DNA of 64,000 nucleotides from Prevotellaceae bacterium (GTDB lineage: Bacteria; Bacteroidota; Bacteroidia; Bacteroidales; UBA932): positions 1 to 64,000 of the forward strand of contig JAISFN010000091.1 of assembly GCA_031263585.1 (NCBI GenBank). The letters run 5' to 3'. The notes beneath the pieces are model-generated. The model searched no databases. It was not told the DNA's origin and saw only the letters and a program-made list of their open reading frames with translations. This document shows positions 1-64,000 of the stretch, piece after piece (the first letter of the stretch is position 1; each line of letters begins with the position of its first letter). Both the position numbers and the translations under genes were made by a program.

Positions 1-1
1 A

Positions 2-148
2 CCCCTGCCAAAGCGGTGGGTGGTAGAGCGTTCATTTGCATGGCTCGGCGACTTTAGGCGGCTGGCGAAAGACTGCGAACGCACGATAGAATCTTCCCAA
101 ACGATGGTTTATCTCGCTTTTATCGCGCTGATGATTAAATTTTTATAA
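2..148 (+). pseudogene. 3' end of an IS5-family transposase, cut by the window edge
   Basis: The first bases read as an open frame of 48 codons ending in TAA. The peptide contains [20 protein letters not shown] followed by a hydrophobic tail, the C-terminal signature of IS5-group DDE transposases, which carries the catalytic Glu in VVER. The body of the gene lies left of the window, so it cannot be judged whether the copy is intact. A TTAGACA-containing sequence just after the stop resembles the end of the related element at 29.5-30.3 kb. Family is fairly sure; activity is unknown. Confidence 0.75.
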
Positions 149-536
149 TGAAAATTTTTAGACAAACTCTTAGTCCATGCACATTGTACAAGGATAATTC
201 TGAGGAACTTATTTCCATGCATTGTTTTTCTTGATTTGATCTTTCCTGCCGATTCACCGTTTCGTGATCTGAATCCTGCCCTGCCTATCAGGTTTGAAGA
301 TGTTTTGAAAGCCGATAAATCATTTCCAAATTCAAATAGAATAGGCATTGCGAACACTTGTCTTATGTCAGGGGAGCTCTTTGATAACAATGGATTTGCC
401 AGATGGGAATTCAATAAATACTGGCGCTTTCCATAGCCGCATGGCAAACATCATGGTGCACTAATTGGTCACGAAGTTCATATAAATCCGAGGATGGCAT
501 CGTAAATTGCCGCTCTTTTATTATGTCGGATTCATT
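149..536. other. Intergenic stretch between two IS5-type elements
   Basis: This stretch holds short open frames on both strands, the longest being 66 codons on the plus strand at 236-436. None shows a recognisable domain, a good start context or the composition of a real gene. It is probably the decayed former target of the flanking insertion sequences. Nothing functional is recognised. Confidence 0.4.
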
Positions 537-1535
537 AGAGTTTATGTAAATTAGATTTTGTATTTCCACGGGTTCACTTTGATTCTTAAATTATGCAAAG
601 CAGCACATGTAGCAAAAATACGTTCCACAAAAGAGTTTGCCCTCAGCCAACATTCCTCTTTGACGATTCTCGTGAACTTGATACCTCCGACGGCATGTTC
701 TACCCTTACCCGGACACGGGAAATCTCTCTGTTAATTCTTTTATCTTCATCGGAAAGTTCCTTCCCTCTGCTTTTCCTGATGGGTTGTACTCTATTGACT
801 CCATCCGGCCTGTAGCTCTGATAGCCGGTATCCTGATACAAAGTGCTCGGATAAGGGAAAGAATACATCATATCCGCTATCTTCTTATCGCGCATTTTTC
901 CGCAAATAGTTTGGCTGACAAAAAGCACCAGACAGGATGCTGTGATTATCACAGCATTGTTAACCGTGTGCCGTTTCTTCTTTCCACTGTATTTTTCTTT
1001 CTGTTCATCGTAATCAACCGGACGGGGGGTTTCCCTTTCCGTCCCGTTATGAAGCAACACCGGAAGGGAATTACCTTGAGAAAGTTCGAACAAACATTGG
1101 GAAAGTTCTTTATCTGTTTGGGCAGGTACCAAGCCCATCGTTTCAAGGCTAAGCCGGAGAACATGATTCAGACAGTTTACGAAGGTATTGCAATGCTTTT
1201 GGTCCATACCAAAGAAAGCTGCATGATACTCTTGCAACGGATTATTCTTAAAATAGACAAGAATGAAGAAAAGACGTTCTTCCTCGCTGGGCAATGGGCT
1301 ATTCTTATAGATACAAAAACTCCTGCTTTGGCTGCGGCGCTTGCCGCTCATCTCATACTCGGAAAGATAATCATCATGTGCTGCTGCAAAATAGGGAAGC
1401 AACAACAAGAATTGAGGATGAGTAAAGCCTGTCAAGCTACGGAAACTCTTAAGATTATGTATATGATCTTTATATTGCATCGGACAAAGGTACGCCTATA
1501 CGCGATATATAGCAAATCTAATTTACATAAACTCT
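537..1535. mobile_element. Complete ISL2-group (IS5 family) insertion sequence
   Basis: The element is 999 bp. It is bounded by perfect 22-bp terminal inverted repeats at 537-558 and 1514-1535 and flanked by the direct repeat ATT at 534-536 and 1536-1538. A 3-bp target duplication is what the ISL2 group makes. It contains one transposase gene on the minus strand. Intact ends and target duplication suggest recent insertion, although the transposase carries a catalytic-site change. The right end abuts the -33 box of a Bacteroidota-type promoter at 1537-1566. Confidence 0.88.
551..1480 (-). CDS. IS5-family (ISL2 group) transposase, catalytic Asp changed to Asn
   Basis: A 309-residue DDE transposase. 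The N-terminal region (about residues 15-60) fits the HTH_Tnp_4 helix-turn-helix, and the DDE_Tnp_4 nuclease domain follows. YSGKKKRHTVNN (164-175), QDTGYQ (216-221, second Asp D217) and VRVEHAVGG (258-266, Glu E261) are visible. The first catalytic Asp normally sits in a DGTE motif; here the codons read CAT AAC GGG ACG GAA, giving HNGTE with Asn145. A single G-to-A transition from GAC would explain this. If the alignment is right the protein is probably catalytically dead despite a full-length frame. Confidence 0.85.
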   Translation of the reverse strand: MQYKDHIHNLKSFRSLTGFTHPQFLLLLPYFAAAHDDYLSEYEMSGKRRSQSRSFCIYKNSPLPSEEERLFFILVYFKNNPLQEYHAAFFGMDQKHCNTFVNCLNHVLRLSLETMGLVPAQTDKELSQCLFELSQGNSLPVLLHNGTERETPRPVDYDEQKEKYSGKKKRHTVNNAVIITASCLVLFVSQTICGKMRDKKIADMMYSFPYPSTLYQDTGYQSYRPDGVNRVQPIRKSRGKELSDEDKRINREISRVRVRVEHAVGGIKFTRIVKEECWLRANSFVERIFATCAALHNLRIKVNPWKYKI

Positions 1536-1536
1536 A

Positions 1537-1566
1537 TTGATTATACACATGAATATACTATCTTTG
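1537..1566 (+). promoter_or_regulatory. Bacteroidota-type promoter (TTG-N19-TATCTTTG)
   Basis: TTG at 1537-1539 lies 19 bp upstream of TATCTTTG at 1559-1566, matching the Bacteroidota -33/-7 consensus (TTG, then TAnnTTTG). The TTG directly touches the right end of the IS at 1535, so the insertion may have supplied or preserved the upstream box. A small hairpin (TAGGG...CCCTA) and an 11-codon open frame beginning near 1588 follow. The target may be the lipoprotein gene at 1984. Confidence 0.45.
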
Positions 1567-1983
1567 CATACATAAATACCACAATAATGTTTCATAAGAA
1601 TAGGGTTGAGGTTTTTCCCTAAAAGATACATATTCAAATTAAGCGTCGAGCTTCGCATCTTCTTTATAGGGGCGTATTGTGGTTTTTGTTTGAGGAATAA
1701 AAGGCTGTTTTTTTATCCGACTCGTTTATAAATCGCTGATTTTTACATAAATTTGTTTCGGGTTGGATCGAGCAGAGTTTCGCTCCACTCGCCCGGTCCG
1801 AACGCCGATACCATAATCGGTTGTCCTTTTTGCGCATAGCGTATTTTGTGCAGCTGTTGCGCGTATTTGAGAGTTATATGCAAGCGGCAAGAATGCGGGT
1901 GGACAAGGATGTAAAATTGAAGGTCCGTTAATACAAAAATAGTATAAACCTCCACACATAATGGACATAAAAAGGGAAAAGAA
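1567..1983. other. Leader or decayed region before the 474-residue lipoprotein
   Basis: This 417-bp stretch has no convincing gene. Minus-strand frames of 70-80 codons (1726-1968) lack a recognisable domain. A line of sequence near 1660-1735, with GGGCGTAT and ATCCGACTCG motifs, loosely resembles the stretch at 10140-10200, hinting at a shared decayed repeat. It may serve as a long leader for the downstream gene. Confidence 0.3.
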
Positions 1984-3408
1984 ATGAAAAAAATATTTGG
2001 TATTACATCGCTTGTCGTTTCAATAGCGTTCTTTGTTGTATTCTGCGGTTGCAGTGAAAACTACAAACGTTATAAAGAAGTAAAGGAAAAAATGAGTTAC
2101 GGCACAGACGATGCTCGTAATGAAATGGATATTTATTACAAAGACATTCCGGGAAAGTTAAGGGAATTACGTTCAAAAATCGACTCTATGACTATGCTCC
2201 CCAGTATTCCTCAATCCTCCGATTATTACTTTGTCGGTTATACCTACTATGAATGGGCGGCAGACTTGTTCGATGAGTTCGGCGACTATAAGAATTCAAA
2301 GAAATTGGCTAAAAAAGCACGTTACCTTGCAGCCGTTTATTTCTACGAAAAAAATGGTGCTGTAAAAAAGGATGTTATAAAAAGAGGGAGCATGGATGCT
2401 TATCTAAACAGGGCTTATCGTCTCATGTTGAAAGCAGGCGAATATAAAGATGCTCCTGATAAAGCAATCGCATATTCTGCAATTATGTTAAAAAACACAC
2501 TTGATTTAGTTGTTAAAAATGGATACTACGGAAGGATATCAGTACTTTTTCGATCACTTGATGAAAAATCGAAAGAAATAAATGCTCATTTAATATATCA
2601 ATTAGTTGAGCCTAACTTCGCTGCAGAAAGCTGGAGTTACAAATCCCGTGTAAGAGACTTCTCTTACCTCCAAATGATTAAAGAATATCTACCTGTTTCA
2701 GATACGATACGCGAAAAAATGTATCGTGCAGCTATGGATATATTGAACTCTGATGGATTTTGGAAAGAAAAAACTTATTTTGAATTACAAGCAAATATAT
2801 TCGACTATTTCGGCGACTATAAAGATTCCAGGCAATGGCTTACAGCAAATATATTCGACTATCTCGGCGACTACAAAGATTCCAAGCAATGGCCTACACG
2901 TATCAAAGAGGCTAATAATTTTCCTATTTTAAGCGAAGAAAAATATGCCGCAAAAGCTGGCCAAACAGGTCGTGAAAAGCAAGCCCGAACGATTGTCATC
3001 GTGCTGTCTCACGATGGAATAGAGGACGAAAGTTCTATAAAATCAAATATAGAGATGAGCCTTGGCAAAAGACTGAAAGAGGAAACTAAAGGCAATATAT
3101 TTTTCACATATGAACCCGCAAAGGCCTGCGTTGTAATACACTACGAGAGAACTCATACATTTTATCGCACCTTTCAATATACCGGAGGGGTAACGGCTGA
3201 TTATTACCATACAAAAACGACTATGGAAATCAAAGCGGCAAATGGGAATGTATTGTGGAGTAAAACGATGAATAACAACATTAGGACGCCATTCAGTACA
3301 ATTGGAGGAGGTGCAAAGTATCGAAATATTTGTGCTCCTGCACCCGTCTATCATACTGAAGTATTAGAAATATTACAAAAGTATTTTGCAGAAATCGAAA
3401 ACAAGTAG
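1984..3408 (+). CDS. Lipoprotein with GDYKDS-type helical repeats
   Basis: The 474-residue product starts with a lipoprotein signal (MKKIFGITSLVV... to FCGC, Cys near 23), so it is probably anchored in an envelope membrane. Repeated helical units with the signature (L/F)GDYKDSxxW or GEYKDA occur at about 85-110, 145-170 and 260-310; such TPR-like units usually mediate protein contacts. Two adjacent copies at 2791-2898 are near-identical 18-residue duplications. The last third (about 330-474) looks like a separate globular domain, rich in beta strands, with a GGVTADYYHTKT stretch. I do not recognise a named family. The gene after it is a lipoprotein pseudogene in the same orientation. Confidence 0.75.
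   Translation: MKKIFGITSLVVSIAFFVVFCGCSENYKRYKEVKEKMSYGTDDARNEMDIYYKDIPGKLRELRSKIDSMTMLPSIPQSSDYYFVGYTYYEWAADLFDEFGDYKNSKKLAKKARYLAAVYFYEKNGAVKKDVIKRGSMDAYLNRAYRLMLKAGEYKDAPDKAIAYSAIMLKNTLDLVVKNGYYGRISVLFRSLDEKSKEINAHLIYQLVEPNFAAESWSYKSRVRDFSYLQMIKEYLPVSDTIREKMYRAAMDILNSDGFWKEKTYFELQANIFDYFGDYKDSRQWLTANIFDYLGDYKDSKQWPTRIKEANNFPILSEEKYAAKAGQTGREKQARTIVIVLSHDGIEDESSIKSNIEMSLGKRLKEETKGNIFFTYEPAKACVVIHYERTHTFYRTFQYTGGVTADYYHTKTTMEIKAANGNVLWSKTMNNNIRTPFSTIGGGAKYRNICAPAPVYHTEVLEILQKYFAEIENK
2791..2898 (+). repeat. Tandem 54-bp in-frame duplication
   Basis: Two copies, 2791-2844 and 2845-2898, differ at four positions. Each encodes 18 residues of the form ANIFDY(F/L)GDYKDS(R/K)QW(L/P)T. Because 54 is a multiple of three the frame is kept. 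This is a recent repeat expansion inside the lipoprotein gene. Confidence 0.9.
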
Positions 3409-3710
3409 TGGCGTATATTAAAAGATAAAGATAATGAGTAATAACGAACGAGAAATAAAAATGCCAGCGCGCAACCGGCATGTCTATTGCACAACCAAAG
3501 GTTTGTCGCAATGGCGGTAGTCCCCCTGCGGAAGGCGTAGTGAGGATTTGAATGTTCCTGCCCGCATAACCGATAGTGAAAGCCGCTATTTCGCCAAGCT
3601 GCAGGGACGTTATCTGCCAGCATACAACATGGTGGATAATGCCTTGAAAAATTCAACGTTAATTAATAAAAGTATAAACCGTTCCGCAAAGAGTATAAAA
3701 AAAGTAGACT
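3409..3710. other. Decayed coding-like stretch
   Basis: An open frame from about 3525 to 3723 on the plus strand reads as coding-like peptide (ITDSESRYFAKLQGRYLPAY) but has no start codon and runs into the next pseudogene start. It may be a gene stub. No family is recognised. Confidence 0.3.
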
Positions 3711-4614
3711 ATGAAACATCTTGAATCAAAGAAAATTTTAGTCGGATTGGCTTTGTATCAATCATGTGTACATTTATCGGTTGCGGCGGCGCAAGCGTTG
3801 AAGAAATCGTAAAAAAAGTATGGCGCTTATGGAAGTCCGAGTGTTGATAAGGCAAAACTGAGGATTGCGAATTTTTCCGTGGGTAAAAAAGGCGCCATTA
3901 TCGAAATTGTGAGCGATAATCCCGAACTGAACGGCAGCGGCGCCAATATGAATTTACTTTCGGAGCGTTTCATTGTGTTTGACACTGAAAATCCTGCACG
4001 GACATTAGATGTTCAGGCTCAAACCGAGCCGATTTTGCATAATGACGAGGTTGTGGGTTATATTTCTTGGCTGATATTGCAAGAACCGAAAGCAAAGGTT
4101 GTATTAGTCGGATTTAAATGCATCACAGTCGCCGAATCAGTCGAATTTGAAACAAGCCCTTTGTTTTTCACTGTGCCACTTGATGCATTATATGCAAGAA
4201 CCCTAATAGCAGGAGCGGTATATGGGGAGTGCGCGGCGTACAAAAATCTGGAAAGGATGAACTTTTTTCGAGTGAACATACCGAAAAATTTGCCATAAGG
4301 ACAGGCCAATTGACGCATAACGGCAAGAAATACAGCTTTCGAATAGGAAAAGTATCAAAAGAAACAGACGGAACAACCCGAATTTATTTTGTTGTTCCCG
4401 CTTTCGCTGAAGAATACGGGAAAGGAGAGAACGGCAAAATTCCTTTTGATACTGAAATTTTTGTTGGCGATAATCGGATAACTTTGGAAAAGTGCATAAA
4501 TTTTTTTACAACACTTATACCACAACCGTAGCGCCTGATAAAATTATTATCCGAAACGACAATGGCGAAATACTCGTTTTTGATGGTAAAACAAAGTCAG
4601 TAATAAAAGAATAA
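3711..4614 (+). pseudogene. Lipoprotein gene broken by four single-base indels
   Basis: The ATG at 3711 opens a signal sequence that can be followed only by changing frame. After KKILVGLAL a missing G moves it into VSIMCTFIGCGG, a good lipobox. An extra A in the A7 run near 3812-3818 then hides VKKYGAYGSPSVDKAKLRI. A missing A near 4241-4245 moves it into KKSGKDELFSSEHTEKF. A missing T in the T7 run near 4508 moves it into YNTYTTTVAPDKIIIRNDNG, which ends at TAA 4612-4614. Restoring each base gives one lipoprotein of roughly 300 residues. The central part is an intact open frame of about 140 codons (3879-4298). The function is unknown. Confidence 0.7.
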
Positions 4615-5053
4615 AATATGAGTATAACCACTCCGCAAACTATCCTGTTTATCAAAAAAGGAAAACGTAAATAAATGTTAGAAATGCCGACGTACAACTG
4701 GCGGACAGAGCAGTTAAACAAAAAAAGAGGTCTATCGAATTTTTTACTGCAAAGGGCTCAACAGTTTTTACAAAGAACACAAAGTTTTGAATATAACCAA
4801 ATTTCCTTTATGAGCACAGTGATTGCTTTGCGTTCATTATGATTAAAAATGTAAAATTTAAACAGATTCTTAGTAAATTTGAAAACAATTCTCACATATT
4901 CTATAATTTCCTCATTAGCTAATTTAGGTTTCGCAATACACTGTACGTATATTGCATTTTATAATTAGTTTTTGATTATCAATATATTAGTAAAAATAAA
5001 ATCATCCATTTATTATAACTATGGTTAATAAATTATAATTTTTTTTAAATAAA
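4615..5053. other. AT-rich intergenic stretch with dispersed repeats
   Basis: No gene is seen. The stretch contains a degenerate relative of the 'CACAAAG' repeat near 4745-4795, and copy 1 of a 78-bp repeat whose second copy is at 17811-17887. Confidence 0.5.
4874..4952 (+). repeat. Dispersed 78-bp repeat, copy 1
   Basis: This AT-rich segment (TTTGAAAA.AATTCTCACAT ... CTCATTAGCTAATTTA) is about 85 percent identical by eye to 17811-17887 in the same orientation. Both copies are intergenic and neither is near a recognisable IS end. Confidence 0.7.
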
Positions 5054-5085
5054 TTGCTATTCTTCTATTTTATTAACTATATTTG
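5054..5085 (+). promoter_or_regulatory. Promoter of the metal-handling operon
   Basis: TTG at 5054-5056 and TATATTTG at 5078-5085, with 21 bp between them, match the Bacteroidota -33/-7 consensus. The -7 box ends 17 bp before the ATG at 5103, so the untranslated leader would be only about a dozen bases. Confidence 0.6.
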
Positions 5086-5102
5086 GGAGCGTAATAAAAG
5101 CA

Positions 5103-5543
5103 ATGACTGTACGAAAAATCATATCCCCTTTTTTAATATTGTTGTATTTATCGGCAGTAATAGGGCTTGGTTTTTATTATTGCCATTGCGAACGTTCGGA
5201 GCGCCTTGTTTTATTAACATACGAACACTGCGATTGCGCTCACAAATCTCATTCCCATAACAATACCTGTGAAAAATCAGCTTGTGAACATTCTGCCGAA
5301 GGATGTGACACAGGCGATGCTTGTTGCCAGGTAGTTTATAAGTCGATAAAAATTGATCAGGAAAATTCCGTTCAAAAGGCGAAGAATACAGCATCGCCCT
5401 TATTTTTAATTACTGCAGTTTTACCACCGTTAATTGATGTGCTAAACGAAAACGATGCAAATAATTCGTTCGATTTTAATAAAGCGCCGCCCGAAAGTTT
5501 AAAAACCCCGCTCATCTACCAAAATTGTCAGTTAAGATTATGA
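5103..5543 (+). CDS. HYC_CC_PP family small membrane or exported protein
   Basis: A 146-residue protein with an N-terminal hydrophobic segment (about residues 5-27). A Cys/His-rich stretch follows: YYCHCERS near 25-32, HCDCAHKSHSHNNTC, SACEHSAEGC and DACC (about 73-76). The C-terminal part contains LPPL and APPE. The Cys motif after the TM segment, the CC pair and the PP motif match the Bacteroidota HYC_CC_PP family, though the first His is Tyr here. The Cys/His density suggests a metal site (inference). It is the first gene of a probable operon with a TonB-dependent receptor 156 bp downstream and an HMA-domain protein after it. Confidence 0.7.
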   Translation: MTVRKIISPFLILLYLSAVIGLGFYYCHCERSERLVLLTYEHCDCAHKSHSHNNTCEKSACEHSAEGCDTGDACCQVVYKSIKIDQENSVQKAKNTASPLFLITAVLPPLIDVLNENDANNSFDFNKAPPESLKTPLIYQNCQLRL

Positions 5544-5698
5544 TTTTGTAATCTTACACGTTTATTCTATATACTTGAGATAAGCGTGTAAGTAATTGCT
5601 GTTTATTGTAAAACAAAGCCGTATTTTACAATAAGCTGAATGATAATTGAATATCAACGAAATAAATTATAAAATCAAAAAAATAATTGATAATTTTA

Positions 5699-8005
5699 AT
5701 GAAGCGATATATTCTTAGCACAATAATCCTGTTATTTATTTTTAATGCAAATGGTTTATTTGCGCAAAACCGCACTATAAAAGGTATAGTTTACGGCATT
5801 GGCGCTGATGGAAAGAAAACCGAATTGCCATTGGCCAGTATTTTTTGGGCAGAACTGAATCAAGGGAAATCAGCCGATAATAAAGGCCGGTTCTCTATCA
5901 ATGTACCTGCTAATACAAAAGACCTGCGACTGGTAGCTTCGTACATAGGTTATCAGAATGATACACTCACAATAATTGAGGATGCCCAAGAGGTCGAATT
6001 TGTTTTGCTTGAAGGGATGATGCTTGCCGAGGCTGTTGTTACTCACCATCAGCGCGGAAGCTACATATCAAAACTGGCTCCCCGGCTTACCGAAATAATA
6101 TCCAAGGCTGGTTTACAAAAAATGGCCTGCTGTAATTTGGCCGAAAGTTTTGAAAACAGCGCCACGGTAACAGTCGGGTTTACCGATGCCGTTTCAGGGG
6201 CAAAACAAATACAAATGTTGGGTTTATCGGGCATTTACACACAAATGCTGGACGAAAATATACCTACTTTAAGAGGGTTGGCCTCGACTTACGGATGGAG
6301 CTATACCCCAGGCACATGGATGGAAGCCATACAAGTATCGAAAGGTACATCATCGGTAATAAACGGGTACGAATCGACCACAGGCCAAATTAACCTTGAG
6401 TTCAAAAAGCCAAACAATACCGAAGATTTATTTATTAACTTGTACGGGGCAACCGATGCCCGCATGGAAGCCAATGTTACCGGAGCCGTAAAGGTAGCCG
6501 ATAAGCTATGGACGGGTTTATTGGTACACGGATCGATAGACCCGAGAGAGCATGACAGTAACGATGACTACTTTATGGATATACCCAAAACAAAACTGTT
6601 TAACATATACAACCGGTGGGTGTATGAAAATCCTGAAAAACAGGTAGAATCGCGTACCGGTTTCAAATTTTTATACGAAACCCGCGACGGCGGACAAGTC
6701 AAAAATCCGCACAATCCGGGTTCGGGTGGTAATCCACTTGCAATGGGGCCGCGTTATACCACCAACATTGTAAATAAAAACTTCAACGTATATAATAAAA
6801 CCGGATTTGCCATCGGTAATAAGGAAGGTAAAAGTATCGGTTTGATAAACAGCTTTACTTATCACGAACAAAACTCAGAATTTGGAGCAAAAGCGTACGA
6901 CGGGAAGCAATTATCATACTACGGTAATGCTTTGCTGTCCTCTTATTTCGGAACCACAACACACAGTTATACCGTGGGCGCTAGTTTTGCTTACGACCAG
7001 TACGACGATTTTTATAGCGATACATTAAACGTCAACGGGCCTGCAATACCTCGTACCGGTATGTACCGGCAAGAAATAGTTCCCGGAGCATTTGCTCAGT
7101 ATACATATTCATATCTAGAGAAATTCATGTTTATAGTTGGGTTCCGCGGCGATTACAACAGCCGTTACAGTACGCTACTTACACCCCGCGCCAATGTTAA
7201 ATACAGTATTACCGAGGATATTGTATTCCGTGCTTCGGCAGGTCGCGGATACCGTTCACCCAATGTTATTGCCGAAAATATCGGGCTGATGGCCTCGTCG
7301 CGCCATTACAACATTGGCTCGATTGAAGCCCTCGATATTGAAAAAGCCTGGAACTACGGCGCCAGTATGATGTTTTACATCCCCTTGTACGAAGATCACA
7401 AAATGTCGATTGGGGTTGATTATTACCGTACCAATTTCGATAACCAGGTTATTGTGGATATGGAATATCAAGCCGAGCAAGGGCAGAGACAGATTTATTT
7501 TTATAACTTGAAAGGTAAGTCGTATGCCAATGCATGGCAAATTGATGCAAACCTGACACCGTTTAAAGGGTTTGATATTTATGCCGCTTTCCGTGTTAAC
7601 GATACAAAAATTACCTATAGTAAAGACGGGCGGGAGTATAAGGTTGACAAACCCTTGATGAGCCAGTATCGCGGATTATTGAACCTGTCGTACGCTACCG
7701 ATTTCGAGAAATGGAAGTTCGATATAACCGCGCAAATCAACGGCCCTACACGTTTACCCGACGGGTACAATACCAATAATAAATCATCGTCATTCCCGTT
7801 ATTCTTTGCACAAGTTACCAAGAAAACCAGGCGTTTGGATATTTATGTGGGTTGCGAAAATATTTTTAATTACAAACAAAAAGATCCGATTGTTGACTAT
7901 AGCAATCCGTTTGGTAAGGATTTCGATTCGTCGCGTATCTGGGGCCCGTTAATGGGATTTAAAGCTTATGCCGGGATACGTTTACGTATAGGCGAAATAA
8001 AATAA
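5699..8005 (+). CDS. TonB-dependent outer-membrane receptor
   Basis: A 768-residue receptor with signal peptide (MKRYILSTIILLFIFNANG, cleaved near FAQ). A carboxypeptidase-regulatory-like domain spans about 25-110 (RTIKGIVYG ... LPLASIFW), and a plug domain about 115-235 (LAESFENSATVTVG, QIQMLGLSGIYTQMLDE, GTSSVINGYESTTGQINLE). The rest is a 22-strand-type barrel rich in aromatic strand ends. The ATG at 5699 was chosen over a TTG at 5687 because the signal peptide begins there. It would import a substrate through the outer membrane using TonB energy. The neighbours (Cys-rich HYC_CC_PP protein before, HMA protein after) suggest a metal such as copper or a metal complex, but the substrate cannot be read from the sequence. 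Confidence 0.9.
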   Translation: MKRYILSTIILLFIFNANGLFAQNRTIKGIVYGIGADGKKTELPLASIFWAELNQGKSADNKGRFSINVPANTKDLRLVASYIGYQNDTLTIIEDAQEVEFVLLEGMMLAEAVVTHHQRGSYISKLAPRLTEIISKAGLQKMACCNLAESFENSATVTVGFTDAVSGAKQIQMLGLSGIYTQMLDENIPTLRGLASTYGWSYTPGTWMEAIQVSKGTSSVINGYESTTGQINLEFKKPNNTEDLFINLYGATDARMEANVTGAVKVADKLWTGLLVHGSIDPREHDSNDDYFMDIPKTKLFNIYNRWVYENPEKQVESRTGFKFLYETRDGGQVKNPHNPGSGGNPLAMGPRYTTNIVNKNFNVYNKTGFAIGNKEGKSIGLINSFTYHEQNSEFGAKAYDGKQLSYYGNALLSSYFGTTTHSYTVGASFAYDQYDDFYSDTLNVNGPAIPRTGMYRQEIVPGAFAQYTYSYLEKFMFIVGFRGDYNSRYSTLLTPRANVKYSITEDIVFRASAGRGYRSPNVIAENIGLMASSRHYNIGSIEALDIEKAWNYGASMMFYIPLYEDHKMSIGVDYYRTNFDNQVIVDMEYQAEQGQRQIYFYNLKGKSYANAWQIDANLTPFKGFDIYAAFRVNDTKITYSKDGREYKVDKPLMSQYRGLLNLSYATDFEKWKFDITAQINGPTRLPDGYNTNNKSSSFPLFFAQVTKKTRRLDIYVGCENIFNYKQKDPIVDYSNPFGKDFDSSRIWGPLMGFKAYAGIRLRIGEIK

Positions 8006-8109
8006 TATCGGTAATAAAATCAGGCCATTAAACTACATATTTCATTTAGGCTTGATTTTTGCACTGAAATTCTATAAATTTAAAAATTATTTATTAAAAA
8101 ACTAAAATT

Positions 8110-8520
8110 ATGAAAATTATTAAATTAACGATTGTCGCCCTATGTATGGTTGTAGGTGCAAGTACTTTATCGGCTCAGGATAATAAGAAAGATAATAAGG
8201 AAGCCGATGTTACGTTTAAAACAAATATCGAATGCCACAATTGCGAGCAAAAGATTATGAAAAACATCCCCTTTGATAAAGGAGTTAAGGATGTTAAGGT
8301 AACATTGGATAAAAAAGAAGTTAAGATAACATACCGCACCGATAAAACGGACAAGGAAAAATTAAAAAAATCAATTGAAAAGTTAGGCTATACTGCCGAA
8401 GAAATTGATCCAACTCAAACAACTGCCGCATTAAGCGGTGCAAGCTGCTGTTCTTCGAAAACCGCCGATGCTGCAAAATCATGCGAAGGAGAGGCTAAAG
8501 CTTGCTGCGCAAAAAAATAA
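8110..8520 (+). CDS. Exported heavy-metal-associated (HMA) domain protein
   Basis: A 136-residue protein with a signal peptide (MKIIKLTIVALCMVVGASTLSAQ). One HMA/MerP-like ferredoxin-fold domain spans about 34-100, with the metal motif ECHNCEQK (CxxC). The tail is rich in Cys (GASCCSSK, SCEGEAKACCAKK). Such domains bind soft metals, classically Cu(I), Hg or Zn. It lies 104 bp behind the TonB receptor gene in the same direction and is followed by a terminator, so it is probably the last gene of the operon. A periplasmic metal carrier or sponge is the likely role (inference). Confidence 0.85.
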   Translation: MKIIKLTIVALCMVVGASTLSAQDNKKDNKEADVTFKTNIECHNCEQKIMKNIPFDKGVKDVKVTLDKKEVKITYRTDKTDKEKLKKSIEKLGYTAEEIDPTQTTAALSGASCCSSKTADAAKSCEGEAKACCAKK

Positions 8521-8545
8521 TAATAATTTGTTTTGAGTAATTACA

Positions 8546-8581
8546 AAAAAGGCTGTCTAAAAAATAAAGGCAGCCTCTTTG
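8546..8581 (+). terminator. Rho-independent terminator after the HMA gene
   Basis: AAAGGCTGTCT and AGGCAGCCTCTTT form a stem around an A-rich loop. It has the common Bacteroidota A-GGCTGTC...GGCAGCC-T form and lies 26 bp beyond the stop codon. Confidence 0.8.
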
Positions 8582-8834
8582 TTGAAAAATTATTGGCTTC
8601 ACTTCTGTCCTCTCGCCCCGAATGGATCGTCGAATGGCGACAGATCAAGTCCGGTTACTTTGGGCATGTAAATTAAACTGTGTCATTTAAATTTTCTCTC
8701 TATAATTCAGCTCTTATTTGGACATTAATTGTTCCAATGGGTAATGGTAAACCTGAGTTTTTTGCTTCTCTGGTATAAAGCATCACCATCGGTTTGTTGG
8801 TTTTATAAAAAATAAAATATTAGAGATATTGTTA
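8582..8834. other. Gene debris between terminator and IS256 remnant
   Basis: On the minus strand, a frame ending at a TAG near 8698 reads KPMVMLYTREAKNSGLPLPIGTINVQIRAEL. It has no start and no recognised family and is probably the 3' stub of a lost gene. Confidence 0.35.
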
Positions 8835-9141
8835 TTAATCCGGCAGTTTAAATCTGTATAGATATATAATATCCAGTTGCTGATCTGTTTTACTCCATTT
8901 TTGGAGCAGCATGGTCCATTTCTTCTTGATGTTGCGGCAAGCTAGATAGATCAGTTTTTCCAAAGCGGCATCATTGGTGTAAACTCAAACTCCTTTATTT
9001 TTAGTAAGTTTTCTGATTTGACGCAGGCAACCTTCAACGGCATTTGCAGTGTATATCATTCGTGTGCTACCATCCGGATAATGGAAGTAATCCGGAAGCC
9101 TATCCCAGTTATTGCGCCGGGGTTTTATAATGATCGGGTAA
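8835..9141 (-). pseudogene. C-terminal remnant of an IS256-family (mutator) transposase
   Basis: Reading the minus strand from about 9141, about 100 codons encode NNWDRLPDYFHYPD, MIYTANAVEGCLRQIRKLTK and LIYLACRNIKKKW, which match the C-terminal part of IS256/MULE-type transposases. An in-frame TGA interrupts the frame after KNKGV. The N-terminal two thirds are missing. The homology begins right after the stop codon of the gene at 9150, so the GC-rich island starts exactly at this truncated IS. Confidence 0.8.
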
Positions 9142-9149
9142 TCATCACC

Positions 9150-10001
9150 CTATTTGAGTTCCTGATTGTCCGGTTCATGCCTCATCATGTCCAGCACGGC
9201 CTGGACGATGACGTCGATTTCAGCCGCCGTCGGAATTGCATCCAATTTCCCGTTTTGTTTTTTCAGGTAATTCGCATACGGGTTATAGGTGTTCACCATG
9301 GTCCCGGTCCGATAGTTCGCATCAGCGTCTGCGTTTTGGTCAATGAAGGCATCGGCAATCGACCCGGTCAGCATGAATATTTTTCGCCCCAGCAAAAGCT
9401 CAGACATTCGCGCGGTCAGTTCTTCGTGAATATTGCTTTTTATCAATTCGTCACGGCTGAATCCGTATTTGGAATAATTGCGGCGGTCCGCAAGGTGCTT
9501 GTATTCGTGCGCGAAAACGAACGGAAGCCTTTTGTTGTACATAATTTTTTTGTAATCATCATCGGGATTATTTATGAACCTTATGAATATCTTGTCCAGC
9601 CTGGGGTTGTAATATCCGTTTTTGACCAGCAGTTCCCGGTCGCTCTGCACGGTTACATATTCGATATCCACATCGTCCAGTTCGCTCGCCAGTTCCAAGA
9701 ATTTCGGTAAATCGGCATGGTAGAGAAACAGACTGTCTGCCGCCGGTTTTAATGAATCAACCGGGCTGGTTGATTTGACATTGGCAATCGTTTCTTTCGA
9801 CAGATGCGTTTGAGTTTCTTGCGCGGGCGCTTTGCCCAGGCCGAGTAACGCGGCGATGCCAAAGAGCCAAAACTTGTTGTTTATTTTCCTGGCGCCGGTT
9901 TTCCAGATTTTCACAGCGCCATTTTCCAAAACCGTTTTGGCATTATTTTTAAAAATCGACGTTCGATTCCGCAACGTTTCCCCCGTACCCGCCGCCAACA
10001 C
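9150..10001 (-). CDS. Membrane-anchored HExxH protein, putative zinc metallopeptidase
   Basis: A 283-residue protein with a possible start at a GTG (10001). A hydrophobic segment at about 42-60 (NNKFWLFGIAALLGLGKAPA) could be a signal anchor. The motif FAHEYKH (H165, E166, H169) fits HExxH zinc sites, and EELTARMSELL (193-203) could supply the third Glu ligand. A Tyr/Asn/Asp-rich region follows and there is no further known domain. Base composition is clearly GC-richer than the flanking genes. It lies downstream of the 571-residue lipoprotein gene on the same strand, 300 bp away across a branched palindrome. The start codon is uncertain and no named family is recognised. Confidence 0.6.
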   Translation of the reverse strand: MLAAGTGETLRNRTSIFKNNAKTVLENGAVKIWKTGARKINNKFWLFGIAALLGLGKAPAQETQTHLSKETIANVKSTSPVDSLKPAADSLFLYHADLPKFLELASELDDVDIEYVTVQSDRELLVKNGYYNPRLDKIFIRFINNPDDDYKKIMYNKRLPFVFAHEYKHLADRRNYSKYGFSRDELIKSNIHEELTARMSELLLGRKIFMLTGSIADAFIDQNADADANYRTGTMVNTYNPYANYLKKQNGKLDAIPTAAEIDVIVQAVLDMMRHEPDNQELK

Positions 10002-10214
10002 AAACGGTGGTTTTGATTGGCGTGGTCAGGGAAGAATTTCAACAGATTGACAAAATTTTTAGGGCGATAAAAAAACGCCCACAAAAGCGGGGCGTTTCTG
10101 CCGAACGAACCGGATGATAGAAAGCTCAACTATTTTTATCCGATTCGTTTTTCTTCGGCAAGGGCGTATGGCGCGTTCTTTTTGTTTGAATCCGTATAAA
10201 TTCTTCGCCCCAGG

Positions 10215-10288
10215 ATGGGTGGGGTGACCTTGTCCCCAAGGTCACCTTTTTTTAACAGGCAACCTTGGGACAAGGTTGCCCCACCCAT
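10215..10288. repeat. Branched palindrome: outer stem with two inner hairpins
   Basis: A 10-bp outer stem (ATGGGTGGGG 10215-10224 with CCCCACCCAT 10279-10288) encloses two hairpins with perfect 10-bp stems: GGTGACCTTG/CAAGGTCACC at 10223-10246 and GGCAACCTTG/CAAGGTTGCC at 10258-10280. A T7 run follows the first hairpin, so it could also terminate plus-strand transcripts. It lies 12 bp past the stop of the minus-strand lipoprotein gene. Confidence 0.85.
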
Positions 10289-10300
10289 ATTCTTAATTTA

Positions 10301-12016
10301 CTACCTGGCGCGTTTGCCGGCGGCGACGAACTCAAGATATTCGTCCCAGGTAATCCAGAAGAAACTATGCATGTTCTTAAGAGAACCAAAATTGCTGGAG
10401 TCCAGGAATTGGTTATCAATACTAACCCTACCTGTTCCAATTTCTCCATTCACCAGATCCATAACCTTATGGTTGTTCCTCCAACCATCAGATGGGTACG
10501 GGCTATCCTGCGGCGCCAATCCCGCTGACGCTGACGCAGAAACTACGAAACAATATTTCCGCGCGTCGATACCGTACGCGTGCATCCACGAACCATCTCT
10601 TTTATCCGAAATCGGATATTCCCGCGGAAAATTTTTATCATCTATATGTATCAGAACGACATCCATTGCGCTGCCGCCGAGCGGCGTCATCTGAACAATG
10701 TTTTCTGCCGTATAATAATATTCCAGCATCCACCTATCGTCCGACGATCGATGGTCGGTATACATCTTGGTCTGGCCGCGGGAACCTTTGACGCGCTGGT
10801 GTATCGCATAGCCCAGCGAATCCGAATAAACGCCGCTGCGGTCCAAATTCATCTGCGTATAGACCGGGTCCGTATCGAACCAAATATCAGGGTTCGGATA
10901 ATCGCGCGTTCCGCGAACCGACGGCTGGGATATCCGCGCAAAGACGTCCTCTTCATTCACATAAAAGCTGATTCCGGTCACGGTCTTCCCCAGATATCTA
11001 CCATTCTTCCAGCCGGTGCGTTTCGGCAGCCGGTGCACGCCCTGGGCAAAGCTCTCGCGGTCGTTGCCGGCTTTCACGCCCGCACCGCTATTGGCCGGCG
11101 CGTCCTCGTTCCAGATAATCTTGTTCGGCACGGCGACATCCACGTTCTTGAAGTTATCCGATTCATCGGTCCGCACGAACGCGTTGTCACCCAGAACTTC
11201 GCGCAGCTTTTCCATATCACCTATATTCTTTATAAACAGCGCGTTCGTCCCGTTGCTGATTATCCGGCCGTTCGCCGTATTCAGATTATTGATAAAGTTA
11301 TTCGTCACCGCGACCGAATCGCTTGTCGGCGCGACCTCTATTTTTCCATTCACGGTTATATTGCTGTTGTTAACAATTTCTTCCAAAGCTTTTTCCAGCT
11401 CCTTGGCGTCGCCGTTGCCCGTCTCCAGCACGTCAGTTATGTTTATAATAACCGGCTCGTTGCTATTCGCCGCGGCGTCAACCAAGTCCACCAACTCGTT
11501 CACGTCCTGGGCCTCGTTATCGCCGCTTACCCTGAAGACTTTAAGTTTCAGCCCCTGCTTGCTGTATTCCGTCGAATCGGCCCCATTCGCCGCATACGGC
11601 ATCGCGCCGTTTCCCGGATTCGCAACTACCTTCGGCTTGCCCGCTTGGACATAGATATCGAACGGATAGATTATCTTTTTCTTCGGGACATAGATGCCTT
11701 TGCCTTTCCAGTCCGTGGCCAGGTTCGCCTTGGCATCGTCCAGCTTTTTCCAATCGACCAATGTCCGCGCCAGCCCGACCGAATCGACGCTCAGGTCCGA
11801 TTGGACTATCGCGCTGTATTTCGTATCGTCTTCGTATGTGGCGGTCAAGCCGGACTGGAAGTCCGCCAGAGCGTTGATTTTTATTTCCACGGTCTTACCG
11901 GGCGCAGGAGGTTCGGGCGTCGGCACCGGATCGTCCTTGGAGCACGACGCCGCTATCATAAATAAGGCCGACAATGCAAATAGCCTTATTTTTAAGTTTT
12001 TAAAATCTATTTTCAT
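10301..12016 (-). CDS. Large lipoprotein of unknown function in a GC-rich island
   Basis: A 571-residue protein with a clear lipoprotein signal (LFALSALFMIAASC, Cys at 25), followed by a Pro-rich linker (DDPVPTPEPPAPGK). This is a typical start for surface or periplasmic lipoproteins of Bacteroidota. The middle (about 180-280) alternates short acidic helices and beta strands (VIINITDVLETGNGDAKELE). The C-terminal half is rich in Tyr, Trp and Asp with motifs such as NPDIWFDTDPVYTQMNLDR and RDGSWMHAYGIDARKY. No known domain is recognised. Base and codon composition is GC-rich, unlike the neighbours, which points to acquisition by transfer together with the HExxH gene. A long antisense frame on the plus strand is a composition effect. 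Confidence 0.7.
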   Translation of the reverse strand: MKIDFKNLKIRLFALSALFMIAASCSKDDPVPTPEPPAPGKTVEIKINALADFQSGLTATYEDDTKYSAIVQSDLSVDSVGLARTLVDWKKLDDAKANLATDWKGKGIYVPKKKIIYPFDIYVQAGKPKVVANPGNGAMPYAANGADSTEYSKQGLKLKVFRVSGDNEAQDVNELVDLVDAAANSNEPVIINITDVLETGNGDAKELEKALEEIVNNSNITVNGKIEVAPTSDSVAVTNNFINNLNTANGRIISNGTNALFIKNIGDMEKLREVLGDNAFVRTDESDNFKNVDVAVPNKIIWNEDAPANSGAGVKAGNDRESFAQGVHRLPKRTGWKNGRYLGKTVTGISFYVNEEDVFARISQPSVRGTRDYPNPDIWFDTDPVYTQMNLDRSGVYSDSLGYAIHQRVKGSRGQTKMYTDHRSSDDRWMLEYYYTAENIVQMTPLGGSAMDVVLIHIDDKNFPREYPISDKRDGSWMHAYGIDARKYCFVVSASASAGLAPQDSPYPSDGWRNNHKVMDLVNGEIGTGRVSIDNQFLDSSNFGSLKNMHSFFWITWDEYLEFVAAGKRAR

Positions 12017-12136
12017 TTTAGTTTGGATTATTTGTTCGTTTTCAATTTATTATAAATACTAAATTTTGCCTTGTCCTCCTGTTTTTCAAACTTCAATACG
12101 CATATAAAAAAAGCGCGGACAATTACTGTACTTATC
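12017..12136. promoter_or_regulatory. Upstream region of the 571-residue lipoprotein gene
   Basis: This AT-rich 120 bp separates the ATG of the minus-strand lipoprotein gene from the long hairpin at 12137. No clean TAnnTTTG box is visible on the minus strand. Any promoter is therefore undefined. Confidence 0.3.
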
Positions 12137-12254
12137 TGCTTTCGAGGTCTTAGACTACCTTGCCGCCAAATAAACGAGTAAAGCCCACGCCGTATGGCGT
12201 GAGCATCATCGCTTTACTCTTGACGGCTTTGAAATTGTCTAAGTTTCGAAAGCA
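12137..12254. repeat. Long nested hairpin (possible structured RNA or MITE)
   Basis: TGCTTTCGA/TCGAAAGCA (9 bp) and CTTAGAC/GTCTAAG (7 bp) form the outer stem (12137-12155 with 12237-12254). Inside, GAGTAAAGC (12176-12184) pairs perfectly with GCTTTACTC (12211-12219). The apex is CACGCC-GTAT-GGCGTG at 12186-12201. Total length is 118 bp. It is not a simple terminator because no T run follows on either strand. Confidence 0.75.
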
Positions 12255-12460
12255 AAAATAAAAGCTAGACGCTTTTTCCAATAAATCTTAAAATATGCGT
12301 ATTCCTATATTTTTTATTCCATAGGCAAAACAAATTGGTTCAAGCGCAAATATATAAAAATTTATGATATAACAAAAATATTCCTACCGTTCTATAATGG
12401 CCTACTCATCAAAAAAAGTTATGAGCTGATTAAAAACTTTAACTTTGCCTCTCCAAAACC

Positions 12461-12975
12461 ATGGAAAGTCCTCTTAGTTATTTTTCTACCTTAACCGATT
12501 CTCGCGTAGCGAGGACTCGTGAGCATAAATTGGAAGACATATTGTTTCGTGCCATAGCTTCGGTTATATGCGGCGCTGAGAGTTGGAATGATATGGAAAC
12601 ATTCGACAAAGTTAAAGCGGAATAGTTGAAAACATTCCTTTCGCTTCCCGGCGGAATCCCTTCTCATGACACATTTAACCGTTTATTTTCTGCTCTTGAC
12701 CCTGATGAATGGGTTATTGTTTTATGGATTGGACATCGGCAGCAGCAGGGTTGCCGGACAAAGAAGTTGCAGCCATTGATGGAAAAAGCATCCACGAAAC
12801 AGAAAGAAGGCCCGGCAAGCAGACAGGAAAGAACAAATGACGGCAACCGACCGCACATGCTATCGCCGGTGAAGCAGCCGAAAGCTACACCAGAGTGTAT
12901 CAGGCGGATGTTTAAAGCGGCTGATGATTGGTTTTCGAAGACTGCGCCATCGCTAAGCCAGGCTGTAGAATAGTT
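12461..12975 (+). pseudogene. N-terminal half of an ISAs1-family transposase
   Basis: From ATG 12461 the frame reads MESPLSYFSTLTDSRVARTR, then LEDILFRAIASVICGAESWN, the N-terminal signature of ISAs1 transposases. A TAG replaces the Trp codon in KAE(W)LKTFLSLPGGIPSHDTF. After DPDEW the frame is lost; LPDKEVAAIDGKSIHET, with the catalytic IDGK motif, follows in another frame and meets another stop. The C-terminal half is absent. A different, C-terminal ISAs1 fragment lies at 48423. Confidence 0.85.
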
Positions 12976-13375
12976 ATTCAATAGACTGATATAAAATCAG
13001 CTATTCAAAGAACTTCCAAAGTTGGGTTTGCAAAGGCTTTGGAAGCGCATATTTTCGCAGTATTGACAGCTACGTTTTTATAAAATATATAATCAACTGT
13101 TAATTCGCATTAATTGTATAATCGGAAAATAGAAATGTCCATTTTTGGAAAAATGAAATGTCCATTTTTTTAAGAACATAAAAGCTTGGATTTAGTTACA
13201 GCCACGGATAAATTTTTGTGATAATTTGATTTATTGGTTTTTATTTACTCTTTATCTGAGGGATATGAACATAATGGAAATTCAGTACTCCGCCTGAGCC
13301 CATTTTAATCTTTTACGAGGTTATGTGTTTATATAAAATACAGTATCTTTACACAGTAAAAAATAACATTATACT
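12976..13375. other. Intergenic stretch before pdxA
   Basis: No gene is seen. A short direct repeat of AAATGTCCATTTTT occurs at about 13132-13146 and 13155-13169. TATCTTTA near 13345 is one base from the TAnnTTTG promoter box and may drive pdxA. Confidence 0.4.
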
Positions 13376-14431
13376 ATGAAGGATGATAAACTGCGCATAG
13401 GTATTACACATGGCGATATCAATGGCATTAGTTACGAAATAATTTTAAAAACGTTAGCCGACACTCGTATCAACGATTTTTTTACCCCTATTGTGTATGG
13501 TTCGTCCAAAGTAGCGGCTTTTTACCGCAAACATTTGAATGTTGAAAACTTCAGTTTCAATGCTATAAATAGCGCTGACGATGCTAATCCCAAGCGGGCT
13601 AATATGATTAATATTACAGCGGACGATATCCGGGTTGAATTGGGGAAAATTACCGAAATGGCCGGCGATGCATCGGTTGCCGCTTTAAGGGCGGGGGTAA
13701 AGGATTTAAAGAATCATAAGATTGATGCTATTGTTACCTGCCCCATTAATAAAAGCAATATACAGTCTGGCAATTATAATTTTCCAGGGCATACCGAATT
13801 TTTTGCATCCGAATTTGATGTTAAGGATTATATGATGCTGATGATTAGTAACACAATGCGTATAGGCTTTGTAACCTCCCATATTCCGCTTGAGGATGTA
13901 TCCAAAACACTCAGTAAGGATCTTATAATTCATAAAATAGATATTATAACTAAAAGTATGATAGTTGATTTTATGATACATAAGCCCCATATAGCCGTAT
14001 TGGCGCTAAACCCGCATGCAGGAGATAACGGACTTATCGGCAAAGAGGAGAATAAAATAATCATTCCGGCTGTCGACGAGTGTAAGGAGAAGGGAATGTT
14101 AGTATACGGACCGTATCCGGCTGATGGTTTTTTTGCATCGGCCATGTTTAATCAATTTGATGCCGTACTGGCAATGTACCATGATCAAGGTATGATTCCT
14201 TTTAAATCATTGAGTTATGACGGAGGGGTGAATTATACCGCGGGGCTTCCTGTTATACGTACATCGCCGACACATGGCACAGCCTATGATATTGCTGGAG
14301 AGAACAAAGCATCGATCGATTCGTTCCGCGAAGCATTATACATGGCATGCAAAATATATAAGAACCGCACATTACATGCCGAACTTACAGCAGCTCCTCT
14401 TAAAAAAGTTGACCCTGAATCTATTCTATAA
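13376..14431 (+). CDS. pdxA: 4-hydroxythreonine-4-phosphate dehydrogenase
   Basis: A 351-residue PdxA. It oxidises 4-phosphohydroxy-L-threonine with NAD in the DXP-dependent branch of pyridoxal phosphate synthesis, in the cytoplasm. The start IGITHGDINGISYEIILKTL is the Bacteroidota form of the family's GDPAGIG motif. Metal and substrate residues are visible in CPINKSNI, NFPGHTEFFA, LNPHAGDNG and AMYHDQGMIPFK (the last near 275-286), and NYTAGLPVIRTSPTHGTAYD ends the active site. Length is normal. It stands alone, convergent with the GH92 gene. Confidence 0.95.
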   Translation: MKDDKLRIGITHGDINGISYEIILKTLADTRINDFFTPIVYGSSKVAAFYRKHLNVENFSFNAINSADDANPKRANMINITADDIRVELGKITEMAGDASVAALRAGVKDLKNHKIDAIVTCPINKSNIQSGNYNFPGHTEFFASEFDVKDYMMLMISNTMRIGFVTSHIPLEDVSKTLSKDLIIHKIDIITKSMIVDFMIHKPHIAVLALNPHAGDNGLIGKEENKIIIPAVDECKEKGMLVYGPYPADGFFASAMFNQFDAVLAMYHDQGMIPFKSLSYDGGVNYTAGLPVIRTSPTHGTAYDIAGENKASIDSFREALYMACKIYKNRTLHAELTAAPLKKVDPESIL

Positions 14432-14536
14432 ACTTTTGAAAGTAGATGTATAGAATGACAAAGACTTGGTATGATATGAGCTAATAAAACTCTCCAAAAT
14501 AAGTATTAAAGAGGATTTTAACATATGGCGTCAATT

Positions 14537-16870
14537 CTATTTTGTTAGCGAATAGGGTTTGTCGTTATCTGTAAAAATTCTCTTTTTATTCGGTTTATCG
14601 CTCATTTCAAATAACAATTCACCGCTGTTCATTATATCATTGTGGGTGATGTAGGCTTTAGTGTAAGGCTTGCCATTAAGCATAACCGATTTTACATAAA
14701 TATTTTTGTCGGTCAGCTTGGGGGCATTTATGGTAAATGTTTTACCGTTTTCGAGGTTTAAAACGGTTTGTGTTGCATTGGGCGAGCCTAAAACATACTG
14801 ATCTGTCCCTGGACAAACAGGGTAAAAACCCATTGACGAAAACACATACCATGCCGACATTTGTCCGCAATCGTCGTTGCCACAAAGCCCGTCGGGTTTG
14901 TTTTTGTACATTTTATTCATTATTTCGTGCAAGCGGTATTGGGCTTTCCACGGTTCACTTGTCCATGCATAAAGGTAAGCAACATGGTGGCTCGGTTCGT
15001 TGCCATGCACATAGTTGCCCATTAAGCCTTCTTCGCTAATATCCTCGGTACTTTCAAAGTATTTTGCAGGTAGTGTCATGGTAAATAGCGAGTCAAGCCG
15101 TTGAACAAAGCGTTTGTCGCCACCCATCAGCTTTATTAACCCACTTATATCATGCGGAACATAAAACGAATAATTCCACGAGTTTCCCTCGATAAAACCC
15201 TGTCCATGCGTATCAAGCAGGTCGAATGATGTTTTAAATTGGCCGTTTTTATCTTTTGGCCGGGCAAATTGCAAACCGGGGTCGAAAACATTTTTATAGT
15301 TGTATGCCCGCTTATTGTATTCCTCAACAACCGGTGTTTTACCTAAACGTTGCGCCAAAGCGGCAATCGTCCAGTCATCGTAAGCATATTCCATGGTAAT
15401 AGATGCCGATGAGCCATTGTAATCCGACGTTACATAGCCGTATTTTACATACTCGCCAATGCCGTCGTAGTAGTTCACATTTGCACTGCTAGTACATGCT
15501 TTTAAGGCAAGCTCCTTGTCAATGTCTATATCTTTTGCGATGGCATCCGAAATAACTGATACCGAGTGATAACCAATCATGCACCAATTTTCGTTTCCCA
15601 TGTGCGACCATATCGGGAGCATCCCGTGTACGCTTTGTCTATAGTGGTTCAGCATCGAATTTACAAACTGCTTGCTGTGTTCCCTTTTAATTATGTTCAT
15701 TAAGGGATGTTCTGCCCGATAAGTGTCCCACACCGAAAAAACGGTATAGTTGGTACTGCCTTTTTCCGCATTGTGTATGTTGTGATCGATACCCCGATAA
15801 CGCCCGTCAATATCCTGATAAATGGACGGATTTATCATAGTGCGGTACAGTGCGGTATAAAATACTTTTTTACGTTCTTCGTTGGCATTAATGCGGGCTA
15901 CACTTAATTCTTTCTCCCATTTATTTTGTACTTCCTGCTTAAGCTGGTCGAAATTTTTACCGGCTGTCTCAGCTTCCATATTGTTTAATGCGCCCAAACA
16001 ATCAATAGGCGACAGGGCTACTTTTATTTCGAGAGGTTTACCGTCCTCAAAATCGAAGGTAAAAAATGCCGTAAGCTTTGTCCCGAACATTTCGGGGAAG
16101 TTATCTTCCATTTTAAATTTGCGCCACCAGCCTGTGTATTTGGGTTTTTCATCATTTTTGCAGCCATAATTCTTAATCGGTTTCGAGAATTTAACGGCAA
16201 AATAAGTGTAGTTCATGCGCGACCAGCCCCGGGTAATACGGTAGCCTGTAAGCGTATATTCATCTTCGACCCGCAAATTGGCCATCAGCACTTTACCATC
16301 ATAATTATATATTCCATATGCCAAATCGAGTATTATGTGGCCTTCATCTTTGGGATATGTATACCGATGAACACCTGTACGTTCGGTAGCCGTTAATTCC
16401 GCCTTGATGTTGTAATCATCCAGTAACACCGAGTAATAACCGGCTTCGGCATGTTCATGGTTATGGCTGAAACGCGAACGGTAACCGCTTCCCGGATCAT
16501 CGGCCATACCCATATCTAGTTGCACATTGCCGGTTGTGGGCATAATCAGGATATCTCCCAGATCGGAATGTCCGGTTCCATTAAAATGGGTGTGGCTGAA
16601 CCCGACAATTGTCAGGTCGTCATATTGATATCCGGCACAATAACGGTAGGATCCGGCTTGGTATTTACCATCGATGTTGTGGGGAATCATCTCCGTATCC
16701 GGGCTTAATTGTACCAGTCCGAAAGGAGAACAGGCTCCGGGGAACGTATGTCCCATGCTTTTGGAACCTACCATCGGGTTTACATAATCAATTAGTTTTT
16801 CTTGGCTCATAGCTGTTTTAAAGCAAAAAACAAAACAGGTAGCTACTATTATTTTAAACGTTTTATTCAT
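14537..16870 (-). CDS. GH92 alpha-mannosidase, exported
   Basis: A 777-residue glycoside hydrolase family 92 enzyme with signal peptide (MNKTFKIIVATCFVFCFKTAMSQ). The N-terminal beta-sandwich begins at YVNPMVGSKSMGHTFPGA and carries GFSHTHFNGTGHSDLGDI. The (alpha/alpha)6 catalytic domain follows, with FSVWDTYRAEHPL, EGNSWNYSFYVPHD, GNEPSHHVAYLY and GNDDCGQMSAWYVFSSMGFY. GH92 enzymes are calcium-dependent exo-alpha-mannosidases acting on N-glycans or mannans, usually in the periplasm. No SusC/SusD genes lie next to it, so it is not in a visible polysaccharide-utilisation locus here. Confidence 0.95.
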   Translation of the reverse strand: MNKTFKIIVATCFVFCFKTAMSQEKLIDYVNPMVGSKSMGHTFPGACSPFGLVQLSPDTEMIPHNIDGKYQAGSYRYCAGYQYDDLTIVGFSHTHFNGTGHSDLGDILIMPTTGNVQLDMGMADDPGSGYRSRFSHNHEHAEAGYYSVLLDDYNIKAELTATERTGVHRYTYPKDEGHIILDLAYGIYNYDGKVLMANLRVEDEYTLTGYRITRGWSRMNYTYFAVKFSKPIKNYGCKNDEKPKYTGWWRKFKMEDNFPEMFGTKLTAFFTFDFEDGKPLEIKVALSPIDCLGALNNMEAETAGKNFDQLKQEVQNKWEKELSVARINANEERKKVFYTALYRTMINPSIYQDIDGRYRGIDHNIHNAEKGSTNYTVFSVWDTYRAEHPLMNIIKREHSKQFVNSMLNHYRQSVHGMLPIWSHMGNENWCMIGYHSVSVISDAIAKDIDIDKELALKACTSSANVNYYDGIGEYVKYGYVTSDYNGSSASITMEYAYDDWTIAALAQRLGKTPVVEEYNKRAYNYKNVFDPGLQFARPKDKNGQFKTSFDLLDTHGQGFIEGNSWNYSFYVPHDISGLIKLMGGDKRFVQRLDSLFTMTLPAKYFESTEDISEEGLMGNYVHGNEPSHHVAYLYAWTSEPWKAQYRLHEIMNKMYKNKPDGLCGNDDCGQMSAWYVFSSMGFYPVCPGTDQYVLGSPNATQTVLNLENGKTFTINAPKLTDKNIYVKSVMLNGKPYTKAYITHNDIMNSGELLFEMSDKPNKKRIFTDNDKPYSLTK

Positions 16871-16906
16871 AATATTTTTGGGATTATTTTTTTCCTGATG
16901 TATAAT

Positions 16907-17716
16907 TCAAAAATTAAGAGAAACCGAATTGTCGAACTGTTTTATAGAATTATATAGTTTTTTCCCTAATATATTTTCCTGAATTTCTTTCGATTTGGCT
17001 TCATACTTCTGGTAAACTTGCGCCGATGAACAGGTATGGTTAAAGTCGAATTTACGGGTATTAACTTGTATAACAATAAATGCAAAGGCTAAAACAAATA
17101 CGGTTATCGAAAAAATCTTCAGTTTGGCTTTTGTTAATTGGCTGATAAACAATATAAGTATGTTTGTTGTAATAAGTGTATTAATAATCAAAAAAACATC
17201 GTAATTGTTCCACCACCATATTTTACCCCATCCACCGGTGTATGTATTTAGCGGATAGAACAGATTAACTCCGCCCCATGTAGCGGCAGGAGTGAGCATA
17301 TCGCATAACAAGTGGGCAATAAACCCACTTATAAAACTGAGAAAGATATAAATATTGCGCTTAAAAGATTGGCAAAATGATGATTTCTGCTTGCGAAAAC
17401 GTTGTTGTAATAAATAAGCAATAAGTAAAAGAATGAACCCGAACACCACTGAGGCTAGTAAGGAATGCATAAAACCATGATGCGAGTACCAGAATTTTGC
17501 CGAATAAATTTCGCACCCCGTATGCTGCAATCCGAACAATTTGCCGAAAGTAACATCAAATTTCGACCACATACTTACGGCATCCGTATCAGGCAATGCC
17601 CCTCCTAACGCACCCGCAAGTACAATTCCGATTTTTTTCAAAGCGCTGCCTTTAGTACAAATGGTAATAGTTGTACCTATAGCAATTCCGGCTGCAATAT
17701 GCGTGAGGATATCCAT
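16907..17716 (-). CDS. YdjM-type membrane-bound metal-dependent hydrolase
   Basis: A 269-residue protein beginning MDILTHIAAGIAIGTT, the usual start of the YdjM/LexA-binding inner-membrane hydrolase family (PF04307). Family His/Asp positions are visible: ALPDTDAVS near 41-49, YSHHGFMHSLLAS near 77-89 and HLLCDMLTPAATWGG near 138-152. Four to five hydrophobic segments suggest an inner-membrane enzyme; the substrate is unknown in the family. A second family member is at 35094. It lies downstream of folE on the same strand, separated by a repeat. Confidence 0.8.
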   Translation of the reverse strand: MDILTHIAAGIAIGTTITICTKGSALKKIGIVLAGALGGALPDTDAVSMWSKFDVTFGKLFGLQHTGCEIYSAKFWYSHHGFMHSLLASVVFGFILLLIAYLLQQRFRKQKSSFCQSFKRNIYIFLSFISGFIAHLLCDMLTPAATWGGVNLFYPLNTYTGGWGKIWWWNNYDVFLIINTLITTNILILFISQLTKAKLKIFSITVFVLAFAFIVIQVNTRKFDFNHTCSSAQVYQKYEAKSKEIQENILGKKLYNSIKQFDNSVSLNF

Positions 17717-17810
17717 AAATAGGTTATTTAATGCATAGTATCAAGCATCACGACACACGACTTTTTATATGTAATATGTGACTTTTTTAAGTTGATAATT
17801 TGTAAATGAA

Positions 17811-17887
17811 TAAATTTGAAAATAATTCTCACATTCTCTAATTTCCTCATTAGCTAATTTACGTTCCGCAATATACTGTATGCATAT
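17811..17887 (+). repeat. Dispersed 78-bp repeat, copy 2
   Basis: This copy is nearly identical to 4874-4952, sharing TTTGAAAATAATTCTCACAT and CTCATTAGCTAATTTA with scattered changes. It lies in the spacer between folE and the YdjM-like gene. Confidence 0.7.
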
Positions 17888-17936
17888 CATCTATCAGTAA
17901 ATCCATATTTGTATATTTTCTACCTAATGGTAATGG

Positions 17937-18560
17937 CTAATGCAGTTTTATTCCGATTAAGTGCATAAATTCCTCGCGGGTTTTTATGTCTTTCATAAAT
18001 GCTCCTGTAAAAGCAGAAGTTACCGTTACCGAATTTTGTTTTTGCACTCCGCGTATTTGCATGCACATGTGGGCGGCTTCAATCACTACGGCCACGCCTA
18101 GCGGATTTAAGGCTTCCTGAATGCAATCGCGTATTTGTACCGTTAAGCGTTCCTGAACCTGCAAGCGCCGTGAAAACGCATCGGCAATACGGGCTATTTT
18201 GCTTAATCCGGTGATAAATCCATTGGGAATGTATGCTATATGGGCTTTCCCGTAAAAAGGGAGCATGTGGTGTTCACACATCGAATATATTTCGATATCT
18301 TTTACCAGCACCATTTGTTTATATTCTTCCTTAAATTTGGCTGAGTTTAAAATGGTCATAGGATCAATGGAATACCCCTGGGTTAAAAACAGTATGGCAT
18401 GTGCCATACGCTTAGGTGTTTTTTCGAGTCCCTCGCGAGTCTGGTCTTCTCCCAACAGCTCTAAAATCGCCTTATAATGTTCTGCCAGTCGGGTAACTAT
18501 CTCTTCATCTTCGAGTCCAGTTAATTCTTCGTAGCCTGGACTATTATGAAATATCTGCAT
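17937..18560 (-). CDS. folE: GTP cyclohydrolase I
   Basis: A 207-residue FolE that converts GTP to 7,8-dihydroneopterin triphosphate, the first step of folate (and queuosine precursor) synthesis. The ATG at 18560 ([12 protein letters not shown]) was chosen over an in-frame TTG 24 bp upstream. Zinc and active-site residues are in [19 protein letters not shown] (C95, H97, H98) and in [19 protein letters not shown] near the C-terminus. Family signatures [13 protein letters not shown] and [20 protein letters not shown] are complete. The gene is intact and of normal length. Confidence 0.96.
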
Positions 18561-18584
18561 AATAATTTTTGTAATTTTACACAA

Positions 18585-18982
18585 TTATAGCAAATAACTA
18601 TTGAATATCGGTATAAAAGTATAGTTTATTTTGTTTGGTAAAAAGATAAAATATTTTGCACTAAAATTTAATGCACTGATTATTACGTATATAGTACATT
18701 ATTTATAAGCTCAGGTTTCCATCATTACCATGTTATATTATACAGTTTATAATAAATATATATACGAATATTACCAACATGCAGTATAAGTAATTGATAA
18801 TAATTAACGATATATTTTTCGTTGTCATGCTAAACGCCAGTGAAACATCTTGCATCCCATCAAATAAAGAGATCCTGAGCAAAGCGAAGGATGACAAAAT
18901 ATATTAATAAATGTTTTTAAGTACTTATTATCATGCTTTTAAAAATATTAAATCTGTAATCTCAAATTATAAATTATAAGAT
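18585..18982. other. AT-rich spacer between folE and mqnB
   Basis: The genes are divergent, so promoters for both should lie here, but no clean consensus is evident. The only distinct feature is the class A palindromic repeat at 18823-18898. Confidence 0.4.
18823..18898 (+). repeat. Class A dispersed palindromic repeat, copy 1
   Basis: The copy starts TGTCATGCTAAACGCCAGTG and ends GATCCTGAGC..GCGAAGGATGACA. This is the pattern of the common bacterial hairpin repeats built on TGTCAT(G/C)CTGA..GAAGGAT. The reverse complement of 53205-53272 is closely similar. Confidence 0.75.
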
Positions 18983-19651
18983 ATGAAGATACTGATTACC
19001 GCTGCCACTAAAAGCGAATTATCGGCACTTAAGCAACAGCTTAACTGTGTAGGTAATTCGGCTATTGTTAACCATAACAGCATTTATTTAGCTGTAACAG
19101 ATGTAGGAATTACTGCAACAGCTTATAACTTGACTAAACAATTGCAGACCAATACTTATGATTTGGTATTGAACACTGGGATTGCAGGCAGTTTTTCGGA
19201 ACAGATAAATGTAGGGGAAACAGTTGTAGTGGAGCGTGAAGTTTTTGCCGACTGGGGGATTGATATGCCCGAGGGTTTCCTGACGGTTTTTGACGAAAAT
19301 ATTGTACCGAGGGGCATTTTGCCGTTTAACAGTGTCGGCGAACTTTATTGCAGGCATATAGCGCCTTACCCGTTTTTAAGAAGATTCAGAATTGTTAAGG
19401 GTGCAACTGTAAATGCAGGTAGCAGCGAAGCTTTAAGAATTGGGAAACTAAAAGCAAAATTTGCTCCGGATATCGAAAGTATGGAAGGGGCTGCTTTTTT
19501 TTATGTATGTTTGATGGAAAACATACCGTTTATCGAGATGCGTTGTATTTCGAACATAGTAGAAAAACGAGATAAAAGCCAATGGAACATACCGTTGGCT
19601 ATAAATAACCTGAGTGATAGCGTTTCGTTTTTTTTAGCGAGCTTGCAATAA
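18983..19651 (+). CDS. mqnB: Futalosine hydrolase
   Basis: A 222-residue nucleoside-phosphorylase-fold protein. MqnB removes hypoxanthine from futalosine in the futalosine route to menaquinone, in the cytoplasm. The start MKILITAATKSEL, the VTDVGITATAYNL segment, NTGIAGSFSE (about 65-74), ADWGIDMPEGF, and the active-site stretch IESMEGAAFFYVC with RCISNIVEKRDKSQW are as in Bacteroidota MqnB. An MTA/SAH nucleosidase-like alternative is less likely because of the EGAAFF and NIVEKRD motifs. The gene stands alone. Confidence 0.9.
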   Translation: MKILITAATKSELSALKQQLNCVGNSAIVNHNSIYLAVTDVGITATAYNLTKQLQTNTYDLVLNTGIAGSFSEQINVGETVVVEREVFADWGIDMPEGFLTVFDENIVPRGILPFNSVGELYCRHIAPYPFLRRFRIVKGATVNAGSSEALRIGKLKAKFAPDIESMEGAAFFYVCLMENIPFIEMRCISNIVEKRDKSQWNIPLAINNLSDSVSFFLASLQ

Positions 19652-21552
19652 TTAAAAATAAGTTTAGGGAGACCAACATTCAAAATTATCTAACATATTT
19701 CGGTGTTGCCCCTATAAACCACTTCTAACTAAACCTATTATTAACACATTTCCATGTGCCAACACTCGTTTATGCATTCCAAATTTTTATTTGGTAAAGG
19801 GTAGCGGTTTATATTTTAGACATCGATAAATTGCGGCGGCCTTTATTCTAGCGCTTGAAGGCAAAACCATTCCGCTCCAATTTCCCGGACGTCGGGATGG
19901 CGGATGCTTTCCTCAAATACCCTGTTACGCTGATGGAAAATCGGCTCTTTTTGGGGCTATCGACTGATGCCAATCCGGCTCTCCGAAACAGATTTCTGCT
20001 AAAATTCATTCCCAAATTCATTGACAATATTTTAACTATTCTTTTCTATATCAAATAGCTGATGATTACACAGCGCCTATTCCCAACGCTTGCAAAGGAT
20101 ACGCCGAACCTAATTGACTTGGCCTATCGTTACCAAAACATCAAGAAAACCGGCATTGAGTAGTATTCTGTGACAGACCCTGTCCTTTTCGTTGCAATAA
20201 CTTTCTATCAACCGATAATAAGAATTGCTCTTACCTTTTGCCGGATTATGGCTATAATGAAAATCGAAAATACATAACAGGGGCAAAAGTAATCTATAAT
20301 TAGCTTAAAATAAATACCTTTTGTGCACTAAACGAATTAATCAAATACACTGCTATTGAATATAAACCCATTAGCTCTTTATTATGCTCCAAAACACCCA
20401 TATACAAGGCTAATTTTGCTCAAAATTCTTGCTTTTGAGTGGAAAAACTGAAACATGGGGTAAGTTTAAACAGATCTGTTGGCAGCCCACTTTAGGTGGT
20501 TGCGCACGATACAGTATTTCTGAAATATACCCTTCGAGCGGTTTTTGCCCACCCGTTTGCTGAAATCGGATATGAACTTGTCGAATGCCTATAGGAGTGT
20601 TTCCTACTCATTGCCGATGCCCTGATAGGCATTCTTGATCATTTCTACAAAGATGAACCCTTCTCACTCCCTGGTTCGCTGATAGTGTTCGATAATTTTA
20701 GTCTTGTTCTTCTAAACGCTTTTGAACCAGACAAAGGTGTAACGCTTAATATGGCTCTCCTGTTTTGTCCTACCCGCATAATCTTCTTCCAAACTAATAT
20801 AGCCCATATTTACAAGAATGAAAACGGTTTAAACGAACAGCTTATGAATACTTTGCTTTAAACGCAGTAAACGGTAGTTGTTGATAGTTCCGAAATTAGA
20901 CCGATGATCGCCTGAATGCCATGTGTAATAGCTGTTTTTGCTCTATACGGACGGCTATTTTGAAACAGGAATAAACCTTGTTCTGATAGGCATAGAAAAG
21001 GACTTTTAATAACGTACGAAGATGCTAACTGCTATTAGCTCCTCTTTTTTATTTAGAATAAATATCGGATAAATCAAACTCTTCAACAATGTGGCTTACT
21101 TAATGCACAGGACTGTATTCTGCTATATTGCTGTCTATGCTTACAGGGACGAGCCGACTATATGCTACCCATGTTATCCTAGCCTTAAAGCAATGTTTGT
21201 CTATCATTTATAACTTAATTATAAGAAATTTATACCAAAGAAAAATGGGCTTCCTTAACTTTTGGGACACCCTCGTTTGTGTAGAGTTAGGGAGAGCGCC
21301 TGTCGTGATACTTGCTACTTGATACCATTTCTGGTCAAGTCAAAATTTAATACAACTGTGAAAAAGTAAAAAATATGTTTTTTAATATAAGCATAAATGC
21401 TAAATAATCGTTATACTTGCACTAATTTTTGAAATTCGATATACTTTGCAAATCGAAATATAAAGTCTACATTTTGTACGCCTTGCAAAGGTTGGGCGAG
21501 AAATGTGATTTTTAATTAATGGCTTGTAAAAGCTTAATATTTTAATTAAAAA
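19652..21552. other. Decayed 1.9-kb region with integrase and other remnants
   Basis: No intact gene is present. A 67-codon plus-strand frame (19855-20058) has no recognised domain. The minus strand at about 20470-20800 carries integrase debris, annotated separately. Further coding-like shreds (for example NLIDLAYRYQNIKKTGIE near 20110-20160) are interrupted by stops. The stretch is best seen as the scar of a lost mobile island. Confidence 0.55.
20470..20800 (-). pseudogene. Remnant of a tyrosine integrase, SAM-like domain
   Basis: The minus strand reads, through four stops, KRYTFVWFKS, then FVEMIKNAYQGIGNE and AFDKFISDFSKRVGKNRSKG followed by FQKYCIVRNHLKW. The latter resembles the N-terminal SAM-like core-binding domain of Bacteroidota site-specific integrases (the ...KRVGxxRSKxTxxKYxxxxNHL pattern). 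No catalytic domain (RxxR/HxxR/Y) is seen nearby. The identification rests on pattern memory, so moderate confidence. Confidence 0.5.
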
Positions 21553-22581
21553 ATGAAAAAGAAAGATTTACTTAAAGAAACAATTAAGCATGTGGATATC
21601 AAAACAATTGATTCGATATCGATTATTGATGCCATGCGCGAAATGTCGTTTTCTTCAAGAGACACTGCGGCGGCGGCAGACATTTTACAAATGATGTTGA
21701 AAGACAAAAAATGTAGTAATATCCTGACTTTAGCCGGCAGTACCAGCGCAGGTGGTTGTATGCAGGTTTATGTGGAAATGGTAAAGAGTAATATGATCGA
21801 TACTATTGTATCTACAGGAGCATCGATTATTGATATGGATTTTTTCGAGGCTTTGGGTTATAAACATTATAGGGGTTCGCAGTTTGCCGATGATAAAGAA
21901 CTTCGTTCATTATATATCGACCGTATTTACGATACTTATATTGATGAAGATGAATTGCAAAAATGCGATACAACGATTAAAAAAATTGCTGATTCGTTAG
22001 AGGCCCGTCCCTATTCGTCGCGCGAGTTTATTTGGGAAATAGGTAAATGGCTGACTAAGAATTCGAAAAAGAAAGAATCTTTAATTCAGGTTTGCTACGA
22101 ACATAATGTGCCGATTTTTGTACCGGCATTCAGCGATTGCAGTGCAGGGTTTGGTTTGGTTATGCATCAGGTGGAACGCATGAAAAAGAATAAGCCTTAT
22201 GTAACAATTGATTCGGTTGCCGATTTCAGAGAATTAACCGAAATCAAGATTAAAGCCAATATTACTGGTTTATTTATGGTAGGCGGCGGTGTGCCGAAGA
22301 ATTTTGCACAAGATACGGTTGTATGTGCCGAATGTATGGGTATCGATGTACCCTTGCATAAATATGCCGTACAAATAACTGTAGCCGATGTCCGAGACGG
22401 TGCATGCTCAAGCTCGACTTTAAAAGAGGCAGCATCGTGGGGTAAAGTTGATACCATACATGAGCAAATGGTATATGCCGAGGCAACTACAACAGTTCCT
22501 TTAATCGCAAGTTATGCCTATCATAAAGGCGATTGGAAAAAACGCAAGGCAAGAGAGTGGGCTAAGTTATTCCAAAAATAA
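21553..22581 (+). CDS. Deoxyhypusine synthase family protein
   Basis: A 342-residue protein clearly of the deoxyhypusine synthase fold (PF01916). NILTLAGSTSAGG (56-68), IVSTGASIIDMDFFEALGY, IPIF-like VPIFVPAFSDCSAGFG (187-201), MVGGGVPKNF (242-251) and AASWGKV are all present. K298 in SWGK corresponds to the enzyme-imine lysine of eukaryotic DHS. Bacteria lack eIF5A; bacterial homologues are thought to make homospermidine or related polyamines from spermidine or putrescine with NAD. That role is inferred here. The gene is intact with its own spacer on both sides. Confidence 0.85.
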   Translation: MKKKDLLKETIKHVDIKTIDSISIIDAMREMSFSSRDTAAAADILQMMLKDKKCSNILTLAGSTSAGGCMQVYVEMVKSNMIDTIVSTGASIIDMDFFEALGYKHYRGSQFADDKELRSLYIDRIYDTYIDEDELQKCDTTIKKIADSLEARPYSSREFIWEIGKWLTKNSKKKESLIQVCYEHNVPIFVPAFSDCSAGFGLVMHQVERMKKNKPYVTIDSVADFRELTEIKIKANITGLFMVGGGVPKNFAQDTVVCAECMGIDVPLHKYAVQITVADVRDGACSSSTLKEAASWGKVDTIHEQMVYAEATTTVPLIASYAYHKGDWKKRKAREWAKLFQK

Positions 22582-22622
22582 AAATACGTAACGCTGTATG
22601 TTAAGTAAGTTGTGATATCATT

Positions 22623-23480
22623 TTATCCGGGATGTGTTCTTTCGCAAATAAACCAGGGGTTTATCAACGATTCTTTATTATTATAAGAAAGACGCTTATC
22701 CGTATCCAACGATTTTATGGTACAACCCGCCCCTTCTAAAATAGCTTGTGCCGCAGCAGTATCCCATTCGTACGTATCTGCATGGCGGATGTATATATCG
22801 GCTTTTCCGTCGGCAAGCAAACACATTTTTAACGAACTGCCCATGGATATAGTAACTATCTCGCCGTGTTTTTGGTGTAACTTCTCAATATAGCTTTGGG
22901 TTTGATGAGTTGTATGGTTAGGGCTTGCCAAAACAGTATATACCCTATCGGCATTGCTGCTTGGTATTTTTATAGCCCTTAACAGCAAGTCGCTAAATGC
23001 TAATTCGACATCATTATTAAGATCAATATTTTCTATCTTATAGGCTTCTCTTTGATGGAAACCCCAAAATAATGCATTATATGCAGGGGCATATATTACT
23101 CCAAATGTGGGATAATTATTGATAATAAGGGCTATATTAACAGTAAACTCTTTCCTTTTCTGAATAAATTGCCTTGTACCGTCAAGCGGGTCGATCAACC
23201 AAAAAATATCCCACGCTTTGCGTTCATCATAGCCTCTGTCTCTTCCTTCTTCGCTTAATACGGGTATTCTGCTTTTAGCCAAACAAGCTTCAATTTCCTC
23301 ATGGGCAACTTTATCGGCAAGAGAAAACGGCGAATTATCCGATTTCATGGTTATTTCATAGTCATCGGAATTAAAAAGTGGCATTATTTTTAATCCGGCT
23401 TTAACGGCAGCTACTATGGCATTTGTAAAAAGCTCTTCTTGTTTTTGCTTATCGAGGGTAGACATATCTTTAGTAATCAT
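22623..23480 (-). CDS. cysQ: 3'(2'),5'-bisphosphate nucleotidase (CysQ-like)
   Basis: A 285-residue inositol-monophosphatase-fold enzyme. The metal motifs are SEEGRDRG (76-83), WLIDPLDGTRQFI (94-106) and YEWDTAAAQAILEGAGC near the C-terminus, characteristic of CysQ, which hydrolyses PAP to AMP in sulfate assimilation and nucleotide turnover. Two starts are possible (MITKDM or MSTLDK, 15 bp apart). It is convergent with the DHS-like gene and divergent from pepD. A TauE-type permease gene lies two genes away, which may fit sulfur metabolism (inference). Confidence 0.9.
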   Translation of the reverse strand: MITKDMSTLDKQKQEELFTNAIVAAVKAGLKIMPLFNSDDYEITMKSDNSPFSLADKVAHEEIEACLAKSRIPVLSEEGRDRGYDERKAWDIFWLIDPLDGTRQFIQKRKEFTVNIALIINNYPTFGVIYAPAYNALFWGFHQREAYKIENIDLNNDVELAFSDLLLRAIKIPSSNADRVYTVLASPNHTTHQTQSYIEKLHQKHGEIVTISMGSSLKMCLLADGKADIYIRHADTYEWDTAAAQAILEGAGCTIKSLDTDKRLSYNNKESLINPWFICERTHPG

Positions 23481-23592
23481 TTATATTCAGCAGACTTCGT
23501 GCTGTCAAGCGCAAATTATTTTTATGCAAACTTATAACATATATCAATTTCTTGCAAAGTAAAAACTAAAATAATGTTGTAAAACAAAAGCT

Positions 23593-23600
23593 TATTTTTG
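23593..23600 (+). promoter_or_regulatory. Probable -7 box of the pepD promoter
   Basis: TATTTTTG matches TAnnTTTG and lies 65 bp before the pepD ATG. No convincing TTG box sits at the usual spacing, so this is tentative. Confidence 0.35.
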
Positions 23601-23665
23601 TAAAAATCTTTTGAATGGACTACTTTTGAATACTAATATATAACCATTTTTATTCAGAATAGTTT

Positions 23666-25132
23666 ATGGATGCGATAAATAAGCTTTCACCACAGAGTGT
23701 ATTCAGCTATTTTACTGAAGTTTGTGCAGTTCCTCGCCCTTCGAAAAAGGAGGAAAAAATAATTGATTATCTGATGGATTTTGCTCATACCCATCATTTG
23801 GAAGCAAAAAAGGACGATGCGGGAAATGTGTTGATCATTAAGCCAGCTACGAAGGGAATGGAAAGACGAAAAACAGTTGTTCTTCAAAGCCATTTGGATA
23901 TGGTTGGCGAAAAAAATAGTGAAACGCAGCATGACTTTGAAACCGACCCTATTATCCCGTACATTGAGGGAGGATGGGTAAAAGCCAAAGACACAACCCT
24001 TGGCGCCGATTGTGGAATAGGAATTGCCGCCCAGTTGGCCGTTTTAACTGACGATACATTGCAGCACGGATGTATTGAATGTTTGTTTACAGTTGACGAA
24101 GAAACCGGTTTAACAGGAGCAAAAGCGTTACAGACAGGCTTTTTCGATGGTAAAATTTTATTGAACCTAGATTCGGAAGATGAGGGAGAATTGTTTATCG
24201 GTTGTGCAGGGGGCATTGATACAACTGTTTTATTTACGTATGATACCGAGCCTGTCCCTTCAAATTATATTGCTTTTAAATTAAGTGTTAGTGGCCTACA
24301 AGGTGGACACTCGGGCGATGATATAAATAAGGGACGGGGCAATGCCAATAAAATACTAAACCGGTTTTTGTGGCATGGTAATGTAAAATACGACCTACGT
24401 ATCAGCCAGTTTGACGGTGGCAATTTACGCAATGCAATTGCGCGGGAAGCTTTTGCTGTTGTAACAGTGCATAAAGCCAGTAAAGATGCCTTGATGAGCG
24501 ATTTTAACAATTACGTGAATATCATTAAGGCGGAATATAAAATTACGGAACCTCACTTACAACTGAATATTAAAGAAGTACCGATTCCGACATCGGTTAT
24601 TGATGAAAGCACTCAGTACGAGCTGCTTAATTCGATATATGCATGCCCTTACGGAGTATTGGCGATGAGTTTTGAGGTTGAAAACCTGGTGGAAACGTCT
24701 ACAAACCTAGCATCGGTAAAGTTTATAAAAAATAATCAGATACTTATTACAACAAGCCAGCGCAGTGCCAGCGATTCGGCAAAGCATGATGCCGCCAACA
24801 CGGTGCGTTCCGTATTTCAGCTTACCAATGCCAGTATTGAACATGGCGACGGTTATCCGGGATGGAAGCCCAATAAAAACTCCGAAATTTTACATATTAC
24901 CAAAACGACATACCAGAAGCTTTTTAACGTTGAGCCAGAGGTGAAAGCCATACATGCGGGTCTGGAATGTGGGCTGTTTCTTGAAAAATACCCCGACCTT
25001 GACATGATTTCTTTCGGGCCGACAATCAAGGGAGCCCATTCACCCGATGAACGGCTGGAAATTAGTACGGTACAAAAATTTTGGGATTTGTTGACCGAAG
25101 TATTGCGAAATATACCCGAAGAAAAAAAGTAA
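23666..25132 (+). CDS. pepD: Aminoacyl-histidine dipeptidase (cytosol nonspecific dipeptidase)
   Basis: A 488-residue M20-family metallopeptidase that cleaves Xaa-His and other dipeptides in the cytoplasm. Two zinc ions are bound by residues in LQSHLDMVGEKN (H76, D78), LGADCGIGIA (D115), FTVDEETGLTGA (E145/E146) and the C-terminal GAHSPDERLEI. The lid or dimerisation domain spans about 205-400 with SGLQGGHSGDDINKGRGNAN. Length and motifs are normal for PepD of Bacteroidota. It stands alone, upstream of the TauE-type gene. Confidence 0.95.
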   Translation: MDAINKLSPQSVFSYFTEVCAVPRPSKKEEKIIDYLMDFAHTHHLEAKKDDAGNVLIIKPATKGMERRKTVVLQSHLDMVGEKNSETQHDFETDPIIPYIEGGWVKAKDTTLGADCGIGIAAQLAVLTDDTLQHGCIECLFTVDEETGLTGAKALQTGFFDGKILLNLDSEDEGELFIGCAGGIDTTVLFTYDTEPVPSNYIAFKLSVSGLQGGHSGDDINKGRGNANKILNRFLWHGNVKYDLRISQFDGGNLRNAIAREAFAVVTVHKASKDALMSDFNNYVNIIKAEYKITEPHLQLNIKEVPIPTSVIDESTQYELLNSIYACPYGVLAMSFEVENLVETSTNLASVKFIKNNQILITTSQRSASDSAKHDAANTVRSVFQLTNASIEHGDGYPGWKPNKNSEILHITKTTYQKLFNVEPEVKAIHAGLECGLFLEKYPDLDMISFGPTIKGAHSPDERLEISTVQKFWDLLTEVLRNIPEEKK

Positions 25133-25258
25133 ATGCAGGCCCAATTATATGTTTCACGATTTTTATGTGTAGAGATGCAAACATTATGTGTCTCTATATT
25201 TTATAAAGTAGTTGTTATTAAATTGATTTCGTCATAATTATACTAAACCGAGATCTAG

Positions 25259-25310
25259 TTGTCATGTTGAACATATAGATCCTTCACTTCGCTCATGATG
25301 ACAACATGGC
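25259..25310 (+). repeat. Class A dispersed palindromic repeat, copy 2 (short)
   Basis: TTGTCATGTTGAAC...GATCCTTCACTTCGCTCATGATGACAA is a compact 50-bp inverted repeat with TTGTCAT/ATGACAA ends. It lies in the pepD-tauE spacer and could act as a terminator or attenuator. Confidence 0.75.
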
Positions 25311-25338
25311 TGCGGTTAAGCATTAACCTGCAAAATAG

Positions 25339-26133
25339 ATGGATGTAATAATGGAATTTTTGAGAACCACTGATGTGTTCTCGTGGCTAATAATTACAAT
25401 ACTTGTTGTTGTCGGTTTTTTTGTTGGTTTTGTAAATACGGTTGCCGGTGGAGCCACAGCACTGTCATACATATTATTTATGGGAATGGGCATGCCGGCC
25501 AATGTGGCTAACGGGACTACGCGGCTTGGGGTAATGTTGCAATTTATTACTTCGTCAATAGTTTACAATAAAGAGGGTTACTTAGATAAGAAAAAAGGCA
25601 TGCAAATAGGCATCCCTGTAGCATTAGGATCGATAGGTGGAGCGCAGTTTGCAGCGAACCTCAATATAAAAGCATTTGAGATATGTTTATCAGGAGCTTT
25701 GTTAATCATGCTGTTTTTTCTTTTTTACGACTCGAAGAAATTTTTACACGAACAAACCGAAAAATTGTCGAAAAAAATAAACTGGAAAGTTTGGCTGGTC
25801 TTTTTATTTATTGGCTTTTACGGAGGGTTTACGCATATCGGGGTTGGTATATTTATATTGGTAGCATCGGTATTATTGGTAGGGTTCGATTTGTTAAGGG
25901 CTAACGCCGTAAAGCAATTTGCCGTAATGTTATATACCCCGCTGGCATTACTTGTTTTTGCTTTAAACAATCAGGTTGTATGGGCAGTAGGAGCCATTTA
26001 TGCAATAGGCAACATATCGGGGGCTTTGCTTGCAACAAAACTGGCAATTAACTGGGGAGCCAATTTTATACGTTGGTTTTTGGCCTTAATTATCCTGATT
26101 TTTGCTTTCTATCTATTATACAAAAACTTTTAA
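25339..26133 (+). CDS. TauE/SafE-family membrane permease
   Basis: A 264-residue protein with about eight hydrophobic helices and the TauE/SafE pattern of two related halves. The first half is GFFVGFVNTVAGGATALSYI (residues 22-41) with GMPANVANGTTRLGVMLQF; the second is YGGFTHIGVGIFILVASV with LLRANAVKQFAVMLY. Family members export sulfite, sulfoacetate or similar anions, or act as uncharacterised permeases. Two ATGs are possible (25339 or 25351). The substrate cannot be assigned. Confidence 0.85.
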   Translation: MDVIMEFLRTTDVFSWLIITILVVVGFFVGFVNTVAGGATALSYILFMGMGMPANVANGTTRLGVMLQFITSSIVYNKEGYLDKKKGMQIGIPVALGSIGGAQFAANLNIKAFEICLSGALLIMLFFLFYDSKKFLHEQTEKLSKKINWKVWLVFLFIGFYGGFTHIGVGIFILVASVLLVGFDLLRANAVKQFAVMLYTPLALLVFALNNQVVWAVGAIYAIGNISGALLATKLAINWGANFIRWFLALIILIFAFYLLYKNF

Positions 26134-26288
26134 ATTTGTTAATGGTTAATTGTGAAAGTGATATGCGTATAGTGTATTGTGATTTACCACATATCTCACT
26201 ACTTAGATCATATATCCAATTAAGAAAGTTATGTGTTATAATACTTGATACTCACCACTTGATGCCATTTTCAGTTTTCAATTCCATT

Positions 26289-27281
26289 TTATTTGTTGCG
26301 CACGGTAATATAATTAGCCAATTCAATCAACGATTTGTGTGCGGGGGAACTTTCAAACCCGTTTAAAACAGCGATGGCTTCGTTGCGAAATTGGTTCGCT
26401 ATTTCCAATGCATATTCCAGTCCTTTGTGTGTAATAACAAAATCGCGTACAAGTTCTACATTTTGCTTGTTGTCTGCCGCATTTTTTACCAAATCGAGAA
26501 CCCGTTTTTGCTCATCGGCATTAACTTGTTTAAGCGCATATATCAAAGGTAAGGTAATTTTACGCTCGATAACATCATTACCGGTTAGTTTGCCAATCAG
26601 GTCGGTTTTTTGGTAATCGAAAATATCATCACGAATTTGGAAAGCCATACCCATTAATTCTCCCATTTTGTGCATTTTCCTTACTGTTTCGTCTGTTGCT
26701 CCTGCCGATTTTGCGCCGGTTGCAGCGCATGCCGCAAAAAGCGCCGCAGTTTTTTTATTAATAATTTCGAAATAAACCTCTTGGGTAGTATCTAAGACGA
26801 ACGATTTTTGAATTTGCAGTAATTCGCCTTCACTCATATATCTTATCGGTAAAGTCATCATTTCCAGTAAATCAAAGGCATGGTTGTGCGTAACCAGCAT
26901 CAAAGCTTGCGATAGTAAATAGTCTCCAACCAGTACGGCAGCTTTGGAGTGCCATATTGCATTTACCGATTTCATTCCCCTCCGTTCATCGGCATCATCC
27001 ACTACATCATCATGTACTAATGTTGCGGTATGTAGCATTTCAATAGCAGTGGCCGTCAAATAGGTAAGCGGGTTAATTTCGCCGTTCATGTCGGCCGAAA
27101 GGAAAATTATCAAGGGACGTAGTTGTTTTCCTTTCTGTAACAACAGGTAATCAATAATTTCTTGTAATAAAGGGACATCCGTTTCGAGATTTTTACGAAA
27201 AAAAACCTCATATTCTTCCAATCTATGCTTAACAGGCTGAGCGATGAGCTCTAAACTTTCTGCCATAATAACAAGCTTCAT
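26289..27281 (-). CDS. ispB: All-trans polyprenyl diphosphate synthase
   Basis: A 330-residue long-chain prenyl transferase. Its first Asp-rich motif is VHDDVVDDADERRG (D91, D92, D95, D96) and its second FQIRDDIFDY (D218, D219, D222). GKQLRPLIIFLSA and ALMLVTHNHAF agree. It makes the side chain of menaquinone (octaprenyl class) by adding isopentenyl diphosphate to farnesyl diphosphate. The exact chain length cannot be read. The presence of mqnB in the window fits a menaquinone role. The start could be 27281 or the ATG at 27266. Confidence 0.9.
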   Translation of the reverse strand: MKLVIMAESLELIAQPVKHRLEEYEVFFRKNLETDVPLLQEIIDYLLLQKGKQLRPLIIFLSADMNGEINPLTYLTATAIEMLHTATLVHDDVVDDADERRGMKSVNAIWHSKAAVLVGDYLLSQALMLVTHNHAFDLLEMMTLPIRYMSEGELLQIQKSFVLDTTQEVYFEIINKKTAALFAACAATGAKSAGATDETVRKMHKMGELMGMAFQIRDDIFDYQKTDLIGKLTGNDVIERKITLPLIYALKQVNADEQKRVLDLVKNAADNKQNVELVRDFVITHKGLEYALEIANQFRNEAIAVLNGFESSPAHKSLIELANYITVRNK

Positions 27282-27780
27282 TTTTTATGAAGCTACAAAG
27301 TTAGAAAAATTCTCTTATCCCGCCCCTACCTTATCTTTTGAGAAAACAGGTCAACTGCATGAAATTATATTTTACACTGGATTACCCATGGTGAACTCGC
27401 AAAGCCCGGTTGTTTCGAACTTTTCCCCTGTAATTATGCGCTAAATATAAGTTTTACATCATTACGAACCACAAGTGAAGCAATCCAGTATTTTCATTTT
27501 TCACATTAACAATTAGATTTATATTACTGCATATCAATAATTTGATGTTTTATTATTTTTTCGTACGTTTGCTCTGCTATAGAAAAGCAATATTGAAGGA
27601 TTGAAAATTGGAAAAGGCATCAAGTAATGAGTATCAGGTATCCGTAATGCACGATAAACCTCTTTTCCAGAAGGGAGCTTAATTTTGGTTTAAAAGTTTA
27701 AAGTCAGTTTTGTGGATAAGAAAGTTTTCATAAAAGCCAATATTTTTTTTCCTTTGTATTAAACAAACGAGACATGTAAA
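27282..27780. other. Spacer between divergent ispB and the lysozyme gene
   Basis: No gene is seen. A class B palindromic repeat spans about 27354-27500 with arms in opposite orientation. The rest is AT-rich. Confidence 0.5.
27354..27500. repeat. Class B dispersed repeat, paired inverted arms
   Basis: The left arm (27354-27395) reads GCATGAAATTATA then TTTTACACTGGATTACCCATGG. The right arm (27474-27500, GAAGCAATCCAGTATTTTCATT) is its imperfect reverse complement. Relatives are at 36185-36213 and 52753-52805. CTGGATTGCTT..AATGACA is a pattern familiar from dispersed repeats in other bacterial genomes. Confidence 0.6.
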
Positions 27781-28548
27781 ATGTCGGTAAAGCGAAAGAA
27801 AAGACTTACTAAAAAGGATCGTTACAGGCATCTTATTATTGTTGCTGCAATAATAGCTGTTTGTTCATTGTTCCTTTTCCGAAGTTCGGAGAAGGGTAGG
27901 ATTGCTTTTGACATACGCATTCCTGCTCCTTATGAAATATGCGGAATTGACGTTTCACATTATCAGGAAAAAATCGACTGGAAATTTATTGCGCAGCTAC
28001 GCAGCGGTAAAGATAGCTTGGGGATATTGTTCGCATTTATTAAAGCTACCGAAGGCAAATCGTTAAAAGACCCCTATTTCAGCTATAATTGGGAAAACGC
28101 AAAGAAAAATAAGATGTTACGGGGTGCATATCATTATTACAAGCCCAATGTTAACTCGAAATTGCAAGCAAATAATTTTATTGCTACCGTTAAAATGGAA
28201 GCGGGAGATTTGCCACCTGTACTGGATATTGAGGAAACAGGGCGTTTCGGGAATGACAATATGCGCAAGGGAATTAAAAACTGGCTGACGATAATTGAAA
28301 AACACTATAGAGTAAAACCTATTCTATATTGCTATGTCGATTTTTACGAACATATTTTAAGTACGGATGAATTTAAAGATTATCCATTGTGGATTGCCCA
28401 TTATTATGAAGATGAATTACGGGTAAAAGAAAAATGGTATTTTTGGCAGCATAGCGATAAAGGACGTATTGAGAGTATACGCGCTAAAGTTGATTTTAAT
28501 GTGTTTAATGGGACCTTTGAAGAATTGAAAGCATTATGCAAAAAATAG
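27781..28548 (+). CDS. GH25 lysozyme-family muramidase, membrane-anchored
   Basis: A 255-residue protein with a basic N-terminus and one membrane segment (about 17-37, HLIIVAAIIAVCSLFLFR), then a GH25 domain. Catalytic-core signatures are GIDVSHYQEKIDW (59-71), FAFIKATEGKSLKDPYF, GAYHYYKPN, LPPVLDIEETG and PLWIAHYYED. GH25 enzymes hydrolyse N-acetylmuramic acid linkages in peptidoglycan. The gene overlaps the following LD-carboxypeptidase gene by 13 bp, so both are probably co-translated and act on cell-wall turnover. Confidence 0.92.
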   Translation: MSVKRKKRLTKKDRYRHLIIVAAIIAVCSLFLFRSSEKGRIAFDIRIPAPYEICGIDVSHYQEKIDWKFIAQLRSGKDSLGILFAFIKATEGKSLKDPYFSYNWENAKKNKMLRGAYHYYKPNVNSKLQANNFIATVKMEAGDLPPVLDIEETGRFGNDNMRKGIKNWLTIIEKHYRVKPILYCYVDFYEHILSTDEFKDYPLWIAHYYEDELRVKEKWYFWQHSDKGRIESIRAKVDFNVFNGTFEELKALCKK

Positions 28549-29465
28549 TAGACAACAGGGCTATTATTCCGCCGTATTTACAAAAAGGTGATACGATAGG
28601 GATAGTTGCCCCGGCCAAACAAATAGAACGAGAATATGTGGATAACGCTATAAAAGTATTCCAAAACTGGGGCTTGGAGGTAGTGTTGGGTGAACATATA
28701 TTTGACGGGTACAATCAGTTTGCTGGAACGGATGAACACAGGGCTGCCGATTTGCAAGGTTTTTTTACGAATTCCGAGGTTAAGGCAATAATTTGCACCC
28801 GAGGTGGTTATGGTAGTATACGTACGTTCGGCTTTCTCGATTTTCAACTTATCCGGCAGAACCCGAAGTGGTTGATAGGTTATAGCGATATTACAGCCTA
28901 CCATACATTATTTAATTCTAAATTGGGTGTTGCGACAATTCATGGGGCTATGCCGTTGAATTTTCCTGATAATGCAGGTACTAACGAGTCTGTTGAAACT
29001 TTGAGAAAGGCCTTGTTTGGAAAGTTGGAGGGCTACACTTTATCGCCAAACAGTTTAAATATCCATGGAACGGTAAAAGGAACGCTAATAGGCGGAAATT
29101 TATCTATTTTACAGAGTGTTGCGGCTACACCGGCAGATATTATTCCCGACAACGCTATCTTATTTATCGAAGAAATAGACGAATATCTGTATCATATCGA
29201 CCGGATGATGATGAATTTGAAGTACAGCAGTAAGCTTGCCAAATTAAAGGCTATTATAACAGGTGGAATGACCGGTATAAAGGATAATAACATCCCTTTT
29301 GGTAAAACAGCCAATGAGCTGATACAGGGTTATGCTGTTGAAGCCGGTATTCCGGCAGTATTTGATTTCCCTGCCGGGCATCAAGAACCTAATCTAGCGT
29401 TATATTTTGGACGGACAGTTACATTGGATATCGGGAATACTGAAACGCGCTTGCTATTTGAATAA
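28536..29465 (+). CDS. ldcA: Muramoyltetrapeptide (LD-) carboxypeptidase, S66 family
   Basis: A 309-residue S66 peptidase that removes the terminal D-Ala from murein tetrapeptides during recycling. The nucleophile is S117 in WLIGYSDITAYH. The Glu lies in LFIEEIDEYLYHIDRM and the His in PAGHQEPNLALYFG. CTRGGYGSIR (88-97) is a further family signature. No signal peptide is present, consistent with a cytoplasmic recycling enzyme. It overlaps the GH25 gene by 13 bp. An IS5 element begins 6 bp after the stop codon. Confidence 0.93.
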   Translation: MQKIVDNRAIIPPYLQKGDTIGIVAPAKQIEREYVDNAIKVFQNWGLEVVLGEHIFDGYNQFAGTDEHRAADLQGFFTNSEVKAIICTRGGYGSIRTFGFLDFQLIRQNPKWLIGYSDITAYHTLFNSKLGVATIHGAMPLNFPDNAGTNESVETLRKALFGKLEGYTLSPNSLNIHGTVKGTLIGGNLSILQSVAATPADIIPDNAILFIEEIDEYLYHIDRMMMNLKYSSKLAKLKAIITGGMTGIKDNNIPFGKTANELIQGYAVEAGIPAVFDFPAGHQEPNLALYFGRTVTLDIGNTETRLLFE

Positions 29466-29470
29466 GATTC

Positions 29471-30344
29471 AGAAACTGTCTAAAAATGAAACAATAAACA
29501 CATTATATGCTGATTATAAATTTATTAACTGGATATTTATTCGTAAATTTAAAGAATCAAATCACTTAAATGAATGAATAAGCGATAGCCAACAGGCTTA
29601 ACCGATTTACTCAGAGGAATGCAATAGTACAGCTTTTAGCGGATAACCGCAAGCGTAAGTATCCCCCAAGAGAAGTTTAAATGCGCTATTTTACTTGTTG
29701 AAAACAGGTTGCCATTGGCGAATGCTACCCAACGATTTTCCCGGCTGGAAGCTGGAATACTACTACTTCTGCAAGTGGAAGCGGAATGGAACAATAGAAG
29801 AGGTTCACGAAGTGTTGCGCACAGCTGTTCGGAAAGCGCAAGGAAAGAAAGCCTCTCCCACGCTGACAATTATCGGCAGCCAATCGGTCAAGATGAGCAG
29901 GCAGTGCGGTATTCATAAGGGAATTGACGGTGGAAAAAACATAAAGGGACGAAAGCGTCAAATTATAGTATATTCGATGGGGCTAATTTTAGTGGCGGAT
30001 GTTCATGCCGCCAACATTCATGGCTCAAAAGCAGCGCTCAAGCTTATTCACCAGCAGAAGTATCGGTTTCCAAAGCTGGCAAAAATCGTTGCCAATGGGG
30101 GTTATAGAGGCGCGCTGGCAGACAAGGTTAAGAACTGCTTCGGCAGGATACTGCAAGTTTTTATGAGGAAGGATGCTAAAAAGTTTGATGTACTACCCAA
30201 AAGCTGGATTGTATAGCATACGTTTTCTTGGTTTGAGTTCTCAGAAGGCTTGTAAAAGACTACGAAACCCTACCTGAAACCAGCATCGCTATGATAAAAT
30301 ACACATTAATAAATATTATGATTAATAAAATTTAGACAGTTTCT
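29471..30344. mobile_element. Degraded IS5-family insertion sequence
   Basis: Terminal inverted repeats of 14 bp (AGAAACTGTCTAAA at 29471-29484 and its reverse complement at 30331-30344) bound an 874-bp element. It lies immediately behind ldcA. No clear target duplication is seen. The transposase inside is broken, so the element could move only with help in trans. Confidence 0.8.
29570..30330 (+). pseudogene. IS5-family transposase, broken
   Basis: From about 29570 the plus strand reads an IS5-group transposase with stops early and late. The longest open part is 29695-30216, 173 codons. It starts at LLKTGCHWRMLPNDFPGWKL and contains IGSQSVKM, where the family has IDSQSVK, and VANGGYRG, where the family has ADGGY(R/K)G. 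Thus both visible catalytic Asp positions are Gly. The C-terminal VVER region is destroyed (PKSWIV then stop). The fragment at 2-148 shows the intact form of the lost end. Confidence 0.82.
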
Positions 30345-30484
30345 AAGAAACTGTTTTGAATTTACGATTATATCATATATTTAATCATTGCTGTCCCATT
30401 AAGATCTAAAATAATTAGTTATAAAGGTTTTTCGAGCAAACGGACTTGAATTTATAGGTTTGCTTCAGATTAATCTGATGGCAT

Positions 30485-31635
30485 ATGTTCCAAAACAAAT
30501 ACGGTTTTGCTTAAATGGATTCATTTCTCAATCGAAGTAAGTTCAATCGTATTTTGACCAAGTATATAGGCGATAAATACGTGAAGTATTTCACTTGTTG
30601 GAATCAACTGCTTGCTTTAATGTTCGGTCAATTCTCCAATCGAGAAAGTCCGAGAGACTTGATGCTCATCATTCCAAATGTTATCATTTAGGAATGGGGA
30701 AGAATGTTTCAAAATCATCTTTGTCAAGAGCCAATCAAGATAGAGGCTATCGCATTATTGAAAAGTATGCTTATTACCTTGTAAACGAAGCAAGAGAAGA
30801 GCGCGCCACGAACATATTTAAACTCGGTGGTAACGTCTACGCTTTTGATTCAACGACGATCGACTTATGCTTTTCCGTATTTTGGTGGGCGAAGTTCCGC
30901 AAGAAAAAAGGAGGCATCAAAATACATATATTATACGGTGTAGAAACACAGATAGCTGTATTCTTTCATATTACCGAAGCTTCTGTGTAAGGCTCAAAGG
31001 CAATGAAAGAAATCCCATATGAATCTGACTCTTATTATATATTTGACCGAACCTACAACAATTTCAGGATGTTGTATAGAATTCATCAGATAGGAGCCTG
31101 CTTCGTTGTCAGAGCAAAGAAGAATCTTCAATATAAGTCCATCAAATGGAAAAAGAAGTTAGCTAAGAACGTGCTTTCGGATATGACTATTGAACTGACT
31201 GGTTTTTATCCCAGGCGATACTATTCCGAGCATCTTCGTTTGGTCAGATATTGGGATGAGGAACAAAAGCGTGAGTTTGTTTTCTTAACCAATGCTGCGT
31301 ACATCACAGCCCTTCAGTCTGCCGAACTTTACAAGAGCCGATGGCAAGTAGAGCTTTTCTTCAAATGGCTAAAATAGCGCCTTAAGATCAAGAAGTTTTG
31401 GGGTACTACAGAAAATGCCGTAAGAATACAAATCTATGCTGCAATATGCGCCTATTGTTGGGGAGCAATCGTTTAAAAAGACATGCAACTTGATAGAAGT
31501 ACATACGAAGTCTTGCAAATATTAAGCATCTCATTGACCGATAAAACTCATCTTCGAGACTTCTTTGACAAAACTAAATTTCAAAATGGCGAAGAACGAG
31601 TTAGGCTTAATGAGCCAAGTTTGTTCAATTTTTAA
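30485..31635 (+). pseudogene. IS4-family transposase, broken by three stops and a frameshift plus an early stop
   Basis: The gene can be followed from ATG 30485 (MFQNKYGFA, then a TAA) through FTCWNQLLALMFGQFSNRES. A frameshift leads to YHLGMGKNVSKSSLSRAN, VYAFDSTTIDLCFSVFWWAK and FHITEASV, then a TAA. YIFDRTYNNF and RWQVELFFKWLK follow with a TAG, then LKIKKFWGTTENAVRIQIYA with a TAA. The last part is EVLQILSISLTDKT ending LFNF. These are hallmarks of the Bacteroidota IS4 group with a DUF4372-type N-terminus. The catalytic D/D/E segments are still legible. Confidence 0.88.
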
Positions 31636-31662
31636 CAATGTCCCGTTTTTAGTGGGACACTA

Positions 31663-31977
31663 ATGAACGAAATAAATAAAGATGAAAAGGAAAAACCGCT
31701 TAAACGAGGTCGTGTCAGCCAGAAAAAGAGTAAAACGCTTGTTATAGTTGAAATCAAGCCTGTTGAAAGAAAGACGACCAAAACAGTTAAGCCACGCCTA
31801 GCTGGTCATTTGAAAATGATTGTCATAAATGACCTGAAATCCGATACGATAGCTCCATTGGTACAGGAAAATGTCTCAGATAAAGCAATTATTGATTCTG
31901 ACGGCTCAACTTCTTATGTCAAATTAAAAGATATTGTCAAAGAACATCGTCCACAGGTAATACTTAAAAAGAAATAG
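31663..31977 (+). pseudogene. Central fragment of an IS1595-family transposase
   Basis: A 104-codon frame reads KRGRVSQKKSKTLVIVE, then RLAGHLKMIVINDLKSDTI and DGSTSYVKLKDIVKEH. This is the ISXO2/IS1595-type DDE domain, in which DDSTSY carries a catalytic Asp; here it reads DSDGSTSY. Both the zinc-ribbon N-terminus and the C-terminal third are missing. Confidence 0.72.
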
Positions 31978-32009
31978 TATACATTTCCTTATTATCATTC
32001 AGTTACGTT

Positions 32010-32228
32010 ATGATCGCTATTATTGTTTATACAACATCCATGAATTGTGTGCACGAAGGTACCAACTTTACCATACAAACCGTGCTGGCTCAGTTGGGCA
32101 GCCTGATAATTGCCACAATCAGTGGGAAACAGGCCGGAGCATTCGGATACACAGGATTGTTTGTCATCGAAATTTCAATGGCAACAATCACTTTAGTATG
32201 TTTGCCTGATTTATATCCGGAAGAATAA
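32010..32228 (+). pseudogene. C-terminal stub of an MFS transporter
   Basis: A 72-codon frame has two hydrophobic helices. It reads YTTSMNCVHEGTNFTIQTVL, then LAQLGSLIIATISGKQAGAFGY, which resembles the last two helices of AmpG-like or other MFS permeases. The rest is gone, probably displaced by the upstream IS fragments. It could be mistaken for a small membrane protein but has no good ribosome-binding context. Confidence 0.6.
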
Positions 32229-32236
32229 ATTGCTGT

Positions 32237-33481
32237 TTATCGGGTAATTTCAACCTCAATGCGGTTAGCCTTTACATTAGGCATTTTAAGAGTATCGCCA
32301 TAACCTTTTACCTGGATACGACTGTGGTTGACACCTTTACTCAATAAATAAGTACGTATAGTTTCTCCACGGTTAACCGATAATTGCTGGTTACGGAATG
32401 TATTATCCCCCTCGTTGGTATAGCAATGCAAAACAACCGTCCATGAGTATTTTTTATTCAACAAATCGGCAAACTGAGCCAATAAAGAGTATGAGCTATT
32501 TTCCAAAATAGTACGTCCGTATGTAAATGTCAAATTATTAAAGACATTTTCAAGTAGCCTGGTCTCATCATTCGATAAAATAATATCGCATTTAGAGACT
32601 TTCCAAATTCTGTAACCCGATTGTGCCTGTTCAGGACATCCGAAATTGGCTTTGGTACCGGGTTCATTCGGACATACATCGTCCCTATCCGGAATACCGT
32701 CGTTATCCGAATCGATTAATGCCGATTTATTTTCAAAAGTGCCGGAAGAGGCAACAGGAGCATTATTAACCATTTGCGATTGCTGCTGTATTTGCCGCCC
32801 CGATTCATTGGCAATCATACGCGACTCTATTTCCAGATTTTTGGCTAACTCGATATAATAATTATTATCGACAGCCGTTTTGAATTGTACAGGCTCAATC
32901 CCTTCAAAAACATCCTTCCGGGGGCCAATTACCCTTACCTCGCTCGAAACCGTAATATTATTGTTGTTATTAGCAGTTCTATCGGTAAGTTTTTGTTCAA
33001 GAGGGCATCCGTTGTTCAAAGCTAGACCCATTTCAAAGGGGCATTCATCTTTATGGTCAGGTATTCCGTCGCCATCGCTATCCGGGCAACCTTTCAGTTC
33101 GGGCAATCCTGGCACATATGGGCAGTCGTCCATAAAATCGGGTACGCCATCATCATCTTTATCCGGACAACCTTTTGCCTTTTTCGACCCCGGTATATAG
33201 GGGCACAAATCTTCGTTATCGGGTACACCATCACCGTCCGAATCAACTACCAAAACTGGTTTTGCCCCATTATCCTTCTTTTTATTTTCTGAATTCCTAT
33301 TATTCCATTGACCACAAAAATCAACGGTTTCCATATCATCATCAATCGATGTCAATAGAATCGCTGCGCCAAAACTACCTTCATCAGGCAGTACTTGCGC
33401 TTTTCCCTCTTCCCCTGTAGCTATAACTATTACTATAATAGCAATATAGCCTGTCAACTTCAATAAATAATCTATTACCAT
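32237..33481 (-). CDS. OmpA-family protein with thrombospondin type 3 repeats
   Basis: A 414-residue envelope protein with an N-terminal hydrophobic segment (about 7-22). Four calcium-binding TSP3-like repeats follow (DSDGDGVPDNEDLCP, DKDDDGVPDFMDDCP, DSDGDGIPDHKDECP, then DSDNDGIPDRDDVCP after a Gln-rich linker). The C-terminal OmpA-like domain spans about 305-414 (NQQLSVNRGETIRTYLLSKG, GYGDTLKMPNVKANRIEVEI). Such proteins tether the outer membrane to peptidoglycan. The usual Asp of the TD-x-x-G motif reads YTNEGDNT here, so peptidoglycan binding may be altered. No N-terminal beta-barrel is visible. Confidence 0.88.
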   Translation of the reverse strand: MVIDYLLKLTGYIAIIVIVIATGEEGKAQVLPDEGSFGAAILLTSIDDDMETVDFCGQWNNRNSENKKKDNGAKPVLVVDSDGDGVPDNEDLCPYIPGSKKAKGCPDKDDDGVPDFMDDCPYVPGLPELKGCPDSDGDGIPDHKDECPFEMGLALNNGCPLEQKLTDRTANNNNNITVSSEVRVIGPRKDVFEGIEPVQFKTAVDNNYYIELAKNLEIESRMIANESGRQIQQQSQMVNNAPVASSGTFENKSALIDSDNDGIPDRDDVCPNEPGTKANFGCPEQAQSGYRIWKVSKCDIILSNDETRLLENVFNNLTFTYGRTILENSSYSLLAQFADLLNKKYSWTVVLHCYTNEGDNTFRNQQLSVNRGETIRTYLLSKGVNHSRIQVKGYGDTLKMPNVKANRIEVEITR

Positions 33482-33562
33482 CCCACATAAATATTTTTGA
33501 TAAAAATAGATACTTTGCAGATTCGTAACTCTTAAGAAATTTATAAAAATATTTAAATTTTG

Positions 33563-34978
33563 TTATACCTTTTCAAGCAGTGCGATATTTTCGATGTGGT
33601 GAGTGTGAGGAAACATATCTACTGGCCAGCAATTAAGCAACTTATAACTTTGGCCTAAAGCAGCAATATCGCGTGCCTGCGTGGCTGGATTGCAACTTAT
33701 GTAAACAATCCGTTGGGGCGATACGGCCAATAGTGTTTTTACAACATCCGGATGGATTCCCGCCCGCGGTGGGTCGAGGATAACCACATCGGCTTTTCCG
33801 TTTTCGCGTATAAAATCCTTGGTCAAAATATCTTTCATGTCGCCAACATAAAATGTTGTATTAGTAATGTTATTTATCTCCGAGTTTATGCGGGCATCGT
33901 CAATAGCCTCCTTTATATACTCAACACCAATTACTTTGGCAGCATTACGCGCCAAAAAGTTAGCGATGGTTCCTGTTCCAGTATACAAGTCGTAAACCGT
34001 TTCTTTGCCTGTCAGTTGGGCATATTCGCGTGCAATACTGTACAATTGATAAGCCTGTTCAGTATTGGTTTGGTAAAACGATTTTGCTCCTAACCTGAAC
34101 TGCAAATCCTCCATCATTTCGGTAATGTAAGGCTTCCCCGCATATACAATCATTTCCTGATCGGCATGGCTGTCATTCGGCTTACTGTTGATAACATATT
34201 GCAATGATGTAATTTGCGAAAAATTATCCAAAAGATAATCCAGTAACTTAATACGCTTTTTTTCATCTTCTTTGGAAAAAACAACAATTACCATTATTTC
34301 GCCCGAGCTTGCCGTGCGTATGATTAAATTCCGCAAAAAGCCCTTTTTTTCTTTTAAATCGAAAAAATCGTAATTGTTTTCAACGGCAAAGGTCTTTACA
34401 GTAAACCTTATGGCATTCGACGGTTCGGGTTGCAGGTAACATTTTTTAATATCGAGCACTTTGTCAAAACGTTCGGGAATGTGGAAACCCAAAGCATTGG
34501 GATTATCAAGTTCCGCATTATTTTCAATCTCTTTGCGGGTTATCCAACGTTTATCCGAAAACGTAAACTCTAGCTTATTCCGGTAGTACAATGTTTTTTC
34601 CGACGCTAAAGTCGCTTTAACATTCGGGTTTTCAATCAGTCCTATTCTTGTAAACTGATCGATTACTTGTTTTCGTTTGTAGTCTAGTTGCGATTGATAA
34701 GGCAGGCGTTGCCATTTGCAACCCCCACATTCGCCAAAATGCTCGCAAAAAGGTTTCCCTGCATTTTCAGCCTCGTGTAGGGTTCTCACAACCAAGCCTT
34801 CGAAATATCTTTTCTGTTTTCGTGTTATCTGGATATCCACTACATCACCCGGAATAGCATAACTTACAAAAATCACAATATCGTTAACTCGCGCTATTGC
34901 TTTACCTTCGGCGGCAACATCAACGATTTTAACATTTTCAAACAAAGTATTTGTTTTTTTGGCAGATTTTTTGCTCAC
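33563..34978 (-). CDS. rlmD: 23S rRNA (uracil-C5)-methyltransferase
   Basis: A 471-residue RumA/RlmD-type enzyme that methylates a uridine of 23S rRNA with SAM. A TRAM domain is N-terminal (about 10-70). The iron-sulfur Cys cluster reads FCEHFGECGGCKW near 77-90. SAM binding is at VYDLYTGTGTIANFLARN, with VILDPPRAGIHPDV. The catalytic Cys is in YISCNPATQARD. In Bacteroidota the exact uridine (1939 or 747) cannot be decided by sequence reading alone. The gene stands alone, divergent from the YdjM-like gene. Confidence 0.92.
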   Translation of the reverse strand: MSKKSAKKTNTLFENVKIVDVAAEGKAIARVNDIVIFVSYAIPGDVVDIQITRKQKRYFEGLVVRTLHEAENAGKPFCEHFGECGGCKWQRLPYQSQLDYKRKQVIDQFTRIGLIENPNVKATLASEKTLYYRNKLEFTFSDKRWITRKEIENNAELDNPNALGFHIPERFDKVLDIKKCYLQPEPSNAIRFTVKTFAVENNYDFFDLKEKKGFLRNLIIRTASSGEIMVIVVFSKEDEKKRIKLLDYLLDNFSQITSLQYVINSKPNDSHADQEMIVYAGKPYITEMMEDLQFRLGAKSFYQTNTEQAYQLYSIAREYAQLTGKETVYDLYTGTGTIANFLARNAAKVIGVEYIKEAIDDARINSEINNITNTTFYVGDMKDILTKDFIRENGKADVVILDPPRAGIHPDVVKTLLAVSPQRIVYISCNPATQARDIAALGQSYKLLNCWPVDMFPHTHHIENIALLEKV

Positions 34979-35093
34979 AACGACGTATATTTGTACCGCA
35001 AATTTACAAAGAAATGAGAAATAAGCTAAAAAGCATACAAACCGACTCTATAAAATAGTAATAATTAATTTTAAGTTAGACTGATAGAAAAGA

Positions 35094-36116
35094 ATGGATT
35101 CATTAACTCATGTTGTAATGGGGATGGCAATTGGCGAGCTAACCTTGGGTAAAAAAGTCGGTAAAAAAGCTTTGTTATGGGGCGCATTAGCTGCCAACAT
35201 TCCCGACATCGACGGTATTTTTCAATATCTATTCTCTCCCGCATCGTCAACTTTGTTTCACCGGGGAATTTCCCATTCGTTGCTGCTTTTAGCGTTGCTT
35301 TCGCCATTAATAGCGCTGGGGATAAATCACCTATACAAAAGCAATCGCCAAAGCTGGAAAGGATGGTTCCGCTTAGTATTTTTTGCATGGACATCGCACC
35401 TTTGCCTCGACGTTTTCAATACATACGGAACTGGCTTATTGGAACCTTTCTGCCATGTGCGCATAGCCTACGACGCCATTGGTATAAGCGACTTGTTTTT
35501 TATTGTTCCGTTAATAGCGACTGCTCTTATATCGCTTATATCTCGCAAAACCAGTAAAGTACCTCAAATAGCATCGGCTGTAGCATTATCGTTGTCTTTC
35601 CTGTACATGGGATTTACAATAGGCAACAAGCAAAACATCGAACATTTTGCTGAGAATGAGTTGCATCGCCAGGGGGTGAGCTACACACGGATTCTTACAT
35701 CGCCCCTGCCGATAACCAATTTTGCATGGATGATAGTAGCTGAAGATGAAAACGGCTTTTGGAAAGGCACATACAGCATGACAACCGAAGATGTCATCAG
35801 ATTCGATTATACTCCTAAAAATTACGAATTGGCATTGGAAATTGAGGATATAAAGGATTTTAAAACGCTGCAACGCTTTAGTAAAGGCTATTATGTTTTA
35901 CGTAAGGATATAAATGACAACATTATCCTGTCCGACCTGCGTTTTGGTAGTCTTTCGAGTAATGGTATTACCCAAGGCACTTTGGGTGGTGGGCTTAATT
36001 TTACCATGCAAACAACCCCTGACGGTAAACTCGAAATCGAGCGTTCACACCCAAAACGCAATGTAACACCAGTCAATGTAAAACACTACATTAAACGGAT
36101 ATTAAAAAAGTCATAA
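35094..36116 (+). CDS. YdjM-type metal-dependent hydrolase, second copy
   Basis: A 340-residue member of the LexA-binding inner-membrane hydrolase family. MDSLTHVVMGMAIGELTLGK is followed by NIPDIDGIF (His/Asp metal site), FHRGISHSLLLLALLSP (about 60-76) and FAWTSHLCLDVFNTYGTGLL. About five TM helices occupy residues 20-195. The C-terminal 140 residues are a soluble domain of mixed beta strands that the shorter copy at 16907 lacks. The substrate is unknown. Confidence 0.82.
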   Translation: MDSLTHVVMGMAIGELTLGKKVGKKALLWGALAANIPDIDGIFQYLFSPASSTLFHRGISHSLLLLALLSPLIALGINHLYKSNRQSWKGWFRLVFFAWTSHLCLDVFNTYGTGLLEPFCHVRIAYDAIGISDLFFIVPLIATALISLISRKTSKVPQIASAVALSLSFLYMGFTIGNKQNIEHFAENELHRQGVSYTRILTSPLPITNFAWMIVAEDENGFWKGTYSMTTEDVIRFDYTPKNYELALEIEDIKDFKTLQRFSKGYYVLRKDINDNIILSDLRFGSLSSNGITQGTLGGGLNFTMQTTPDGKLEIERSHPKRNVTPVNVKHYIKRILKKS

Positions 36117-36613
36117 CAAGAAAAACGCTATAACGAAAGAGATATACAACAAATTATGTTTCTTTTTCTATTATACTGGGACAAATGCATGAAATTACAT
36201 TTCACGCTAGATCATTGATACACTGAAATATAAGTCTAATTATAGATATGAAAAATACAGGATTACATGCGGTTGTCATATTATAAGAATCCGAATTTAA
36301 AAAATAGTACATTTATAGCTTACTTCAATTTATCTGAAATGAAAATTATTTCTTTCCACTTTATTTTTATCTAAAATAATTCCCGTTTGCCACAAAACCG
36401 GAAGCAATTTTCACATTGCAGATGTTTTTCAATCACTTTTAATTTTATTTTATAAACACAAGGGCGTTTGCATAATTTATTCCACAAAATAGAATGAAGT
36501 TTTTATTTAAATTGGTAGTAACTTGGCAATAGTTACAGGTTCCGGCTAACGTTGTAAAACGTTTTTTTTGAGCATTGAAGCTCATACACATGAAATATTT
36601 AATTATAAATACA
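36117..36613. other. AT-rich spacer before hflX
   Basis: No gene is seen. A class B repeat relative lies at 36185-36213. The stretch ends at the hflX promoter. Confidence 0.5.
36185..36213 (+). repeat. Class B dispersed repeat, copy 2
   Basis: GCATGAAATTACATTTCACGC then TAGATCATTG matches the left arm at 27358-27390 with a few changes. Confidence 0.5.
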
Positions 36614-36621
36614 TAATTTTG
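36614..36621 (+). promoter_or_regulatory. Possible -7 box very close to the hflX start
   Basis: TAATTTTG fits TAnnTTTG and ends 6 bp before the ATG at 36628. If functional, the mRNA would be leaderless or nearly so. No matching -33 box is obvious, so the assignment is tentative. Confidence 0.35.
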
Positions 36622-36627
36622 CACGAT

Positions 36628-37836
36628 ATGATCGAAAAACAAAAAAGTTTAAATACAACATCTGAATTTGAAAAGGCTATACTAGTTGGGATTATGCTAA
36701 GCGGACAGGATGAGCGCCAAGTGAAAGAATACCTTGACGAGCTCGATTTTCTAGCACAAACAGCCGGAGTAGTTTTGATTAAACGCTTTGTTCAGCGCAT
36801 TAATACTCCCAATACGCGTACGTTTATCGGTACAGGCAAGGTTGAGGAAATTAAAGCGTACATGAGAGCAGAAGAAATTGAGCTTGCTATTTTTGATGAT
36901 GAGTTGTCGCCCTCGCAAATGCGCAATCTCGAAAAACTGCTCGAATGCCGTATACTCGATCGTACCAGCCTGATACTCGATATTTTTGCACAACGCGCCA
37001 AAACAGCTTATGCTAAAACTCAGGTTGAACTGGCGCAATACCAGTATATGCTCCCCCACCTGACACGTATGTGGACGCACCTGGAGCGCCAGCGCGGCGG
37101 TAGTGGTACAACCATGCGCGGGATGGGCGAAACACAGCTCGAAACCGACCGCCGTATTGTACTGGAACGGATATCGAAATTAAAGGAGCAGCTGAAGAAA
37201 ATCGACCGCCAGATGGTATCGCAACGCAGCAACCGCGGCAATATAGTGCGCCTGGCATTGGTAGGATACACAAATGTCGGTAAATCGACCTTGATGAATT
37301 TGTTGAGCAAATCGGATGTATTTGCTGAAAATAAGCTGTTTGCAACGCTAGATACCACAGTACGCAAAATGGTAATTGACAACCTTTCGTTCCTGTTATC
37401 CGATACCGTAGGGTTTATCCGCAAACTTCCCCACCAGTTGGTAGAGTCGTTCAAGTCAACCCTCGATGAAGTGCGCGAAGCCGATGTGCTAGTGCATGTG
37501 GTCGACATTTCGCACCCCAACTTCGAAGAACAAATGAACGTGGTAAACCAAACATTACAGGAAATTAACGCAGGCGATAAACCCACATACATAGTATTCA
37601 ATAAAATTGATGTATACACATATGTAGAAAAAGACGAAGATGATTTATCGCCCAAAACAAAAGCCAATTTTACACTTGAGGACTGGATGAACAGCTGGAT
37701 GGCCAAGGACAACTCACCGTGTACATTTATTTCAGCAAAAAACAAAACCAACATCGACAAATTACGTAACGATGTGTATAAGATTGTTGCCGAAATACAT
37801 GCAGGCCGTTATCCGTTCAATAACTTTCTGTATTAA
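36628..37836 (+). CDS. hflX: Ribosome-associated GTPase HflX
   Basis: A 402-residue HflX. It is a GTPase that binds the large ribosomal subunit, splits stalled ribosomes and is linked to stress recovery. The N-terminal domain reads AILVGIMLSGQDERQVKEYL, NTPNTRTFIGTGKVEEI and DDELSPSQMRNLEKLL. The Gly-rich linker is GGSGTTMRGMGETQLETDRR. The G domain has G1 GYTNVGKSTL, G3 DTVGFIRKLP, G4 NKID and G5 SAK. The ATG at 36628 (MIEKQKSL) was chosen because an upstream in-frame start has no support and the promoter-like box overlaps it. The gene is convergent with the NigD-like gene. Confidence 0.95.
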   Translation: MIEKQKSLNTTSEFEKAILVGIMLSGQDERQVKEYLDELDFLAQTAGVVLIKRFVQRINTPNTRTFIGTGKVEEIKAYMRAEEIELAIFDDELSPSQMRNLEKLLECRILDRTSLILDIFAQRAKTAYAKTQVELAQYQYMLPHLTRMWTHLERQRGGSGTTMRGMGETQLETDRRIVLERISKLKEQLKKIDRQMVSQRSNRGNIVRLALVGYTNVGKSTLMNLLSKSDVFAENKLFATLDTTVRKMVIDNLSFLLSDTVGFIRKLPHQLVESFKSTLDEVREADVLVHVVDISHPNFEEQMNVVNQTLQEINAGDKPTYIVFNKIDVYTYVEKDEDDLSPKTKANFTLEDWMNSWMAKDNSPCTFISAKNKTNIDKLRNDVYKIVAEIHAGRYPFNNFLY

Positions 37837-37861
37837 TGTTTGAAGCATAGAAATAAAAAGG

Positions 37862-38027
37862 AAAGGCTGTCTTAAAAGTCAGAATCTAACTCATTCTTAT
37901 CATCCTGAGCAAAACTAATGGTCTTACTATCAGCAAAAGTATATTCTTCGCTTCGATCAGGACAAAACTTTGCAAGTTCGGCAAAGCTAATGACAATTCG
38001 GAGAAATTTTAAGACAGCTTCTTTTTA
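37862..38027. terminator. Bidirectional terminator stem with a repeat in its loop
   Basis: GCTGTCTTAAAA (37866-37877) pairs perfectly with TTTTAAGACAGC (38007-38018), each flanked outward by purine/pyrimidine runs as in the AAAGGCTGTC-type terminators. The arms are 129 bp apart instead of a few bases, and the loop carries a degenerate class A repeat. It separates the convergent hflX and NigD-like genes. Confidence 0.65.
37885..37970 (+). repeat. Class A dispersed repeat, copy 3 (degenerate)
   Basis: It contains TATCATCCTGAGCAAAACT and, about 50 bp on, TTCTTCGCTTCGATCAGGACAAAAC, matching the two ends of the class A pattern. It lies inside the terminator loop. Confidence 0.55.
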
Positions 38028-38702
38028 TTTATAATTATAATAAAAGTTTCGTGTGTCGCGGGTAACCGACGACAAATCCGTACGGATAGTCAGTAGAATA
38101 GAATCATGCCTTAAAGATTTCAAATTCGACAGCTTAAACGAGCGCAAACTCCGTATCTGACTGCCTTCGCCCTTCTCCTCCGAATTATGTCTGAAACTTA
38201 GCCGTATCGTATCGGCTACAATTGTATCTGCCGGAGGTATATTTTCACTTAATTTCTTCGTCAAGCGAAATTTATGCAAACTGGTATCCAAGCCGGAATA
38301 GGTAAAATCTACCGTTAAATAATCCTTTGACAGCCACATACGTTTGATTGCCGTAACAGTATCTACATAAAGGGTATCCGCAATATCGTCGGTTACCGTA
38401 AATACGGTATCTGTCGGTATCTTCTGGAGGTCGGCAACGTATATGTTCACATTATCTGGTGTATTATTGGTAAACTGAAAAGATACAACCACCCTGTCGC
38501 CTACCTCAACCTCATAATCGCCAGATAGCACATTCTGGGTATATACGGTTATTTTATCAGTATCCAGATAGATAGATTTTTGAGACTCGACCGTACCGAT
38601 AGCCGAAAATAAAAGCGGTGTATCGGAGCCGGCACATGCAAAAAGTAATAGGAATAATCCTATTAAACAAGCATATATAAAATAGATTGTAATTTTCATC
38701 AT
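38025..38702 (-). CDS. NigD-like lipoprotein
   Basis: A 225-residue protein with a lipoprotein signal (FIYACLIGLFLLLFAC, Cys about 23). The N-terminal OB-like region (AIGTVESQKSIYLDTDKITVY, near 35-55) includes GDRVVVSFQFTN (78-89), and a C-terminal beta-sandwich follows. This two-domain layout is that of the NigD family of Bacteroidota. The molecular function is not established; members are abundant surface or periplasmic lipoproteins. The gene is intact and its start is clear. Confidence 0.75.
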   Translation of the reverse strand: MMKITIYFIYACLIGLFLLLFACAGSDTPLLFSAIGTVESQKSIYLDTDKITVYTQNVLSGDYEVEVGDRVVVSFQFTNNTPDNVNIYVADLQKIPTDTVFTVTDDIADTLYVDTVTAIKRMWLSKDYLTVDFTYSGLDTSLHKFRLTKKLSENIPPADTIVADTIRLSFRHNSEEKGEGSQIRSLRSFKLSNLKSLRHDSILLTIRTDLSSVTRDTRNFYYNYK

Positions 38703-39261
38703 GCTTCAAAAATACGAAAATTTTTCTGTCTCCATGATACTTCAAAACAAACGCATGAAAAAACAACAAAGTGCCAAATTATTTATATATAGCAATATAA
38801 AGGCTAAATGTAAATATTCGGTGGAGCAATTATTATTTTTCGGATATTTTAACCACAGAGCTCACAAAGTCTTTACGCAAAGTTCACAATCCTTGTGTTT
38901 CTTGTGATGTTCTTGCATGACCCTGTTGGCTCGTAAACTTTGGCGTTTGATACATCGCTTGCATTCATAATTCTCCTTGTCTTTTTTCTAATAATATTCC
39001 TTGCAAGTACATCTCTGGTATTCAATATATTATTTATATAGATATTCCCTAAACTTATTTCTGAAACCTAATTCGTCAGGATATTGTGTTATAAAATTTA
39101 ATATATTCATAGCCTAATCGATTATTTAACTATAATGATAATTGTTTTAGGCAAAAAAACGGATATGCATTTTACAAAAAACTTGTTTAATCATTGGAAA
39201 GCTTTCAATCTCACTTTCTTTTACATCAATTTCGGCTTTGTCTATTTAACATACTTTGGAG
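38703..39261. other. Repeat-rich intergenic stretch
   Basis: No intact gene is seen. It contains a class C repeat at 38810-38915 and one half of the 47-bp inverted pair at 39224-39270. Confidence 0.5.
38810..38915 (+). repeat. Class C dispersed repeat, copy 1
   Basis: It begins TGTAAATATTCGGTGGAGCA and continues into TAACCACAGAGCTCACAAAG, TCTTTACGCAAAGTTCACAA and CCTTGTGTTTCTTGTG. The first motif recurs at 52480-52497; the second recurs as reverse complement at 52577-52632. Confidence 0.75.
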
Positions 39262-39270
39262 AACACCACC
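39224..39270 (+). repeat. 47-bp repeat, inverted partner at 53136-53182
   Basis: CATCAATTTCGG(C)TTTGTC and CATACTTTGGAGAACACCACC are shared with the reverse complement of 53136-53182; eight bases between them differ. Both copies sit at the edge of decayed regions. Confidence 0.7.
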
Positions 39271-39684
39271 AAATAACGATTTCTGCTTAGTTGCAGATGC
39301 AGTGGATACACGGGTAAAAAAAGTTATTGCAACTGTTGAGACCGACCACCCCAATTTAAGCTCTGCGGCAAATAACGCATGCAGGCAGGACGTTGCGTTT
39401 TGGGCTATAAGTAACAACAACGAATAAAGTATAACCGTTTATCCCGAAAAACAAATTGATTTTGAATACGATTTCAGCAAACAAAAAATAACGTTTAACG
39501 AATTGACAAGGGAGCATTTAAAACTGACGACAATAGCTTACTATACAGCGCGAGCAAAAATGGGCAGGCATTCGAACTAGTTTTTGCCTTGCAAAATTGC
39601 TATAACGACGGTTTTAATTACCTGTTTTCCACAATTGCTAATTTTAATGGCAGGGCATACAGCGGGTGCGGTGTGTTTTTTTGA
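39262..39684 (+). pseudogene. Decayed secreted or lipoprotein gene
   Basis: The plus strand reads DFCLVADAVDTRVKKVIATV, then ACRQDVAFWAISNNNE and a TAA. The same frame continues SITVYPEKQIDFEYDFSKQK, then a frameshift leads to SLLYSASKNGQAFELVFALQ and IANFNGRAYSGCGVFF before TGA 39682-39684. The pattern (AFWAI ... GCG near the end) recalls small secreted META/COG3650-type domains, but this is weak. The start is missing, so the gene is clearly dead. Confidence 0.5.
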
Positions 39685-39870
39685 ATGAAAGATTTTTTTT
39701 ATTTATACAACTATTACCATATTGACATCCTTCACTCCATTCATGATCTAAATTAATTGATAATAAGGCACTTTATTTCACTCAGGATGACAAAACGGAT
39801 TAAAATACAACTTCTAAGACAAGCTCTTACGAATAAAACATACCGATCACATGCTAACGGGGAAGTAAAC
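39685..39870. other. Spacer with class A repeat copy 4
   Basis: TTGACATCCTTCACTCCATTCATGAT at 39722-39747 and CTCAGGATGACAAAAC at 39781-39796 are the two ends of the class A repeat. No gene is seen. Confidence 0.5.
39721..39796 (+). repeat. Class A dispersed repeat, copy 4
   Basis: The arms ATTGACATCCTTCACTCCATTC and TTTCACTCAGGATGACAAAAC enclose an AT-rich loop. It is degenerate but recognisable against the other copies. Confidence 0.55.
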
Positions 39871-39901
39871 AAAAGAGAAGGTCTATAATAACCTTCTCTT
39901 T
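39871..39901 (-). terminator. Terminator of secDF
   Basis: AAAGAGAAGGT (39872-39882) and ACCTTCTCTTT (39891-39901) form a perfect 11-bp stem with an 8-base loop. On the minus strand it is followed by TTTTG. It lies 25 bp past the secDF stop. Confidence 0.9.
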
Positions 39902-39925
39902 CTCATATAAATATATCAATCTTAA

Positions 39926-42900
39926 CTATCGCCTATTTTTTAACAGGCTAGTAGGATTCAGTTTTTCCTTTTTCTTTTCTTTTCTTACGATCAAGTCGTA
40001 TGCAACCGGTATTGCAATAAATACGGTTGAATATGCACCGATTATGACACCAACCAAAAGAGCAAATGAAAATCCGCGGATGGTTTCGCCACCGAACAGG
40101 AATATGGCCAACAATACAATAACTACGGTTAACGAGGTATTAATGGTACGCACTATAGTTGTATTAATAGCCTCATTAATTGTAGAATACCAATCACGTT
40201 TCGGGTATAATTGCTTGTACTCGCGGATACGGTCGAAAATTACCACAGTATCGTTAATCGAGTATCCGATAATTGTAAGAATTGCCGCTATAAACTGCTG
40301 GTCGATATCCATTGTCCAAGGGAACACACCTGCACCAATCGAGAATATCGAGACGGTTAACAGGGCATCGTGGGTAAGCGATGTAACACCGCCAAAGCCC
40401 CACTCCCAACGCGAGAACCGCAAGGCAATATAAACAAAAATAGCCAGTAACGAGAATACAACCGCAATTATCGCATTTCGTTTCATATCATCGGCTATCG
40501 AAGGACCAACCTTTTCGGAACTGATAATCCCGTTCGGGTTGGTTGCCGTTGACGCAAACTCATCATAAGTAAGAGGTGAAGCAAAAAGACCGCCGATGGC
40601 TTCGTATAATTTTTCCGATGCTTCGCGATCAACATCCTCACCCTCTTCATTGATACGGTATTTTGTTGTGATTTTTACCTGGTTTATTGGTCCAAACTGT
40701 TTTACAACAGCCGACTCGTCGAATGAGGCTATTGCGTTACGAACGTCATCAACCTCCATAGGTTTGTCAAAGCGAACTACAAATGTACGCCCACCCGTAA
40801 AGTCGATACCATAACTCATGCCTTTTGTAAAAATAAAGGCCAAGCCTATTATACAAGCTATAGTTGAAATGAGATAGGCTTTTTTACGCATACCCAGAAA
40901 ATCGACTTTGGTATTGGCCAAAAAGTCGTATGTGCGTTTATTTCCAAAACTGATATTTTTGTTTTTATCAAGCAACCACTCGAATACCAAACGCGAAACG
41001 AATATTGATGTAGCAAGTGATGTAAGAATACCCACAACCAATGTTGTGGCAAAACCCTGAACCGGACCCGAACCGAAAATGTACAAAACAACTCCGGTGA
41101 TTAACGTAGTTAACTGTCCATCGATAATTGCCGACATTGCATTTTTATATCCTTCGGCTATTGACATCCGCTGGCTTTTGCCCAAACGCAGCTCCTCTTT
41201 AATACGTTCATATATAATTACATTTGCATCTACAGCCATACCCATGGTAAGCACAATACCGGCAATACCAGGCATTGTAAGCACCGCGCCGAATGATGCC
41301 AAGGCGCCGAATAACATCAACACATTGCTAAGCAAAGCTATGTTCGATGCCAATCCCCCCATACCGTAATAGAACCACATGTAAACCAACACTAAAAGGA
41401 AAGCCAGAAAGAATGATAAAAACCCTGCGTTAATTGATTCCTGACCAAGTGAAGGCCCTACAACCGCTTCCTGTACAATACGTGCAGGCGCAGGCATTTT
41501 ACCCGATTTCAACACGTTGGCCAAGTCATCAGCCTCGTTTACGGTAAAACCGGTTGTACCACCCGAAATTTCGGAACTTCCACCCGTTATTTCCGTATGA
41601 ACCATTGGGCTCGAATAAACGTAATCATCTAGAACAATGGCGATTGATTTTCCGATATTATCGGCGGTAAGGCGCGCCCAGATTTTCGAGCCTTCGGCAT
41701 TCATGTTCATGCTAACCTTTATTCCGCTTCTCCCATCTCCGAACGAGCGGCGGGCATCGGTTACAACACTACCATCCAACGGAGCTTTACCATCGCGCGT
41801 GTTTACTTTTATAGCAACCAAGTCGTAAAACGAGTCGTTTTTATCAACAGCCTTAATTGTCCACATCGGTTTAAACTCGCGAGGGAATAAACCGCGCACC
41901 TGCGGCATGTTCAGCCATTTGTTTATCAAGCCTGTATCGGCAACCGAAGCACGGCCGATAACCGGCCCCATTCCCAATTGCCCGTTTTGGTCAACCATAG
42001 GTTGCAACTTCACAAACAAGGGTATTTCTGCTTCGTTGTTTAAAGCGTTCAATGAGTCGGCCGCATTTGAAGTTAATTGGGCTAACAGCGAATCCGATTC
42101 AAGGCCATCATCAATACTGTCGGTTACAGCAACCGGTATATCGGCCACAAGTGTACTGTCAACTTTCACTTCGGGTTTTTCGCTGGCAAGCATGCTTTTG
42201 ATTACATCATTTGCCTGCTGTAAAATCGGGAAAATTTCAGCATTTTCATACGTTTCCCAAAACTCGAGGTTAGCCGTACCTTGCAAAAGCTTACGAACGC
42301 GTTCAGGCTCTTTTACACCCGGTAATTCAACCAAAATACGCCCTGAATTGCCTAAGCGCTGAATATTGGGAGCTGCAACCCCGAAACGATCGATACGGTT
42401 ACGAAGCACGTTAAATGAGTTTGCCACTGCACTTTCGGCATCGTCGCGGATAACTCTTAAAACGTCATCGTTACTTGATTCGGGTTTAATGCGTTCGCGC
42501 AACTCGTACGTACCGAATATACGCGATAAACGGCCGTTAGGTTCAATTTCATTCCATGATTCGTCAAAAAGAGTAACAAAATCGCTACCGCTTGTTCTTT
42601 GTTTTTGAGCGGCAAGATTCATCGCTTTTACAAATGAACTGTCAGCACTATGTCCCGACATTGCCCTTACGATATCAGGCAACGATACTTCGAGGGTAAC
42701 ATTCATCCCCCCTTTAAGGTCGAGGCCTAAGCTTAATTCTTTGTCTTTACACTCTTTGTATGTGAACCCTAAAAAAACTTTTTCGCTCAGTTTCGCACGT
42801 AAATAATCAGCTTCTTTTTGAGGGTCTCCTTGCGCAATTTCTTTTGCTTGTTTCTCTACCCTCCACGTTACAAACGTAAACGAAAGCTGGTAGATACAAG

Positions 42901-42949
42901 CCACAAAGAACAATATGGCAACTAATTTGATGGCTCCTTTACCTTGCAT
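39926..42949 (-). CDS. secDF: Fused protein-export membrane protein SecDF
   Basis: A 1007-residue fusion of SecD and SecF, typical of Bacteroidota. It uses the proton gradient to complete translocation of proteins pushed through SecYEG. The SecD half starts with a TM segment (about 8-28) and LGLDLKGGMNVTLEV, then a long periplasmic region (to about 510) with GRILVELPGVKEPERVRKLL and FTVNEADDLANVLKSGKMPA. SecD helices follow with GMAVDANVIIYERIKEELR. The SecF half begins near 660 with SYGIDFTGGRTFVVRF and ends with GYSINDTVVIFDRIRE and TINTSLTVVIVLLAIFLFGG. Twelve TM helices are expected. The gene is complete and single. Confidence 0.96.
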   Translation of the reverse strand: MQGKGAIKLVAILFFVACIYQLSFTFVTWRVEKQAKEIAQGDPQKEADYLRAKLSEKVFLGFTYKECKDKELSLGLDLKGGMNVTLEVSLPDIVRAMSGHSADSSFVKAMNLAAQKQRTSGSDFVTLFDESWNEIEPNGRLSRIFGTYELRERIKPESSNDDVLRVIRDDAESAVANSFNVLRNRIDRFGVAAPNIQRLGNSGRILVELPGVKEPERVRKLLQGTANLEFWETYENAEIFPILQQANDVIKSMLASEKPEVKVDSTLVADIPVAVTDSIDDGLESDSLLAQLTSNAADSLNALNNEAEIPLFVKLQPMVDQNGQLGMGPVIGRASVADTGLINKWLNMPQVRGLFPREFKPMWTIKAVDKNDSFYDLVAIKVNTRDGKAPLDGSVVTDARRSFGDGRSGIKVSMNMNAEGSKIWARLTADNIGKSIAIVLDDYVYSSPMVHTEITGGSSEISGGTTGFTVNEADDLANVLKSGKMPAPARIVQEAVVGPSLGQESINAGFLSFFLAFLLVLVYMWFYYGMGGLASNIALLSNVLMLFGALASFGAVLTMPGIAGIVLTMGMAVDANVIIYERIKEELRLGKSQRMSIAEGYKNAMSAIIDGQLTTLITGVVLYIFGSGPVQGFATTLVVGILTSLATSIFVSRLVFEWLLDKNKNISFGNKRTYDFLANTKVDFLGMRKKAYLISTIACIIGLAFIFTKGMSYGIDFTGGRTFVVRFDKPMEVDDVRNAIASFDESAVVKQFGPINQVKITTKYRINEEGEDVDREASEKLYEAIGGLFASPLTYDEFASTATNPNGIISSEKVGPSIADDMKRNAIIAVVFSLLAIFVYIALRFSRWEWGFGGVTSLTHDALLTVSIFSIGAGVFPWTMDIDQQFIAAILTIIGYSINDTVVIFDRIREYKQLYPKRDWYSTINEAINTTIVRTINTSLTVVIVLLAIFLFGGETIRGFSFALLVGVIIGAYSTVFIAIPVAYDLIVRKEKKKEKLNPTSLLKNRR

Positions 42950-43395
42950 GGTTATTAGTTTTGAATATTTAATTGTAATTCAGAATTTTCATGAAACGAG
43001 GTGCAAATTTAATACTTTTTTCGATACCTTCGTTTATCGCAGTGGTATTTTATTATTACCCGTTACAAACTAAACCTTTATAACAGGTGAATAACACTGC
43101 TTTTTAGTAACCGGACAAAAAGATTTTTCTTGTAAAAATAAGCTCTATTTTGAAAATCACGGCAAGATAACCATTATATTTAGTTTTTCAATTATCTGGA
43201 TTGTTAAAGATTATTGGACACGAAATTAATCGGATGTGATATATGCGATATGTGATGTGCGATTTTTTTGGATTGGATATGTGGTTTACTATTAAGCTCG
43301 CAAGCTCGGGTGAGTAGAAAAAAATCACAATACGCTGTACCCATATCTCATTTTACAAATAGGTACATCGGTAGATTTAAATCCGTGATATGGGT
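42950..43395. other. Spacer between divergent secDF and rocD
   Basis: No gene is seen. A stretch near 43236-43340 rich in GATATGTGAT/GATATGTGG repeats and CTCGCAAGCTCGGGTGAG looks like worn-down repeat sequence. Confidence 0.4.
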
Positions 43396-43403
43396 TATTT
43401 TTG
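43396..43403 (+). promoter_or_regulatory. Probable -7 box of the rocD promoter
   Basis: TATTTTTG matches TAnnTTTG and is 42 bp upstream of the first rocD ATG. The -33 region is only weakly conserved (TTTA). Confidence 0.45.
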
Positions 43404-43445
43404 TACATTTGTCTAAATAAAACTATTAAATATATTTAAGTTATT

Positions 43446-44666
43446 ATGATGACTTCGCAACAGTACATTGACAGAGAACTCCGTTATGGAGCCCATAATT
43501 ATCATCCGCTTCCGGTTGTGCTCGAACGCGGGGAAGGTGTTCACGTTTGGGATGTTGAAGGAAAACGATATTACGACTTTCTTTCATCGTATTCAGCAGT
43601 AAATCAAGGCCATTGCCACCCACGTATTATCCAATCGTTAATCGATCAGGTATCAAAATTCACACTTTCATCCAGAGCATTCTATAACAACGTATTGGGC
43701 GAATTTGAACAATATTTAACAAGCCTGTTCGGATACGACAAAGTCTTACCCATGAACACTGGGGCAGAAGCTGTTGAAACGGCTTTAAAACTTGCCCGTC
43801 GCTGGGGATACGTAAAAAAAGGCATCCCCGAAAACGAAGCGCTAATTGTTGTATGCGAAGGCAATTTCCACGGGCGTACAATTACCATCGTATCCATGTC
43901 GACAGACCCCGATTCGTACAGCCATTTCGGTGCGTTTACTCCCGGATTTGTAAAAATTCCTTACAACGATGCTTACGTGCTGGAACAAGTAATAAAAGAA
44001 CACGACAGCCATATCGCCGCATTTTTGCTTGAACCAATACAAGGCGAAGCAGGTGTATTTGTTCCCAACGATGGTTACCTTGCCCAATGCGCCGCTTTGT
44101 GTAAAAAACACAACATACTATTTATAGCCGATGAAATACAAACTGGCATTGCCCGTACAGGCAAAATGCTGGCATGCGACCATGAAAATGTGCACCCCGA
44201 TGTTTTAATATTAGGCAAGGCCATATCAGGCGGAGTATTTCCCGTATCGGCAGTATTGGCCGATGACAATATTATGCTTACCATAAATCCGGGGGAACAC
44301 GGTTCCACTTTCGGAGGAAACCCGGTAGGTTGTCGCGTAGCTATTACGGCATTAGATGTGGTAAAAGATGAAAAGCTGGCAGAAAAAGCACAATATCTCG
44401 GTGAGATTTTCCGCAAACAAATGGCCGGAATAAACTCCCCGTTAATTGAGCAAATACGCGGAAAAGGATTGCTCAATGCCGTTGTTATACATAAAGACGC
44501 AAAAACCACCGCTTGGGATATCTGCATAGAAATGAAAGAACAAGGCGTACTGGCAAAACCTACACACAAACATATTATCCGTTTTTCCCCGCCATTGGTA
44601 ATTACCGAAGAACAATTAACCGAAACAATAAGGAAAATCAAAAAGGCTTTTGACAAGTACAAATAA
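43446..44666 (+). CDS. rocD: Ornithine--oxo-acid transaminase
   Basis: A 406-residue class III PLP aminotransferase. It converts ornithine and 2-oxoglutarate to glutamate semialdehyde and glutamate, linking arginine and proline metabolism. [21 protein letters not shown] at the start is typical of ornithine aminotransferase. [16 protein letters not shown] (103-118), [25 protein letters not shown] (D229) and [16 protein letters not shown] (PLP lysine K258) are complete. The first or second ATG (43446 or 43449) may be used. A strong terminator follows. Confidence 0.94.
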
Positions 44667-44710
44667 CCGGTTAACAACCGTATTAATCCAGAAATTTTGT
44701 TTATAAGATA

Positions 44711-44762
44711 AAATATTCAGTAAATTCAAAAATAGTTATGTACAAGAATTTACTGAATATTT
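44711..44762. terminator. Bidirectional terminator between rocD and mntP
   Basis: A perfect 17-bp stem (AAATATTCAGTAAATTC at 44711-44727 with its complement at 44746-44762) surrounds an 18-base loop. A/T runs on both sides let it stop transcription from either convergent gene. Confidence 0.9.
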
Positions 44763-44763
44763 T

Positions 44764-45342
44764 TTAAGTACTTATATGTTCAATCAGGATTTTTGCCCCG
44801 ATGCCTATCAAAACCACGCCACCGATTATTTCGGCCTTACCACCGATATGTCTGCCTGTTTTTTTACCGATTAACAAACCCAGCATAGCAGCAAAACCGG
44901 TAACAAAAGCAATAACGCAAACAGCTATGCTTAGCTGATGCAACGATATATCTATCAAGGCTATTCCCAAACCTATGATTATGGCATCGATACTGGTAGC
45001 TATTGCTATTAAAAAGGTGGAACTTAATTTTAAGGGATTATACTTCCGGCAATCCTTGCCGTTGTTTTTGGCAAATATACTTTCGTAAATCATTTTACCG
45101 CCAATGATAAAAAGCAGTGCAAATGCCACCCAATGGTCGTAACTGCTGATTAAGCCGCGTAACGATTGCCCGAGTAAACATCCGGCAAAAAAGCACATAC
45201 CTTGTACCACAGCAAATATAAATGCCATTCGAAAGGCGTTGTTAAACCTTATATTGCGGACAACAAGCCCGCAGGATATCGAAACGGCAAAAGAATCGAA
45301 AGATAAGCCTATTGCAATAAGCAACAACGTTAAAAATTCCAT
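44764..45342 (-). CDS. mntP: Manganese efflux pump MntP
   Basis: A 192-residue protein with six hydrophobic helices. It begins EFLTLLLIAIGLSFDSFAVS, the first half of the MntP repeat with the conserved Asp in LSFDSFAVS. The second half has LIAIATSIDAIIIGLGIAL, again with Asp. CGLV and GGKMIYES also fit. MntP exports excess Mn(II) from the cytoplasm and in other bacteria is controlled by a manganese riboswitch or MntR; neither is visible here. Length is normal. Confidence 0.93.
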   Translation of the reverse strand: MEFLTLLLIAIGLSFDSFAVSISCGLVVRNIRFNNAFRMAFIFAVVQGMCFFAGCLLGQSLRGLISSYDHWVAFALLFIIGGKMIYESIFAKNNGKDCRKYNPLKLSSTFLIAIATSIDAIIIGLGIALIDISLHQLSIAVCVIAFVTGFAAMLGLLIGKKTGRHIGGKAEIIGGVVLIGIGAKILIEHIST

Positions 45343-45428
45343 GGACGATTAAATTTCAGGTGTACAAAGATAAAAACAGAATCAGAAAAATTCATCCGAA
45401 ATTTATTTTTATGCTCAAAATATACGAA

Positions 45429-48347
45429 CTATTGAAAAGCTATGGAGAATAGCGCTTCGGCTTGCACATTACCGTAATCCACCGGTTTTATCAGGCGTAT
45501 ACCCAACGATAGAGGGTAATTCAGCCGGAAAGCATTCCAGTCGAAAATAAGGTCGACGCCGAATGAACTTTGGTTTGTCCATCCGCTTTTTTCATTGGTC
45601 TGGTTGCGAGATATGTCATAAAACATATTCCCCCGTACACGTTTGATATAGGCTAACGAACCGATTGCAAAATCAGGACAGAACATATTAAACGAGTAGT
45701 CGGCTTTAAACATTAATTGCTGGCGGGTACGAACGTTGTAATCATAGCCTCGCGACTTATCCAATAGGCGTTTAGGCGTATAAAAGTATTTACCGTCAAC
45801 ATCCTGGTACTGGTAACCAAAACGCAGCATCAGTCCGTCGTTTCGTATAAATCCGGGGAGGTAAGTGGTAAGCCTTGCTACATACAAGCTCCCGAAATTT
45901 TCGGTATCGAAAGGTGTATTTAAATACTGCAAGCGGATTTGATAGCCCCACCGCGGCAAAATATCACGCTGGGCAAGCCTGCGATAATGGTAGTACCGCA
46001 ATTCGGCCAGCATGTGTTGAAAATCGCGTGGCTTTTTATTTCCGTATTGCTGGTAACGGTTATTGGTATAATAGTATGATACCGAAGGTTGAAAACCTTG
46101 GATATAATGATTACGGCTAAGGTTAAACGGAATGTAAACCCGGGTTTCGGCCTCTACCAGATTCCGGTTGGTAAACATCCCTCTGGCAACATCTTGATTG
46201 TCATTATCTTTTTCCCATTTAATATCAAACGTTTTGCCACCGTAATCAACATTCAGGTCGATAACCGGATACCAGCCCATGTAAATAAACGTAAACTTCC
46301 CGTGATGGTAGCCGTCTTCATAATACCATCCCGCCTGTGCAATGGCTGTGTTTAAAGTGTTTTGTGATAATATTGTCGCTCCGGGCTTTATAATTGTACT
46401 GAAATCGTCGGCCGACATATTTACTGTCTTAGCCATATCATAATAAAATGGCGCCCAACTGTGTATTTTAAAAAGATTCAAGCCTCGACGGTAAGGATGC
46501 GGTTCGAATTTTACAGGCTTTAACTTCATCGAATCCATGTTAAACTTCTCCTGATTTTTTATAATTCCGGCTAACGAGGATTCATATACCTGTTTAAAAT
46601 CGGCAGGTATAGCTGTCAAACTATCAAGCGGTACGGATGCGATACGGTAACCGTCTTTCTGATAATCGGAAAATACCAGCCGTTTTCGGTCGGCCGACAG
46701 TATGGGGTTGAAAACCCCGAAACGTGCCGATGTTAGTCGGTATGTTTGCAAATTAAGCGTATCGAGATAATATATATTATTGATTCCGTTTAATCCCGAT
46801 TCAAAAAATAACTTCCCGTCAATCAGTGCAGGCGATGTAATATTGGCGCTGGTAGGCCGCATTAAGCCGTACCAATGGCCGCTTTGCGTATCGAGTTGCA
46901 GTATGCTCAATCCCCTATCACTAACAGTAATTGCAATGATATTTCCGTTTGCCCCGAATGCCATGTCTTTTACAAATACATTCAATAGTACGGGGTAACG
47001 TTGCATTTCGGTTCCGTCATCCGCATTTAGCAAAATAATGCTACTTTCGCCCTCCGGGGATATTTGGGATACGGCAAGTTTTTCCCCTGTAGCGTCTGGA
47101 ACCGGAGTCAAATAACGCCGACGCGGTGCAAGTGTAACTATACGCTTCGTTTCCATGTCGTAATATTTTACCATGGCGTAATTCTCATGCTCCCAACGCA
47201 AGCCTGGTACATATTCCGACCAATATATTCTATTATTAATAAGTGCTATACGGCCATTTATACTCCCGATATAGCTTAAATGTTTTTCGCTTCCATTTTT
47301 CAAAAGCACTAACGAGTTAATATCCTGTAATCCCGATTTAAGCGCAATTACCGCAGAATCGTTCAATGCCTGTGGGTATTTGTACGCTGTGTAAAATTTC
47401 GATAACCCTGATACATACTCTAGTTTATCATTCATTGTTTCAGCATTATCGCCTGTTTTCCATTCCTCATGCAGGTAATCGAAAGTTTGCTTAAATAAAT
47501 CTTTGCTATTACTGCCCGTATAGTGCTTTAAGGCATTCGAAAAGGGAGGAATTGCATAAATACGGTTTGCATAACGAGTAGTTACCTTATCCCAGATATC
47601 GGCGCCGTACGCCTGCCTTGCATACGATGTTAAATGATAGCCCAATGCGTAATAATCGCCCGTGTAATTTTTATACGACCCTAAAAACCATTTTTCAAAC
47701 GAAAAAAATTCACCCGAAAACAGTTGAGTCCGGTAAATCATATTGAATTCGGGTAAGCGCCCGCGTCCACTGTTGGATAATGCTGTTTCAGTTGCTACAG
47801 CATCTCCCTCGAAAAACCACTTGGGAATACCGAAGGATGTAATGCCAGCGACCTGCTCGCCGATTACATAATACAACGGTTTGAATATACCCTGCATCAG
47901 CTTGGACGTTTGCATTACGTGCCTCGATTCATGTACAACCAGTTGCCTGTCCCAATTTTGGGCATAAAGGCTCGGTGAAGGGGTTATAACCAGTTCCATC
48001 CGGCGGGGAGCCCATGCTACCATTCCATTCGACAACATATTGCCAGGATGTAGCACTACCGGGAACTTCAACTTTTTAGACACAGCCATTGTTTGTTGTA
48101 TATGGGAGTAAACATTCTCTAAAAATACGGCATAACGGTATGCCATAGAGTCATTTCCTCGCGGGTACACCAATTTGTAATGGTCCGTGCGAACAATATC
48201 CCATTTAAGCCGTGCAGGATCGGAGCCATAGTTCAAAAATTGCGCTTTTGTAGGTGTATTATAAATCAATATGCAAACTGCAATTAGAAGTGTATGTATT
48301 AGTAGTTTGCCTTCCTTTGTACTAAAATAACGGTATATAATCAGCAT
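45429..48347 (-). CDS. Outer-membrane protein with HExxH domain, beta-propeller and C-terminal barrel
   Basis: A 972-residue exported protein (signal segment about 14-35, ending near PTKAQ). Residues 40-290 form a metallopeptidase-like domain: VVHESRHVMQ gives HExxH (H139, E140, H143) and PKWFFEGDAVATET gives a gluzincin-like third ligand (E180). Residues about 300-620 contain TolB/WD40-like beta-propeller repeats (RRYLTPVPDATGEKLAVSQI, PILSADRKRLVFSDY). The last 300 residues have alternating aromatic strands ending RLIKPVDYGNVQAEALFSIAFQ, as in an outer-membrane barrel. The family occurs across Bacteroidota without a known substrate. A surface or periplasmic peptidase is an inference. Confidence 0.78.
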   Translation of the reverse strand: MLIIYRYFSTKEGKLLIHTLLIAVCILIYNTPTKAQFLNYGSDPARLKWDIVRTDHYKLVYPRGNDSMAYRYAVFLENVYSHIQQTMAVSKKLKFPVVLHPGNMLSNGMVAWAPRRMELVITPSPSLYAQNWDRQLVVHESRHVMQTSKLMQGIFKPLYYVIGEQVAGITSFGIPKWFFEGDAVATETALSNSGRGRLPEFNMIYRTQLFSGEFFSFEKWFLGSYKNYTGDYYALGYHLTSYARQAYGADIWDKVTTRYANRIYAIPPFSNALKHYTGSNSKDLFKQTFDYLHEEWKTGDNAETMNDKLEYVSGLSKFYTAYKYPQALNDSAVIALKSGLQDINSLVLLKNGSEKHLSYIGSINGRIALINNRIYWSEYVPGLRWEHENYAMVKYYDMETKRIVTLAPRRRYLTPVPDATGEKLAVSQISPEGESSIILLNADDGTEMQRYPVLLNVFVKDMAFGANGNIIAITVSDRGLSILQLDTQSGHWYGLMRPTSANITSPALIDGKLFFESGLNGINNIYYLDTLNLQTYRLTSARFGVFNPILSADRKRLVFSDYQKDGYRIASVPLDSLTAIPADFKQVYESSLAGIIKNQEKFNMDSMKLKPVKFEPHPYRRGLNLFKIHSWAPFYYDMAKTVNMSADDFSTIIKPGATILSQNTLNTAIAQAGWYYEDGYHHGKFTFIYMGWYPVIDLNVDYGGKTFDIKWEKDNDNQDVARGMFTNRNLVEAETRVYIPFNLSRNHYIQGFQPSVSYYYTNNRYQQYGNKKPRDFQHMLAELRYYHYRRLAQRDILPRWGYQIRLQYLNTPFDTENFGSLYVARLTTYLPGFIRNDGLMLRFGYQYQDVDGKYFYTPKRLLDKSRGYDYNVRTRQQLMFKADYSFNMFCPDFAIGSLAYIKRVRGNMFYDISRNQTNEKSGWTNQSSFGVDLIFDWNAFRLNYPLSLGIRLIKPVDYGNVQAEALFSIAFQ

Positions 48348-48422
48348 GATATCCTGTTTTACTTTATGAGCAAAATTACCTAAAAAATAAACAAGTGGGC
48401 ATTCTCCTTAGGTCTGCCGCAT

Positions 48423-48634
48423 CTAATTTATCAAGAGTTTGCTTAGGTATTTATTATCCCATCCTGCTTTTAATCGTTTGCTTCTCACTCCGACCTTCGT
48501 TGTTTTCTCATTTTTAAGCAGGTTCAAGACAATGCAGTTCAGGATAGAGTAATTTTGAGCGGCAAACCCGGATCTTCTACGACTGTTATCCTCATCAAAG
48601 GCCGCGTCAAGCGCCCGATGCAGGGACTTTTCGC
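48423..48634 (-). pseudogene. C-terminal remnant of an ISAs1-family transposase
   Basis: The minus strand reads KSLHRALDAAFDEDNSRRRS, then AAQNYSILNCIVLNLLKNEK and RLKAGWDNKYLSKLL, the tail of ISAs1 transposases. Homology stops at the left end of the first attC-like element (48636). Sequence upstream of it in the same frame is not transposase, so the cassette array and the IS share a sharp junction. Confidence 0.82.
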
Positions 48635-48635
48635 T

Positions 48636-48776
48636 GCCAGCCGCCAACTGCCTGCCTGCTTTCAGGCGGGGTGAAAGCGTGGTTTGCAACTTTTGCCACC
48701 CGCATTACCTTCGGCATCGGTGGACAGTGAAGCGCACCGCAACCCGCCCAAAAAGCAGCTGGCGGCACGTTAGCGG
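48636..48776 (+). repeat. attC-like palindromic element 1
   Basis: It starts with GCCAGCCGCCAAC (48636-48648) and ends with CGTTAGCGG (48768-48776). The arms GCCTGCTTTCAGGCGGG and CCCGCCCAAAAAGCAGC pair with mismatches, as do CCGCCAAC and GTTAGCGG. Complementarity continues outward into GACTTTTCGCTGC / GCAGCGAAAAGTC. It has the length, polarity and imperfect-stem design of integron attC sites. Confidence 0.6.
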
Positions 48777-48847
48777 CAAGCAGCGAAAAGTCCTGCGAAA
48801 ATTGGAACTGATACCAAATAAAAATGCTAACTTTGCAAACAAGATAG

Positions 48848-49642
48848 ATGATTGAAAAACAAATGATAGACGAGTACTTAAATAAGATAATCTGTGGAGA
48901 TTGCTTGGAAACAATGAGAAAAATGCCAAGCAATTCGATTGATTTGGTTGTAACTTCACCGCCGTACAATTTAAAAAATTCCACAGGGAATGGAATGAAA
49001 TCTTGTACAACAAGTGGAAAATGGGCAGGCGCAGCATTACAAAACGGCTACACCCATCACGATGATTGTATGCCACACGAAGAATATGTGGAATGGCAAC
49101 GAAATTGTTTGGCCGAAATGTTCCGACTGATTAAGGACCATGGTGCAATCTTTTACAATCATAAATGGCGTGTACAGGATGGTTTATTGCAAGACAGACA
49201 AGATATTGTAACGGGATTGCCTGTTCGACAAATTATTATTTGGCGACGAAAAGGCGGAATCAATTTCAATCCCGGATATTTTTTGCCGACTTACGAAGTT
49301 ATTTACTTGATTGCTAAGCCGAATTTCAAACTTGCCCCTAAAGCTAATGCGTATGGTGATGTTTGGGAATTTACCCAAGAAATAAAAAACGGACATCCTG
49401 CACCATTTCCGGTCGCATTAATAGACAGAATCATTGAGTCAACGAATGCTCGAACTATTTTAGACCCATTTATGGGAAGCGGAACTACGGCTATTGTAGC
49501 AATGGGATTGAAACGCGATTACATAGGTATTGATTTATCGCCCGAATATTGCGAAATGGCAGAAAAACGAATAGATAAAAACAAGAAACAGAGCGAATTA
49601 TTAAAGTTTAAGATTCCCACACTTTTCGAACAACAAATATGA
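48848..49642 (+). CDS. Beta-class DNA methyltransferase (probable m4C) of a type II R-M system
   Basis: A 264-residue SAM-dependent methyltransferase. The catalytic motif IV is TSPPYN (36-41) and comes before motif I DPFMGSGTT (206-214), so the motif order is that of the beta class. TSPPY is common in N4-cytosine enzymes, although N6-adenine cannot be excluded. It should protect the DNA against the endonuclease encoded next to it; the two genes overlap by 4 bp (ATGA). The start could be 48848 or the ATG at 48863. The pair lies between two attC-like elements, as a gene cassette would. Confidence 0.88.
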   Translation: MIEKQMIDEYLNKIICGDCLETMRKMPSNSIDLVVTSPPYNLKNSTGNGMKSCTTSGKWAGAALQNGYTHHDDCMPHEEYVEWQRNCLAEMFRLIKDHGAIFYNHKWRVQDGLLQDRQDIVTGLPVRQIIIWRRKGGINFNPGYFLPTYEVIYLIAKPNFKLAPKANAYGDVWEFTQEIKNGHPAPFPVALIDRIIESTNARTILDPFMGSGTTAIVAMGLKRDYIGIDLSPEYCEMAEKRIDKNKKQSELLKFKIPTLFEQQI

Positions 49643-50424
49643 AACTATACACAAAAGAAAATCTAATCAAAGAATTTCAGAAGATTGCCAAACAAGGTTG
49701 GATTGAAAATGCCCGACACGGAAATGCCGGTGGAATCGGCAATACGCTTGAAGATTTGTTAGGTATTGAGGAAAACAATTTGCCGATACCCAATGCGGCT
49801 GAGTGGGAATTGAAATCACAACGATTAAATACAAGTTCTTTGACAACGCTTTTTCATATCGAACCTTCACCACGAGCGATTAAATTTGTTCCGCAAGTTT
49901 TGCTCTTGAATTATGGTTGGAAACATCAAGAAGCGGGCAAGAAATATTCTGATGATGAAATGAGTTTTCGTCAAACCATTCACGGAAATTCGCCAAGCGA
50001 TAGAGGCTTTATGGTGAAAATTGACAGAGAAAATCGGAAAGTGCTGATTTCTTTTGACCACACAAAAGTGGCAGAAAAACACGCTGATTGGCTGAAACAA
50101 GTAAAGAAGAAAATCGGATTGAGTGAATTAAATCCGCAACCATATTGGGGTTTCGACGATTTAGCAAGCAAGGAGGGAACAAAACTCTTGAATTGCTTTT
50201 ATGTACAAGCCGATATTAAAAAAGAAGACGGCAAAGAATTTTACAACTATTGCAAAGTGCTAATGTTACAAAAATTCAATTTTGACGGATTTTTAGCTGA
50301 ACTCGAAAAAGGGAACATTTTAGTTGATTTTGACGCTCGAACCGGACATAATCACGGAACAAAATTTCGCTTGAGACAAAACTGTTTGCCCAATTTGTAT
50401 GAAACTGTAAAGGCCGTTATTTAA
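49639..50424 (+). CDS. MvaI/BcnI-family type II restriction endonuclease
   Basis: A 261-residue protein with the MvaI/BcnI fold signature. GGIGNTLEDLLGIEENNLPIP (31-51) is followed by AAEWELKSQR (53-62), which supplies the (D/E)xK nuclease residues (E57, K59). FHIEPSPRA, QTIHGNSPSDRGFMVKIDRE and GFDDLASKEGTKLLNC agree with the family. MvaI cuts CCWGG and BcnI CCSGG as monomers; specificity here is therefore expected to be a CCNGG-like site (inference). It overlaps the methyltransferase by 4 bp, which ensures co-expression. The stop is 15 bp before the second attC-like element. Confidence 0.88.
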   Translation: MKLYTKENLIKEFQKIAKQGWIENARHGNAGGIGNTLEDLLGIEENNLPIPNAAEWELKSQRLNTSSLTTLFHIEPSPRAIKFVPQVLLLNYGWKHQEAGKKYSDDEMSFRQTIHGNSPSDRGFMVKIDRENRKVLISFDHTKVAEKHADWLKQVKKKIGLSELNPQPYWGFDDLASKEGTKLLNCFYVQADIKKEDGKEFYNYCKVLMLQKFNFDGFLAELEKGNILVDFDARTGHNHGTKFRLRQNCLPNLYETVKAVI

Positions 50425-50438
50425 CGACATACAGGAAA

Positions 50439-50577
50439 GCCAGCCGCTAACTTATGGTCTGCTGCCATTGCCTTGTGATATTTTGAAAGTTCGGCGCTCG
50501 TCCGAACTTTTGTCGTATATGAAAGGTTTGTCTCTCGTAGAAACACGGCAACAGCAGCAACCATCAAACCGTTGGAC
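50439..50577 (+). repeat. attC-like palindromic element 2
   Basis: The left box is GCCAGCCGCTAAC (50439-50451) and the right box CGTTGGAC (50570-50577, a perfect GTTRRRY). ATGGTCTGCTG..TTGCC pairs with GGCAACAGCAGCAACCAT. The centre is a perfect 9-bp hairpin AAAGTTCGG/CCGAACTTT. Length is 139 bp. Confidence 0.65.
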
Positions 50578-50589
50578 ATTCCTGCAAAA

Positions 50590-50835
50590 ATGATTGGCTA
50601 TTGTTACGGACAAAAGTATAGTGAATTAGTTTGCACACTCATTCCGTCCAAAAAAGGACTTAAATTTGGTTTTTACAAAGGCGTGGACTTGACTGACCCA
50701 GACAAATTGTTGCAAGGAGACGGCAAACTTTTCCGATATGTAGAAATCAAGACACAGGACGACATAAAAACCAAACAATTGACAACATTGCTGAAAGAAG
50801 CCTTTAAAGCATACAAAATCCGAAACGACAAATGA
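50590..50835 (+). CDS. DUF1801-type small protein, N-terminally truncated
   Basis: An 81-residue protein starting at ATG 50590 (MIGYCYGQKYSEL). KFGFYKGVDLTDPDKLLQGDGK and RYVEIKTQDDI match the conserved C-terminal two thirds of DUF1801 (YdhG-like) proteins, whose fold resembles frataxin/YjbR. The usual first 20-30 residues are missing. An in-frame TTG at 50572 lies within the attC-like right box, so the gene seems cut at the cassette boundary. It ends 4 bp after the start of the next gene, giving an ATGA-type overlap. The function of the family is unknown. Confidence 0.65.
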   Translation: MIGYCYGQKYSELVCTLIPSKKGLKFGFYKGVDLTDPDKLLQGDGKLFRYVEIKTQDDIKTKQLTTLLKEAFKAYKIRNDK

Positions 50836-51299
50836 ATGTAACACCATTGTTTAAGAAACTGAATTTCAAACAACACAAAGAAATTCTTATTTTAAATTCT
50901 CCGACAGAATTTGAAGCGGAGTTAAAAGCAATGCAGGACTGCACGAAAATTAAAACAGACATCAAAAGCATTAGTAATATTGAGTTTGTTTTGGCTTTCA
51001 TCAAAACACAACCTGAAATTGACAAAATCGCACCACTTATTGACAAAAAACTAAACGGGGATGGAATTGTTTGGTTTGCTTATCCGAAAGGCACTTCCAA
51101 AAAGTATAAAACAGAAATAAATAGGGACAAGGGTTGGGACATACTTGGGAAAGCGGACTTTGAAACAGTAAGACAAGTTGCAATAGATGACGATTGGAGT
51201 GCATTACGTTTTAGAAAAGTAGAATTTATTAAGACAATGAACAGAAGAACGGACTTCGCTATGACAAAAGGTGGAAAAACAAAAACTGCCAGCCACTAA
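50832..51299 (+). CDS. Conserved hypothetical protein with WSALRFR motif
   Basis: A 155-residue soluble protein. The N-terminus has LNFKQHKEILILNSPTEFEA. The middle contains FVLAFIKTQPEIDKIAPLI and the end GIVWFAYPKGTSKKYKTEIN, RDKGWDIL and VAIDDDWSALRFR. I recognise the pattern as a widespread hypothetical family often found beside DUF1801 genes, without a secure name or function. It overlaps the DUF1801-like gene by 4 bp, and its TAA stop lies inside the left box of the third attC-like element, so it closes the second cassette. Confidence 0.7.
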   Translation: MNVTPLFKKLNFKQHKEILILNSPTEFEAELKAMQDCTKIKTDIKSISNIEFVLAFIKTQPEIDKIAPLIDKKLNGDGIVWFAYPKGTSKKYKTEINRDKGWDILGKADFETVRQVAIDDDWSALRFRKVEFIKTMNRRTDFAMTKGGKTKTASH

Positions 51300-51425
51300 C
51301 ATCGTATTGGCAATAGGCGGGCTGAACGGCTTCGTATCAGTGGAAGTGCAAAACTCAACTTCTGTTCTTCGATTGAACGTTAGTGCTAAAAATCCCGCCC
51401 ATCGCCAATACGCGACCCGTTAGGC
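51288..51425 (+). repeat. attC-like palindromic element 3
   Basis: The left box is GCCAGCCACTAAC (51288-51300) and the right box CGTTAGGC (51418-51425, perfect GTTRRRY). TCGTATTGGCAATAGGCGGG pairs with CCCGCCCATCGCCAATACGCGA, leaving small bulges. The stop codon of the preceding gene overlaps the left box. Length is 138 bp. Confidence 0.68.
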
Positions 51426-51707
51426 GGTAAGCTCATGAAACCAAATAAACTTTATCGTTATTTACAATTTACACTGCAAATAAAAATTTTCGTATCTTTG
51501 TCTCAAGCTAATCAACCTGCTCAAAGCGGAGCGAATTGGTGAAGTTAATTCGTTACTTATCCATTACCTGTTCTGAGTTTATAGAGTCTTAAAACTCTTA
51601 TTCATAAGGGAATAAATCAAAGGTATAGGCTTTTTTCTATATCGTTACCCATTGATACTTTTCTTATCTTTAAATATCTACTATTCAGTAGATTATTTTC
51701 CAATTTT
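51426..51707. other. Intergenic stretch with an orphan promoter
   Basis: TATCTTTG at 51493-51500 matches the Bacteroidota -7 box but is followed by no intact gene. A small AGAGTCTTAAAACTCT hairpin lies at 51585-51600. It may be the former promoter of lysA, whose 3' stub follows. Confidence 0.4.
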
Positions 51708-51833
51708 GAACTTTCCGAAACACAACGGGATGATTTGATGGCCGTTCGTACAGCCGGGACCTATGGCGAAATTATGGCATCGCAATATAATCTGCGTAAG
51801 TTGCTCCATAGCTATTACTCCGGCGAATTATAA
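51708..51833 (+). pseudogene. lysA: 3' stub of lysA (diaminopimelate decarboxylase)
   Basis: Forty-one codons read ELSETQRDDLMAVRTAGTYG then EIMASQYNLRKLLHSYYSGE and a TAA, the C-terminal end of LysA with the AGxYGEIMASQYN signature. No other part of the gene is present here. Its body was apparently lost, perhaps when the cassette array or a repeat recombined. A working lysA must exist elsewhere if lysine and peptidoglycan are made. Confidence 0.75.
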
Positions 51834-51835
51834 AA

Positions 51836-51875
51836 CAAAAGCAGGAGGCAAAATACTCACCTCCTCTTTCTTTTG
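51836..51875 (-). terminator. Terminator of the GPx gene
   Basis: On the minus strand AAGAGGAGG and CCTCCT form a stem with a loop TGAGTATTTTG, followed by GCTTTTGTTTT. It lies 14 bp past the stop. Confidence 0.8.
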
Positions 51876-51888
51876 TACTGAATAACAA

Positions 51889-52431
51889 TCATTTTCTGGT
51901 AATCCAATTCACTATTTTATCACTGGTAGGGCTTTCTTTCGGATGAACCGAATCTACCAGATTACCATTTTCATCAATTAAAAATTTTTGAAAATTCCAA
52001 ATTACAGGAGCGTCCATTACTCTGTTTTCACTTTTTTCGGTTAGCCATTTATACAACGGATCAATATCATCTCCCTTCACCGATATTTTTTCCATCATGG
52101 GGAAAGTTACACCGTAATTTGTCGTACAAAATTCCTTGATTTCGGCATTTGTTCCTGGCTCCTGCGCCCCGAAATTATTTGCGGGGAAACCGATAATTTC
52201 AAGATTATCGCCGCCATACTGTTGGTACAGCGCTTCCAAATCCTTATATTGAGGGGTTAAGCCGCATTTGGAAGCTACATTAACAACCAATACTTTTTTG
52301 CCCTTCAATCCCGATAAATCAAAATCGCTTCCATCAATAGCCTTTACTTTAAAATCGTAAAACGATTTTCCGGTCTGAGCCATCACAAGTACAGGCAACA
52401 TCACTAAAATAACAATTACAATTTTTTTCAT
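51889..52431 (-). CDS. Glutathione peroxidase-family thiol peroxidase, exported
   Basis: A 180-residue GPx-fold protein with a cleavable signal (MKKIVIVILVMLPVLVMAQ). The peroxidatic Cys lies in VNVASKCGLTPQY, and the second motif GFPANNFGAQEPGTNAEI and WNFQKFLID complete the catalytic tetrad region. Cysteine GPx enzymes of bacteria usually use thioredoxin-like partners to reduce peroxides. The signal peptide places it in the periplasm, which is less common than the cytoplasmic BtuE form. The gene stands alone with its own terminator. Confidence 0.92.
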   Translation of the reverse strand: MKKIVIVILVMLPVLVMAQTGKSFYDFKVKAIDGSDFDLSGLKGKKVLVVNVASKCGLTPQYKDLEALYQQYGGDNLEIIGFPANNFGAQEPGTNAEIKEFCTTNYGVTFPMMEKISVKGDDIDPLYKWLTEKSENRVMDAPVIWNFQKFLIDENGNLVDSVHPKESPTSDKIVNWITRK

Positions 52432-52479
52432 ACTTCCTTTTATTTAAAACTTTTAATTAAACAAAAAATCAAGGATCAA

Positions 52480-52636
52480 TGTAAATATTCGGTGGAGTGA
52501 TTGCTGTGTTTAAGGTGGTTGATTTAATACTTGTTTATTCGTGTAAATTTTTAACCACGAGGTTCGCAGCGATTTCACAAGGAACACAAGGATTGTGAGC
52601 TTTGCGTAAAGACTCTGTGGACCTTGTGGTTAAATA
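52480..52636. repeat. Class C dispersed repeat, copy 2, with palindromic arms
   Basis: TGTAAATATTCGGTGGAG opens the copy. Arms TAACCACGAGGTTCGCAG (52552-52569) and CTCTGTGGACCTTGTGGTTA (52613-52632) are imperfect complements. The intervening TTCACAAGGAACACAAGGAT is the reverse complement of part of 38870-38915. Confidence 0.75.
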
Positions 52637-52752
52637 ATGACGCTCTTGTTCTGTTTTCATCTACGCCTATTTTTTACATTGATGCTAAATTAAGCTGTAA
52701 ATGTAATAAAATAATATACGCAAGTATAACAACATCATCAAAATATAAGGCA

Positions 52753-52812
52753 AACGCATAAAATTATAGTTTATGCTGGATTGCTTTGCCTATGGCTTAT
52801 AATGACATTTCT
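52753..52812 (+). repeat. Class B dispersed repeat, copy 3
   Basis: GCATAAAATTATAGTTTATG then CTGGATTGCTTTGCCTATGG and TAATGACATTTC follow the class B pattern, including the AATGACA end missing from the other copies. Confidence 0.6.
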
Positions 52813-53135
52813 AGTAAATATTTGATTAATATACACTTCTCTGAATAAATAGTAATCCAATTTTTCCGCATCTTTTTTAATGTTTTCAATTTGTACAATT
52901 GCTGTCTATGTGTCTGCTCCTTATTTTTTTCATGATTGTATTCCTCTTTATTTTTCAACATGGTAAAAAAACTGTCGCTATTTTCTGGCTACAGCTTTAA
53001 TCGCCGTTTTAGAACCTTTATAAACCGATAACTTTGTTGCAACGGTAATTTAAATATATTATTAGCATAGCCTTCTTGTTTACTGTCAGGCAATTTTATA
53101 AGAGTCAGGCCTACTTGTCAAGGTAAATATATTCG

Positions 53136-53182
53136 GTGGTGTTCTCCAAAGTATGCAAACTTCGACAAAACCGAAATTGATG
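53136..53182 (-). repeat. 47-bp repeat, inverted partner of 39224-39270
   Basis: GGTGGTGTTCTCCAAAGTATG and GACAAAACCGAAATTGATG are the reverse complement of the copy at 39224-39270. It begins with the AAATATATTCGGTGGTG motif also related to class C. Confidence 0.7.
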
Positions 53183-53204
53183 TATAAGCTTGCAAAGTCC
53201 GGTT

Positions 53205-53272
53205 CCGAGTTCATCGAAGGATCTCTTTATGAGATGATATACAAGATTCTTCACTGCCGTTCAGCATGACAA
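53205..53272 (-). repeat. Class A dispersed repeat, copy 5
   Basis: The minus strand reads TTGTCATGCTGAACGGCAGTG, then AATCTTGTATATCATCTCAT and AAAGAGATCCTTCG, very close to copy 1 at 18823. Confidence 0.75.
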
Positions 53273-53387
53273 AGAAAAACATTTAATGATTCGCTATTTT
53301 TTATTCCATAAAAGCAAAACTCAGCAGTGTGGCTTTGTATGATAAGGAAAGATTTATCATTTTCAACTTTCAATTAATTTAAATCAA

Positions 53388-54440
53388 TCAGGAACTATAG
53401 TTTACAAAACCTTCGATAGCCATATCCACAGCTTTAAGCAAGATTTTGCTAATAGGGATAAAAAATTCCGTTTCCACTCCTGTTTTATTTTTGGAGGTTT
53501 GCTTTTTCCAACTGCCGATTACTTGGTTATTATAAAGTATAAAGGGGCGGAATATGCCGTTGGATGTCATTACTTTGGGGTGATATTCGGCACAAACAGC
53601 CTCTTTACGGTCTTTATAACTTACTAAAATTTCGTCAAATGCAGGCAGTAGGTAAGCCCTATTTTTCGAGAGATGAATATATTCAGCATCAGAATATATA
53701 TAGGTTTGCGAATTAATTTCTTCAAAAATAAAATCTGGCTTTATAATCTCTATCGCCCGCTTTGCCTCGCTAAGCAATAAGCCCGACCACCATACAAAAT
53801 CCTGCAAAGTGGCAGGGCCGTGGCTACCGAAATATTTTGCCGCTAGTTTGCCCAAAGCCTCGTCCTTATCGAATAATCCAGTATCGGGTACTTTTTCCTC
53901 CAATAGTCCATATGTTTGTTTTTTATTGATTACACGCCCGTTACACACAATCCTGTCGAGTTCGGCATGAAATAGCACATGCCCCACTTGATCGTTTGTA
54001 ATTGCAATCCCCGCATCGTTAATAATCTTTCCCAGTTCAAGGCGAGTCAGGTGTTTGTTGCCCTGTAAACTTTTGATAACAATATCGGTAACCTTGCGTA
54101 GCGGTATTTTTTCGAACCCCACATTTTTGTCGTAGTTAAACAGTATGGGTTTTATGCGCGGTGCCGTTAGCTGCATAAGCCAATGAATATCCTCGGTGGA
54201 AACAAAATGCCAAGTAGGGCGCATTATGTGCGTACGTATAATATCGCCATTATTAACGGCATCTTCAACTTGTTGGGCAGTAATACCGGTTAAGCGCACA
54301 CCTATGCCCCACTTTGCCATATTGTAATCCTGAGCCTGCATTGCGCCCATCCACGATACGATTTCGCGCGGTGCGTGCAGCTTGTGTTTTGTTAATTGCT
54401 GATTATGAAGTCGCCGACTTATTAATTCGTAATTATTCAT
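53388..54440 (-). CDS. Winged-helix DNA-binding protein of the AlkZ-like (HTH_42) family
   Basis: A 350-residue protein. MNNYELISRRLHNQQLTKHK, then VSWMGAMQAQDYNMAKWGIG, is the standard start of the HTH_42/YcaQ-like family, whose studied members are DNA glycosylases or antibiotic self-resistance enzymes. IIRTHIMRPTWHFVSTEDIHW (about 65-85), the catalytic-loop-like region and LPAFDEILVSYKDR agree. The ATG at 54440 was chosen because longer frames run into ubiX. Whether it excises adducts is not visible; the QxQ-type motif appears here as QAQ near residues 34-36. Confidence 0.82.
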   Translation of the reverse strand: MNNYELISRRLHNQQLTKHKLHAPREIVSWMGAMQAQDYNMAKWGIGVRLTGITAQQVEDAVNNGDIIRTHIMRPTWHFVSTEDIHWLMQLTAPRIKPILFNYDKNVGFEKIPLRKVTDIVIKSLQGNKHLTRLELGKIINDAGIAITNDQVGHVLFHAELDRIVCNGRVINKKQTYGLLEEKVPDTGLFDKDEALGKLAAKYFGSHGPATLQDFVWWSGLLLSEAKRAIEIIKPDFIFEEINSQTYIYSDAEYIHLSKNRAYLLPAFDEILVSYKDRKEAVCAEYHPKVMTSNGIFRPFILYNNQVIGSWKKQTSKNKTGVETEFFIPISKILLKAVDMAIEGFVNYSS

Positions 54441-54501
54441 TGATTTTAAATGACCTGTTATTGAGTGTAAATTTTTATAAAGGCCGTCTGATACGACATA
54501 A

Positions 54502-55071
54502 TCATCCGTTACCGCTCCACCGGAATGTATCGACTGGAATACTGACAAGGCTCAATACCCTGTCCACAACCGTATCCACAGCCTGTTCAAGCGTTGTGGG
54601 GCGACTATAGAATGACGGACTTGCTGGGCAAATAATACCCCCCGCCTCGGTTACCTGCTCCATATTGCGGATATGGATAAGGTTTAGCGGGGTTTCGCGG
54701 GTTACCAGTATCAATCGCCTGCGCTCCTTCAGCATTACATCGGCAGCACGGCTAATTAAATTGCCGGCTAAACCCGAGGCAATGCGCGCCAGTGTCCCCA
54801 TCGAACACGGAATAATAATAAATGTATCGAACAATGACGAACCCGAAGCAAATGGGGCAAAAAAATCCCGGTTATTATAACGTTGAAAGGGGATGGCCTC
54901 GAATGCTGCATCGCCCGCTTCATAACGGAAAACCTGTTCGCCTTGCTCACTGAATACAACCGCAATATCAGCTTTGTTAAGACTTGTTTTCACTAATTTA
55001 TCGAATAAACGCATGGCATAAACCGATCCACTTGCACCTGTAACGCCAATGGCTATTTTACCCATAAACAC
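54502..55071 (-). CDS. ubiX: Flavin prenyltransferase
   Basis: A 189-residue UbiX/Pad1-type enzyme that attaches a dimethylallyl group to FMN, making the prenyl-FMN cofactor for UbiD-type decarboxylases. KIAIGVTGASGSVYAMRL (5-22) and PCSMGTLARIASGLAGNLISRAADV (about 90-114) form the flavin site. ERRRLILVTRETPLNLIHIRNM and PSFYSRPTTLEQAVDTVVDRVL complete the signature. In futalosine-pathway organisms it may serve menaquinone decarboxylation, which fits mqnB in this window (inference). It lies just upstream of the winged-helix gene on the same strand. Confidence 0.94.
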   Translation of the reverse strand: MFMGKIAIGVTGASGSVYAMRLFDKLVKTSLNKADIAVVFSEQGEQVFRYEAGDAAFEAIPFQRYNNRDFFAPFASGSSLFDTFIIIPCSMGTLARIASGLAGNLISRAADVMLKERRRLILVTRETPLNLIHIRNMEQVTEAGGIICPASPSFYSRPTTLEQAVDTVVDRVLSLVSIPVDTFRWSGNG

Positions 55072-55196
55072 TTTTTTAATGTGCCAATATGATGATGTGC
55101 TAATTTGTTAAAGATAAATGGTCAACCGTAAAGTGTTAATTCGTTGATTTGTAAAATAACAGTTTACAATTTTTCCATTTACAATTTATCTAATAC

Positions 55197-56501
55197 TCAA
55201 TACTTTATTCCATTTTCCATTTTCAGTATGTAATAGTCTTTTTTGCCTTTTTGGGCTAAAATATATTTTCCGTTCAGCAACTTATCAGAAGTAACAAGGG
55301 CTTCGGCATTTTCAATTTTCTCTTTGTTAATACTGATACCGCCGCCTGCTATCAGCTTTCGCAGTTCACCTTTCGATTTAAAAACGGGAGCAATTGTAGT
55401 CATCAACTCCACCACATTAATTGGCTGCCCGAATATTGAGGCTGGAAGCTCGAACTGAGGTACTCCCTCGAAAACCGCTAAAAACATATCTTCATCCAGT
55501 CTGGCCAGACTGTCGAAAGTTACTTTACCGAATAATATCTCCGAAGCCTCAACGGCTTTTTCATATTCTTTCTCTGAGTGAACCATGCAGGTAAGCTCTT
55601 TTGCCAGTGCTTTCTGTAAGGGACGCAAGTGTGGAGCTTGTTTTTGTTTTTCGACAAGCGCCTCGATTTCTTCTTTGTTTAAAACCGTAAATATCTTGAT
55701 ATAGCGTTCTGCATCGATATCGCTTACGTTAAGCCAGAACTGGTAAAATTTATACGACGAGGTATAACGGGGATCGAGCCACACATTGCCCTGCTCTGTT
55801 TTTCCGAACTTAATGCCGTCCGATTTTGTGATTAACGGGCAAACCAAGCCGTATGCATCGCCATTGTCGATACGGCGGATTAATTCGGTTCCGGTGGTAA
55901 TGTTACCCCATTGGTCGGATCCGCCCATTTGCAAACGGCAGCCTTTTTCGCGGTAAAGATGCAAATAATCGTAGCCCTGTACTAACTGGTAAGTAAATTC
56001 AGTAAACGACATGCCTTCGCCTTCGCCCGAAAAGCGTTTTTTTACCGAATCTTTAGCCATCATATAATTTACGGTGATATGCTTGCCTACGTCGCGGATA
56101 AATTCGAGGAAAGTATAATCTTTCATCCAGTCATAGTTATTCACTAGTTCGGCAGCATTAGGCGCGTCTGATTCAAAATCCAAAAATTTTGCTAGTTGCT
56201 TTTTAATGCCGACCTGATTACAGCGCAAAGTCTCCTCATCAAGTAAATTACGCTCCAGCGATTTCCCCGACGGGTCGCCGATCATGCCCGTAGCGCCGCC
56301 CACTAACGCAATGGGTTTATGTCCGCAGCGTTGCAGGTGTTTCAGCATCATAACGCTTACCAGATGCCCGATGTGTAACGAATCAGCAGTGGGATCGATT
56401 CCGACGTAAGCTGCCACCATTTCTTTTTGCAGTTTTTCCTCGATTCCTGGCATAATTTCCTGAATCATGCCTCTCCATTTCAGTTCCTCAATAAAATTCA
56501 T
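55197..56501 (-). CDS. tyrS: Tyrosyl-tRNA synthetase
   Basis: A 434-residue class I synthetase of the bacterial TyrRS type. The HIGH motif appears as [14 protein letters not shown], the Tyr-binding region as [10 protein letters not shown] and [11 protein letters not shown], the KMSKS loop as [13 protein letters not shown], and a C-terminal S4-like RNA-binding domain begins near 370 ([20 protein letters not shown]). The ATG at 56501 ([19 protein letters not shown]) matches family starts better than one 51 bp upstream. It is followed by a spacer and then ubiX on the same strand. Confidence 0.96.
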
Positions 56502-57084
56502 CGTATGACTAAAGTATATAAGTATTGTAAATTGACAATTGTATATTCCCATAAAAAATTATTCTACAATATTTTGTATTTTAGGGAATATACCAACTGG
56601 GTTTACGAACCCAGCAAAGCCAGTAATTTGCTTTGATTCCTTAAATAAAGAGTTTGTACAAAGTTAGCAAATCATAGCATATGGCTGCCAAATTATTTAT
56701 TGATGATTATCGGGCAAATGATAAACGGAATCAATTACTTCAATTGAATAAGTTTAAACAAGCTCTAAATACCCAATAAATGTAATGGAATTAGTAAATT
56801 TGAATAGCGATCAACCCATATCATTTAGCCATTAATAATTTCAGCGACAATTCCATCATTTCATGACTCTTAAAATAGCACTTTATCCTTCTTCTGAAGA
56901 TAGCTAAAAAATGTATTATCTTTCTATTGTAAATTTTCAACAGTATGTGTTTCTGCTTTGCTTTGAACTAAGTTTTCCACAGGTACGATTTCGTTATAAT
57001 GATCTACACTAATCGCTTGCCTCTATGCCAATGCCATTTGCTTTATGCTTTTCCATGGTCTCCTGATTATGACAATACTGCACC
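56502..57084. other. Intergenic stretch before the IS1634 remnant
   Basis: No firm gene is seen. A 32-codon frame from ATG 56681 (MAAKLFIDDYRANDKRNQLL) could be a gene stub but has no recognised family. Confidence 0.4.
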
Positions 57085-58023
57085 CTAAAGGATTTTCCAA
57101 AAATTTTCGTCAAAAAGTTGAGCAATAGACTTATGTTTGACTGTTAGTAACATTGTTTTAGTCAAGGTTTCCTTGTTTTGCGGTAATTTTACTTTAACGC
57201 TTGTGATTGTCTTTGCAATGTCCAAAACCTTATCTACGCTTAATTTAATATTGTTAATTTTGAGTATTCATTCCAACTCTTTATAAATTTTGTATGCCAC
57301 AAAACATATACAAACGTGTGCTTCAATGCGCTTTTTCGTAAAATGGAACATAGAACGCAGCTCAAATGTGATTTTGGTAATTCTGAACGCCCTCTCAACT
57401 TGTCGTAATTCGCTGTATTGCTGATAAACATTACTTGCCGCGAGGTTCGTATTGGTAATATAGCCCTTTAATCAGTCCCATTTCCCGTTTTGTATCTTTT
57501 CTTTCTGTTCATCGTGCAATTTGTCCAATTAACGGTAATTTTTATGAAATTAAACGTCTTCACCAAAATACGATTTCAGGTAATCTGCTGTCACAACCTT
57601 ACTGCGAGGCTGACAAATACGGGATACTGCCAAATATTTTAAAATATCATCGTCTATCTTACCAAAACCGACCAAATTGAACATGGAATGAAATATCAAC
57701 TGCGAGCCATTGAGCAAAATATGCTTAATTATATTTAGTAAATATTCAACAACTTCTTCCTATTCCTCTCTGAGAGTGCATTCCATAAACGTATCCCGAT
57801 CGCCAAGCTGTAACGAAATCCATTCTTTGCCTTGTCGGCATAATTCTGCGATTACTTTTTCGCCCGAACTTACGCCTATGGTTTTCATATAACGTATCTT
57901 TCCGCTGCTTTTATCAATAATCACAACGCTTGTTGTTCCTGACTTGTTTTGTTTTTTGCATACATACACATATCGCAATGAAAACTCTTTTTTCTGCTTG
58001 CAACACCCAAAATGCTGTTGCAT
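57085..58023 (-). pseudogene. IS1634-family transposase with internal deletion
   Basis: The minus strand begins FGCCKQKKEFSLRYVYVCKK and IDKSSGKIRYMKTIGVSSG, the N-terminus of IS1634 transposases. After FGEDV and a stop it reads LDKLHDEQKEKIQNGKWD, then jumps to LKGYITNTNLAASNVYQQYS and LRQVERAFRITKITFELRSM near the C-terminus. The catalytic centre between them is deleted, and at least five stops interrupt the rest. It occupies the position beyond cas2 where type II-C loci often carry their CRISPR array. Confidence 0.85.
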
Positions 58024-58086
58024 AATTTATAAAATGTCGATTATACCAAATTACAAAACACGCTGCATAAAAATGTCAAAGTCAGG

Positions 58087-58112
58087 AAAAAGGGGAAGAC
58101 TCCCGCTTTTTC
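58087..58112 (-). terminator. Probable terminator of the cas operon
   Basis: AAAAAGGGGA and TCCCGCTTTTT surround the loop AGAC. On the minus strand the stem is followed by CCCCTTTTTCC. It lies just beyond the cas2 stop. Confidence 0.6.
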
Positions 58113-58117
58113 GTTTT

Positions 58118-58465
58118 CTAAAATAACTCTAATTGTTGGTATGGAGTAGATATTGTTTTTTTCTTCTTCTCATAGAAAAGCTCCATTGTTTCAAACTGTT
58201 TATCAGTAATACATAAAATGCCAACATAACCTTTTGGCGGCAAGTTCTTTTTTACCCGGGTAATATGGACAATTGCATTTTCTCGACTTACACAATGCCG
58301 TATATATATTGAGAACTGAAACATTGTAAATCCATCTTGTATGAGATTCTTACGAAAACCTGCATGCATTTTTCGTTCTTTCTTTGTTTCAGTTGGCAAA
58401 TCAAAAAATACCATCACCCACATAATCCGATATTCATTAATTCTAGACAAACTCATGTATATCAT
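58118..58465 (-). CDS. cas2: CRISPR-associated endonuclease Cas2
   Basis: A 115-residue Cas2 of the type II-C form. RINEYRIMWVMVFFDLPTET (about 7-26) carries the conserved Asp after the first strand, GFTMFQFSIYIRHC and VGILCITDKQFETMELFY complete the ferredoxin fold, and it ends in QQLELF. With Cas1 it forms the complex that integrates new spacers. The start at 58465 (MIYMSLSRINEY) overlaps the cas1 stop by 4 bp (ATGA); an internal ATG at 58456 is also possible. Confidence 0.93.
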   Translation of the reverse strand: MIYMSLSRINEYRIMWVMVFFDLPTETKKERKMHAGFRKNLIQDGFTMFQFSIYIRHCVSRENAIVHITRVKKNLPPKGYVGILCITDKQFETMELFYEKKKKTISTPYQQLELF

Positions 58466-59397
58466 ATAATTATGTCGGGATATACAATCTTGCGAAACTC
58501 CCCTGAGAAGCATTTATATAAACTTGCGGTAGTTTGCGATGCTGCAACCGATAATGGGCGGCGTTTTCCATTCATCATTACATCTTGGGCCGGAATAGAT
58601 AAAAGTTTTTGTTTTAATTCAGTATTCAATTCTGAGATATCTATACCTGAGGCAACTATATCAATTACAACTTTATCTACAACCGGACGGTAAGGCTCCA
58701 TAGCATCATCAGCCAAACAATATGCATTATATTTATTCCTGTGGAAGATTCCCAGGGAAGGTAACATCCCCGAAGAAACAATGGCTCGAGCCATTACCGT
58801 CCGCAAAATTGCATATCCGTAATTCAATAAGTTGTTAGGAGGAATTCCCTCCCTATGGCGACGAAAATCCGGTATATCAGGGAGAATATTCATCCAGAAA
58901 TAGGCTGCCGCTTGCGCTTCATAATTGTCAGGATCTCCGCTTTTTACATCTTCTGCCCATTTAAACAAAGGTATTGAATCGATATTTCTTGTTGATTCCA
59001 AAAGAATTGCCTGATTTTTTATTTTAGCTTTGACTGTTTGCTGCCAGAGTTGTTTTTTGAGAGGTTGAGTAACCTCTATTTGCTCGCGGAAATGTTCGGT
59101 TTGTGTGGAATGCCCGCATAAAGGCAGCATTAGTCCAACTGGCATTCGTGTCGAGTCGCAAGTTACAAGAGCTACGTTATTTTCAAGCAATTCTTCAATC
59201 AATCCATGGGTAATAGTTATACGTTTATTGTCAAGGATAACCACTCCGATATCTTCTATTGGTACAGTTTTTTTCGATTGTTGCTTGAGCGAATCAGGGA
59301 TATCTGCATTTTCTACTTCCGGCAGTTTTATAATCAGTTGTTTGTTTGCCATGCTCAGATATGCCGGATTGCCAAAGTAAAGCGTTTTTTTTATCAT
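58462..59397 (-). CDS. cas1: CRISPR-associated integrase Cas1 (type II-C)
   Basis: A 311-residue Cas1. The N-terminal beta-rich domain (1-90) starts IKKTLYFGNPAYLSMANKQL. The helical catalytic domain has the metal ligands E160 (NYEAQAAAYFW), H219 (GIFHRNKYNAY) and the DDAMEPYRPVVD segment (E234). It works as a dimer pair with Cas2 to insert protospacers at the leader end of an array. The gene sits 3 bp after cas9 and overlaps cas2 by 4 bp, so the three genes form one operon. Confidence 0.95.
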   Translation of the reverse strand: MIKKTLYFGNPAYLSMANKQLIIKLPEVENADIPDSLKQQSKKTVPIEDIGVVILDNKRITITHGLIEELLENNVALVTCDSTRMPVGLMLPLCGHSTQTEHFREQIEVTQPLKKQLWQQTVKAKIKNQAILLESTRNIDSIPLFKWAEDVKSGDPDNYEAQAAAYFWMNILPDIPDFRRHREGIPPNNLLNYGYAILRTVMARAIVSSGMLPSLGIFHRNKYNAYCLADDAMEPYRPVVDKVVIDIVASGIDISELNTELKQKLLSIPAQDVMMNGKRRPLSVAASQTTASLYKCFSGEFRKIVYPDIII

Positions 59398-59400
59398 AAG

Positions 59401-62400
59401 CTAAACTTTTAAATTAACAATATACCCGAGCCTATTCATTACTACGAGTATACATGTTCCTTTCATTTCCGAATCACACTCTATTTTATTTATAGAACCA
59501 TATTCTTTTTTGTCAGCAATAATCTGTGCAATTGAATGAGGAACGACGTATAGACGCTTTGCTGCAAAGTTAACAACTTTATATATCCTACCTTTATTAT
59601 CTTCCACATCTTTTATATCTATATTTCCTTGCTCTAATTGTTCTTTGGTAGGCACATACACCAAATCGTTTGGCGAAAGAGTAAATAATAGCTTATCTCC
59701 TTTTTCGTTTTTTGAAGGAACTGCCATTTCGCCCCGTTTCAGGTTTTCTATAACGATATTTAATGGGACAGTTACAAAGTTCCGTTTGCCATCATCGGAC
59801 TGATAAACAGCAAAGAAAAGGTTTGTCCCTTGTGCCGCTTCTACATATTTATCTTTTTTATTGCCCTGTTCACCCATGTTAAACTTATTCCCGAGTATTT
59901 CCGATACTCTTACCTTATAAATAGGCTTATGGTACTTTCCATTGTTCAATAACCGGATATCTTCGTTCATTTTGTCGATACCCTCCGGCGAAAATGCATC
60001 TTCGGTATTTCCCTGATACCGGTCGAGGTGGCGAAGTAATATTTGCCGGATACCACTGTCCGTTACGGAATTGATATTTTTTACGGTAAAATTACTGTCT
60101 ACCGGTTTTCGGGTAGCTACTAACGGTTCTTTTTCATCGCTATAATAATAAATCTCTAATTTCGATATATCCTTTTGTGCATAAAGGTTGTCTAATTTTT
60201 TAAAATAAGCCTGTATCTGTTTTTTGTCAAACTTGTCGGTAACTAATTGTTTTATTTTTCCCCTGATTTCTTTATCAACTATCATCTTCCAGTTATCCAG
60301 TGCTATGGATAGGTTTACAAGTTTTTTAAATTGTAAATTAACTCTTCCATAAACAGTTTCTTTATGCAATGGTTTTCTGATGGCCCAATTCTCGCCTTTT
60401 GTTTGAGCTACAAATTTCTTTGTTCCATTTTCATATCTCTGGTATCTATTGGTCGACTTATTGATTACCCGGAGATTCTGTTTAAAACTGATTATAACAC
60501 CGGTTAATGCAGTTTGTGTGTCTTGCGTAAAAGTATCCCACGGTTTATTAAATAGCCATTTTCCTTGTTTGTTTTTCGAACATAGTTTCATTTTCAAGTC
60601 ATAACGGGTTTCCTTTTGAGAAGACTTTGCCGACTGGTTATTCAAATAATTGACATGGGAACGTGTTGTACAGGCAATAACAAGAGCATCCATGGCATGA
60701 TGACGGTGATCGATACGTTTTTTACTGAATCCCCGTTGGTTTTCTTCGGGTACTTGAATCTTGAACGTTTGTTTATCAACCCAATAGCCGTAATTGTTGG
60801 ATTTGGTCAATTCATTCAAGCGTTCGAAACGAGGTGTTATAATTTTATTCCAAATATCATTCAGCCCCCAATCCTCTTTTAATTTTGCAGTTACCGCACC
60901 TGTAACCGATATTATGTTTTTCGATGTGGCTTCCTGTTCATTCTCCTCTCTGACGATATTTGATAATAAGCCTTTTATATAGCGGCTGATATAGCGGGTA
61001 TCATTCATCTGCCGGTTGATAAAATCGTCCGGAATTTCGTCCATCAGCAATTTTTTCTTTTTCAAAAAGGAGTTCTTGAAATTCCGCTTTACAAAATTTT
61101 CATACTCGTCAAAAGTAAGAATAGGCACTTCTTGACCATTGCAATATACGGTTGTTCCATCTTTTTGCCGGATATACTCACAAGCCAGCATATTATTTTT
61201 TTCTCTATTAACAGCGCTTTCGCAAATTACTTTATTACTGAACGAATCATCGTAGTACCGGGCTTGCGGAATAATATGTTCCACGTCATAATCGCTTGTA
61301 AACAGTTTGCCAAGCGGAATAACCTTACCGGTATATGGGGAGCAATACCCTTGCTCTAACCAGCATTTGTAACGGATAATCTCGGAATGTGAAGGTTGTT
61401 TCTGTTTGATAATTTTTAGAATGTCATCCGGTATTTCGATATCGGAACCTAATGCCCCTTCTTCATAAATTTTCAGGCGTTCTTGTTGAGACATCGATTC
61501 GGGACGAACATCTATTCCTTGATTCTTTAACTCGGTAAGGATTGCCTTTATCCGAAGGTTGGTATTTTCGTTTTCTATATTTTTTGCGGTGAGTTGTTTT
61601 CTTTTTTCTGCCGGATTTTTCATCTCTCGCCCCAGTTCGATGTGTATTTCGGAAAGGTTGCCATATTCGGTCCAGATATCGCGTACAACTTTCAGCGTTT
61701 CCGTCACAACCTGCTCTACTATGGGGTTGCGGAGCGAATGTTGTTTAAAGTCTATCAAAAAATTGTCGATATCTTCAGGCGAGTTCCATTTTGCCGCTTC
61801 ACTTGCCTCCGAGTGGCGGTTATAAACAACATAACAAGCCAACCATAGCGGCAGTCCTTTAAACAATGAAATATTCAGCTCTTCTCCCAATTCTTGCTTA
61901 ACATTTTTTCTGGTTATGTCGCTGATATGCTTGTCATGTTCTCCATCAATTAGTTTGTTTATCCGGTCTTTGGTTTTTTCATCTATTTTTTCTTCGTTCC
62001 AATAATTGCCCCTCTGCATCAAAGGCAATAATTTTTTTATAGCCTTTGCTGAATAGGATGCGTAATCTTTGTTAAAAGGTTTTATTTTACAAAACTCTTC
62101 AACAAAGGGCTTTATGTTTGTCAGCCTATACCTGACGGCAAAGGATTCCAGCGCCTGTTTCAATTCACCTTCGTCATTAACCGAGTAAAGAATATGCCAT
62201 AAATGTTCTTCAACCTGTGGCGTAAGACAGCCGACATCGATACCGGCTTGTTTTAATCGGCTTATAAATTCGGCATGTGTAGGACATGCAGGCAATGTGC
62301 GGTCTCCATAATTCCACCTATAATCATCGTCTTTAAGTTTTGCTCCCTTAATTGCGGATAGGAAAGTTCCCTGTTTTATTTCCTTTTTCTCTTTCAACTT

Positions 62401-63801
62401 ATCGAATAATGCTACATAACTTTCTTCATCCGATAAATACGAACTGGTAATATCTGTTTCATTTTTTATAATCCTGACATTTTTCAGAAACTGCCATAGC
62501 CTGAATTCCTCGAACAGCGGGTGCGATTTAGAAATACATTTTATATGCTCTTTTTCAAATTTTCCCGTCTCAGGATTTTTGTACATCCTGTACTCATACT
62601 GGCAATTTTCTATCAACGATTTTTTGCTCTTTAACGGTCGTTGATAGAAAATAATATCATCGACGAAAAGGTATGTAAAATCTCGGTTTTGAATGCTATT
62701 GCGATACGTTCCATTATTTCTGTACAAATCGCTGATACAGGTATTATATAGTTTTGCATCATTTAATTCCGGGTGAAACTCTTTCTGTTTTGTTACTATC
62801 TGATAAAGTTCTTTCCGGTAAAATTTCCGTTCTATTGTTTGAATAAGCTTACCCTTTATTTTCTGGTCAGGATTGCTTAATAACGTATCATAGATGTAAG
62901 AACCCACCGGTTTGTGCGATTCGTCGATTTCTTTCTCTGTGCGTTTTTTTACTAAGTTCCAGTCGCCAGCTGTAGGAATACTGTACGACTTATTTCCGCT
63001 GGCTTTAAATGTTACAATAAATTCTTTTGTTCTGCCTTCCCAGTCAAGGGGCAGCCTGCTAAGCCTTTTATAGATGTCTCCGTTCTCAAGATGTACATGA
63101 TACCAAACGGCATCTCCCTTTTTATCTCCCGAATCTTCAACCTTGATAACTTTTATTACCTGATATTCTTTTGCTTCGTTAACGTCTTCTTCTTCGCCGC
63201 GTTGTTCATAATATCCGCGTTTTTGATTAAAATGCAGGAGTAGCCAGACTAGTTCTTCTTTCGTTATCTTTTGAGTTAATGCCTTTTTTCTCAAATAATA
63301 AATAGTCCAGTCGTAAGGTATTTTTTTCCCGTCTTTTACTAAATCGGGCTGATGTTTGGTAAAATCCTGCAACATTTCGGCAAAGGATTGTTTATAATAA
63401 AATTCCGGTTTAGCGGTTTCTTCATTTTTGTAATATGCTATTTTAGGCTCATTGCCGGATAAAAACTTTCCATGATTTTTTTCAAAATCAATACACTTTG
63501 TATAATGCTCAGGCAAAAAGCCGAGTATGTTCAGTATCCGGTGCAGGCGCTCTCTGCGTAACAGGTGCCGTTCGCGAAGGCGGCGTGCGCTGCGGTACCG
63601 GGTTCGTTCAGCTGTTTGCGATTTCAGATTTCCATTATCAAAATCACTTAACGCAGCGGCATCCATAGGTATAATACGACTACCTATACCCATAATCGCG
63701 GATGGGTGAAAGCTTCTACTTTCAATATCCTGCATGTAGCTTACCAATGCCCAGCCTATGGAATTTGTGCCTAAATCAAGACCTAATACATTCTTATTCA
63801 T
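59401..63801 (-). CDS. cas9: CRISPR-associated endonuclease Cas9, large type II-C form
   Basis: A 1466-residue Cas9, the RNA-guided DNA nuclease. RuvC-I is NVLGLDLGTNSIGWALV (D9). The Arg-rich bridge helix is TRYRSARRLRERHLLRRERL (67-86). RuvC-II is EIHIELGREMKN (E722), HNH is YDVEHIIPQARYYDDSFSNK with H842 and AVNREKNN (N865), and RuvC-III is DHRHHAMDALVIA (H1035, D1038). All catalytic residues are present and the frame is intact. The recognition lobe spans about 90-700 and the PAM-interacting region about 1100-1466. With only cas1 and cas2 beside it and no csn2 or cas4, the locus is II-C. Its length is at the long end, as in other Bacteroidota. It is divergent from the tracrRNA. Confidence 0.97.
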   Translation of the reverse strand: MNKNVLGLDLGTNSIGWALVSYMQDIESRSFHPSAIMGIGSRIIPMDAAALSDFDNGNLKSQTAERTRYRSARRLRERHLLRRERLHRILNILGFLPEHYTKCIDFEKNHGKFLSGNEPKIAYYKNEETAKPEFYYKQSFAEMLQDFTKHQPDLVKDGKKIPYDWTIYYLRKKALTQKITKEELVWLLLHFNQKRGYYEQRGEEEDVNEAKEYQVIKVIKVEDSGDKKGDAVWYHVHLENGDIYKRLSRLPLDWEGRTKEFIVTFKASGNKSYSIPTAGDWNLVKKRTEKEIDESHKPVGSYIYDTLLSNPDQKIKGKLIQTIERKFYRKELYQIVTKQKEFHPELNDAKLYNTCISDLYRNNGTYRNSIQNRDFTYLFVDDIIFYQRPLKSKKSLIENCQYEYRMYKNPETGKFEKEHIKCISKSHPLFEEFRLWQFLKNVRIIKNETDITSSYLSDEESYVALFDKLKEKKEIKQGTFLSAIKGAKLKDDDYRWNYGDRTLPACPTHAEFISRLKQAGIDVGCLTPQVEEHLWHILYSVNDEGELKQALESFAVRYRLTNIKPFVEEFCKIKPFNKDYASYSAKAIKKLLPLMQRGNYWNEEKIDEKTKDRINKLIDGEHDKHISDITRKNVKQELGEELNISLFKGLPLWLACYVVYNRHSEASEAAKWNSPEDIDNFLIDFKQHSLRNPIVEQVVTETLKVVRDIWTEYGNLSEIHIELGREMKNPAEKRKQLTAKNIENENTNLRIKAILTELKNQGIDVRPESMSQQERLKIYEEGALGSDIEIPDDILKIIKQKQPSHSEIIRYKCWLEQGYCSPYTGKVIPLGKLFTSDYDVEHIIPQARYYDDSFSNKVICESAVNREKNNMLACEYIRQKDGTTVYCNGQEVPILTFDEYENFVKRNFKNSFLKKKKLLMDEIPDDFINRQMNDTRYISRYIKGLLSNIVREENEQEATSKNIISVTGAVTAKLKEDWGLNDIWNKIITPRFERLNELTKSNNYGYWVDKQTFKIQVPEENQRGFSKKRIDHRHHAMDALVIACTTRSHVNYLNNQSAKSSQKETRYDLKMKLCSKNKQGKWLFNKPWDTFTQDTQTALTGVIISFKQNLRVINKSTNRYQRYENGTKKFVAQTKGENWAIRKPLHKETVYGRVNLQFKKLVNLSIALDNWKMIVDKEIRGKIKQLVTDKFDKKQIQAYFKKLDNLYAQKDISKLEIYYYSDEKEPLVATRKPVDSNFTVKNINSVTDSGIRQILLRHLDRYQGNTEDAFSPEGIDKMNEDIRLLNNGKYHKPIYKVRVSEILGNKFNMGEQGNKKDKYVEAAQGTNLFFAVYQSDDGKRNFVTVPLNIVIENLKRGEMAVPSKNEKGDKLLFTLSPNDLVYVPTKEQLEQGNIDIKDVEDNKGRIYKVVNFAAKRLYVVPHSIAQIIADKKEYGSINKIECDSEMKGTCILVVMNRLGYIVNLKV

Positions 63802-63840
63802 AATTCAGCTCAATTAGTTTCGCCTAAATTAATAATAATA

Positions 63841-63872
63841 TTTGGATCTTAATATTATTAGATGTATATTTG
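63841..63872 (+). promoter_or_regulatory. Promoter of the tracrRNA
   Basis: TTTG at 63841-63844 and TATATTTG at 63865-63872, spaced by 20 bp, are a near-ideal Bacteroidota -33/-7 pair. The predicted transcription start is near 63879, at the beginning of the anti-repeat. Confidence 0.75.
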
Positions 63873-63878
63873 TAAAAT

Positions 63879-63980
63879 ATATTGAAAGCTAATCACAATA
63901 AGGATTATTCCGTTGTGAAACATTTAAGGCGGCGGGAAGCAATTCCCGTCTTCTTGACGGGAAGCAATTCCCGTTTTTTT
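63879..63980 (+). ncRNA. tracrRNA of the type II-C locus
   Basis: The anti-repeat region ATATTGAAAGCTAATCACAA (63879-63898) would pair with a crRNA repeat of the form TTGTGATTAGCTTTCAA, the usual II-C repeat pattern of Bacteroidota. It is followed by a nexus-like AAGGATTATTCCGTTGTGAA and TTTAAGGCGG. Two hairpins with the same sequence CGGGAAGCAATTCCCG end the RNA (63933-63948 and 63958-63973). The second is followed by T7, making a terminator. No CRISPR array is in the window, so the pairing cannot be verified here. Confidence 0.82.
63956..63980 (+). terminator. Rho-independent terminator of the tracrRNA
   Basis: The stem ACGGGAA/TTCCCGT with a GCAA loop runs directly into a T7 tract. Confidence 0.85.
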
Positions 63981-64000
63981 ATATCTATTATCAAAATCGG

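What the first reader, a model, noticed from the sequence alone, without database searches (positions are those of the whole stretch)
63879..63980. tracrRNA with a tandemly duplicated terminal hairpin
The sequence CGGGAAGCAATTCCCG occurs twice, 25 bp apart, and only the second copy is followed by T7. A perfect duplication of the last tracrRNA hairpin could affect Cas9 binding or leave a spare terminator. The RNA is divergent from cas9 and has a near-ideal own promoter.
Basis: seen in the sequence. Interest (0 to 1): 0.6.

Follow-up and report, generated by a model that had tools for sequence, protein, structure and literature searches.

The report
tracrRNA with a duplicated terminal hairpin
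The helper RNA of an otherwise ordinary bacterial CRISPR-Cas9 system has had its last hairpin copied once in tandem, so that the first copy most likely keeps its old structural place while the second now ends transcription; this is a real but probably minor, so far unique, variation.

Summary
Confirmed: CGGGAAGCAATTCCCG lies at 63933-63948 and 63958-63973 (25 nt start to start), and only the second copy is followed by T7. It sits in the tracrRNA of a type II-C cas9-cas1-cas2 locus, with a Bacteroidota-type promoter (TTTG-N20-TATATTTG) and an 18-bp match to CRISPR repeats found elsewhere in this genome. The unit is a 25-bp tandem duplication, 22/25 identical. All three differences are transitions in copy 2: one turns a G-U pair into A-U, two turn TCTTCTT into TTTTTTT. 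Relatives (two Dysgonomonas, 74-75% identical Cas9) have one hairpin with the same shape as copy 1, including its lower stem. Of 98 distinct tracrRNA tails analysed, this alone carries a tandem copy; the longest repeat elsewhere is 9 nt, against 17. Best reading: a recent tandem duplication. Copy 1 keeps the ancestral hairpin but not its run of U; copy 2 is now the terminator. So the first hairpin is not a spare terminator. An alternative fold (arm 2 with 3, arm 1 with 4) is about as stable on paper and leaves an attenuator-like switch open, without evidence. An ordinary tracrRNA with a lineage-specific twist; modest interest.

The parts
63841..63844 (+). -33 promoter element TTTG
   Evidence: read; 20 nt before the -7 element
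63865..63872 (+). -7 promoter element TATATTTG (Bacteroidota consensus TAnnTTTG)
   Evidence: a TAnnTTTG-like element lies upstream in 66 of 72 related tracrRNA loci
63880..63980 (+). inferred tracrRNA transcript, about 100 nt
   Evidence: start inferred from the promoter, end from the T7 run; fold z-score -5.5
63882..63899 (+). anti-repeat TTGAAAGCTAATCACAAT, pairs with the 5' 18 nt of the CRISPR repeat found on contigs C144 and C18
   Evidence: duplex -25.6 kcal/mol
63894..63917 (+). conserved core CACAATAAGGATTATTCCGTTGTG (nexus region) of Bacteroidota II-C tracrRNAs
   Evidence: exact match in 97 of 393 order, 65 of 399 family genomes; its last 18 nt in 41 of 395 class genomes
63926..63955 (+). 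hairpin 1 with lower stem AAGG...TCTT: the ancestral terminal hairpin
   Evidence: same shape as the single hairpin of L003 and L004
63931..63955 (+). copy 1 of the 25-bp unit GGCGGGAAGCAATTCCCGTCTTCTT
63956..63980 (+). copy 2 of the unit, GACGGGAAGCAATTCCCGTTTTTTT: hairpin 2 plus U run, the terminator
   Evidence: 22/25 identical to copy 1
59401..63801 (-). cas9, 1466 aa, full-length frame
   Evidence: TIGR01865, 421 bits
58462..59397 (-). cas1, type II
   Evidence: TIGR03639, 301 bits
58118..58513 (-). cas2 (the real start probably lies inside this longest frame)
   Evidence: TIGR01573, 68 bits, residues 31-121

Best explanation
This is the tracrRNA of a type II-C CRISPR-Cas9 system in which a 25-bp stretch (upper part of the terminal hairpin plus its 3' pyrimidine tract) was duplicated in tandem after the split from the Dysgonomonas-type relatives. 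Copy 1 still pairs its TCTTCTT tract with AAGGCGG and so forms the complete ancestral terminal hairpin, in the place where Cas9 would meet it. Copy 2 has three transitions that give a compact hairpin and an unbroken U7, and now ends transcription. Shown from sequence: the duplication, its differences and its absence in relatives. Inferred: transcript ends, read-through of hairpin 1, and that Cas9 tolerates the extra 3' hairpin, so that the net effect is near neutral or a slightly better-terminated RNA.
For: 17-nt exact repeat at 25-nt spacing, 22/25 identity with three transitions in copy 2. L003 and L004 (74-75% Cas9 identity) have one hairpin of the same dot-bracket shape followed by TCTTCTTTTTTT or TCCTCTTTTT. 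Both window copies share changes absent from L003/L004 (A-U to G-C pair, GUAA to GCAA loop), which places the duplication after that split. 98 distinct tails: only the window has a tandem copy. Terminator scan flags only copy 2. Folding growing chains forms hairpin 1 complete before copy 2 is made. Matching CRISPR repeats exist in the genome and cas9-cas1-cas2 are full-length frames.
Against: No RNA data, so neither end of the transcript is shown. One genome only (a draft of 202 contigs, 88% complete), the only one held of its genus, so fixation and age are unknown and a misassembly cannot be excluded outright, though 25 bp is shorter than a sequencing read. No CRISPR array remains beside cas2, so the activity of the system is uncertain.
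Confidence: 0.78

Rival explanations
1. Spare (backup) terminator: both hairpins terminate, and two in series insulate the downstream co-directional gene for glutaminyl-tRNA synthetase (starts about 120 nt after the T run) from tracrRNA transcription.
For: A glnS-like frame is co-directional and starts at about contig position 64103 (named from its sequence, no family search run on it); hairpin 1 is the homologue of the relatives' terminator.
Against: Hairpin 1 has no U run of its own and its pyrimidine tract is tied up in the lower stem; the scan does not call it. The gene seems to have its own promoter (TATCTTTG upstream).
Confidence: 0.1
2. Bistable, attenuator-like RNA: the two near-palindromic copies can instead pair arm 2 with arm 3 and arm 1 with arm 4, giving one long hairpin; a switch between the two folds tunes termination or Cas9 loading.
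For: Both folds have the same computed energy for the tail (-27.0 kcal/mol each) and about equal ensemble weight (0.48 against 0.44-0.52).
Against: Any perfect duplication of a hairpin creates this. Hairpin 1 forms first as the chain grows, and both folds end in a stem just before the U run, so termination should not differ. No conservation: single case.
Confidence: 0.04
3. Assembly artefact of a draft genome.
For: Draft of 202 contigs, single occurrence.
Against: The 25-bp unit is much shorter than reads; the copies differ at three sites that make structural sense; nothing else odd at the site.
Confidence: 0.03
4. Decay: the system has lost its adjacent array and the tracrRNA drifts without constraint.
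For: No array beside cas2, where decayed transposase-like sequence lies; one A fewer after the core (GTGAAAC for the usual GTGAAAAC).
Against: cas9, cas1 and cas2 are full-length; the anti-repeat still matches the repeats on C144 and C18 over 18 nt; promoter and core are intact.
Confidence: 0.05

Closest known systems
CRISPRCas_38, tracrRNA model of Bacteroidetes type II-C systems (PMC9067536)
   Same: By its description: mostly Bacteroidetes, type II-C only, typically intergenic within 100 bases upstream of cas9, with an anti-repeat.
   Different: No tandem copy of the terminal hairpin is mentioned in the passages read; the model itself was not available to search with.
tracrRNAs of Dysgonomonas sp. 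216 and 521 (L003, L004)
   Same: Anti-repeat TTGAAAGCTAATCACAAT and nexus core identical, terminal hairpin of the same shape with a GNRA loop.
   Different: One terminal hairpin, followed directly by its T run; GUAA loop and one A-U pair where the window has GCAA and G-C.
Guide RNAs with two 3' hairpins after the nexus, such as those of the S. pyogenes Cas9 clade (PMC7606464)
   Same: Two hairpins between nexus and poly-U.
   Different: There two hairpins are typical of the clade (that they differ in sequence is from general knowledge); here the second is a tandem copy seen in one genome.

Membership tests
Bacteroidota type II-C tracrRNA | anti-repeat complementary to the CRISPR repeat of the same genome | tested here: met
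   18-bp duplex, -25.6 kcal/mol, with the repeat on contigs C144 and C18
Bacteroidota type II-C tracrRNA | conserved core AAGGATTATTCCGTTGTG next to the anti-repeat | tested here: met
   exact at 63900-63917
Bacteroidota type II-C tracrRNA | own Bacteroidota-type promoter, divergent from cas9 | tested here: met
   TTTG-N20-TATATTTG at 63841-63872, cas9 on the other strand; transcription itself not tested
Bacteroidota type II-C tracrRNA | single terminal hairpin followed directly by a U run | tested here: not met
   Two tandem copies; the other tails have one hairpin before the T run. This is a regularity seen in the survey, not an accepted defining feature, so it is treated as variation within the family
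type II-C CRISPR-Cas locus | cas9, cas1, cas2 without csn2 or cas4 | tested here: met
   three genes in a row and no further cas-like long frame next to them
type II-C CRISPR-Cas locus | CRISPR array adjacent to the cas genes | tested here: not met
   none beside cas2; matching short arrays on other contigs. The locus is still II-C by its genes
RNA attenuator or switch | two mutually exclusive folds with different effect on termination | tested here: inconclusive
   two folds of equal energy, but both keep a stem before the U run; effect not testable here

The most novel reading that the evidence does not exclude
The tandem copies make a bistable tracrRNA 3' end, two hairpins or one long hairpin with arms 1:4 and 2:3, that changes RNA stability, termination or Cas9 loading: an attenuator-like control within a tracrRNA.
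Probability: 0.04. Interest if true: 0.55.

Novelty: new variant of a known kind. Interest (0 to 1): 0.22.

Why it matters
It shows that a tracrRNA can gain a 3' hairpin in one tandem duplication and that the two roles of the terminal hairpin, structural module and terminator, can be split between the copies. It offers a natural case for asking how much the 3' end of a II-C tracrRNA may vary. The biological consequence is probably small.

Tried and rejected
Rfam search of the window found nothing, so the RNA family was established by comparison instead. A scan of viral contigs for the exact double hairpin found none. Literature searches for duplicated or tandem-terminator tracrRNAs found no such report in the library searched. 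A search centred on the Dysgonomonas genome was not accepted by the tool, so relatives near L003 were not sampled further. Two other tails with a second predicted hairpin (L014, L123) were rejected as parallels: there it lies beyond the T run and has a different sequence. L008 gave three hairpins in a first count only because no T run was found to cut its tail at.

Full report
Observation. The sequence CGGGAAGCAATTCCCG occurs at 63933-63948 and 63958-63973, start to start 25 nt; the second copy is followed by T7. With the following T the exact repeat is 17 nt; in 3000 dinucleotide shuffles of the tail the longest repeat was 11 nt. The window holds two other short-spaced exact repeats of at least 15 nt (positions 2790 and 13132), and Tandem Repeats Finder lists other short arrays, so small tandem duplications as such are not unusual in this genome.

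Setting. The window is positions 1-64000 of a 66,218-base contig of a draft genome of 3.2 Mb in 202 contigs, the only genome held of its genus. On the minus strand lie cas9 (59401-63801, TIGR01865), cas1 (TIGR03639) and cas2 (TIGR01573). Divergent from cas9, a promoter TTTG-N20-TATATTTG (63841-63872) fits the Bacteroidota consensus (TAnnTTTG is named so in PMC10309648), and predicts a start near 63880. The anti-repeat at 63882-63899 pairs over 18 nt with the CRISPR repeat GTTGTGATTAGCTTTCAAAATTTTGTATATTGCACGAGGATATACAGC, present in short arrays on contigs C144 and C18 (duplex -25.6 kcal/mol). The nexus core that follows is exact. So the RNA is a tracrRNA by position, promoter, anti-repeat and core.

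Anatomy of the duplication. Aligned as 25-bp units, copy 1 is GGCGGGAAGCAATTCCCGTCTTCTT (63931-63955) and copy 2 is GACGGGAAGCAATTCCCGTTTTTTT (63956-63980); they differ at three positions, all transitions. Hairpin 1 also uses AAGG at 63926-63929 as the 5' side of a lower stem, pairing with TCTT. This is the same dot-bracket shape as the single hairpin of the two Dysgonomonas relatives L003 and L004, whose Cas9 is 74-75% identical. In those relatives TCTTCTT or TCCTCTT runs straight on into Ts; in the window the tract of copy 1 is followed by GACGGG, and only copy 2 has the U run. Both copies share a G-C pair and a GCAA loop where the relatives have A-U and GUAA, so the duplication came after that split (or the copies were made alike later). 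That copy 2 and not copy 1 is the changed copy is inferred from the relatives' tract.

Comparison. Exact-core searches matched 97 of 393 genomes of the order, 65 of 399 of the family and 41 of 395 of the class (these sets overlap). From the loci fetched, 98 distinct tails of this RNA were analysed: the longest direct repeat in any other is 9 nt, and no other has a second hairpin before its T run. The remaining listed matches were only read by eye in the tables (80 nt each) and showed no tandem copy; some matches were not listed. A survey by exact core misses divergent tracrRNAs.

Folding. The tail folds as two hairpins (-27.0 kcal/mol) or, at the same computed energy, as one long hairpin in which arm 2 pairs with arm 3 and arm 1 with arm 4; in the whole RNA the two have similar weight. 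The whole 101-nt RNA folds better than its shuffles (z -5.5). As the chain grows, hairpin 1 is complete before copy 2 exists, which favours the two-hairpin form; this is inference from equilibrium folds of prefixes, not kinetics.

How it most likely works. Transcription from about 63880 reads through hairpin 1, which lacks a U run, and ends after hairpin 2. The mature RNA then carries the usual terminal hairpin plus one extra hairpin at the 3' end. Whether Cas9 notices is unknown; two hairpins after the nexus are normal in other Cas9 clades (PMC7606464), which makes tolerance plausible.

Verdict. The closest described family by text is the Bacteroidetes II-C tracrRNA model CRISPRCas_38 (PMC9067536). 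The window's RNA is a single-genome variant of that kind.

Noticed in passing
window 57240-58117: Downstream of cas2, where L003 and L004 carry arrays (34 and 13 repeats counted), there is no array but short broken frames that look like a decayed transposase (no NCBIfam match for the one tested).
   Followed up: partly
L043 6331-6790 (contig C144) and L044 7910-8075 (contig C18): Short arrays with the cognate 48-nt repeat lie away from the cas genes; C144 also has a degenerate repeat and, before its first good repeat, a TATATTTG promoter-like leader.
   Followed up: partly
L044 7935-7961: One spacer contains a palindrome (TACGGAGTTCCGTA); no other copy of that stretch was found in this genome with up to 3 mismatches.
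   Followed up: yes
window 59401-63801: The Cas9 is closest to two Dysgonomonas proteins (74-75%), while the best in 200 genomes of its own family is 56% identical; exchange between families is possible.
   Followed up: no
window 63914-63921: GTGAAAC after the core, one A fewer than the GTGAAAAC of nearly all relatives.
   Followed up: no
window 2785-2898: A 54-bp tandem repeat of about two copies, the strongest tandem repeat in the window.
   Followed up: no
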